Shown here: positions 1 to 27,356 of the stretch, in pieces
Position numbering within the stretch: the first letter of the stretch is position 1
Layout: every line of letters starts with the position of its first letter
IMG/VR virus record: IMGVR_UViG_3300021197_000569
Coordinates: 1-27,356 of that record
Reading direction: 5' to 3' (one strand)
Source of the DNA: a virus
Length of the DNA stretch: 27,356 nucleotides
The notes under the pieces: generated by a model
The model's database searches: none
Told to the model about the DNA's origin: nothing
What the model saw: the letters and a program-made list of their open reading frames with translations, nothing else
Program-made: the position numbers and the translations under genes

Positions 1-447
1 GGTCAAGTCGTTGGGGGTGGTTTTAGCGGTGGAAAAGCACAACTTGGGGTAAGAACAACAAAGGCTGTAAAAAGACTAGGTTGTTCCAATATTAAACAGG
101 TTATCGAAACTGATAAGATGTTTATCCAAGATTATGATTTAATCACAGAACTATCTACCTTTATTCTCAAAGGACAATCATATGAAGCAGAAGAAGGACA
201 CACAGATGACCTTGTAATGTGTTGTGTATTGTTCGGATGGTTGATAGAACAGACATATTTTAAAGAATTAACAGATGATGACATTCGTGCAAGAATGTTT
301 AAAGAACAACAGAACCAATTGGAACAAGATATGGCACCGTTTGGATTTATGGATAACGGTATAGATGCACCTTATGGTGAGACTGTTGTTGATGAATATG
401 GTACTAGATGGAGTCCAGTAGTTCGTACACACGACTCAGATTGGTAG
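1..447 (+). CDS. 17: Terminase large subunit gp17, C-terminal part (5' truncated)
   Basis: The reading frame is open from base 1 and ends at TAG 445-447, giving 148 residues of the C-terminal nuclease domain of the DNA-packaging motor. gp17 is the ATPase and nuclease that translocates DNA through the portal and makes the headful cut. The stretch around LGCSNIKQVIE, followed by ELSTFILKG and HTDDLVMCCVLFGWL, lines up with the end of T4 gp17. The aspartates in the TDDLVM motif are in the place of nuclease metal ligands. The first ATG in the window (118) is internal, not a start. The ATPase domain lies off the left edge. The gene is followed by 14 bases and then a convergent reverse-strand gene. 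Identification rests on motif recall plus position just before gp18-gp19-gp20. Confidence 0.93.
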   Translation, partial: GQVVGGGFSGGKAQLGVRTTKAVKRLGCSNIKQVIETDKMFIQDYDLITELSTFILKGQSYEAEEGHTDDLVMCCVLFGWLIEQTYFKELTDDDIRARMFKEQQNQLEQDMAPFGFMDNGIDAPYGETVVDEYGTRWSPVVRTHDSDW

Positions 448-461
448 AAATAGGCAAATAC

Positions 462-761
462 CTACATAATATCAATTAGGTCATTATCTAATTTTAAGTA
501 ACAATTAGCACAAACAACTTTGGACTTTTCGATGAAACCAACAACTTCTTTTCTGGATTCCTCATTTAGTCCCTTTCTTTTTGTGCGTTTGCGTATTTCT
601 GCCTCGTGTGGGTGGAATTGGAGACATGCATTTTCGGATTCTCCACAGTAGTGACAGTACTTATCTTCTAGGTATTCATTTACCCAGATGATACGTTTAC
701 GATAATTACGTTGCGACACACGTTTAATTGTTTCTTTGTATTTTTGGTAGAACTCTGACAT
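462..761 (-). CDS. Small HNH-like zinc protein on the reverse strand
   Basis: This 99-residue basic protein has two zinc-binding pairs, C36-x2-C39 (CHYCG) and C84-x2-C87 (CANC), around a central LQFHPHE segment. That is the layout of small phage HNH endonucleases (C-x2-C, a F-H-H core, then L-C-A-N-C-H). The usual paired histidines are split (FHPHE), and the histidine after CANC is tyrosine 88, so catalysis may be weakened or lost. It could be a degenerate homing nuclease or a zinc-ribbon DNA-binding protein. It is the only reverse-strand gene in the window, inserted between gp17 and gp18 and convergent with gp17. An exact late-promoter box ends five bases before its ATG, and I see no Shine-Dalgarno there, so its mRNA may be leaderless. 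Confidence 0.72.
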   Translation of the reverse strand: MSEFYQKYKETIKRVSQRNYRKRIIWVNEYLEDKYCHYCGESENACLQFHPHEAEIRKRTKRKGLNEESRKEVVGFIEKSKVVCANCYLKLDNDLIDIM

Positions 762-766
762 GAATT

Positions 767-774
767 TATTTATA
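767..774 (-). promoter_or_regulatory. T4-type late promoter box for the reverse-strand HNH-like gene
   Basis: TATAAATA on the reverse strand, exact match to the T4 late (gp55-dependent) promoter box. It sits five bases upstream of the ATG of the HNH-like gene, which puts the predicted transcription start at or beside the start codon. It is divergent from the gp18 late promoter 44 bases away. Confidence 0.75.
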
Positions 775-817
775 TGCTAGAGAACCTATAAAAACCAAAA
801 GTGTAGAGATGCGATTT

Positions 818-825
818 TATAAATA
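818..825 (+). promoter_or_regulatory. T4-type late promoter box before gp18
   Basis: Exact TATAAATA on the forward strand, 55 bases before the gp18 ATG. Recognised by the late sigma factor gp55 with the gp45 clamp in T4. Expected to drive gp18, gp19 and probably gp20. Confidence 0.82.
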
Positions 826-880
826 TATTCGTAAGTTTGAGTTAAACTAAATTATTGAATCCACAAAGGAGAAAACAAAG

Positions 881-2872
881 ATGGCATTTCAAGTATCCCC
901 AGGCGTTCTCGTCAAAGAGATAGACTTGACCAATGTCGTTCCTGCTGTTGCAACTTCAATTGGTGCGATTGCTTCGGGCTTTTCAAAAGGCCCAGTAGAA
1001 GAAATCATCCCAATCGGTTCAGAGCAAGAATTGGTCGATATCTTTGGTAAACCAAATTCAAATAACTTTGAAAATTGGTTCACCGCCGCCAACTTCCTTC
1101 AGTACACAAACGGATTGCGTGTAATCAGAGCAGATACTGCTGCGATTAACGCTACCGCAAATGGTTCTGGATTGAAGATTAAAAATGACAATGATTATGA
1201 TAACAACTATGCTGGTGGACAAGGTTCTGTCGGTAACTGGGCATCTAAATTCCCAGGCATTTGGGGTAACTCCCTTGCTGTATCAATCTGTGCAAATGCT
1301 GGTGCATTTGAGGAAACATTCAGTGGTAACGCTGGAACACTAGGTGTAACAACTGGAACACCTGCTGCTGGAGCAACTACAGTCGGTATCGACAATGGTG
1401 GTGGTTCTGCTGGTGACGGTGGTGCAAAATTCACTGTAGGTGATATTGTACATTTCCAAGAAGCAGATGGTTCACAGTATGAAGTTACTGCTGTTTCAAC
1501 AGACAATCTAACTATTAGACAACTAGATAACCCTAACGGTGGTGGACTAAAATCTGCTCTCGTTGCTGCGACTAATGTTCGTAGACGTTGGAAGTTCTAT
1601 GACTTGTTCGATGCTGCCCCAGGCACATCAACATGGGCAACTTCTAAAGGTGTAACCAATGATGAAATGCACGTTGTAGTGCATGACATGGATGGTGGTA
1701 TCAGTGGTTTTGATTCAGATGTTGCTGGACAAAGAACTAACGCAGTTCTTGAAGTCTACCCATTCGTATCACAAGCATCTGGTTCTAAAACACCACAGGG
1801 CGGAACTAACTTCTACGCAAACGTAGTAAACACTGGTTCTAGAATGGTTCGTTGGATGGATCACGATGGTTCACTAACAGATGCTGGTACTAACAAAGCA
1901 TCTGGTACTTCGTATGCATCTTCAGCTGGTGACGCTGGAATTATCAATGACAACCTTTTAGGTGGTACAGATGATAACCCAACTATCGGTGAGTTAGATA
2001 TTGCATACAACCTGTTTGCAGATACAGACACTATTGATATCAACCTTATCATGGCAGGTTCATGTCCTGCTGGTACAGATGGTGTAACACACGCAACTAT
2101 GATTATGGACTTGTGTGAAGCAAGAAAAGACGTAGTTGGATTTATATCTCCTCGTAGAGCAGATGTAGTCGGTGTTGCAACTGGTGCTGCTGCAACAAAC
2201 AATGTTAAAGGGTTCTTCGATAATCTCGCAAGTTCTTCTTATGCAGTGTTTGACAGTGGTTACAAGTACATGTATGATAAGTATGCAGACGTATACCGTT
2301 ATGTTCCATTAAATGGTGACATGGCAGGACTTGCTGCGAACACAGACAATGTTGCAGACCCTTGGTTCTCACCAGCGGGTTACAACAGAGGACAAGTTCG
2401 TGGTGCAGTTAAACTTGCGTACAACCCAACTAAAGCACAAAGAGATATTCTTTATCCTGCTCGTGTAAACCCTGTTTGCACATTCCCAGGCCAAGGTACA
2501 GTTCTCTTTGGTGACAAAACTGCGTTGTCTAGACCAAGTGCATTTGATAGAATTAATGTTCGTAGATTGTTCATTGTTCTTGAGAAAGCAATTGCTACTG
2601 CTGCTAAGTTCCAACTGTTTGAGATTAACGATGCGTTTACTCAGGCACAGTTTAAAAACTTAGTTGAACCTTTCCTTCGTGATGTTCAAGGTAGAAGAGG
2701 TATTACTGATTTCTCAGTAGTTGCTGATGATACTAACAACACAGGTGAAGTAATCGACAGGAATGAATTTGTCGCTGACATTTACATTAAACCTGCTCGT
2801 TCCATCAATTTTATTACACTAAATTTCATCGCCGTAAGAACTGGTGTTGCGTTTAGTGAGGTAGGGGGTTAA
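881..2872 (+). CDS. 18: Tail sheath protein gp18
   Basis: The product is 663 residues, almost the same length as T4 gp18 (659). It forms the contractile sheath around the tail tube. The N-terminus (AFQVSPGVLVKEIDLTNVVP) is the typical gp18 start. The C-terminal third carries the conserved phage-sheath region (VNPVCTFPGQGTVLFGDKTAL, then INVRRLFIVLEKAIA) and ends in the interlocking C-terminal beta segment. The central region is Gly/Thr/Asp-rich, as in the variable surface domains of sheath proteins. The ATG is preceded by a strong AAAGGAG ribosome-binding site at 865-871 and by a late promoter at 818. gp19 starts two bases after its stop. Confidence 0.97.
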   Translation: MAFQVSPGVLVKEIDLTNVVPAVATSIGAIASGFSKGPVEEIIPIGSEQELVDIFGKPNSNNFENWFTAANFLQYTNGLRVIRADTAAINATANGSGLKIKNDNDYDNNYAGGQGSVGNWASKFPGIWGNSLAVSICANAGAFEETFSGNAGTLGVTTGTPAAGATTVGIDNGGGSAGDGGAKFTVGDIVHFQEADGSQYEVTAVSTDNLTIRQLDNPNGGGLKSALVAATNVRRRWKFYDLFDAAPGTSTWATSKGVTNDEMHVVVHDMDGGISGFDSDVAGQRTNAVLEVYPFVSQASGSKTPQGGTNFYANVVNTGSRMVRWMDHDGSLTDAGTNKASGTSYASSAGDAGIINDNLLGGTDDNPTIGELDIAYNLFADTDTIDINLIMAGSCPAGTDGVTHATMIMDLCEARKDVVGFISPRRADVVGVATGAAATNNVKGFFDNLASSSYAVFDSGYKYMYDKYADVYRYVPLNGDMAGLAANTDNVADPWFSPAGYNRGQVRGAVKLAYNPTKAQRDILYPARVNPVCTFPGQGTVLFGDKTALSRPSAFDRINVRRLFIVLEKAIATAAKFQLFEINDAFTQAQFKNLVEPFLRDVQGRRGITDFSVVADDTNNTGEVIDRNEFVADIYIKPARSINFITLNFIAVRTGVAFSEVGG

Positions 2873-2874
2873 TC

Positions 2875-3399
2875 ATGGCTAGTATAGACGATTTCAAATC
2901 AAACCTTATCGGTGGTGGTGCAAGAGCGAATCAATATCGTGTGATTATGACTACTCCCCCAGCAATTACTACTGGGCTGGACGTTAATCGTGCGAGTTTT
3001 CTCGTAAAGGCTACATCATTGCCAGGGCAAACTATTTCTGAAATTGAAGTTCAATTCAGAGGTAGACAACTCTACATGGCGGGCGACAGAACAGTCGAAG
3101 CATGGACTACAACAATCATTAACGATACGGACTTTATGGTTCGTAACGCAATGGAGCGTTGGATGAGTGGTATCAATGACCTAGAAACAGGTGTTGGACT
3201 TACAAATGTGTCAGATTATACTGCACAATTGAGAGTTGAACAACTTGATAGAGATGATAACATTCTGAAGTCATATGTTCTAAAGAACTGTTGGCCGACA
3301 GCAATCACACCGATTGAACTGTCATATGATACCGTAAGTGATATCGAAACATTTGATATTACTTGGAGATACACAAGTTTCTCCGCTAGTGCGGTATAA
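2875..3399 (+). CDS. 19: Tail tube protein gp19
   Basis: The product is 174 residues (T4 gp19 is 163). gp19 subunits stack as hexamers to form the inner tail tube through which DNA passes. The motif ANQYRVIMTTPP near the N-terminus, the SLPGQTISE segment, and the ERWMSGIND segment are characteristic of gp19-type tube proteins. The gene starts two bases after gp18, so the two are co-transcribed from the late promoter at 818. The end is followed by a 53-base gap containing an inverted repeat before gp20. Confidence 0.95.
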   Translation: MASIDDFKSNLIGGGARANQYRVIMTTPPAITTGLDVNRASFLVKATSLPGQTISEIEVQFRGRQLYMAGDRTVEAWTTTIINDTDFMVRNAMERWMSGINDLETGVGLTNVSDYTAQLRVEQLDRDDNILKSYVLKNCWPTAITPIELSYDTVSDIETFDITWRYTSFSASAV

Positions 3400-3407
3400 G
3401 TCCTCTT

Positions 3408-3435
3408 TTTTACCCGACTAAATAGAAGGGTAAAA
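3408..3435 (+). repeat. Inverted repeat between gp19 and gp20
   Basis: TTTTACCC (3408-3415) and GGGTAAAA (3428-3435) form a perfect 8-base inverted repeat with a 12-base loop. The loop contains ACTAAATA, a six-of-eight match to the late promoter box. There is no T-run after the second arm, so a simple terminator is unlikely. It could be a processing hairpin or a weak late promoter for gp20. Confidence 0.5.
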
Positions 3436-3452
3436 CTTAGGAGAATTATAGT

Positions 3453-4976
3453 ATGGCGGAACTTTTCGGTTTCAGAATTACAAGAGCGAATCAAGGTGGG
3501 GGAAGTGATAGTTTCACTTCTCCTGTCTCTGATGACGGCACCCTCGACATTGTATCGGGTGGTGGTCATTACGCTTCTGTCCTTGATATGGATGGAAGAG
3601 ACCGTAATGAAGTTGATTTAATCCGTAGATATCGTGATATTGCACAACAACCAGAGTGTGACAGTGCTATTGAAGATATTGTGAATGAAGCAATTGTAAG
3701 TGATGAACGTGACCAATCTGTATCAATATCACTTGACAGACTAGACGTATCCCAAAACATTAAACAAAAGGTAAGAGATGAGTTCCATGAACTTCTTCAT
3801 CTTTTAGATTTTAATGCAAAAGGACATGACATCTTTAGACGTTGGTATGTTGATGGCAGAATTTATTATCATAAAATTATTGACCCAAAACAACCTCGCA
3901 AGGGAATTAAAGAGGTTCGTTACATTGACCCTCGTAAAATCAAAAAAGCGAGAGAAACACAAAAAGAGGTTAATGATAAAACTGGCATGGAGATGGTCAA
4001 GAAAGTTGACGATTTCTACTTGTACAATGACAAGGGCTGGGAACAAAACGTAGGAACATCAAATGGAGTCAAGATTACATCCGACTCTATTACATACTGT
4101 CCTTCTGGACTTATTGATATGTCCAAGGGTACAGTACTCTCATATCTAAACAAAGCAATCAAACCTGTCAATCAATTGCGTATGATTGAAGATTCGTTAG
4201 TTATCTATCGTATCTCTCGTGCGCCTGAAAGACGTATCTTTTATATTGACGTTGGTAATCTACCAAAGATGAAAGCAGAATCATATCTGAAAGATGTGAT
4301 GAATCGTTATCGAAACAAAATGGTTTACGATGCACGAACTGGTGAAATCAGAGATGATAGAAACCATATGTCTATGTTGGAAGATTTCTGGTTGCCTCGT
4401 AGAGAAGGTGGTAGAGGTACAGAGATTACAACTTTGCCAGGCGGTTCAAACCTTGGTGAAATTGATGACATTACCTACTTCCAGAAAAAATTATTCCGTT
4501 CATTGAATGTACCAGTATCAAGACTTGCAGAGGAAACAGGTTTCCAATTAGGTCGTTCTGATAACATTACAAGAGATGAACTTAAATTCACAAAATTTGT
4601 CCAGAGACTTCGTAAGAAGTTTTCTATTATGTTCTTAGACATGTTGCGTACACAACTTCTACTGAAGGGTGTTATTGCAATGGAAGAATGGGATACATTC
4701 AAAGAGCATATTCAATTTGATTTCTTACAGGATGGACATTTCACAGAACTGAAGAATGCAGAAATTCTTCGGGACAGACTAGATATGCTCGGACAAGTCG
4801 AATCATATGTCGGTCAATACTTCTCTAAGGAATATGTTAAGAAACACATCCTTAGAATGTCTGATGAGGAGATTGAAGAAATTGACAATCAAATCAAAGA
4901 TGAAGAAGGTGGAGATATGACAGGTGATGATGACGGTATGTTCGCACATAATGATCCAAAAAAAGGAGATAAATAA
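3453..4976 (+). CDS. 20: Portal protein gp20
   Basis: The product is 507 residues (T4 gp20 is 524). It forms the dodecameric ring at one capsid vertex that initiates head assembly, docks terminase and passes DNA. Visible family features include the early DIAQQPECDSAIEDIVNEAIV segment, RYIDPRKIKK, the ISRAPERRIFYIDVGNLPK segment and LPGGSNLGEIDDITYFQKKLF, followed by SLNVPVSRLAEETGF. An acidic C-terminal tail (EEIEEIDNQ and beyond) is present. The ribosome-binding site is TAGGAG about ten bases before ATG 3453. The stop codon TAA shares its last base with the start of the next gene (TAATG). Confidence 0.96.
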   Translation: MAELFGFRITRANQGGGSDSFTSPVSDDGTLDIVSGGGHYASVLDMDGRDRNEVDLIRRYRDIAQQPECDSAIEDIVNEAIVSDERDQSVSISLDRLDVSQNIKQKVRDEFHELLHLLDFNAKGHDIFRRWYVDGRIYYHKIIDPKQPRKGIKEVRYIDPRKIKKARETQKEVNDKTGMEMVKKVDDFYLYNDKGWEQNVGTSNGVKITSDSITYCPSGLIDMSKGTVLSYLNKAIKPVNQLRMIEDSLVIYRISRAPERRIFYIDVGNLPKMKAESYLKDVMNRYRNKMVYDARTGEIRDDRNHMSMLEDFWLPRREGGRGTEITTLPGGSNLGEIDDITYFQKKLFRSLNVPVSRLAEETGFQLGRSDNITRDELKFTKFVQRLRKKFSIMFLDMLRTQLLLKGVIAMEEWDTFKEHIQFDFLQDGHFTELKNAEILRDRLDMLGQVESYVGQYFSKEYVKKHILRMSDEEIEEIDNQIKDEEGGDMTGDDDGMFAHNDPKKGDK

Positions 4977-5161
4977 TGGATAATGTAAAAGACTTTGTAA
5001 GTTCAATTGCATCAGGCGATAACCTTGCGGCGGAGACACACTTTAATAATGCTCTTGCGAAAAAGGTTGGAAGTGCATTAGAAACAAAAAGACAAGAAGT
5101 GGCACAAACTTTTGTGACACATCACATTTCAGACTCAGAGGTAGAAAAAGATAGTGAGTAA
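4976..5161 (+). CDS. Small prohead core protein, gp67-like
   Basis: The product is 61 residues and sits between portal and prohead protease, where T4 carries gp67 (a small core protein). The segment ALETKRQEVAQTFV matches the short helical motif I associate with prohead core proteins of marine T4-like phages. The tail is acidic. The start ATG overlaps the gp20 stop (TAATG) and its 3' end overlaps the next gene by eight bases, showing translational coupling. No signal or membrane segment is visible. Assignment to gp67 is by position and the short motif, not by strong similarity. Confidence 0.6.
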   Translation: MDNVKDFVSSIASGDNLAAETHFNNALAKKVGSALETKRQEVAQTFVTHHISDSEVEKDSE

Positions 5162-5402
5162 AACTCTTTCACAGTTCAAACAAGAACTACCAGAGAAAGA
5201 TGAGCATAAGAAGTCGAGGGAGTATCAAAAGTTATCTCCAGCGATGAAGAAGGCTATTGACGCTATATTCAAGGAAATGGATGCGAAACCTAACAATTTC
5301 CTAAATACTTTTGAAAAAACAATAAATAGTGTTTCCAAGAAGTTCAAAGTTCCGCATAAGGCACTTATGGACTATTTTGAAAAAGAAATGCTTACAATTT
5401 AG
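5154..5402 (+). CDS. Putative prohead core protein in the gp68 slot
   Basis: The product is 82 residues, lysine- and glutamate-rich, predicted mostly helical. It starts with GTG at 5154, inside the end of the preceding gene. No ATG lies nearby in the same frame, so the GTG is the best start. In T4 the second gene after portal is gp68, a prohead core component. The N-terminus (SKTLSQFKQELPEKDE) resembles the T4 internal-protein capsid-targeting peptide in layout, with an aromatic-x-x-E pattern, but lacks the I/L two places before the glutamate that gp21 prefers. I do not recognise a domain. Function is inferred from position. Confidence 0.55.
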   Translation: MSKTLSQFKQELPEKDEHKKSREYQKLSPAMKKAIDAIFKEMDAKPNNFLNTFEKTINSVSKKFKVPHKALMDYFEKEMLTI

Positions 5403-5414
5403 GGATAGAGTAAA

Positions 5415-5663
5415 ATGAAGATAATCGGAGCAGAAGAAGCACTTGCAACTGGTACTACCAAGGGCAAAACCGCTACTGCACACTATGTGTTTAATAACGG
5501 TTCAAAGCAGGCAGTTACAATTAGAAACGCTGATGATGATGGCGATACTGGTTCAGTAAGAATTAACGCAAACGCTGGAGTAATTATCCATACTGATATT
5601 GGAGTCGGGATGCGTGGTGCAACCTCTCTCTTTATTACTCCTATCGTAGCATCGGGGTTCTAA
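5415..5663 (+). CDS. Conserved small hypothetical protein between portal and prohead protease
   Basis: The product is 82 residues with alternating hydrophobic and Thr/Gly/Asn-rich stretches (TATAHYVFNNGSKQAVTIRN, later GVGMRGATSLFITPIVASGF). This suggests an all-beta fold, unlike its helical neighbours. It is co-transcribed with gp21, which begins two bases after its stop. I recall similar small proteins at this place in marine T4-like phages but know no function. A minor capsid or decoration role would fit the location but is a guess. The upstream AGGGATAG provides a modest ribosome-binding site. Confidence 0.6.
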   Translation: MKIIGAEEALATGTTKGKTATAHYVFNNGSKQAVTIRNADDDGDTGSVRINANAGVIIHTDIGVGMRGATSLFITPIVASGF

Positions 5664-5664
5664 T

Positions 5665-6312
5665 ATGAAACTAATAGCAGAACAGATACAAGAAGTAGAA
5701 TACATCACCGAAGCCAAAGAGGACGGTGAAAAGGAAATGAAGATTCGTGGAATCTTTATGCAGGCAGACATGAAAAACCGTAATGGTCGTGTCTACCCAA
5801 TGGGTGTACTTCAAAAAGAAGTCACTCGTTATAACAAAGAATTTGTTGCTGAAGGTCGTGCGTTTGGGGAACTGGGTCATCCAGAAGGCCCCACTGTCAA
5901 TCTTGACAGGGTATCGCATATGATTACAAAACTGGAAGCTGATGGAAAGAACTTTATTGGTGAGGCGAAACTGCTCTCTACTCCAATGGGGGAAATAGCG
6001 AAAGCACTAATCAAAGATGGTGGTAAACTTGGTGTCTCTTCAAGAGGCATGGGTTCTATCGAATCTAAGAGTGGTGCTAATTATGTGAAAGACGATTTTT
6101 ATCTTGCCACTGCGGCAGATATTGTTGCAGACCCATCTGCACCTCAAGCCTTTGTTGAAGGGATTATGGAAGGTAAAGAATGGATTTGGAACAACGGAAT
6201 ACTCAAAGAAGTTGAGATTGCCGAACTCCATGATGAAATCAATGAGTCTGTAAGACGTAAACAAACTAATGTTTCCGCACTTGCATTCGCAAAATTTCTG
6301 TCTAAACTTTAA
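5665..6312 (+). CDS. 21: Prohead core scaffold protease gp21
   Basis: The product is 215 residues (T4 gp21 is 212). This serine protease sits in the prohead core and, after assembly, cleaves scaffold, capsid and internal proteins. Visible family features are GELGHPEGPTVNL with the presumed catalytic histidine 72, GVSSRGMG with the nucleophile among serines 125-126, and the conserved DIVADPSAPQAF at 152-163. The N-terminus contains YITE followed by A at residues 13-17, which matches the cleavage preference of T4 gp21 (I/L-x-E) and may be a self-processing site. The same pattern appears in gp23 (FLSE/A) and in the ATP-grasp protein at 21175 (FITE/E). Confidence 0.95.
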   Translation: MKLIAEQIQEVEYITEAKEDGEKEMKIRGIFMQADMKNRNGRVYPMGVLQKEVTRYNKEFVAEGRAFGELGHPEGPTVNLDRVSHMITKLEADGKNFIGEAKLLSTPMGEIAKALIKDGGKLGVSSRGMGSIESKSGANYVKDDFYLATAADIVADPSAPQAFVEGIMEGKEWIWNNGILKEVEIAELHDEINESVRRKQTNVSALAFAKFLSKL

Positions 6313-6316
6313 TCAT

Positions 6317-6324
6317 TATAAATA
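6317..6324 (+). promoter_or_regulatory. T4-type late promoter box before gp22
   Basis: Exact TATAAATA five bases after the gp21 stop and 32 bases before the gp22 ATG at 6356. Gives the scaffold gene its own late transcript. Confidence 0.82.
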
Positions 6325-6355
6325 TGTTAATAAAACAACCAAGGAGAAAATCCCA

Positions 6356-7534
6356 ATGTCAGAACTAGACAAGACAATTGAGGAACTAGAGGCGGAAGTC
6401 AGTGCAGAGCTTGAAGAAGCAAAAGCACCTGGCGCAACTGCTGGTAAAGGTGACTCAATGGAAAAACAAGAAGGCGATGTTGAAGATTTGGGTAAACCTG
6501 TCGTTGATCCAGAATCAAAAGACAGTGCTGGAAAGAAGGCTTCTGCTAAAGTAAAAAAAGCAGCAGAACCTAAAGCCGGTGCAACCAAAGAAGAAACTGA
6601 AGCTTCAGACGATTCTGAAACAGAATCACTAGAAGAAGGTAAGATGACAAAAGCGGAAATGTTGAAAGCAATGTACTCTGAAATGGAGAACATGAAAGCT
6701 GGAGACCTTAAAGCGTCTTACGACAAAATGATGGCAAAAGAAGAGGAAGAAAAAGAAGAAGAGTCTGCGAAAGTTGACGAATCTACTTTGGAAGACCGTC
6801 TTGCGTCAGTTGATGTATCAGAAGATGTTTCTGCACTAGTTAATGGTGAAGAAATTTCTGAAGAATTTAAGGAAAAAGCATCTACAATTTTTGAAGCAGC
6901 TGTAAAATCAAAACTTCGTTCAGAAGTTGAGAGAATTGAATCTGCAAAGGTTCAAGAAGTTGCTGAAGAAGTAAACAAAGTCCAAAGTGAGTTGACTGAA
7001 AAAGTTGACGCATACATGGGTTATGTTGTTGAAGAGTGGATGAAAGAGAACGAAATTGCAATTGAACGTGGTCTCAAAGGCGAGATTGCAGAAGATTTCA
7101 TTTCTGGACTTAAATCACTTTTCGAGGAGCATTACATTGATGTTCCAGATGAAAAGTATGACATCTTAGGAAGTCAGTCTGAAAAGATTGATGGACTAGA
7201 AGCCAAACTCAATGAGCAAATCGAGAAGTCTGCTGAACTAAAGAAGCAGAACAATCTATTGGTTCGTGAGTCTGTTTTTGCAGAGGTTTCTTCAGATTTG
7301 GCTGACACCGAAGCTGAAAAATTCAAATCTCTTGCAGAAGATGTAGATTTTACTGATGAAGATTCTTTCAGAAGTAAACTCGACACGCTCAAGGAAAGCT
7401 ATTTCCCGAAAGCAACAACTGTCGCTGAATCTGTAGATTCCGAATCTGAAAGTTCAGAATCTTACGATACAACTGGTGCTATGAGTGCTTATATGAGTGC
7501 AATTAGTAAAAATGTAAAGCGAGGTAAGGTTTAA
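6356..7534 (+). CDS. 22: Prohead core scaffold protein gp22
   Basis: The product is about 392 residues, very rich in Glu, Lys, Ala and Ser, with long predicted helical and coiled-coil stretches, as expected for the major scaffold that shapes the prohead and is then degraded by gp21. It is longer than T4 gp22 (269). The extra length is mostly an acidic N-terminal low-complexity region (about residues 10-140). The C-terminal region around EEHYIDVPDEKYDI and SAYMSAISKNVKRGKV resembles the gp22 end. An upstream in-frame start at 6269 would lie before the late promoter and inside gp21. The ATG at 6356 follows AAGGAG and is preferred. gp23 follows. Confidence 0.92.
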   Translation: MSELDKTIEELEAEVSAELEEAKAPGATAGKGDSMEKQEGDVEDLGKPVVDPESKDSAGKKASAKVKKAAEPKAGATKEETEASDDSETESLEEGKMTKAEMLKAMYSEMENMKAGDLKASYDKMMAKEEEEKEEESAKVDESTLEDRLASVDVSEDVSALVNGEEISEEFKEKASTIFEAAVKSKLRSEVERIESAKVQEVAEEVNKVQSELTEKVDAYMGYVVEEWMKENEIAIERGLKGEIAEDFISGLKSLFEEHYIDVPDEKYDILGSQSEKIDGLEAKLNEQIEKSAELKKQNNLLVRESVFAEVSSDLADTEAEKFKSLAEDVDFTDEDSFRSKLDTLKESYFPKATTVAESVDSESESSESYDTTGAMSAYMSAISKNVKRGKV

Positions 7535-7570
7535 GCTGCGGAAGATTTTATCTTTCAAAAATTAAATTCT

Positions 7571-7578
7571 TATAAATA
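7571..7578 (+). promoter_or_regulatory. T4-type late promoter box before gp23
   Basis: Exact TATAAATA, 34 bases before the gp23 ATG, in the 78-base gap after gp22. The spacing and following AAGGAG ribosome-binding site are almost identical to those of gp22. Confidence 0.83.
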
Positions 7579-7612
7579 TTATTAGAAAAAACTCAAACAA
7601 GGAGAAATAAAA

Positions 7613-8896
7613 ATGTTTCAAACTGAACATTTACAGGAGAAGTGGCAACCAGTCCTAGAACACAATGATCTTCCAGAGATTAATGATTCTTATCGTAAGG
7701 CTGTAACTACTGTTATCCTAGAAAACCAAGAAAAAGCACTTCGTGAGGACTCTGCGTTCTTATCAGAAGCTGCACCAACTAACTCAACTGGTTCTGCTGT
7801 TGATAATTGGGATCCGATCCTAATTTCATTAGTCAGACGTGCTATGCCTAACCTTATCGCATACGATGTGGCAGGTGTACAACCTATGACTGGCCCAACT
7901 GGTTTGATTTTTGCAATGCGTTCACGTTACACTAACCAAAGTGGTACAGAGACTTTCTACAACGAAGCAGACTCTGACTTCTCTGGTGACGGTACACAAG
8001 CAGGTACTAATCCAGCGATTCTTAACGATTCGCCAGCTGGTACTTATACTGGTGGTACTGGTATGGCAACTGCTGACGCAGAAGCTAAAGGTGACTCTGG
8101 TTCTAACCACTTCGCAGAAATGGCATTCTCAATCGAGAAGCAAACTGTTACTGCAAAGTCAAGAGCTCTTAAAGCAGAATACACTATGGAACTTGCACAA
8201 GACTTGAAAGCAATCCACGGTTTAGACGCTGAGACAGAACTTGCAAACATCCTTTCTGCTGAAATTCTTAACGAAATCAACCGTGAAGTTATTCGTTCAA
8301 TCTATGTAACTGCTAAGCCAGGTGCTCAGACTGATACTGCAACTGCTGGTATCTTCGACATGGACGTTGACTCAAACGGTCGTTGGAGTGTTGAGAAGTT
8401 CAAAGGACTTATGTTCCAACTTGAAAGAGATGCGAATGTAATTGCTCAACAAACTCGTAGAGGAAAAGGTAACGTAATCATCTGTTCATCTGATGTTGCA
8501 TCTGCACTTCAAATGGCTGGTGTACTTGATTACACTCCTGCTCTTAACAATAACTTAAACGTAGATGACGCTGGTAATACTTTTGCTGGTGTTCTTAACG
8601 GACGTTTCAAAGTGTACATTGACCCATATTCAGCAAATGCTGATGCGAAACAATACTACACTGTAGGTTATAAGGGTACTTCACCTTACGACAGTGGTAT
8701 TTTCTACTGCCCATACGTTCCATTACAAATGGTTCGTGCGGTTGGTGAAAACACTTTCCAACCTAAAATTGGTTTCAAGACTAGATATGGTCTTACTGCA
8801 AACCCATTTGCTGGTGGAGCAACTGCTCGTGGTGGTACACTTACTGCTAACGACAACGTATACTACAGAAGAGTACAAGTTACTAACATCATGTAG
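7613..8896 (+). CDS. 23: Major capsid protein gp23
   Basis: The product is 427 residues in HK97-fold capsid style, shorter than T4 gp23 (521). It forms the hexamers of the head shell. Signature stretches include LVRRAMPNLIAYDVAGVQPM, GPTGLIFAMRSRY, the ELAQDLKAIHGLDAETELAN segment and FYCPYVPLQMVRAVGE near the end. The N-terminal about 52 residues look like the propeptide removed by gp21: FLSE ends at residue 52 and is followed by AAPTNS, matching an I/L-x-E cleavage rule. Strong AAGGAG ribosome-binding site and its own late promoter. A strong terminator follows. Confidence 0.97.
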   Translation: MFQTEHLQEKWQPVLEHNDLPEINDSYRKAVTTVILENQEKALREDSAFLSEAAPTNSTGSAVDNWDPILISLVRRAMPNLIAYDVAGVQPMTGPTGLIFAMRSRYTNQSGTETFYNEADSDFSGDGTQAGTNPAILNDSPAGTYTGGTGMATADAEAKGDSGSNHFAEMAFSIEKQTVTAKSRALKAEYTMELAQDLKAIHGLDAETELANILSAEILNEINREVIRSIYVTAKPGAQTDTATAGIFDMDVDSNGRWSVEKFKGLMFQLERDANVIAQQTRRGKGNVIICSSDVASALQMAGVLDYTPALNNNLNVDDAGNTFAGVLNGRFKVYIDPYSANADAKQYYTVGYKGTSPYDSGIFYCPYVPLQMVRAVGENTFQPKIGFKTRYGLTANPFAGGATARGGTLTANDNVYYRRVQVTNIM

Positions 8897-8922
8897 TAAT
8901 AAGAATTCGGTTAACGAATCTG

Positions 8923-8955
8923 AAAAGGGGGAACTTCGGTTCTCCCTTTTTTTTT
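8923..8955 (+). terminator. Rho-independent terminator after gp23
   Basis: GGGGGAAC (8927-8934), a TTCG tetraloop closed by C-G, then GTTCTCCC (8939-8946) form an 8-base stem with one G-U pair. Nine Ts follow (8947-8955) and four As precede. This is a textbook intrinsic terminator and the strongest in the window. It isolates capsid transcription from the next late promoter only seven bases on. Confidence 0.95.
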
Positions 8956-8961
8956 GGTCGC

Positions 8962-8969
8962 TATAAATA
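8962..8969 (+). promoter_or_regulatory. T4-type late promoter box after the gp23 terminator
   Basis: Exact TATAAATA, 22 bases before the ATG at 8992, directly downstream of the terminator. Drives the gp3-slot tail gene. Confidence 0.82.
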
Positions 8970-8991
8970 GTAGTATGAAAAGGGAAAACAT

Positions 8992-9561
8992 ATGTCTATA
9001 ACTACCGCAATTGACAGACAACCAGACAATGTTGATTTGGCACGTCCAACTCAATTTAAGTTTGATATTCTGAAGATACCAAACACTGTATACTTTGTAC
9101 AGGAGATTAATCTGCCTGGCATCGCATTTTCTGGTGATGCAATTATGAACAGTCGTTATAAAGCAATGCCTTTCATGGGAGACACGTTAGAATTTAGTCC
9201 GTTGGAACTAGGTTTCTTAGTACAGGAAGACCTCAGCAATTACAGAGAAATCCATGATTGGATGACAGGTATTGGTTTCCCTCAAAATCCAGCAGAATTT
9301 GCAAACGCAATTAAGAATACAGATACAAAAGATATTGGTAACGCAGGCAAGGGTAATGTTACTAACCCCTCAGTGTTGACCAGTGATGCAACATTAACAA
9401 TACTGACAAACAAGAACAACCCAAGTCTACAAGTGCAGTTTAGGAACATATATCCTACTTCACTTAGTGGACTATCCTTTGACACTAAAGATACAGAGTC
9501 AGTGGGATTAACCGCTAGTGTGACGTTTAATTACGATTTATACACAATAGCGAAATTATAA
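8992..9561 (+). CDS. Tail-tube-like virion protein in the gp3 position
   Basis: The product is 189 residues. In related marine T4-like phages I recall the gene after gp23 being annotated gp3, tail completion and sheath stabiliser. The protein itself resembles gp19-type tube proteins: an N-terminal RPTQFKFDILKIP strand, VQEINLPGIAFSG (compare VKATSLPGQTISE in gp19), then YKAMPFMGDTLEF and IHDWMTGIG (compare MERWMSGIN in gp19). A tube-fold or tail-terminator role at the end of the tail is therefore likely. AAAAGGGAAAA precedes the ATG as ribosome-binding site. The stop codon lies inside the next late promoter box. The gp3 name is by position only. Confidence 0.72.
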   Translation: MSITTAIDRQPDNVDLARPTQFKFDILKIPNTVYFVQEINLPGIAFSGDAIMNSRYKAMPFMGDTLEFSPLELGFLVQEDLSNYREIHDWMTGIGFPQNPAEFANAIKNTDTKDIGNAGKGNVTNPSVLTSDATLTILTNKNNPSLQVQFRNIYPTSLSGLSFDTKDTESVGLTASVTFNYDLYTIAKL

Positions 9562-9564
9562 ATA
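9557..9564 (+). promoter_or_regulatory. T4-type late promoter box overlapping the gp3-slot stop codon
   Basis: Exact TATAAATA whose third to fifth bases are the TAA stop of the preceding gene. The predicted start would be about 9569-9571, exactly at the first base of a folded element (9569-9653). May transcribe that element and uvsY. Confidence 0.7.
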
Positions 9565-9568
9565 AGTA

Positions 9569-9653
9569 TGAGCAGGTAAGGTGAACTTTAACACCGATAC
9601 TTGAATCTCTATAAGGGATAATTTAGAACAGAAAGTTCTACCACCTCTGCTCA
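9569..9653 (+). ncRNA. Candidate structured RNA between the gp3-slot gene and uvsY
   Basis: The 118-base gap is dominated by an interrupted inverted repeat: TGAGCAG (9569-9575) with CTGCTCA (9647-9653), AGGT (9579-9582) with ACCT (9643-9646), and GAACTTT (9583-9589) with AAAGTTC (9632-9638). The two sides are offset by a 3-base and a 4-base bulge. An alternative fold gives three inner hairpins: GGTG/CACC, ATCTC/GGGAT and TAGAAC/GTTCTA, cloverleaf-like. It is followed by a T-rich run. It lacks the D-loop GG and T-loop of a tRNA. Function is unknown; it could be a leader structure, a processing site or a small RNA. Confidence 0.5.
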
Positions 9654-9679
9654 CTTTTATTATTAACAGGTGAAATATT

Positions 9680-10108
9680 ATGACACTAGACGAACTACAG
9701 CAATCTGCTGAAAAAGACTTGAAGATGGATGACTTAGAACTTGGAGATGAATCTCTAAAGTCTGCATCTCTTCATCAAAAATACCTAACCATATACAATA
9801 CATTCAGACAACTTCAACTTATGAATGAAGGAACTTATCGTGTACTCTATCGAAAGAAGTGGGAGTACTATGGTGGGAAATCTGACCCTATTGTTTATCG
9901 TGACAACCCCTTTGACCATAAGATACTTAAAGTAGATATTCCAATTTATTTGGAGTCAGATGAAGACCTTATCAAAGCAAAACAAAAGGTAGAATACTAT
10001 AAAATGTGTACGGATTCATGTGAAAGAATTCTTAAACAAATACAATCAAGAGGATGGGACATTAAGAATGCTATTGAATGGCGTAAGTTCGTAGACGGTG
10101 CTATCTAG
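9680..10108 (+). CDS. uvsY: Recombination mediator UvsY
   Basis: The product is 142 residues (T4 UvsY is 137). UvsY loads the UvsX recombinase onto gp32-coated single-stranded DNA. The C-terminal segment IQSRGWDIKNAIEWRKFVDG matches the T4 UvsY end (SRG-x-IK...R-x-F-x-x-G), and the middle RKKWEYYGGKSDP matches its KARLDYYSGRGD-type segment. An AGGTG ribosome-binding site lies nine bases before the ATG. The stop overlaps the GTG start of uvsW (TAGTG), so the pair is translationally coupled. The placement directly before uvsW is known from marine T4-like phages. Confidence 0.88.
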   Translation: MTLDELQQSAEKDLKMDDLELGDESLKSASLHQKYLTIYNTFRQLQLMNEGTYRVLYRKKWEYYGGKSDPIVYRDNPFDHKILKVDIPIYLESDEDLIKAKQKVEYYKMCTDSCERILKQIQSRGWDIKNAIEWRKFVDGAI

Positions 10109-11586
10109 TGACACAAGTTACTAAGAAGAATGAGGTATTCCTTAAAGTGGATACCGAAGCATCAACTGCTCGTTCCCTATCTGAACATTTTACTTTTGAA
10201 GTGCCAGGCGCTAAGTTTATGCCTGCGTATCGCAATCGTATTTGGGATGGGAAGATTAGATTATTTTCCCCAGCAACAGGTGAGTTGTATCTTGGACTAA
10301 TTGAATATCTAGAAAAATGGTTAGAGAATTGGGACGAACCATATAATATAAGTGAGGAACTAAAAGATGAAAAACAAATTGACCGACCAATATTGGATGG
10401 ATTCATTCGAGGACTCAAACTCAAATCAAGGGGTAAATCTATTAAACCTCGTGATTACCAAGTGGACGCCGTGGATTACGCAATCAGAAAACATCGTGCT
10501 TTACTTCTTAGCCCTACTGCATCTGGTAAGTCATTAATCATCTATATTCTTGTAAGGTATTATGAAATACTTCTACGAGAAAAGCAAAATGACAAGATAC
10601 TTATTCTTGTTCCAACAACATCTCTAGTCGAACAAATGTATTCTGATTTTATTGACTATGGTTGGTTGGAAGCATACATGCAAAAGATTTATAGTGGACA
10701 TGACAAGAATGTCTCAAAGAAGGTTGTGATATCTACATGGCAATCTATCTACAAATTTCCTAAGAAATATTTTGAACAATTCGGTTGTGTTATCGGAGAT
10801 GAAGCACACTTATTTAAAGCAAAATCCTTGACAAACGTACTAACCAAACTACATTTATGTAAGTATAGATTTGGACTGACAGGTACGTTGGATGGAATGC
10901 AAACCCACAGATTAGTTCTTGAGGGACTATTCGGTTCACTAAATAGAGTAGTATCTACAAAGGAACTTATTGATAAAAAGACACTTGCTGAATTCGATAT
11001 CAAAGCTTTGGTATTAACATATTCAGAAGAAGAGTGTAAACTTGTCAAGGGTATGAACTATCAAGATGAGATGGACTTTATTGTATCTCATCAAAAGAGA
11101 AATGAATTCATAAGGGATTTAACTCTCAATCTTAATAGCAATACATTAGTATTGTTTCAGTATGTCGAGAAACATGGAAGTGTACTCTACGATATGATTA
11201 ACCAATCTGCGAAAGACAGGAAAGTATTTTATGTCTTTGGTGGAACAGACACACAAACTCGTGAAGAAATTAGAGAAATTACCGAAAACGAAAAGAATGC
11301 AATCATCGTTGCTTCGTATGGCACTTTTTCTACTGGTATCAATATTCGTAATCTGCACAACATCGTGTTCGCTAGTCCAAGTAAATCCAGAGTACGTGCC
11401 TTGCAATCAATTGGCCGTGGATTGCGTAGGAGTGACAGTAAAGATAGAGCTACCTTATTCGACTTAGCAGATGACTTATCTTACAAGAGTAAAAGGAACT
11501 TTACTCTCAACCACTTCATGGAACGAATAAATATATACAATGAAGAACAATTCGATTATACTATCAATAGGATAAAAATCAAATGA
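10108..11586 (+). CDS. uvsW: UvsW-type SF2 DNA helicase
   Basis: The product is 492 residues, in the size range of the T4 UvsW core. UvsW unwinds and reverses branched DNA and R-loops, shifting replication from origins to recombination. Domain order: an N-terminal small substrate-binding domain (about 1-100), the RDYQ motif (116-119), Walker A SPTASGKS (135-142), the DEAH box (231-234), motif III TGT (258-260), and the C-terminal RecA-like domain ending in QSIGRGLRR (motif VI). Start is GTG at 10108, overlapping the uvsY stop; the ribosome-binding site must lie inside uvsY. Its TGA overlaps the following ATG (ATGA). Confidence 0.95.
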   Translation: MTQVTKKNEVFLKVDTEASTARSLSEHFTFEVPGAKFMPAYRNRIWDGKIRLFSPATGELYLGLIEYLEKWLENWDEPYNISEELKDEKQIDRPILDGFIRGLKLKSRGKSIKPRDYQVDAVDYAIRKHRALLLSPTASGKSLIIYILVRYYEILLREKQNDKILILVPTTSLVEQMYSDFIDYGWLEAYMQKIYSGHDKNVSKKVVISTWQSIYKFPKKYFEQFGCVIGDEAHLFKAKSLTNVLTKLHLCKYRFGLTGTLDGMQTHRLVLEGLFGSLNRVVSTKELIDKKTLAEFDIKALVLTYSEEECKLVKGMNYQDEMDFIVSHQKRNEFIRDLTLNLNSNTLVLFQYVEKHGSVLYDMINQSAKDRKVFYVFGGTDTQTREEIREITENEKNAIIVASYGTFSTGINIRNLHNIVFASPSKSRVRALQSIGRGLRRSDSKDRATLFDLADDLSYKSKRNFTLNHFMERINIYNEEQFDYTINRIKIK

Positions 11587-11978
11587 CAGAATACAAAATT
11601 CTAAAACTACAAAGTGGTGAAGAGATTATTTGTGATGTTGTATCAAAAGAACACCCTAGAACATTTGAAATTAAAGCACCTTTGAAAGTGAATGTGTTAC
11701 CAAGAGTTACAAAATATGGAGTAGAAGAATCTATTTCTCTACAACGATGGATACACTTCTCTGAAGAAAATATATACAATATTGATAAAAATAAAGTGAT
11801 GGTTATCACACAAGCTTCTACTGGCCTATCTAAATTCTATGAACATTGTATTCAGAGGATGGACGCTGAAGGACAGGAGTTGCGAGAAAGAGAACCATCT
11901 AATATGGAATTAGATGAAATTGAAGCAGAAGAGTGGGATGAGGACTACGGTGAACCAGATACTAGAACATTACACTAG
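11583..11978 (+). CDS. Sm-like (LSm-fold) conserved phage protein
   Basis: The product is 131 residues. Residues 3-40 (YKILKLQSGEEIICDVV, then FEIKAPLKVNVLP) have the alternating pattern of an Sm1 motif: a strand, G-E-x-I-x-C-x-V strand, and a F-x-I-x-x-P strand. A second short beta part and a helix (STGLSKFYEHCIQRM) follow. The C-terminus is a strongly acidic tail (about 105-127). Similar proteins follow uvsW in marine T4-like phages. Sm folds usually bind RNA, so a role in RNA metabolism is possible, but I know no experimental function. It is translationally coupled to uvsW by ATGA overlap and followed by a weak terminator. Confidence 0.65.
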   Translation: MTEYKILKLQSGEEIICDVVSKEHPRTFEIKAPLKVNVLPRVTKYGVEESISLQRWIHFSEENIYNIDKNKVMVITQASTGLSKFYEHCIQRMDAEGQELREREPSNMELDEIEAEEWDEDYGEPDTRTLH

Positions 11979-12038
11979 TTATCTATAAATCTATTCATTC
12001 TCAAACCCTACATAGCTAATATACCAAGTTGTCAATAG

Positions 12039-12055
12039 AAAAGCAAGAGCTTTTT
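12039..12055 (+). terminator. Weak intrinsic terminator before the gp55 promoter
   Basis: AAAAGC, loop AAGA, then GCTTTTT form a six-base stem ending in a five-T run. Small but placed between the uvsY-uvsW-Sm operon and the gp55 promoter, where a boundary is expected. Confidence 0.5.
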
Positions 12056-12081
12056 AAAAATAATTTAAATAAATTAAGCTA

Positions 12082-12109
12082 TTGACTTATCTGTGTAAAT
12101 CTGTATAAT
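12082..12109 (+). promoter_or_regulatory. Sigma70-type promoter for gp55
   Basis: TTGACT (12082-12087), 16-base spacer, TATAAT (12104-12109). Predicted start near 12116, about 40 bases before the gp55 ATG. Host-type promoter, so the late sigma factor is made before late transcription. Confidence 0.8.
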
Positions 12110-12119
12110 GTAGTAATAG

Positions 12120-12137
12120 TTGCATAAAAAAATGCAA
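12120..12137 (+). promoter_or_regulatory. 5'-terminal hairpin in the gp55 leader
   Basis: TTGCAT, six As, ATGCAA: a perfect 6-base stem a few bases from the predicted transcription start. Such 5' stem-loops can protect mRNA from 5'-end-dependent decay. It ends about eight bases before the GTGGAG ribosome-binding site. Confidence 0.5.
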
Positions 12138-12155
12138 CAACAATGTGGAGTTAAT

Positions 12156-12722
12156 ATGGCTAAAAAGAAATCGGGTGCTCATTATGTTAATAACAAAGAG
12201 TTCCTAGAGGCGATGAAAGAATGGAAAGAGCGATGCAAAGAAGCAGAAGCACTTGGTGACCCACAACCACCAGTGACTAATTATATTGGAGAATGCTTTC
12301 TTAAAATTGCAAACCACCTATCTTACCGTCCAAATTTTATAAATTATACTTACAGAGATGAAATGATTTCTGATGGTATTGAGAACTGTCTACAATATTG
12401 TAGTAACTTCAATCCAGAAAAATCAAATAATCCCTTTGCTTACTTTACGCAAATTATCTATTATGCGTTTATTCGTAGGATTCAAAAAGAAAAGAAACAA
12501 CAACATGTTAAACATAAGATTATTGAGAACATGAATGTTGACATTCTGATGGATGGTGATAGTGAACAGGGTGTGTATGTGGAGTATCTACAGAAGAACT
12601 TCTTACCACCAGAAGCAGTTTACAAGCCCAAAAAGAAAACCAAGAAAGAACCCAAAGGACTTGAAAAATTTTATGATGAACAAGGTGATGAGATAATAGA
12701 TGAAAATAGCGCTGATAACTGA
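12156..12722 (+). CDS. 55: Late-transcription sigma factor gp55
   Basis: The product is 188 residues (T4 gp55 is 185). It replaces host sigma on RNA polymerase and reads the TATAAATA late promoters seen in this window. HYVNNKEFLEAMKEWK matches the T4 N-terminus (YNYVNNKELLQAIIDWK), and YRDEMISDGIENCLQY followed by NNPFAYFTQIIYYAFIRRIQKEK matches its conserved sigma-region-2 core. Near the C-terminus GLEKFYDE corresponds to the T4 clamp-binding epitope SLDFLYE, the contact to sliding clamp gp45. An in-frame TTG at 12120 lies in the leader hairpin; the ATG at 12156 with GGAG upstream is chosen. It overlaps gp47 by 23 bases. Confidence 0.93.
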   Translation: MAKKKSGAHYVNNKEFLEAMKEWKERCKEAEALGDPQPPVTNYIGECFLKIANHLSYRPNFINYTYRDEMISDGIENCLQYCSNFNPEKSNNPFAYFTQIIYYAFIRRIQKEKKQQHVKHKIIENMNVDILMDGDSEQGVYVEYLQKNFLPPEAVYKPKKKTKKEPKGLEKFYDEQGDEIIDENSADN

Positions 12723-13764
12723 TACACACTTCGGCGCCCGTAATGATAACTTAGCTTTCAACGAATACTTTTATGAGTTTTGGGAGAATACATTTTTCCC
12801 ATATGTAAAAGAAAAGGGGATTGATACTGTTATTCATTTGGGTGACGTTATGGACAGACGTAAGTTTGTATCCTACAAGATAGCACAAGACTTTCGTAAA
12901 AGATTTATTCAAAAGTTTGTAGATGAAGGTATTACCTTACATATGCTTGTGGGTAATCACGATACATTTTACAAGAACACTAATGATGTTAACTCTCTTG
13001 CAGAACTTGTTGAGGGTAGATATCCAAAGATGTTTGTTTATCCAGAAACTGCTACTGTTGAGTTTGATGGTACACCCATTTGTTTTATTCCTTGGATTTG
13101 TCCAGACAATTATGGACATACAATGGAACATATCAAAAGCACTAAAGCACAAGTTGCTATGGGTCATTTAGAAATCAATGGTTTTGAAATGCACGCTGGA
13201 CACTTTGCAGAAGGTGGTTACGACAAACAATTCCTAAACAAATTCGATACAGTATTCTCTGGTCACTTTCATAAGAAGTCTGATGATGGACAAGTTTTCT
13301 ATCTAGGCAATACTTATCAAATGACATGGAGTGATGATGGGTGTCCTAAAGGTTTTCATATATTCGATACCTCTACAAGAGAATTAGAACGTATCGTCAA
13401 TCCATACACAATTTTTCAGAAAGTATATTATGATGAGACTACTACAGACTATACACAGTTTGATGTATCTCAATTAAAGAACAAGTTTGTAAAAATTATT
13501 GTAGTCAATAAAAAAGACTTTTATGCATTTGATAGATTTATTGATAAAGTACTTGGTGAGTCTGGAGCCCATGAGGTAAAGATTGTAGAGGACTTTAGTG
13601 AATTAGATGCAGAGAATGTTGATGATACTATTGTAGAAAATGCAGAAGATACCATGACTTTATTGGAAAGGTATATTGACGAATTGGATGTAACACTAGA
13701 TAAGAACAGACTAACAAACATGATGAAATCTTTATATCTTGAAGCGAGTGATTTAGAACTGTAA
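12700..13764 (+). CDS. 47: Recombination nuclease subunit gp47 (Mre11/SbcD family)
   Basis: The product is 354 residues (T4 gp47 is 339). It is the phosphoesterase subunit that, with gp46, resects DNA ends for recombination-dependent replication. The metal-binding motifs are all visible: DTHFG (8-12), GDVMDRRK (48-55), GNHD (about 85-88), then the later GHLE and GHFHKKS histidine motifs. The ATG lies inside the end of gp55, and the stop overlaps the gp46 start (TAATG), so the three genes form one coupled operon. Confidence 0.96.
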   Translation: MKIALITDTHFGARNDNLAFNEYFYEFWENTFFPYVKEKGIDTVIHLGDVMDRRKFVSYKIAQDFRKRFIQKFVDEGITLHMLVGNHDTFYKNTNDVNSLAELVEGRYPKMFVYPETATVEFDGTPICFIPWICPDNYGHTMEHIKSTKAQVAMGHLEINGFEMHAGHFAEGGYDKQFLNKFDTVFSGHFHKKSDDGQVFYLGNTYQMTWSDDGCPKGFHIFDTSTRELERIVNPYTIFQKVYYDETTTDYTQFDVSQLKNKFVKIIVVNKKDFYAFDRFIDKVLGESGAHEVKIVEDFSELDAENVDDTIVENAEDTMTLLERYIDELDVTLDKNRLTNMMKSLYLEASDLEL

Positions 13765-15476
13765 TGATAATATTTAAAACTGTACGTTGGAAGAACTTTC
13801 TTTCAACAGGAAATCAATTTACTGAAATACAGTTGGATAGAAGTCCAACTACATTAATTATTGGAGAGAATGGTGCTGGTAAAAGTACTATTCTTGATGC
13901 TCTTTGTTTTGGGTTGTTCAATAAACCATTCCGTAACATCGCAAAGAAACAACTAGTAAACTCTGTCAATAATGGTAGTTCAGTTGTTGAGGTAGAATTT
14001 AGTATCGGTACTAAAGAGGTGAAGGTTGTTCGTGGTATCAAACCCAATTCCTTTGAGGTATACGTTAATGGTAATATGATTAATCAAGATGCAAATGCTC
14101 GTGATTATCAGAAACATCTAGAACAACAAATTATGGGATTGAACTATCGTTCTTTCACACAGGTTGTTATTCTGGGTTCTTCTACATTTGTTCCCTTTAT
14201 GCAATTACCAACCAAGGCAAGGCGTGAGGTGGTAGAAGATATTCTTGATATTAAGATTTTCTCTCTGATGAATTTCTTATTGAAAAATAAGACAAAAGAA
14301 CTGAATGAAGAAACTCGTAATGTTGAGTATCAATTTGACCTAACCAAAGAAAAAGTAACTCTGCAAGAGAAGTTTATTAAAGAAGTGGTTAATAATAAGT
14401 CAGAGATTATTGCTGAGAATCAACAAAAAGTACATGATAATGAATTTACAATTGGTACACGAAAAGAAGATATTGTTGGATTAGAACAAGACAAAACTAA
14501 ACTGTCTTATGATGCAGAAGAACAAGCAAGACTAGAAGAGAAGATTACTAAACTAAGTAAAACAGAAGCCGCGCTTCAGAATAGAAAAGATAATCATGAC
14601 CGTCAAATCAAGTTTTTCAAGGACAACGATGAGTGCCCGACTTGCGAGCAATCAATCACGGATACAACAAAGCAGACGCAGATTGCAACACGGACTGAAA
14701 AGGTCGGAGAAATCACAAACGGAATCCGACAGTTGGAAGAGTTGGAAAATGCCGAAAAGTCCAAATTAGATGTTATCATATCAAATCTAGAAACCATTCG
14801 TAAACATGATGTTGAGATTGCAAAGATTCGTGCGTCTATTAAAGAGATGGAAAGTTTTAATGCTAAGTTAAAGCAAGATATTCAGACATACGAAAAGGGA
14901 CAAGTATCAGAAGAAGATAAAGAGAAACTTGCAAAACTCAAAGGACAGATTGAACTGATTGAAGAACAAAAGTCTAAGTTAACAGAAGATAAGTTTTACA
15001 TTGATGTTGCTCGTAATCTATTACAAGATACTGGTATTAAGACAAAGATTATTAAACAGTATCTACCCATTATGAACAAGTTGGTAAATACATATCTTTC
15101 GTCTATGGACTTCTTTGTTAACTTTAATATTGATGAGAACTTTAACGAAACAATTAAGTCACGCTTTCGTGATGAGTTTTCTTATGCATCATTCTCTGAA
15201 GGTGAAAAGATGCGTATCGACCTTGCATTGCTATTTACATGGAGAGCAATTGCAAAGATGAAGAACTCAACTAATACCAATCTACTAATCCTTGATGAGA
15301 TATTTGATTCATCTTTGGATGGTACAGGTACAGATGATTTCCTCAAAATATTGAATACATTCCACGACCAGAATGTGTTTGTCATATCTCATAAACAAGA
15401 CATGCTATTTGACAAGTTCAGAAGTGTCGTTAAGTTTGAGAAAGTTAAAAACTTCAGTAGAATATCAAAGGATTAA
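13764..15476 (+). CDS. 46: Recombination nuclease ATPase gp46 (Rad50/SbcC family)
   Basis: The product is 570 residues (T4 gp46 is 560). It is the SMC-like ATPase partner of gp47. Domain order: Walker A GENGAGKST (34-42), a coiled-coil arm (about 180-430) with a zinc hook CPTC (C291 and C294), the ABC signature FSEGEKMRIDLAL (about 476-488) and Walker B LLILDEIFDSS (about 506-516), followed by the ISHKQ histidine switch. Base use around the zinc hook (about 14,565-14,775) is visibly richer in GC and in rarely used codons than the rest of the gene, suggesting a recombined patch. Confidence 0.96.
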   Translation: MIIFKTVRWKNFLSTGNQFTEIQLDRSPTTLIIGENGAGKSTILDALCFGLFNKPFRNIAKKQLVNSVNNGSSVVEVEFSIGTKEVKVVRGIKPNSFEVYVNGNMINQDANARDYQKHLEQQIMGLNYRSFTQVVILGSSTFVPFMQLPTKARREVVEDILDIKIFSLMNFLLKNKTKELNEETRNVEYQFDLTKEKVTLQEKFIKEVVNNKSEIIAENQQKVHDNEFTIGTRKEDIVGLEQDKTKLSYDAEEQARLEEKITKLSKTEAALQNRKDNHDRQIKFFKDNDECPTCEQSITDTTKQTQIATRTEKVGEITNGIRQLEELENAEKSKLDVIISNLETIRKHDVEIAKIRASIKEMESFNAKLKQDIQTYEKGQVSEEDKEKLAKLKGQIELIEEQKSKLTEDKFYIDVARNLLQDTGIKTKIIKQYLPIMNKLVNTYLSSMDFFVNFNIDENFNETIKSRFRDEFSYASFSEGEKMRIDLALLFTWRAIAKMKNSTNTNLLILDEIFDSSLDGTGTDDFLKILNTFHDQNVFVISHKQDMLFDKFRSVVKFEKVKNFSRISKD

Positions 15477-15478
15477 TT

Positions 15479-15787
15479 ATGAAACAAAGCGAAAGATTTT
15501 ATCAGTTGTTGGAAGAAATGAAAGCAACACACGATGCAAAACGACACGATTATGCAAGTACAGAAGATGTGTTTGCAAACTTTAGACACTGTGAGATTGC
15601 TGGTATTCCAGCATGGAAAGGTGTTTGTGTTCGTATCAGTGATAAGTTCAGTCGTATCATGGGATTTGCTAAAAAGGGTAAACTAAAAGTAAAGGATGAA
15701 AGTGTTAAAGATACATTGATTGATATGGCAAACTATGCCCTAATCGCACTAATCCTTTATGAAGAGCAAAACGGAGATGATGAATGA
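15479..15787 (+). CDS. DUF1599 (nucleotide-modification-associated domain 1) protein
   Basis: The product is 102 residues. The pattern H-D-x-K-x-x-D-Y-A near the start, a central R-I-S-D-K-F-S-R-I helix, and KDTLIDMANYALIALILYE at the end fit the DUF1599 family (named nucleotide modification associated domain 1), an all-helical fold related to MazG-like pyrophosphatases. Such proteins are common in phages and were linked by genome context to modified-base metabolism. Here the C5-methyltransferase and TET-like genes lie about 10 kb downstream. It follows gp46 after two bases and overlaps the deformylase start by four. Confidence 0.7.
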   Translation: MKQSERFYQLLEEMKATHDAKRHDYASTEDVFANFRHCEIAGIPAWKGVCVRISDKFSRIMGFAKKGKLKVKDESVKDTLIDMANYALIALILYEEQNGDDE

Positions 15788-16302
15788 TATATAAACTACT
15801 AGAAGCAGAAAATCCTCTATTGAGGATGCAACTTCCAGAAACAAGTGCAGAAGAAATAAAAGAAAAACATGGGTTGACAATGCAAGAATTGTTTGATAAC
15901 CTAAAAGGAACTATGGCTGCAACAGGGGGTATCGGACTCTCTTCAAACCAGTGTGGTTTACCTATTCGTGCATTTGTAATGTACACCAACTTTGAGGAAA
16001 AGAAAGCCACCTTATTCCTTAATCCTAAAATAACATGGGAGTCAGAAGAAACCTCGACATTCACAGAGGGCTGTTTGACGTACCCATTCCTATTCCTTAA
16101 CCTTTCACGACCAAGTCGATTGAAATACACATATACTGATATTGATGGAAATATCCAAGAAAGTCAGTTTAGTGGATTGAGTGCTAGAGTGTTCCAACAC
16201 GAGTACGACCATATGGAAGGTAAGAACTTCACAATGCTTGCATCTAAACTAAAGATGGATATGGCAGTGAAAAAAGCAAGGAAAAGAATCAAAAAAATAT
16301 AA
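15784..16302 (+). CDS. def: Peptide deformylase
   Basis: The product is 172 residues. Peptide deformylase removes the formyl group from new proteins. All three metal-enzyme motifs are present: GIGLSSNQ (49-56; family GxGLAAxQ), EGCLT (95-99) with metal ligand C97, and HEYDH (139-143) with two histidine ligands and the catalytic glutamate. Phage deformylases are usually shorter than bacterial ones; this one keeps a basic C-terminus. Marine T4-like phages often carry it, presumably to keep up with fast protein synthesis in infection. ATGA overlap with the gene before. It ends the gp55-47-46 operon. Confidence 0.95.
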   Translation: MIYKLLEAENPLLRMQLPETSAEEIKEKHGLTMQELFDNLKGTMAATGGIGLSSNQCGLPIRAFVMYTNFEEKKATLFLNPKITWESEETSTFTEGCLTYPFLFLNLSRPSRLKYTYTDIDGNIQESQFSGLSARVFQHEYDHMEGKNFTMLASKLKMDMAVKKARKRIKKI

Positions 16303-16310
16303 AAAATGCC

Positions 16311-16339
16311 TTGACTTTTGTTCTCAAAACATGTATACT
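16311..16339 (+). promoter_or_regulatory. Sigma70-type promoter 1 for the DUF932 gene, with spacer palindrome
   Basis: TTGACT, 17-base spacer, TATACT. The spacer contains TGTT-CTCAA-AACA. First of two tandem promoters in the 175-base gap before 16478. The same architecture occurs at 16410, 25045 and 27291. Confidence 0.8.
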
Positions 16340-16393
16340 ATACTAGTAACAATGACAAAAGGGATGGAAATAGTGATGAAATTAATTTCAAAA

Positions 16394-16408
16394 ATGTTTC
16401 AAAAACAT
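16394..16408 (+). repeat. Palindrome upstream of promoter 2
   Basis: ATGTTT-CAA-AAACAT, a perfect 6-base inverted repeat ending one base before the -35 of the second promoter. It shares TGTT/AACA half-sites with the spacer palindromes and may be a second operator copy. Confidence 0.5.
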
Positions 16409-16409
16409 C

Positions 16410-16438
16410 TTGACTTTTGTTTTAATAACGTATATAAT
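16410..16438 (+). promoter_or_regulatory. Sigma70-type promoter 2 for the DUF932 gene, with spacer palindrome
   Basis: TTGACT, 17-base spacer, TATAAT. The spacer has TGTT-TTAAT-AACG, one mismatch from the palindrome seen in the other three. Predicted start near 16445, about 30 bases before the ATG. Confidence 0.83.
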
Positions 16439-16477
16439 GAATATACAAACTGAGAAAATAACTAGGAGAAATATATA

Positions 16478-17437
16478 ATGGCACACGAACTTGAAATGAT
16501 TAACGGTGAAGCACAGATGGCTTATGTTGGGGATGTTCCTTGGCATGGACTAGGTACTAAGGTTGACCGTGAATTAACACCAGACCAATTCCAAAAGGTT
16601 GCTGGACTTGATTGGACAGTAGAAAAACAACCTCTTGTAACTGCAACTGGTATTCCTATTAAAAACAAAGAGGCACTAGTACGTTCCTCTGACAACTCTA
16701 TTCTAGACGTTGTTGGTACTGGTTGGAATCCAGTACAGAACTCAGAAGCATTTGAATTCTTCCATGACTATGTTATGGCAGGTGATATGGAAATGCATAC
16801 TGCTGGTTCACTAAAAGACGGACAAATGGTTTGGGCACTTGCAAAAACCAAAGAGTCTTTTGAATTGTTTAACGGTGACCAAACAGATAATTACTTTCTG
16901 TTTACTAACCCACACCAATTCGGTAAGTCTATTAATATTCGTATGACACCAATTCGTGTTGTATGTAATAATACTCTTACACTGTCTCTATCACAAGATA
17001 CAGATAAAATGGTTACAGTAAATCACCGTAAGGCATTTGACCCAGATATGGTTAAAGAACAAATGGGTATTGCCCATGAGAAAATGGAACAGTACAAGTC
17101 AATGGCTTCGTTCCTTGGTTCAAAACCAGCAACTGGTGATAACGTAATTCAGTACTTCAATGAAGTATTCGGTGCGCCTGCAAAAGAGAAAGAAGATGGA
17201 GTACTTCCATTCACATCTCGTAACGCTAAAATCGCAATGGAAAATCTGCAAACACAGCCTGGTGCTAATTTCGCAGAAGGTTCATGGTGGCAGGCATTTA
17301 ACTCTGTTACTTACATGACAGACCACTTGCAAGGTCGTGAAGGTGATTCACGTTTGCAGTCTGCATGGTACGGACGTAACCGTAAAGTGAAACTCAATGC
17401 TCTTGATAAAGCACTTGAGTATGCTGACGCTGCATAA
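16478..17437 (+). CDS. DUF932 (phage/plasmid TIGR03299-like) protein
   Basis: The product is 319 residues. The N-terminus with PWHGLGTKVD, then TGWNPVQNSEAFEFFHDYV, and the central NIRMTPIRVVCNNTLTLSL are the characteristic segments of the DUF932 family found on plasmids and phages. The biochemical role is not established; the fold and context have suggested nucleic-acid-linked functions. It has two strong tandem early-type promoters of its own and a good TAGGAG ribosome-binding site, so it is likely made early and in quantity. It ends just before a terminator-like hairpin. No neighbour overlap. Confidence 0.85.
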   Translation: MAHELEMINGEAQMAYVGDVPWHGLGTKVDRELTPDQFQKVAGLDWTVEKQPLVTATGIPIKNKEALVRSSDNSILDVVGTGWNPVQNSEAFEFFHDYVMAGDMEMHTAGSLKDGQMVWALAKTKESFELFNGDQTDNYFLFTNPHQFGKSINIRMTPIRVVCNNTLTLSLSQDTDKMVTVNHRKAFDPDMVKEQMGIAHEKMEQYKSMASFLGSKPATGDNVIQYFNEVFGAPAKEKEDGVLPFTSRNAKIAMENLQTQPGANFAEGSWWQAFNSVTYMTDHLQGREGDSRLQSAWYGRNRKVKLNALDKALEYADAA

Positions 17438-17448
17438 AAAAACTTGAA

Positions 17449-17472
17449 AAAAGGGGTTGAAATACCCCTTTT
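17449..17472 (+). terminator. Terminator-like hairpin after the DUF932 gene, overlapping a promoter
   Basis: AAAAGGGG, loop TTGAAATA, CCCCTTTT: a perfect 8-base stem, with Ts as the end of the stem. Placed 11 bases after the stop of the DUF932 gene. Its loop is also the candidate -35 (TTGAAA) of a downstream promoter. Confidence 0.7.
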
Positions 17473-17487
17473 GGATACCTATATAAT
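17457..17487 (+). promoter_or_regulatory. Candidate sigma70-type promoter in the terminator loop
   Basis: TTGAAA (17457-17462) and an overlapping TATATAAT (17480-17487), giving a spacer of 17 or 19 bases depending on register. Would make a leader of about 165 bases before hsp20. Moderate match only. Confidence 0.45.
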
Positions 17488-17489
17488 AT

Positions 17490-17626
17490 GGGTGCAGTTC
17501 GTAAGTCGTCCAGTTGTCACAAACGGAACACCTACTCTGTGACACAAATTTTGGGTTTTGGTAGTTTCCCTCACAAAAAACTACCATTATAAATAAACTT
17601 ACGGTATGCCGATTATCGGGTATCGT
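17490..17626 (+). promoter_or_regulatory. Folded leader region upstream of hsp20
   Basis: No gene here. The stretch holds several inverted repeats: GGTG/CACC plus GTTC/GAAC near its start, TGTCACA with TGTGACA, TGGTAGTTT (17559-17567) with AAACTACCA (17578-17586), and ACGGTA (17601-17606) with TATCGT (17621-17626) enclosing CCGA-TTA-TCGG. The last hairpin begins where the late transcript from 17588 should start. Confidence 0.55.
17588..17595 (+). promoter_or_regulatory. T4-type late promoter box before hsp20
   Basis: Exact TATAAATA, 61 bases before the hsp20 ATG. The only exact late box I found in the right two thirds of the window, so hsp20 is likely expressed with the virion genes. Confidence 0.78.
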
Positions 17627-17632
17627 ATTTAA

Positions 17633-17651
17633 TCTTGCTTAACTAAGGAGA
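17633..17651 (+). promoter_or_regulatory. Candidate ROSE-like RNA thermometer hairpin at the hsp20 ribosome-binding site
   Basis: TCTTGCTT (17633-17640), loop AACT, then AAGGAGA (17645-17651). The TTGCT segment pairs with the Shine-Dalgarno AAGGAG across a G-G mismatch (17637 with 17648). This is the arrangement described for ROSE thermometers of alphaproteobacterial small heat-shock genes. Inference from pattern only. Confidence 0.4.
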
Positions 17652-17656
17652 AAAAA

Positions 17657-18079
17657 ATGGTAAGTAATATACACATCGACCCTTTTGACAGGGTCAAAAC
17701 ATATTCTATCGGGTTTGATAGAATGTTCAACAGTCTACTTGATGCACCAGCATCAACTGGATATCCCCCATATAACATCGTAAAAACTTCTGAAGAAAAG
17801 TATTGCATTGAACTTGCAATTGCTGGATTCGACAAGTCTGATATTGAGATTGAAAGTAAGGATAATGTTCTTACAGTAGTATCAAAATCAAGACCAGAAG
17901 GTGACGATGATAAAGAATATCTACATAAAGGTATTTCTGCACGTTGTTTCAAAAAGGCATTTAATCTTGCTGAGTATGTGACAGTAAACGGTGCATCCTT
18001 TAAAGATGGTATTTTGAGTATTGAATTAGAAAGAATTGTCCCAGAGGCAATGAAACCTAAATCAATTAAAATCAAATAA
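17657..18079 (+). CDS. hsp20: Small heat-shock protein, Hsp20 family
   Basis: The product is 140 residues, IbpA-like. It holds unfolding proteins in a refoldable state. The N-terminus (DPFDRVKTYSIGFDRMFNSL) is the typical bacterial-type start. The alpha-crystallin domain runs from about residue 35 (YPPYNIVKTSEEKYCIELAIAGFDKSDIEI) to about 130 (VNGASFKDGILSIELER, the conserved GxLxI segment). It ends in KPKSIKIK, carrying the short I-x-I tail that docks on neighbouring subunits. Such genes are frequent in marine T4-like phages and may help capsid or tail folding. It has a late promoter and a possible temperature-sensing leader. Confidence 0.95.
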   Translation: MVSNIHIDPFDRVKTYSIGFDRMFNSLLDAPASTGYPPYNIVKTSEEKYCIELAIAGFDKSDIEIESKDNVLTVVSKSRPEGDDDKEYLHKGISARCFKKAFNLAEYVTVNGASFKDGILSIELERIVPEAMKPKSIKIK

Positions 18080-18084
18080 ATCTA

Positions 18085-18113
18085 TTGACATTACCCTAGA
18101 AATAGGGTATTAT
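18085..18113 (+). promoter_or_regulatory. Sigma70-type promoter with spacer palindrome before the winged-helix gene
   Basis: TTGACA, 17-base spacer, TATTAT. The spacer holds ACCCTA-GAAA-TAGGGT, a perfect 6-base inverted repeat running into the -10. This could be an operator, possibly for the product itself. A second imperfect repeat (AATCATCA and TGATGGTT) lies in the leader at 18120-18142. Confidence 0.78.
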
Positions 18114-18164
18114 ATACATTAATCATCAAATTACTGATGGTTGAATTTTAATAATGGAGATAAT

Positions 18165-18428
18165 ATGGCTAGAAAAGCATTAACTAAAAGAGAAAAAACC
18201 CTAAGACTATTACAAACTGGTAAGAACGTCACATGGGAAACTCTTAGAGGTAAACTCGATTTGACATCACCAAGAGCAATGATTGACACACTAAGAAGTG
18301 AAGGTAATTGTATCTATGTGAATACGTTCAAAGGTAAAACTGCATATAGAATGGGTGAACCATCTAAAGGCGTGATTGCTGCTGGACTTAAAGCACTATC
18401 GGGTACTGATTACTCTTACTCAAGCTAA
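18165..18428 (+). CDS. Small winged-helix DNA-binding protein
   Basis: The product is 87 residues, basic. The layout is helix (KREKTLRLLQTG), helix (TWETLRGKLDL), recognition helix (SPRAMIDTLRSEG), then a two-strand wing (CIYVNTFKGKTAYRMG). This is the winged helix-turn-helix pattern. Similar short proteins occur in marine T4-like phages. It may be a regulator of early phage promoters; the palindrome in its own promoter spacer fits autoregulation. The ATG at 18165 with GGAG upstream is preferred over an in-frame TTG at 18141. A GC-rich hairpin follows the gene. Confidence 0.7.
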   Translation: MARKALTKREKTLRLLQTGKNVTWETLRGKLDLTSPRAMIDTLRSEGNCIYVNTFKGKTAYRMGEPSKGVIAAGLKALSGTDYSYSS

Positions 18429-18437
18429 TCAATCTGT

Positions 18438-18460
18438 GGTGGGGGGTTTATCCCCCCATC
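18438..18460 (+). terminator. Strong GC hairpin without a U-tract after the winged-helix gene
   Basis: GGTGGGGGG (18438-18446), loop TTTAT, CCCCCCATC (18452-18460): nine pairs with one G-U. No T-run follows, so it may act as an attenuator or an mRNA-stabilising hairpin rather than a full terminator. It lies 22 bases before the next gene start. Confidence 0.5.
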
Positions 18461-18481
18461 CAAACTTATAGGATGTACTAA

Positions 18482-18763
18482 TTGAAAAAGATAGATTACA
18501 AATATTCAGAAGATAAAATTCTGAAAGAATTACAAGAATATATTGACAAAACATATTCTGCACACTACTCACACAACAAGTTTCAGGCCACGGAGTTCAT
18601 CATGGACTCTGGACATGGCGAAGGGTTTTGTATCGGAAACATATTAAAATATGCACAACGATACGGAAAAAAAGATGGCAAGAACAGAAATGACTTGCTA
18701 AAGGTAATACATTATGGTATAATGTCTTTACACAATCACGATATGAATCAAGGAGAAAACTGA
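18482..18763 (+). CDS. DUF3310 family protein
   Basis: The product is 93 residues. The YSAHYSHNKFQATEFI segment followed by FCIGNILKYAQRYGKKDGKNRNDLLKVIHYGIM matches the DUF3310 pattern (a short conserved S-x-H-Y, then G-N-x-x-K-Y-x-x-R-Y-G-x-K and a DL-x-K-x-x-x-Y helix). The family is widespread in phages, sometimes fused to nucleotide kinases. The function is unknown. The start is TTG at 18482, eight bases after GGA; the only nearby ATG in frame runs into a stop after two codons. The gp45 clamp starts two bases after its stop. Confidence 0.75.
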   Translation: MKKIDYKYSEDKILKELQEYIDKTYSAHYSHNKFQATEFIMDSGHGEGFCIGNILKYAQRYGKKDGKNRNDLLKVIHYGIMSLHNHDMNQGEN

Positions 18764-18765
18764 TT

Positions 18766-19425
18766 ATGCAACTTAGTAATGATACCAGAGATGTTCTAAA
18801 GAACTTCTCGTCAATTAACCAAAATCTTTTGGTAAAATCTGGTAATGTGATAAACACAATGTCGGCAATGAAAAACATTGTGGCAAAAGCGACTATCCCA
18901 GATACATTCGATAACGAATTCGCAATCTACGATTTGAATGAATTCCTATCAGCAATGTCGCTGTTTAAAAGTCCAACTTTGGACTTTGGGGAACAATCTG
19001 TTAGATTGAATGAAGAAGGTGGTGGTAGTTCTCTGAAGTATTTCTTCAGTGACCCATCTGTTGTGACTACTCCAAAAACGGAAATCACAATGCCTTCAGT
19101 AGATGTAGAATTTACATTTACACAAGACACCTTTAATGCAATCTCAAAAGCGAGTGCAGTACTTGGTGTTCCAGACGTAGTTCTTAAAGGAACTGCTGGT
19201 GGTGATATTCAATTGACTGTTACTGACCGTAAGAACGAAACTTCTAACGACTTCAGTATTAAAGTCGGTGATAATTCACCAACTGACTTCACATACTTTT
19301 TTAAAGTTGAAAACTTAAAACTACTAGGTGGTGATTATAAAGTACAAGTGTCCTCAAAGGGCATCTCACATTTTTCACATGTGAACAAATCTGTAGAGTA
19401 CTTTATTGCTTTGGAACAAGCTTAA
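18766..19425 (+). CDS. 45: Sliding clamp gp45
   Basis: The product is 219 residues (T4 gp45 is 228). It forms a trimeric ring that holds DNA polymerase gp43 on DNA and activates late transcription with gp55. The N-terminus (LSNDTRDVLKNFSSINQNLLVKSG) lines up with T4 gp45 (LSKDTTALLKNFATINSGIMLKSG). Conserved later segments are AIYDLNEFLSAMSLF, the DPSVV-x-T-P segment and the final VEYFIALEQA. AAGGAG ribosome-binding site. First gene of the replisome cluster. Confidence 0.95.
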   Translation: MQLSNDTRDVLKNFSSINQNLLVKSGNVINTMSAMKNIVAKATIPDTFDNEFAIYDLNEFLSAMSLFKSPTLDFGEQSVRLNEEGGGSSLKYFFSDPSVVTTPKTEITMPSVDVEFTFTQDTFNAISKASAVLGVPDVVLKGTAGGDIQLTVTDRKNETSNDFSIKVGDNSPTDFTYFFKVENLKLLGGDYKVQVSSKGISHFSHVNKSVEYFIALEQA

Positions 19426-19447
19426 TCCCAACTAGGAGTTTTATATT

Positions 19448-20386
19448 ATGAATGATGTGATGTTATGGGTGGAGAAGTACCGCCCATCAAAAATCAGTGA
19501 GTGTATTCTTACTGATGATTTGAAAAAGACTTTCCAGACCTTTGTAGATGAGGGAAACATTCCAAATCTACTACTTACTGGCGGGCCTGGGGTAGGTAAG
19601 ACTACGGTTGCAAAAGCGATGCTTGAGGAACTAGGCGCTACTTATATGATGATAAACGGTTCTGAAGAATCGGGTATTGATGTACTGCGAAATAAGATTA
19701 AGAACTTTGCAAGCACTGTCTCTATGGACGGTAATCGTAAGTTCGTTATTCTGGATGAGGCAGACTACTTAAATCCTCAATCTACACAGCCTGCGTTGCG
19801 TGGATTCATTGAAGAGTTCCATAAGAACTGTGGATTTATTCTTACCTGTAACTTCAAAAATCGAATCATCGACCCTCTTCACTCTAGATGCTCTGTTGTG
19901 GAATTTCGTATTCCTGTTGCAGAGAAACCTAAACTCGCTGGAGAATTCTTCAAACGAGTTCAGAATATTCTAGGTGAAGAGGGTGTCCAGTATCAACCTA
20001 AAGCAGTTGCTGGTATTGTGGAAAAGTATTTCCCAGACTGGCGTAGAGTACTAAACGAACTGCAAAGGTATTCTGTATCTGGTATGATTGACAGTGGTAT
20101 ACTTGTTAATATATCAGAAACAAATATGAAGGACTTGACAACTTTCCTCAAAGAGAAAGACTTCAAGTCTATTCGTAAGTGGGTTGCAAACAATCTTGAT
20201 AATGACCCTGCTCGTGCATACCGCAAGGTTTACGATGCACTTTATGAAGATATTCAACCACAAACTGTGCCACATCTTGTTCTCGCAACAGCAGACTATT
20301 CTTATAAGTCAGCGTTTGTTGCAGACCAAGAAATCAATATGCTTGCATTTATGATTGAGATTATGACACAGGTTCAGTTCAAATGA
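19448..20386 (+). CDS. 44: Clamp loader large subunit gp44
   Basis: The product is 312 residues (T4 gp44 is 319). It is the AAA+ ATPase that opens and loads the gp45 clamp, as a gp44(4)-gp62(1) complex. WVEKYRPSKISECIL is the standard clamp-loader start. Walker A GGPGVGKTT is at 45-53, Walker B with DEAD at 103-106, and the SRC arginine-finger motif near 145. The helical collar follows. The TGA overlaps the gp62 start (ATGA). Confidence 0.97.
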   Translation: MNDVMLWVEKYRPSKISECILTDDLKKTFQTFVDEGNIPNLLLTGGPGVGKTTVAKAMLEELGATYMMINGSEESGIDVLRNKIKNFASTVSMDGNRKFVILDEADYLNPQSTQPALRGFIEEFHKNCGFILTCNFKNRIIDPLHSRCSVVEFRIPVAEKPKLAGEFFKRVQNILGEEGVQYQPKAVAGIVEKYFPDWRRVLNELQRYSVSGMIDSGILVNISETNMKDLTTFLKEKDFKSIRKWVANNLDNDPARAYRKVYDALYEDIQPQTVPHLVLATADYSYKSAFVADQEINMLAFMIEIMTQVQFK

Positions 20387-20772
20387 GCTATGAACTTAAA
20401 CACTATCTCAAATCCATAAACGAAACAAAGGAACATCTGTTAGATTCAGATGACCCTATGTGGGAAAAGAAGTATTCCCCCTACATTATCAACAAATGTC
20501 TTGCACCATTCAATGACACTATTATGTTAGTGAATGAGATGAATATGAGACACCACCTTGATTCAAAACTACAATATGACTTTTTACTAAATACTATTAG
20601 GTCTAAGAAACGATATGCTCCTTGGGTAAAAGCGAGTAAGTTGAAAGATTTAGAGTATGTAAAAGAGTATTATGGTTATAGTAATGAGAAGGCAAAGGCT
20701 GCTCTGATGATACTTGATAATGAACAAATTAATACTATAAAAAGTAGTTTGAATAAAGGTGGAAGAAAATGA
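20383..20772 (+). CDS. 62: Clamp loader small subunit gp62
   Basis: The product is 129 residues, clearly shorter than T4 gp62 (187). It is the single non-ATPase subunit of the clamp loader. Assignment rests on position between gp44 and regA with ATGA overlaps at both ends, and on the N-terminal helical layout (SYELKHYLKSINETKEHL and the conserved YSPYIINKCLAPF segment). Most of the missing length appears to be at the C-terminal end. No frameshift or stop disruption is seen. Confidence 0.88.
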   Translation: MSYELKHYLKSINETKEHLLDSDDPMWEKKYSPYIINKCLAPFNDTIMLVNEMNMRHHLDSKLQYDFLLNTIRSKKRYAPWVKASKLKDLEYVKEYYGYSNEKAKAALMILDNEQINTIKSSLNKGGRK

Positions 20773-21173
20773 ATGAAATTGATTGGCAGCCCGAAAGGAT
20801 GCTCGAAGTAAAATTAAAAGAACCAGATGATTTCCTAAAGGTTCGTGAGACATTAAGTCGTATTGGAGTTGCATCTCGCAAAGAGAGAAAACTTTATCAG
20901 TCGTGTCACATCCTACATAAACAAGGACGATACTTTATCGTTCACTTCAAAGAGTTATTCGCTCTGGATGGTAAAGACACAAATATAAATCAGAACGATA
21001 TTGAACGTAGAAATTCAATCGCATCTCTATTAAGCGATTGGGGTTTAATTGAACTTATGGGTACAGCAGAACCCAAAGCACCACTATCACAAATCAAGGT
21101 GATTGCATTTAAAGAAAAGAATGAGTGGGACTTAGAAACAAAATATAATATCGGCAAAAAAAGAGAAGCTTAA
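20769..21173 (+). CDS. regA: Translational repressor RegA
   Basis: The product is 134 residues (T4 RegA is 122). It binds early mRNAs near the start codon and blocks translation. LKEPDDFLKVRETLSRIGVA, KLYQSCHILHKQGRYFIVHFKE and LLSDWGLIEL are near-identical in pattern to T4 RegA. There is a 10-residue N-terminal extension (MNEIDWQPER) before the methionine that matches the T4 start. The upstream ATG is preferred because it has a spaced GGTGGAAG site and couples to gp62 by ATGA overlap, while the internal ATG at 20799 has AAAGG directly against it. Confidence 0.95.
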   Translation: MNEIDWQPERMLEVKLKEPDDFLKVRETLSRIGVASRKERKLYQSCHILHKQGRYFIVHFKELFALDGKDTNINQNDIERRNSIASLLSDWGLIELMGTAEPKAPLSQIKVIAFKEKNEWDLETKYNIGKKREA

Positions 21174-21174
21174 G

Positions 21175-22224
21175 TTGACACAAAAATTCTCACAATTCAT
21201 CACTGAAGAACCAAAAGAGCAGAAGTATAAACTTGTAATCTTTCATAACTCTCACGAAAACTTGAGAGATGTAGGTAAACAAGATAGGCCTGATGTTAAG
21301 TTGATGAATGATGCCACAAAGAAACTTGGTATTAATCTATTTAATGCTGAATATTCTGGTAGTTTTATCGAAGAGAAAAATGGAAAGTTTTATGTCAACT
21401 CTTTCGCATTCGATGAAACAGGTAAGGCAGTAAAACCAAGTGAGGATGGTAAAACAGAATATCAAAAACCATTTGAGATTAGTCCAGAAGATACATTAAT
21501 TTTCCCTAGAGGATTAGGTACTCTTGGATTTACTACCAATAGACGTTGGGTAGATATGATTAGACTCTTAGAAGATGCTGGATTTAAAACAATACCATCT
21601 TTAGAGACATGGGATATCTGCACAAGTAAATATTATTGCAATGAGTTGTTTAGGAAAAATGGATTAAATACTCCAACAACTGTTCCTATAACATATTCAG
21701 ATGACACAGAACGAGCAATCGAAGGAATGAAGTTTCCGATAATACTTAAAGCATCCAGTGGTTCACAAACTGGTGTTGGAGTTGTTATTGTAGAGAGTAT
21801 GCGTTCACTACATCCAACAGTACAAATGTTATCACTGTTGAGTAAGAACATTGACCTTGTTGCTCAAGAATATATTAAAGTTGATTATGATGTTAGAGTT
21901 ATTGTACTTAACGGTGAAATAATCGCATCAATGAAACGACTAGTAATTGATGGTGATGCAAGAAGTAATGCGTCATTAGGTGCAGAGACAGAAGAGATAG
22001 AACTGACTGAAATTGAAAAGTCAGATTCAATCAAAGCTGCAAAACTCTGTAAAGGAGATTTGGTTGGTGTAGACTTTCTTCCCTCTAAAAATAGAGAGAA
22101 GGAACAACCATATATACTGGAAATAAACAGTATGCCAGGGTTTGGCGGAATTGAAAGGTCTACTAAAGGTAAGAGTGTTACTCAAGAAATATTGAAAACA
22201 TTCTTATATCGAAACAATTGGTAA
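21175..22224 (+). CDS. ATP-grasp ligase, RimK-like, with capsid-targeting-like N-terminus
   Basis: The product is 349 residues. ATP-grasp enzymes join a carboxylate to an amine using ATP; RimK adds glutamates to ribosomal protein S6. Visible features: FPIILKASSGSQTGVGVV (187-203) with ATP-binding K192 and the glycine loop, the DYDVRVIVLNGEIIASMKR strand pair (237-255) and GVDFLP plus YILEINSMPGFGGIE (298-327) with metal ligands near D300, E316 and N318. The start is TTG 21175; no ATG or GTG lies near. Residues 4-11 (KFSQFITE) resemble the T4 internal-protein capsid-targeting peptide MKTYQEFIAE and end in a gp21-type cleavage site. Substrate unknown. It sits between regA and gp43, two bases after regA. 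Confidence 0.85.
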   Translation: MTQKFSQFITEEPKEQKYKLVIFHNSHENLRDVGKQDRPDVKLMNDATKKLGINLFNAEYSGSFIEEKNGKFYVNSFAFDETGKAVKPSEDGKTEYQKPFEISPEDTLIFPRGLGTLGFTTNRRWVDMIRLLEDAGFKTIPSLETWDICTSKYYCNELFRKNGLNTPTTVPITYSDDTERAIEGMKFPIILKASSGSQTGVGVVIVESMRSLHPTVQMLSLLSKNIDLVAQEYIKVDYDVRVIVLNGEIIASMKRLVIDGDARSNASLGAETEEIELTEIEKSDSIKAAKLCKGDLVGVDFLPSKNREKEQPYILEINSMPGFGGIERSTKGKSVTQEILKTFLYRNNW

Positions 22225-22234
22225 AGGAAAAATA

Positions 22235-22456
22235 ATGACACTACTAGACGCAATTAAGAAACATAACGAAGGTAAGATTGCACTACATAAAGCAAATGTT
22301 GCAGTATACCTAAAGAATCCTGCTGGTATTGGGGAACATTCTGATATAGCAGAAGCAGTGGAAAGTGAATTGACAAAGATTGCTCATAGTCAAGATATCA
22401 TTGATATGGTTGACAAACACTTTCAAGGTGAGGAACAATTACCGCTTTTCTCTTGA
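22235..22456 (+). CDS. Small conserved phage protein with a C-terminal QLPLF motif
   Basis: The product is 73 residues. The central segment VYLKNPAGIGEHSDIAEAVESEL is a pattern I recall from short proteins of unknown function in marine T4-like phages; the rest is helical. The C-terminus reads EEQLPLFS. QLPLF closely resembles the bacterial beta-clamp-binding pentapeptide (Q-L-S/D-L-F). Placement directly before DNA polymerase gp43 makes a clamp contact plausible, but this is inference. The TGA stop lies inside the -35 box of the gp43 promoter. A GGAAAAATA stretch before the ATG serves as ribosome-binding site. Confidence 0.7.
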   Translation: MTLLDAIKKHNEGKIALHKANVAVYLKNPAGIGEHSDIAEAVESELTKIAHSQDIIDMVDKHFQGEEQLPLFS

Positions 22457-22481
22457 CATTCACCCCTAAACCGTATATAAT
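22453..22481 (+). promoter_or_regulatory. Sigma70-type promoter for gp43
   Basis: TTGACA, 17-base spacer, TATAAT: consensus match at both boxes. The -35 includes the stop codon of the gene before. Predicted start about 22488, 20 bases before the TTG start of gp43. The spacer lacks the TGTT-N5-AACA palindrome. Confidence 0.83.
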
Positions 22482-22507
22482 GAAACTCTTTGATAAGGAA
22501 AAATGTC

Positions 22508-25039
22508 TTGAATTTTTATACTCATGTAGCCCAGTGGGGCAACCAACTTTTGGTTCGTGCAGTAAAGAATGGTGTTCGCTCTAACTATAAGGTTAAATAC
22601 GAACCCACACTTTATGTACCTGTAAAGAACCCTACTGGATTTACAACTCTGGATGGCGGTAACGTCAATCCAATGAAATTCCTTACCATCAAAGAGGCAA
22701 AGGAATTTGTAGAGTTGTATCAGAGTCAACCACACCTCGTGTTTGGTATGACTCAATTCCCATATACTTACATCGCTGAACAATACCCTAAACAGATTCA
22801 ATTTGATTCTGAGAAGATGCGTATTGTTACTATTGATATTGAGGTTGAATGTGAGAATGGTTTCCCACATGCAGAACAAGCTGCAGAACCCATGTTATCA
22901 ATCACTATCAAGAACCACGATACTGGACGTATTAAGGTTTGGGGTTTACATGAATATAAAAACGATAGAGATGATGTACAATACATTCAGTGTGCAAATG
23001 AACGTGAACTTCTAGCACAATTCCTTGCATGGTGGGAGTATGACCATCCAGATATTATTACTGGTTGGAATACAGAATTCTTTGATATTCCCTATATCTG
23101 TAACCGTATCAAATCTCAAATGGGTGAGGACGCAATGAAACGTCTATCGCCTTGGGGTGTTGTTGATGCAAGAATGGTTGGTTCTGGTTTCGGTAAGAAA
23201 GACCAAGTATACAATATTCTTGGTGTTGAGAATATCGACTATCTACAACTCTATCGTAAATTTACTTATACTAATCAAGAATCATATCGCCTTGACCATA
23301 TTGCATTTGTTGAACTAGGACAACGCAAAGATGATAATCCTTATGAGACATTTCGTGATTGGTATACTAAAGATTATCAGTCATTCCTAGACTATAACAT
23401 CCAAGACGTTGAACTAGTTGACAGGCTTGATGAGAAGATGAAACTCATCGACTTGATTCTGACTATGACATATGAGGCAAAGGTAAATGTCTCTGATTCA
23501 TTTACGTCTGTTAAGTATTGGGATGTACTAATTTACAATCATCTACTAAAACAAAAGATTATTATTCCACAAAAACTTGGACACAAATCCAAAGGTGAGA
23601 AGTATGTTGGTGCTTATGTAAAAGAACCACAAGTAGGACAACACAAATGGGTTATGTCTTTTGACTTAAACTCTCTATATCCTCACTTGATTATGCAGTA
23701 CAATATTTCACCAGAGACTTTGTTGTCAAAACAACTTAATCTTGGTGATACTGCTGTTGATGATTTGATTGCACAGAAATTCAAAATTAAAGATATGCTT
23801 CCATCTAATGTAACGATGACACCTAACGGTGCATTGTTCAGTAAGGACAAACTAGGGTTCTTACCTAAGATGATGCAAGAGATGTACGATGACCGTACTA
23901 TCTACAAAAAGAAGATGTTGGATGCCCAACAAAAATATGAAAATACCAAAGATGCTAAATACTTAAAGGATGTATCTAAGTTTCAGAACATCCAGATGGC
24001 AAGAAAGATTTCACTAAACTCAGCCTATGGTGCGATTGGTAATGAGTGGTTTAGATATTATGATTTGAGAATTGCAGAAGGTATTACAACTTCTGGACAG
24101 TTCTCTATTCGTTGGATTGAAAAATCTATTAACATGTATCTAAACAAATTGTTAAAAACGGATGGAGAAGATTATGTTATTGCATCGGATACGGATTCAG
24201 TATACATTACTTTTGACAAGTTGGTTAATACTGTGCTTAAAAAGAAAGCAGATGAGTCAGAGAGTGCGTATCGTGGGAGGGCGGTGGACTTCCTTGATAG
24301 AGTTGCTCAAGATAAACTTGAACCTTTTATTGATAAGAGTTATCAAGCTCTTGCTTCTTATGTAAATGCATATGACCAAAAGATGCAAATGGCAAGAGAG
24401 GTTATTGCAGACAAGGGTATCTGGACTGCAAAGAAAAGATACATTCTTAATGCGTGGGATATCGAAGGTGTTCGTTATCAAGAACCTAAACTTAAAATCA
24501 TGGGTATCGAAGCAGTTAAATCATCTACGCCTGCACCTTGTCGTGACAAGATTAAAGAGGCACTGAAGATTATCATGTCTGGTACAGAGAAGGATGTAAA
24601 TACATTCATCCAAGAGTTTCGTGAAGAGTTTATGAAACTTCCACCAGAAGAGATTGCATTTCCTCGTTCTGTTAATGGACTAAAGAAGTGGAGTAGTAGT
24701 TCTGGTATCTTTACTAAAGGTGTTCCTATGCATTGTAAGGGTGCATTGCTTTACAATCACTATACTAAACAGAATAGACTAACTAACAAGTATCCTCTTA
24801 TACAGGAAGGTGACAAAATCAAGTTCTTAAACATGAGACAACCGAATCGTATGTCATCAAACGTAATATCTTTCATTACGAAGTTGCCTACAGAACTAGA
24901 ATTGCACAGTATGATTGATTATGACTTACAATATGAGAAGGCATTTGTTGAACCATTGACGTTTATTATGAACCAAATTGGGTGGAAGATTGACCGTTCT
25001 TATGGAACACAGACAACTCTTGAGGATTTCTTTGGATAA
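22508..25039 (+). CDS. 43: DNA polymerase gp43 (family B)
   Basis: The product is about 843 residues (T4 gp43 is 898). It is the replicative polymerase with proofreading. Exonuclease motifs: TIDIEVE with D110 and E112, GWNTEFFDIPY near 185, and YNIQDVELVD near 295. Polymerase motifs: A DLNSLYPHL near 387, B KISLNSAYG near 500, and C SDTDS near 560. The C-terminus TLEDFFG fits the clamp-binding tail of this family. The TTG at 22508 starts NFYTHV, the usual start in marine homologues, eight bases after AAGGA; an in-frame TTG at 22490 would fall at the predicted transcript start and is rejected. Confidence 0.96.
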   Translation: MNFYTHVAQWGNQLLVRAVKNGVRSNYKVKYEPTLYVPVKNPTGFTTLDGGNVNPMKFLTIKEAKEFVELYQSQPHLVFGMTQFPYTYIAEQYPKQIQFDSEKMRIVTIDIEVECENGFPHAEQAAEPMLSITIKNHDTGRIKVWGLHEYKNDRDDVQYIQCANERELLAQFLAWWEYDHPDIITGWNTEFFDIPYICNRIKSQMGEDAMKRLSPWGVVDARMVGSGFGKKDQVYNILGVENIDYLQLYRKFTYTNQESYRLDHIAFVELGQRKDDNPYETFRDWYTKDYQSFLDYNIQDVELVDRLDEKMKLIDLILTMTYEAKVNVSDSFTSVKYWDVLIYNHLLKQKIIIPQKLGHKSKGEKYVGAYVKEPQVGQHKWVMSFDLNSLYPHLIMQYNISPETLLSKQLNLGDTAVDDLIAQKFKIKDMLPSNVTMTPNGALFSKDKLGFLPKMMQEMYDDRTIYKKKMLDAQQKYENTKDAKYLKDVSKFQNIQMARKISLNSAYGAIGNEWFRYYDLRIAEGITTSGQFSIRWIEKSINMYLNKLLKTDGEDYVIASDTDSVYITFDKLVNTVLKKKADESESAYRGRAVDFLDRVAQDKLEPFIDKSYQALASYVNAYDQKMQMAREVIADKGIWTAKKRYILNAWDIEGVRYQEPKLKIMGIEAVKSSTPAPCRDKIKEALKIIMSGTEKDVNTFIQEFREEFMKLPPEEIAFPRSVNGLKKWSSSSGIFTKGVPMHCKGALLYNHYTKQNRLTNKYPLIQEGDKIKFLNMRQPNRMSSNVISFITKLPTELELHSMIDYDLQYEKAFVEPLTFIMNQIGWKIDRSYGTQTTLEDFFG

Positions 25040-25044
25040 ATGCC

Positions 25045-25073
25045 TTGACATTTGTTGGCAAAACAAGTATAAT
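25045..25073 (+). promoter_or_regulatory. Sigma70-type promoter for the methyltransferase, with spacer palindrome
   Basis: TTGACA, 17-base spacer, TATAAT. The spacer reads TT, then TGTT-GGCAA-AACA, then AG; extended half-sites TTGTT/AACAA are perfect. Drives the methyltransferase and TET-like pair. Confidence 0.85.
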
Positions 25074-25102
25074 GAGAGTATAAATTATGAAAGAGGATTT
25101 GA

Positions 25103-26320
25103 ATGAAATATTTTAGATATACACTAGATGAAATGAAACAGTCATCTGACAGGAAACTATTCGATTACATATCGTTCTTTGCAGGCGGTGGTGGTTCATC
25201 TGCTGGTTATAAACTTGCAGGCGGTGATTGTAAATTTGTCAATGAGTTTCAACAAGTCGCAGTGGATACCTATCTAGAGAATTGGCCAGAGACACCAGCA
25301 CACATATGTGGTGATATCAAAGAAGTCACTGGTGCAAAGATTATGGAGATGACAGGAATTAAAAAGGGAGAACTTGATATACTTGATGGTTCACCACCTT
25401 GTCCACCATTCTCAATGTCTGGTACAAAACAAAAAGGTTGGGGTAAAGAAAAGACTGCCTATGGAATGAAACAAAAGAACATTGAAGATTTAACATGGGA
25501 ACAGATTCGTATTGCTGGTGAGATGATGCCAAAAATAATTATCTGTGAGAATGTAAAAGGTCTTACAATGGAATATGCAAGAGAACATTTGATGCGAATG
25601 GTAAATGATTTCGAGGCATTAGGTTATACAACAGTTTACAAAGTACTAAAGGGACACAATCATGGTGTACCTCAGAAAAGAGAAAGAGTTTTTATCGTAT
25701 CGGTAAGGAACGATGTACTGGACAAAATCGGAGTACCATTTATGATACTTGAAAGTTTGATTTTTCCAGAACCAGAAGACCATGTCACTACAATTAAAGA
25801 TGCAATTTGGGACATTCAACAAAACAACGAGAATGCTTTTGAAGCAGTTGAACTTTGTGAGTCGATGACCAAGAGCGCTAAATATAAGTGGATGAAGAGA
25901 CTACCAAAGAATCCAGAAAAGGTTGTCTCTGTTGGTGATGATGTAGTTGGGCCTTGGTATGATAAAGTCATTGAACACAGAAAGAAATGGGGTAAGAGTA
26001 TTCCAGATAGAAAGAGTTCGTTCTTTCAATCTCGTAGAGTTCCTTGGAATCAAGCATCTCATACACTTTCTGAACAAGGACTACAAACAAGTCTTGCAGT
26101 TCACTTGCACCCAGAAGAAGATAGGGTGTACACAACTAAAGAAGCTGCACGACTAATGACTTTGCCAGAGGATTATAAATTCACTGGTACTCTTAACGAG
26201 AAACTTGCAAGAATTGGGTTGATGGTTGCACCACTACAAATGAAGTACCTTGCTGATAAAGTGTACGAAAACATCCTTAAACCCTATAAGGAGATACAAA
26301 ATGCAGAAACTAACGGTTAA
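25103..26320 (+). CDS. DNA (cytosine-5) methyltransferase
   Basis: The product is 405 residues. It transfers a methyl group from S-adenosylmethionine to carbon 5 of cytosine. Motif I FFAGGGGSSAGYKLAG (25-40, cofactor binding), motif IV GSPPCPPFS (96-104) with catalytic C100, motif VI ENVKG (near 155), motif VIII QKRERVFIV (near 192-200), a target-recognition stretch (about 215-310) and a motif X-like end (ARIGLMVAPLQMKYLADKVYENIL; family N-G/V-x-P-P varies to LMVAP). No restriction enzyme lies beside it. It is followed by, and overlaps, a TET/JBP-like oxygenase, suggesting the 5-methylcytosine is a substrate for oxidation. Target sequence cannot be read from the gene. Confidence 0.95.
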   Translation: MKYFRYTLDEMKQSSDRKLFDYISFFAGGGGSSAGYKLAGGDCKFVNEFQQVAVDTYLENWPETPAHICGDIKEVTGAKIMEMTGIKKGELDILDGSPPCPPFSMSGTKQKGWGKEKTAYGMKQKNIEDLTWEQIRIAGEMMPKIIICENVKGLTMEYAREHLMRMVNDFEALGYTTVYKVLKGHNHGVPQKRERVFIVSVRNDVLDKIGVPFMILESLIFPEPEDHVTTIKDAIWDIQQNNENAFEAVELCESMTKSAKYKWMKRLPKNPEKVVSVGDDVVGPWYDKVIEHRKKWGKSIPDRKSSFFQSRRVPWNQASHTLSEQGLQTSLAVHLHPEEDRVYTTKEAARLMTLPEDYKFTGTLNEKLARIGLMVAPLQMKYLADKVYENILKPYKEIQNAETNG

Positions 26321-27287
26321 AAAAGACTTAGGTCAAAAAGAAACTTACGATAAATGGAATGGTAAATTTCTAGACGAATCAGCATACGATGAGGTAATCA
26401 AAGTAACTGATACAGACATGGGAGTAATGAAACCTATCCTATCTTTGGATGGTTCAGATGTTCCCCTTGCATATGTTATTACAAATGCATTCCCTAAAGA
26501 AAGTAAGATTAGGGATATTCTAACTACAATTGAAGATACTTCTACTATGAGAGCAAACTGTTCTGGCCCTATTGATAAGGAAGAGATGCTTGCAAAAGGA
26601 TTAGTTGAAGGACAAGATTATAAACTAAGAACACCTAACTCATATTACACTCGTACAAAGTCTGGTGGTTGGGGTATGATTGCATACTCAAACGAAATTC
26701 ATTCTGTTATGATTGGACATAAACGTGGACGCTTTACTGGTGGTATTGATGTATCGGGTTGGTGTAAAGACAATAAAGAAAAGTGGGAAGCACTACAAGA
26801 AATAACTGAACACAATGAAACTGCATTCTCAAAAGCAAACGATGACATCTATAGAAGTCAGAGGTCTTTTGCAGAAAACAACATTCGTCCAGAACATCGT
26901 ATTGGTGAAGGTATCTTTACTACACTTTCTGCGAATAGATATTCTGCATATCAGTCTGCAAAGATGGCTGCACATGTAGACAGTGGTGACACTGATGCTG
27001 GTATGACAAGTATGTGTGTATTCAGAGAAGGTGATTATGATGGTGCATATCTTTGTTTCCCTCGTTATGGTGTTGCAATTGATGCCCCAGATAATAGTGT
27101 AGTGATTGCAGATAGTCAAGAAGTACATGGTGTTACACCTATCTCTGGTAGTGGACAACGGTTTAGTTGTGTTGCATATTGTGACAGACGATTGGCAACA
27201 GTCGGTGTTTACGGTAAACAAGAAAAACTGATTGGTAAGTACGCTGCAAAAACATCTGGAAATTTAAATGATTTTCTTGGCGAATAA
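26301..27287 (+). CDS. TET/JBP-like 2-oxoglutarate/Fe(II) dioxygenase
   Basis: The product is 328 residues. Residues H225-x-D227 (AAHVDSGD), H276 (SQEVHGVTP) and R287 (GQRFSC) form the expected iron-binding facial triad and the 2-oxoglutarate-binding arginine in the order of the double-stranded beta-helix fold. The segment between (EGDYDGAYLCFPRYGVAIDAP) has the G-x-L-x-F-P-x-x-G-x-x-x pattern of TET/JBP enzymes, which oxidise 5-methylcytosine or thymine. Phage TET enzymes acting on 5-methylcytosine are known. ATG 26301 is chosen because AAGGAG is directly upstream; an earlier in-frame start at 26250 would lie deep in the methyltransferase. It overlaps that gene by 20 bases, implying a coupled pair. 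Confidence 0.85.
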   Translation: MQKLTVKKDLGQKETYDKWNGKFLDESAYDEVIKVTDTDMGVMKPILSLDGSDVPLAYVITNAFPKESKIRDILTTIEDTSTMRANCSGPIDKEEMLAKGLVEGQDYKLRTPNSYYTRTKSGGWGMIAYSNEIHSVMIGHKRGRFTGGIDVSGWCKDNKEKWEALQEITEHNETAFSKANDDIYRSQRSFAENNIRPEHRIGEGIFTTLSANRYSAYQSAKMAAHVDSGDTDAGMTSMCVFREGDYDGAYLCFPRYGVAIDAPDNSVVIADSQEVHGVTPISGSGQRFSCVAYCDRRLATVGVYGKQEKLIGKYAAKTSGNLNDFLGE

Positions 27288-27290
27288 GCC

Positions 27291-27319
27291 TTGACATTTG
27301 TTATAATAACAGGTATACT
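27291..27319 (+). promoter_or_regulatory. Sigma70-type promoter at the right edge, with spacer palindrome
   Basis: TTGACA, 17-base spacer, TATACT. The spacer contains TGTTAT-A-ATAACA, a perfect palindrome. A GGAGAA ribosome-binding site closes the window (27351-27356), so a further early gene starts just past the right edge. Confidence 0.82.
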
Positions 27320-27356
27320 ATGCTAGAAGATTGAGATTGATTTATATTATGGAGAA

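What the first reader, a model, noticed from the sequence alone, without database searches (positions are those of the whole stretch)
21175..22224. ATP-grasp enzyme with a T4-type capsid-targeting peptide: a candidate packaged and injected modifying enzyme
Seen: the protein begins MTQKFSQFITE followed by EPKEQ. The first residues match the layout of the T4 internal-protein targeting peptide MKTYQEFIAE (aromatic-x-x-F-I-x-E), and ITE is the same cleavage-type motif seen in this phage's own gp21 (YITE/A) and, as LSE, in gp23 (FLSE/A). Known: T4 proteins with this peptide are pulled into the prohead, cut by gp21 and injected with DNA. Inference: this RimK-like ligase may be a capsid internal protein that acts on a host target, for example a ribosomal protein, at the start of infection. 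Its location in the replication cluster rather than the head cluster is the main reason for doubt.
Basis: partly seen in the sequence, partly recalled or inferred. Interest (0 to 1): 0.85.

Follow-up and report, generated by a model that had tools for sequence, protein, structure and literature searches.

The report
Phage ligase tagged for capsid packaging
A marine virus of bacteria makes a protein-modifying enzyme that carries the address label phage T4 uses to load proteins into its head for injection, and enzymes with the same label in related ocean viruses are ones that others have already found inside virus particles.

Summary
The window belongs to a Methylophilales phage nearly identical to Melnitz (Kyanoviridae). 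ORF 21175-22224 is a RimK-type ATP-grasp ligase with intact catalytic residues. Its first 11 residues (MTQKFSQFITE) match the T4 capsid-targeting sequence at all four mapped positions: two aromatics for targeting, I and E for gp21 processing. The match is not chance. 55 of 56 phage homologues keep the motif down to 36% identity, while cellular relatives start directly at the enzyme fold. In 10 T4-type genomes the motif is about 15-fold enriched at residues 4-5. In S-CREM2 the scan picks exactly three genes, and all three are non-structural enzymes found in virions by mass spectrometry. The cytidylyltransferases of S-SM1, S-SCSM1 and (predicted in advance) S-SZBM1 repeat this; overall 6 of 7 tagged proteins in MS-studied phages are virion proteins. 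The gene body is swapped between relatives behind a conserved leader and conserved neighbours, as at T4 internal-protein loci. I conclude that this is very probably a packaged, injected internal protein (about 0.8 for packaging). Its substrate is inferred only: glutamylation of a host protein such as bS6 (about 0.35). No virion proteome of this phage exists.

The parts
21175..22224 (+). RimK-type ATP-grasp ligase CDS (349 aa, TTG start) with N-terminal capsid-targeting-type leader
   Evidence: Foldseek best hits RimK 7qys/7qyr/5zct
21175..21207 (+). Capsid-targeting-type leader MTQKFSQFITE; F5, F8, I9, E11 correspond to T4 CTS residues 4, 7, 8, 10; predicted gp21 cut after E11 (between bases 21207 and 21208)
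   Evidence: pLDDT <50 for residues 1-4 and 6-11
21208..21228 (+). Short charged linker EPKEQKY between leader and first strand of the enzyme
   Evidence: AF2 strand 1 = residues 19-24
21625..22191 (+). RimK ATP-grasp domain (PF08443); K152, K192, R241, R255, R263, N265, D300, E316, N318 invariant in 20 phage homologues
5665..6312 (+). gp21-type prohead protease, the enzyme expected to cut the leader; own N-terminal site YITE|A
   Evidence: PF03420
6356..7534 (+). gp22-type prohead core/scaffold, expected docking surface for the leader
   Evidence: PF25623, phrog_237, start as annotated in Melnitz
7613..8896 (+). gp23-type major capsid protein with FLSE52|A53 propeptide site
   Evidence: PF07068
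20769..21173 (+). regA, conserved upstream neighbour of the ligase gene
22490..25039 (+). gp43 DNA polymerase, conserved downstream neighbour

Best explanation
The protein is a T4-type internal (capsid-packaged) protein. Its N-terminal leader docks it to the prohead core during head assembly (inferred from T4). gp21 then cuts after Glu11, releasing an enzyme that starts at Glu12 (inferred). DNA is packaged around it, and it enters the next host cell with the genome (inferred). There the RimK-type ATP-grasp domain would use ATP to add an amino acid, most likely glutamate, to the C-terminus of a host protein before phage genes are expressed, as T4's packaged Alt enzyme modifies RNA polymerase. 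Shown here: the leader and its conservation, its specificity for phage homologues, the intact enzyme, the swapping of the body behind the leader, and the association of this leader with virion-detected enzymes in sister phages. Not shown: presence in virions of this phage, cleavage, injection, substrate.
For: Same spacing as the four experimentally mapped T4 CTS positions. 55/56 homologues, 23/24 distinct N-termini, keep [FLYWI]..[FYWL][ILV].E while the x positions vary. Cellular ATP-grasp relatives begin at strand 1 without a leader, while three phage-derived MAG contigs carry it: LEQFKSFITE, VEKFKSFITE, MLSFNELISE. The leader is disordered and outside the fold. Allelic replacement: in L043 the neighbours are 90-97% identical, but the ligase body is 45% identical; in the same allele class (L044, L046, L048) the first 60 nt are about 90% identical and the rest 25-32%. 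Motif enriched about 15-fold at residues 4-5. S-CREM2: the scan picks 3 genes, ORF6 SAM hydrolase, ORF14 kinase, ORF154 cytidylyltransferase, all MS-detected virion enzymes. S-SM1 GC190 MKKFSAFLNEA, S-SCSM1 NMNAT MKSFLQFLKEA, S-SZBM1 cytidylyltransferase MRFRQFIIEA (predicted before the sequence was read), S-CRM01 kinase MISFDQFLSE. 6 of 7 tagged proteins in MS-studied phages are in virions, P = 2e-4. T4 control recovers ipII and ipIII.
Against: No virion proteome of Melnitz or of any ligase-bearing Kyanoviridae phage was found. P1'/P2' is Glu-Pro here, not the Ala usual in T4. No exact TATAAATA late promoter lies near the gene, although head genes have one. One homologue (L042, KEFVNLQES) lacks the Glu. 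The distant S-RIM8/S-RIM32 ligases have no leader. S-SZBM1_191 has a perfect leader but was not detected. With the homologous cytidylyltransferases counted once, the MS association is only P = 0.03. The S-CREM2 authors warn that abundant proteins can contaminate CsCl-purified virions.
Confidence: 0.75

Rival explanations
1. The leader is packaged and cut as proposed, but the ligase acts inside the infected or assembling cell (on head core proteins, on phage proteins, or by making poly-glutamate), not as an injected modifier of a host protein.
For: Relatives carry a fused RimB-type retropepsin domain. RimB stimulates poly-glutamate synthesis by RimK as well as trimming bS6 (PMC11957791). S6-ligase equivalog cut-off is not met.
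Against: A leader that is cut off and a body that varies between close relatives fit T4 injected proteins, whose known roles are in the next host.
Confidence: 0.2
2. The peptide is a binding motif for the replisome, for example the sliding clamp, reflecting the gene's place between regA and gp43.
For: Conserved synteny with gp45-44-62-regA-43; short aromatic motif; gp43 itself ends in a clamp-type TTLEDFFG.
Against: Clamp motifs end in adjacent aromatics; here the residue after the second aromatic is always I, L or V and the Glu two further on is nearly invariant. The same motif sits on SAM hydrolase, kinase, cytidylyltransferase and acetyltransferase genes elsewhere, several of which are virion proteins where tested, and on T4 ipII/ipIII.
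Confidence: 0.05
3. The N-terminus is an ordinary disordered extension and the resemblance to the T4 leader is chance.
For: The motif is short; strict chance expectation is not zero.
Against: 0.06 expected against 2 found in this phage; 55/56 homologues conserved; 11 against 0.73 over nine genomes.
Confidence: 0.05

Closest known systems
T4 internal proteins IPI, IPII, IPIII with capsid targeting sequence (Mullaney and Black 1996; reviewed PMC9026906; functions PMC12373910)
   Same: Same leader anatomy (aromatic 4, aromatic 7, I/L 8, E 10), gp21 and gp22 homologues in the genome, gene outside the head cluster, body divergent behind a conserved leader.
   Different: T4 IPs are small non-enzymatic inhibitors; this is a 349-aa ATP-dependent ligase. 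Packaging and injection are not demonstrated here.
T4 Alt ADP-ribosyltransferase
   Same: A packaged, gp21-processed enzyme that modifies a host protein on entry (established knowledge, PMC9026906); the closest functional analogue.
   Different: Unrelated enzyme family; different modification.
Virion-associated cytidylyltransferase/NMNAT, SAM hydrolase and kinase of Kyanoviridae (S-SM1, S-SCSM1, S-SZBM1, S-CREM2, S-CRM01)
   Same: Same virus family, same N-terminal leader, detected in purified virions.
   Different: Different enzymes; the published reports read here did not mention the leader or explain how the enzymes enter the virion.
Bacterial RimK (bS6 alpha-L-glutamate ligase) and RimB retropepsin (PMC11957791)
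   Same: ATP-grasp fold and catalytic residues; relatives in Mosig, L272 and L273 have a RimB-like DTGN domain fused at the C-terminus.
   Different: Window protein has no RimB domain, no PF18030 RimK_N match, scores below the RimK-family cut-off (130 vs 143 bits) and far below the S6-ligase cut-off (73 vs 331).

Membership tests
T4-type internal (capsid-targeted) proteins | N-terminal leader with aromatics at the two targeting positions | tested here: met
   F5 and F8 with T4 spacing; conserved in 55/56 homologues
T4-type internal (capsid-targeted) proteins | L/I-X-E gp21 processing site at the end of the leader | tested here: met
   I9-T10-E11; phage's own gp21 and gp23 sites are YITE|A and FLSE|A; P1' Glu also seen at gp21 N-termini of sister phages
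T4-type internal (capsid-targeted) proteins | gp21 protease and gp22 core present in the same genome | tested here: met
   PF03420 and PF25623 hits
T4-type internal (capsid-targeted) proteins | Variable bodies behind a shared leader at a fixed locus | tested here: met
   Body 45-46% identical between relatives whose neighbours are mostly 82-97% identical
T4-type internal (capsid-targeted) proteins | Physical presence in virions, processed N-terminus | not testable with these tools
   No virion proteome of this phage; only sister-phage enzymes with the same leader are known virion proteins
T4-type internal (capsid-targeted) proteins | Injected into the host | not testable with these tools
   Inferred from T4
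T4-type internal (capsid-targeted) proteins | Expressed during head assembly | tested here: inconclusive
   No exact late promoter near the gene; early or middle protein could persist
RimK alpha-L-glutamate ligases | ATP-grasp RimK domain with catalytic residues | tested here: met
   PF08443 115 bits; invariant residues; best fold match RimK 7qys, TM-score 0.81
RimK alpha-L-glutamate ligases | NCBIfam RimK-family cut-off (TIGR00768) | tested here: not met
   130.2 vs 143.4 bits; the Mosig homologue passes with 173.8
bS6-specific RimK | S6-ligase equivalog cut-off (NF007764) | tested here: not met
   73 vs 331 bits
bS6-specific RimK | Glutamylation of bS6 C-terminus | not testable with these tools
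   Needs enzyme assay

The most novel reading that the evidence does not exclude
T4-like phages of the ocean (Kyanoviridae) run a general effector-delivery system: a T4-type capsid leader loads a lineage-specific panel of enzymes (RimK-type ligase, Ser/Thr kinase, acetyltransferase, SAM hydrolase, NMNAT-like cytidylyltransferase, DUF6267 and other unknowns) into the head for injection, so injected cargo can be predicted from sequence in uncultured marine viruses.
Probability: 0.65. Interest if true: 0.9.

Novelty: new variant of a known kind. Interest (0 to 1): 0.82.

Why it matters
T4 internal proteins are known mainly as small inhibitors of T-even phages. Here the same leader marks enzymes in one of the most abundant phage families in the ocean, and it offers an explanation of why metabolic enzymes keep turning up in cyanophage virion proteomes. 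It turns an open question (are those enzymes cargo or contamination?) into a test of a ten-residue peptide. It also lets candidate injected host-takeover enzymes be listed from sequence alone.

Tried and rejected
Clamp-binding (PIP-like) reading: rejected on residue pattern and on which genes carry the motif. Chance: rejected by the position-specific enrichment. YerA41_066 as evidence: this distant homologue is annotated 'structural protein', and the YerA41 paper marks a 'ribosomal protein modification protein' as particle-associated (that the two are the same gene is my inference from gene order), but many replication enzymes were found there too and it has no T4-type leader, so I give it little weight. 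My own apparent extra hits in T4 (114210, inside uvsW; 20411, upstream of the 61.4 start) and S-CREM2 (132446, inside nrdA) were internal or mis-started and dropped. S-CBWM1, outside Kyanoviridae, gave no hits in the scan; S-TIM5, also outside, was not scanned. PADLOC: no match.

Full report
What it is. The window is a 27.4-kb virus record nearly identical to Methylophilales phage Melnitz, a T4-type marine myovirus of the OM43 clade placed in Kyanoviridae. ORF 21175-22224 lies between regA and gp43. Melnitz annotates it 'RimK-like ATP-grasp domain protein'. The start codon is TTG, one base after the regA stop. Pfam RimK matches at 115 bits. The best solved relatives are RimK of Pseudomonas and E. 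coli, by sequence and by fold. K152, K192, R241, R255, R263, N265, D300, E316 and N318 are invariant in 20 diverse phage homologues, so the enzyme is very probably active.

The leader. Residues 1-11 read MTQKFSQFITE. In T4 the ten-residue capsid targeting sequence MKTYQEFIAE needs residues 4 and 7 for targeting and 8 and 10 for cutting by gp21, whose motif is L/I-X-E (PMC9026906). The window peptide has F5, F8, I9 and E11, the same spacing. Homologues such as MEKFKSFITE, MENFKKFLSE and MGKFVEFLKE are in exact T4 register. Of 56 homologues with a readable start, 55 keep the motif, spread over 24 distinct N-termini. Between close relatives the changes fall at the x positions (KFSQFITE, SFSQFITE, SFTNFITE, SFSNFIVE). 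The leader has no confident structure (pLDDT <50 for residues 1-4 and 6-11), and the fold starts at residue 19.

Not part of the enzyme. A scan of 84,980 bacterial and archaeal genomes returned 30 relatives. The cellular ones whose N-termini were read start directly at the first strand (MKFLILG..., MKVKKIKFVIVG...). The three full-length hits carried on phage-like contigs binned into MAGs have the leader. Mosig, a Pelagibacter phage, starts MQVQPFKNYLEEA.

Modular locus. The order gp45-44-62-regA-ligase-gp43 is kept over most loci. In L043 the flanking genes are 90-97% identical to Melnitz, yet the ligase body is 45% identical. In the same allele class (L044, L046, L048) the first 60 nt are 88-100% identical to the window and the sequence then falls to 25-32%. 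In T-even phages the internal proteins likewise share only the N-terminal leader, and ip genes were found by that leader (PMC12373910).

Is the motif special? In Melnitz, three of 221 proteins have the aromatic motif at the N-terminus: this ligase, an unknown 361-aa protein (MQGFKTFLSEAK) and a DUF6267 protein (INFSKYITEDKGG), against 0.39 expected. Both other families keep a fast-changing leader in front of a conserved body in many IMG/VR relatives. In ten T4-type genomes the motif rate at residues 4-5 is 2.9e-3 per position, against 1.2e-4 to 2.3e-4 at residues 16-200. T4 itself, as a control, gives ipII and ipIII.

Link to real virions. S-CREM2 has a published virion proteome of 52 of 219 proteins (PMC10665884). 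The scan, with the motif fixed beforehand, returned exactly three genes: ORF6 SAM hydrolase (MKDFDSFLEE), ORF14 APH/ChoK kinase (VKRFDAFLTEE) and ORF154 cytidylyltransferase (MKNFSSFLTEA). These are exactly the three 'regulatory' enzymes in that proteome (hypergeometric 0.013 against all virion proteins, 1.2e-5 against the six non-structural proteins with predicted functions). S-SM1 GC190, reported in virions in PMC3037559, starts MKKFSAFLNEA. The S-SCSM1 virion NMNAT starts MKSFLQFLKEA. As a prediction made and noted before the sequence was read, the cytidylyltransferase of S-SZBM1, its only virion enzyme (PMC9146016), should carry the leader; it starts MRFRQFIIEA. The same prediction was made for the S-CRM01 kinase, reported in virions according to PMC10665884; it starts MISFDQFLSE, and a GNAT acetyltransferase (MKTFDEFLTEG) and a basic unknown protein (MRTFESFLAEA) also carry it. 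One perfect leader, S-SZBM1_191, was not detected. In total 6 of 7 tagged proteins in the four phages with tabulated or stated virion data are virion proteins, P = 2e-4; counting the homologous cytidylyltransferases once, P = 0.03.

Mechanism. From T4 (established): the leader docks the protein on the prohead core, gp21 cuts after Glu, the body stays in the head and is ejected with DNA. Applied here (inferred), the mature ligase would start at Glu12. A RimK-type enzyme adds glutamates to a protein C-terminus. Some phage relatives are fused to a RimB-type retropepsin, and bacterial RimB trims and stimulates RimK-made glutamate tails on bS6 (PMC11957791). That makes glutamylation the best guess for the chemistry and bS6 a reasonable but unproven target, since the S6-ligase cut-off is far from met.

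Weak points. No proteome exists for this phage. Glu-Pro follows the predicted cut, where T4 usually has Ala, although P1' Glu also occurs at gp21 N-termini of sister phages. No exact late promoter precedes the gene. Published virion proteomes can contain contaminants, as their authors say. Within the literature searched (open-access papers only), I found no report of capsid-targeting leaders in cyanophages, pelagiphages or methylophages.

Noticed in passing
L070:12203-13288 and 13272-14528 (Melnitz MZ577097, after gp41): Two adjacent unknown proteins (361 aa, no Pfam; 418 aa, DUF6267) also start with capsid-targeting-type leaders, MQGFKTFLSEAK and INFSKYITEDKGG, conserved in metagenomic relatives.
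   Followed up: partly
T4 AF158101 18966-19130 (gp61.1): The uncharacterised 54-aa T4 protein gp61.1, beside primase gp61, starts MKTFKEFIKED, a full capsid-targeting motif: a candidate unrecognised T4 internal protein.
   Followed up: partly
S-CRM01 NC_015569 139045-139440, 101508-103973, 36132-36791: A GNAT acetyltransferase, a Ser/Thr kinase and a very basic unknown protein all carry the leader: a possible injected panel of protein-modifying enzymes.
   Followed up: partly
L069:4992-6377 (Mosig), L272:2962-4365, L273:2971-4401: Phage ATP-grasp ligases with the leader are fused to a RimB-like retropepsin domain (DTGN motif): ligase and protease in one probably packaged protein.
   Followed up: partly
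L070:35389-35661 (Melnitz): The phage encodes its own ribosomal protein bS21, another possible link to ribosome modification.
   Followed up: no

Follow-up and report, generated by a model that had tools for sequence, protein, structure and literature searches.

A C5-cytosine DNA methyltransferase gene (25103-26320, plus strand, 405 aa) and a gene for a TET/JBP-family Fe(II)/2-oxoglutarate dioxygenase (26301-27287, plus strand, 328 aa, ATG at 26301) lie at the right end of the window, a 27,356-base IMG/VR record, and overlap by 20 bases (26301-26320), as the first-pass annotation had stated. The window shares about 99.5% identity with Melnitz EXVC044M (MZ577097), a cultured phage of Methylophilales (OM43); the three aligned blocks are 99.5%, 96.0% and 99.8% identical. 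The products of Melnitz genes 5 and 6 are 100% identical to the window methyltransferase and dioxygenase. The whole Melnitz genome holds one TET and one C5-methyltransferase. GenBank names gene 5 'modification methylase, hhaIM' and gene 6, the TET, 'hypothetical protein'; the main text of the Melnitz paper sees in gene 5 no more than a protective methylase and never uses the word 'dioxygenase' (PMC9004378). Elsewhere in the window, about 173 bases of Melnitz are missing at 20387-20389, inside the small gene 228 between clamp-loader genes, and a RimK-like ATP-grasp gene before the polymerase (21175-22224) shows 38-98% identity across loci whose polymerases are approximately 95% identical, which suggests allele swapping.

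A sigma-70-like promoter of the methyltransferase-TET pair (25045-25073, plus strand, TTGACA-17-TATAAT) agrees with the consensus at 12/12 positions, and another (27291-27319, plus strand, TTGACA-17-TATACT), before the next transcription unit, agrees at 11/12. The annotated promoter ahead of the pair and its counterpart at 27291 thus stand as consensus matches, but the number of such sites across the region (21, versus 18.0 +/- 4.5 expected from shuffles) is not enriched, so that both are called by consensus.

The TET dioxygenase and its pairing with the methyltransferase

The dioxygenase scores 43.0 bits against the Tet_JBP profile of Pfam (PF12851, cut-off 34.9) and 21.1 bits against 2OG-FeII_Oxy_3 (PF13640), under the cut-off of 27; a prolyl-hydroxylase-type 2-oxoglutarate oxygenase is therefore rejected as the reading of the second gene. 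H225, D227, H276 and R287, all present where the first-pass annotation had placed them, are invariant in 23/23 aligned TET sequences, the others sharing 48-96% identity with the window protein; by analogy with the family, the first three would be the iron ligands and R287 the 2-oxoglutarate residue. D230 is likewise invariant (23/23) and sits at what we take to be the spacing of the base-contacting Asp of NgTET1. A PDB sequence search with the TET profile gave no match at E up to 1, so a comparison of folds was needed. With an AlphaFold model built on the TET alignment (pLDDT 77.1, pTM 0.77), the leading Foldseek matches in the PDB are TET2, CMD1, CcTet and NgTET1, and a second structure aligner (VIA) ranks TET2 (Z 19.8; 258 residues, 3.5 A) and NgTET1 (17.4) above the best non-TET chain (14.2). 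The profile search, named beforehand as one that might refute a TET assignment, therefore favours Tet_JBP over the generic 2-oxoglutarate family, and TET structures lead the fold search. Membership of the second gene in the TET/JBP dioxygenases is supported by profile and model, and oxidation of 5-methylcytosine (5mC) is its predicted activity. Many mycobacteriophage records name TET-like genes queuine tRNA-ribosyltransferase or DpdA-like (L077:813-1730); the doubtful database names affected by the assignment of phage TETs are queuine tRNA-ribosyltransferase and SNF2 repair protein.

Among 70 related IMG/VR TET loci, 65 carry a methyltransferase, directly upstream of TET in 63 and beyond the DNA polymerase gene in L055 and L064; the remaining five are contigs that start at or inside TET. 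The two genes overlap in many of these pairs and abut in others, the adjacency persists down to 48% TET identity, and the association exceeds chance. A phage genome collection yielded TET matches in 14 records, namely four full-length Melnitz records and 10 more distant ones, and no C5-methyltransferase was found in any of the five other TET phages searched (Cr30, Serendipitous, P12024L, S-CBWM1 and HTVC112P, with DLP_6 left out). Because such phages exist, TET membership by itself does not fix 5mC as the substrate, and it is the pairing that points to 5mC. In L064, the methyltransferase is followed at 4518-6067 by KdsA-like (DAHP_synth_1, 185 bits) and KdsB-like (CTP_transf_3, 94 bits) genes, whose putative Kdo-type sugar might be destined for DNA or for the surface of the host. 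Among the adjoining genes of L237 (3974-8806), Arg-type CmoX and CmoA are joined by a divergent TET (46.6 bits) and by two genes judged MazG-like and TAGT-like by eye, which places the carboxymethyl and TET routes in one phage.

A Leu-type clade of cytosine methyltransferases

The methyltransferase exceeds the cut-offs of PF00145 (187 bits versus 22) and TIGR00675 (155 bits versus 100.65) and has an SPPC motif with the catalytic Cys100, which, together with its coordinates, bears out the annotation of a complete C5-methyltransferase with a PPC motif at C100. Its nearest solved relative is 8yf3 (phmmer E 6e-76 over most of the length), with HhaI far behind (approximately 4e-18). The structure 8yf3 comes from Synechococcus phage S-B43 and is described as CmoX, a GC-targeting cytosine C5-carboxymethyltransferase whose Arg350 binds the carboxy group and is required for use of carboxy-SAM, whose R350N mutant uses neither cofactor, and which host CmoA can also serve (PMC12783734). 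Because CmoX needs Arg350, the residue at this position was checked: it is Leu373 in the window enzyme, aligned with CmoX Arg350 and HhaI Asn304 and different from both. Judged by the published requirement for Arg350, the window enzyme falls outside CmoX; a carboxymethyltransferase identity is rejected in view of Leu373 and of the lack of CmoA in Melnitz, where neither CmoA (at E 1e-4) nor CmoY had a match in the genome pieces.

The Leu/Arg comparison drew on loci from the TET, kinase and CmoX-side scans and leaves aside the clades between the two groups; the CmoX-side scan kept 80 of at least 560, and some loci cover the same contig twice. Within this set, the Arg350 position is Arg in 80/80 CmoX-side loci, 65 of them with CmoA nearby, and Leu in 99/99 of the methyltransferases that the TET and kinase scans gave, 93 of which are accompanied by TET and none by CmoA, part of this link to TET being by construction because the Leu set was gathered via TET or kinase. 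Pro follows SPPC in every one of the 95 Leu-type sequences, out of 101, that could be read there, at a position that presumably equals Gln82 of HhaI, and the Leu-type enzymes depart from HhaI at both positions that line the transferred group. Transfer of a methyl group from SAM would be the natural reading for the window enzyme, though its Leu is unlike either characterised enzyme, and its target, judged from its relative CmoX, is probably the GC dinucleotide; GC dinucleotides are mildly depleted (observed/expected 0.84-0.95), which is uninformative for or against such a target. The Leu-type clade is one of the two new parts of this finding.

The variable slot downstream of TET and the P-loop kinase

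Past the right edge of the window, Melnitz has gene 7 (427 aa, Melnitz 6269-7552), which starts six bases beyond the edge and behind the promoter at 27291, followed by gene 8, a 177-aa P-loop kinase, and gene 9. Gene 7 has no Pfam or PHROG match and ParB_N has no match in Melnitz; since the model of the gene 7 family is poor (pLDDT 58.5, pTM 0.33) and finds no PDB fold match at E 0.001, its description as ParB-like with a GIY-YIG-like start was made by eye. Other slot proteins have weak ParB-family matches, such as 17.1 bits, under the cut-off, in a 145.9-kb relative. The slot protein of L015 (6249-7604) has an HNH-like end (21.2 bits, just under the cut-off) and, by eye, a ParB/DUF262-like start, a layout described for GmrSD-type nucleases that attack modified DNA (PMC4619093).

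The stretch after TET varies strongly among relatives. A T4-type DNA alpha-glucosyltransferase (AGT) occupies the downstream slot of L041 (224 bits) and also of L052, and TAGT that of several loci, scoring above the cut-off in L024, a cluster representative; both families are named for hydroxymethylated bases. Other slot genes encode glycosyltransferase-like, helicase-like and HNH-bearing proteins and the kinase. The same type of slot gene may be followed by either enzyme: g7-type genes by the kinase in Melnitz and L058 and by TAGT in L024, c9/c14-type genes by the kinase in L003 and by TAGT in L021 and L027, and c23-type genes by the kinase in L015 and by TAGT in L050 and L057; in L059, L061, L131 and others the kinase is the immediate neighbour of TET. 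The suggestion of the first-pass annotation that further modifying genes may lie past the right edge is half right: the next genes in Melnitz encode an unassigned protein and a P-loop kinase, profile searches for AGT and TAGT found neither in its genome, and glycosyltransferases do occur at this place in relatives.

With repeated layouts dropped and a minimum of 1.6 kb required downstream, the 70 TET loci come down to 40; the slot of these held the kinase in 14, a glycosyltransferase in 14, both in 1 (L048), another gene in 4 and none of these in 7 (Fisher p 0.002). This exclusion becomes less marked as the required length rises (p 0.018 for 2.6 kb, 0.044 for 3 kb and 0.15 for 4 kb), and its p values are a guide only because related loci are not independent.

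The kinase appears distantly related to PF18751 (Ploopntkinase3, cut-off 27 bits), against which Melnitz gene 8 scores 20.7 bits and its homologue in the 145.9-kb relative 31.9 bits; a PDB search with the kinase profile gave weak matches only. In mycobacteriophage Serendipitous, the gene flanked by TET and the large terminase encodes a protein that scores 214 bits against PF18751, and in Caulobacter phage Cr30 such a kinase is found roughly 7 kb from TET. A scan for the kinase found 168 loci, of which 80 were kept, and the 39 of these with at least 3.2 kb upstream comprise 29 with TET and methyltransferase, 5 with methyltransferase only and 5 with neither. Whole-contig searches of the 10/39 loci without a nearby TET found none, and mycobacteriophage Zenteno07 has a PF18751 kinase with no TET and no C5-methyltransferase; both observations weaken a strict link between kinase and TET. 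In the five kinase loci with neither gene, the slot gene, which looks ParB-like by eye in several, directly precedes the kinase. In L099 (3618-6534) and L116 (3457-6537), whose contigs have no TET, a slot gene separates the Leu-type methyltransferase from the kinase downstream. The names terminase small subunit and adenylate kinase are given to the PF18751 kinase in many mycobacteriophage records (L077:3088-3654), the former being the doubtful database name affected here.

Because the slot holds the kinase or glycosyltransferases and almost never both, the kinase may tailor 5-hydroxymethylcytosine (5hmC). A kinase acting on 5hmdU in DNA, from thymidine-hypermodified phages, is known, and the phosphate that it adds to the hydroxymethyl group is described as blocking restriction enzymes (PMC7653180). 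The likeness drawn here is one of function, and the base would be cytosine. By this analogy, it is possible, though we consider it rather doubtful, that Melnitz-type phages phosphorylate 5hmC in DNA instead of glycosylating it; the protective mark would then be phosphomethylcytosine, which is charged, or an activated intermediate, and the variable ParB-like-looking gene would supply a DNA-binding or discriminating partner. Among the papers listed by a literature search, none is recognisable from its title or the opening of its abstract as a report of a 5hmC kinase.

Predicted cytosine hydroxymethylation at the DNA level

The observed identities, order, conservation and fold of the two genes are best read, with a probability of about 0.8, as a post-replicative cytosine hydroxymethylation module that converts 5mC to 5hmC at the level of DNA. 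For the reactions themselves we infer that the methyltransferase would act after DNA synthesis, methylating cytosine at C5 with the GC dinucleotide as its probable target, and that TET, from the overlapping next gene, would oxidise the product to 5hmC, whose hydroxymethyl group would then be a handle for tailoring enzymes of the downstream slot. Many relatives would use glycosyltransferases for this step; in Melnitz and the window phage it may fall to the P-loop kinase encoded two genes further on. The modified cytosine may protect the phage from host restriction. Phage TETs are described as oxidising 5mC made by phage methyltransferases (PMC11404850, PMC12730594). The DNA-level route is the best reading because Melnitz lacks a thymidylate-synthase-type gene: PF00303 has no match in the complete genome, whereas 9/14 control genomes were matched. 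A T4-style dCMP hydroxymethylase route looks absent and is rejected on this ground, in keeping with the route distinct from the nucleotide-level one of T4 that had been proposed from the first reading.

Three other explanations would divide the two genes or change their chemistry. The first enzyme might transfer a non-methyl group, as CmoX does carboxymethyl, with TET oxidising that group or acting elsewhere; its much closer match to CmoX than to HhaI and the Leu and Pro that both set it apart from HhaI fit this idea, but the uniform replacement of Arg350 by Leu on the TET and kinase side, and the confinement of CmoA to the neighbourhood of Arg-type enzymes, with no CmoA or CmoY match in Melnitz, make it improbable. 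Slightly less probable again is a JBP-like action of TET on thymine that would produce hydroxymethyluracil while the methyltransferase works apart. The five TET phages with no C5-methyltransferase would suit such a substrate, as would a mycobacteriophage record that names its TET thymidine hydroxylase, yet they are set against the family-wide and often overlapping adjacency of a C5-methyltransferase and the invariance of D230, which would match the base-contacting Asp of NgTET1 in spacing.

Very little credence is left for an orphan methyltransferase serving restriction evasion with an unrelated oxygenase, such as a protein hydroxylase, behind it. The protective methylase proposed in the Melnitz paper is of this kind, and the Melnitz genome has other 2-oxoglutarate oxygenases of PF13640 type, but the second gene itself falls on the Tet_JBP side of both cut-offs and its fold leads to TET structures.

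Hydroxymethylation of cytosine by a methyltransferase and TET, the preferred reading, can be set beside several characterised systems. Clusters for TET-based C5-cytosine hypermodification in phages were reportedly described by Burke et al. (PNAS 2021). They resemble the window locus in the C5-methyltransferase beside a Tet_JBP dioxygenase and in the AGT or TAGT that follow in its relatives, and differ in that Melnitz has a ParB-like-looking gene (by eye) and a P-loop kinase instead. Pathways of methyltransferase, TET and glycosyltransferase are already in print (PMC12730594, PMC11404850, citing Burke et al. 2021), so the make-up of Melnitz (Leu-type methyltransferase, TET and kinase, lacking both AGT and TAGT) represents a variant; the pairing is of a kind already known in phages, and the kinase variant is new. 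The CmoX/CmoA/CmoY system of S-B43 shares a homologous cytosine enzyme with the same SPPC motif, both phages belong to the Kyanoviridae, and ParBc-domain neighbours are reported there (PMC12783734), whereas the window and Melnitz have Leu for Arg350 and TET in place of CmoA and CmoY. Like T4, with its dCMP hydroxymethylase and glucosyltransferases, this T4-like phage is predicted to contain 5hmC, and two relatives have the T4-type AGT, but the thymidylate-synthase-type hydroxymethylase is missing from Melnitz and the modification is predicted on DNA, not on the nucleotide.

Two sister groups of phage cytosine enzymes differ at a single residue of the cofactor pocket, Arg with CmoA and Leu with TET, which is usable as an annotation rule. 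A kinase in the place of the glycosyltransferases would be a new way of finishing a hydroxymethylated base, and if this is its role, the kinase and the 5hmC glycosyltransferases are interchangeable tailoring parts of one phage system. A marine phage of the OM43 clade encodes a predicted TET route to modified cytosine that is missing from its annotation, and because this phage is cultured, the chemistry of its DNA is directly measurable.
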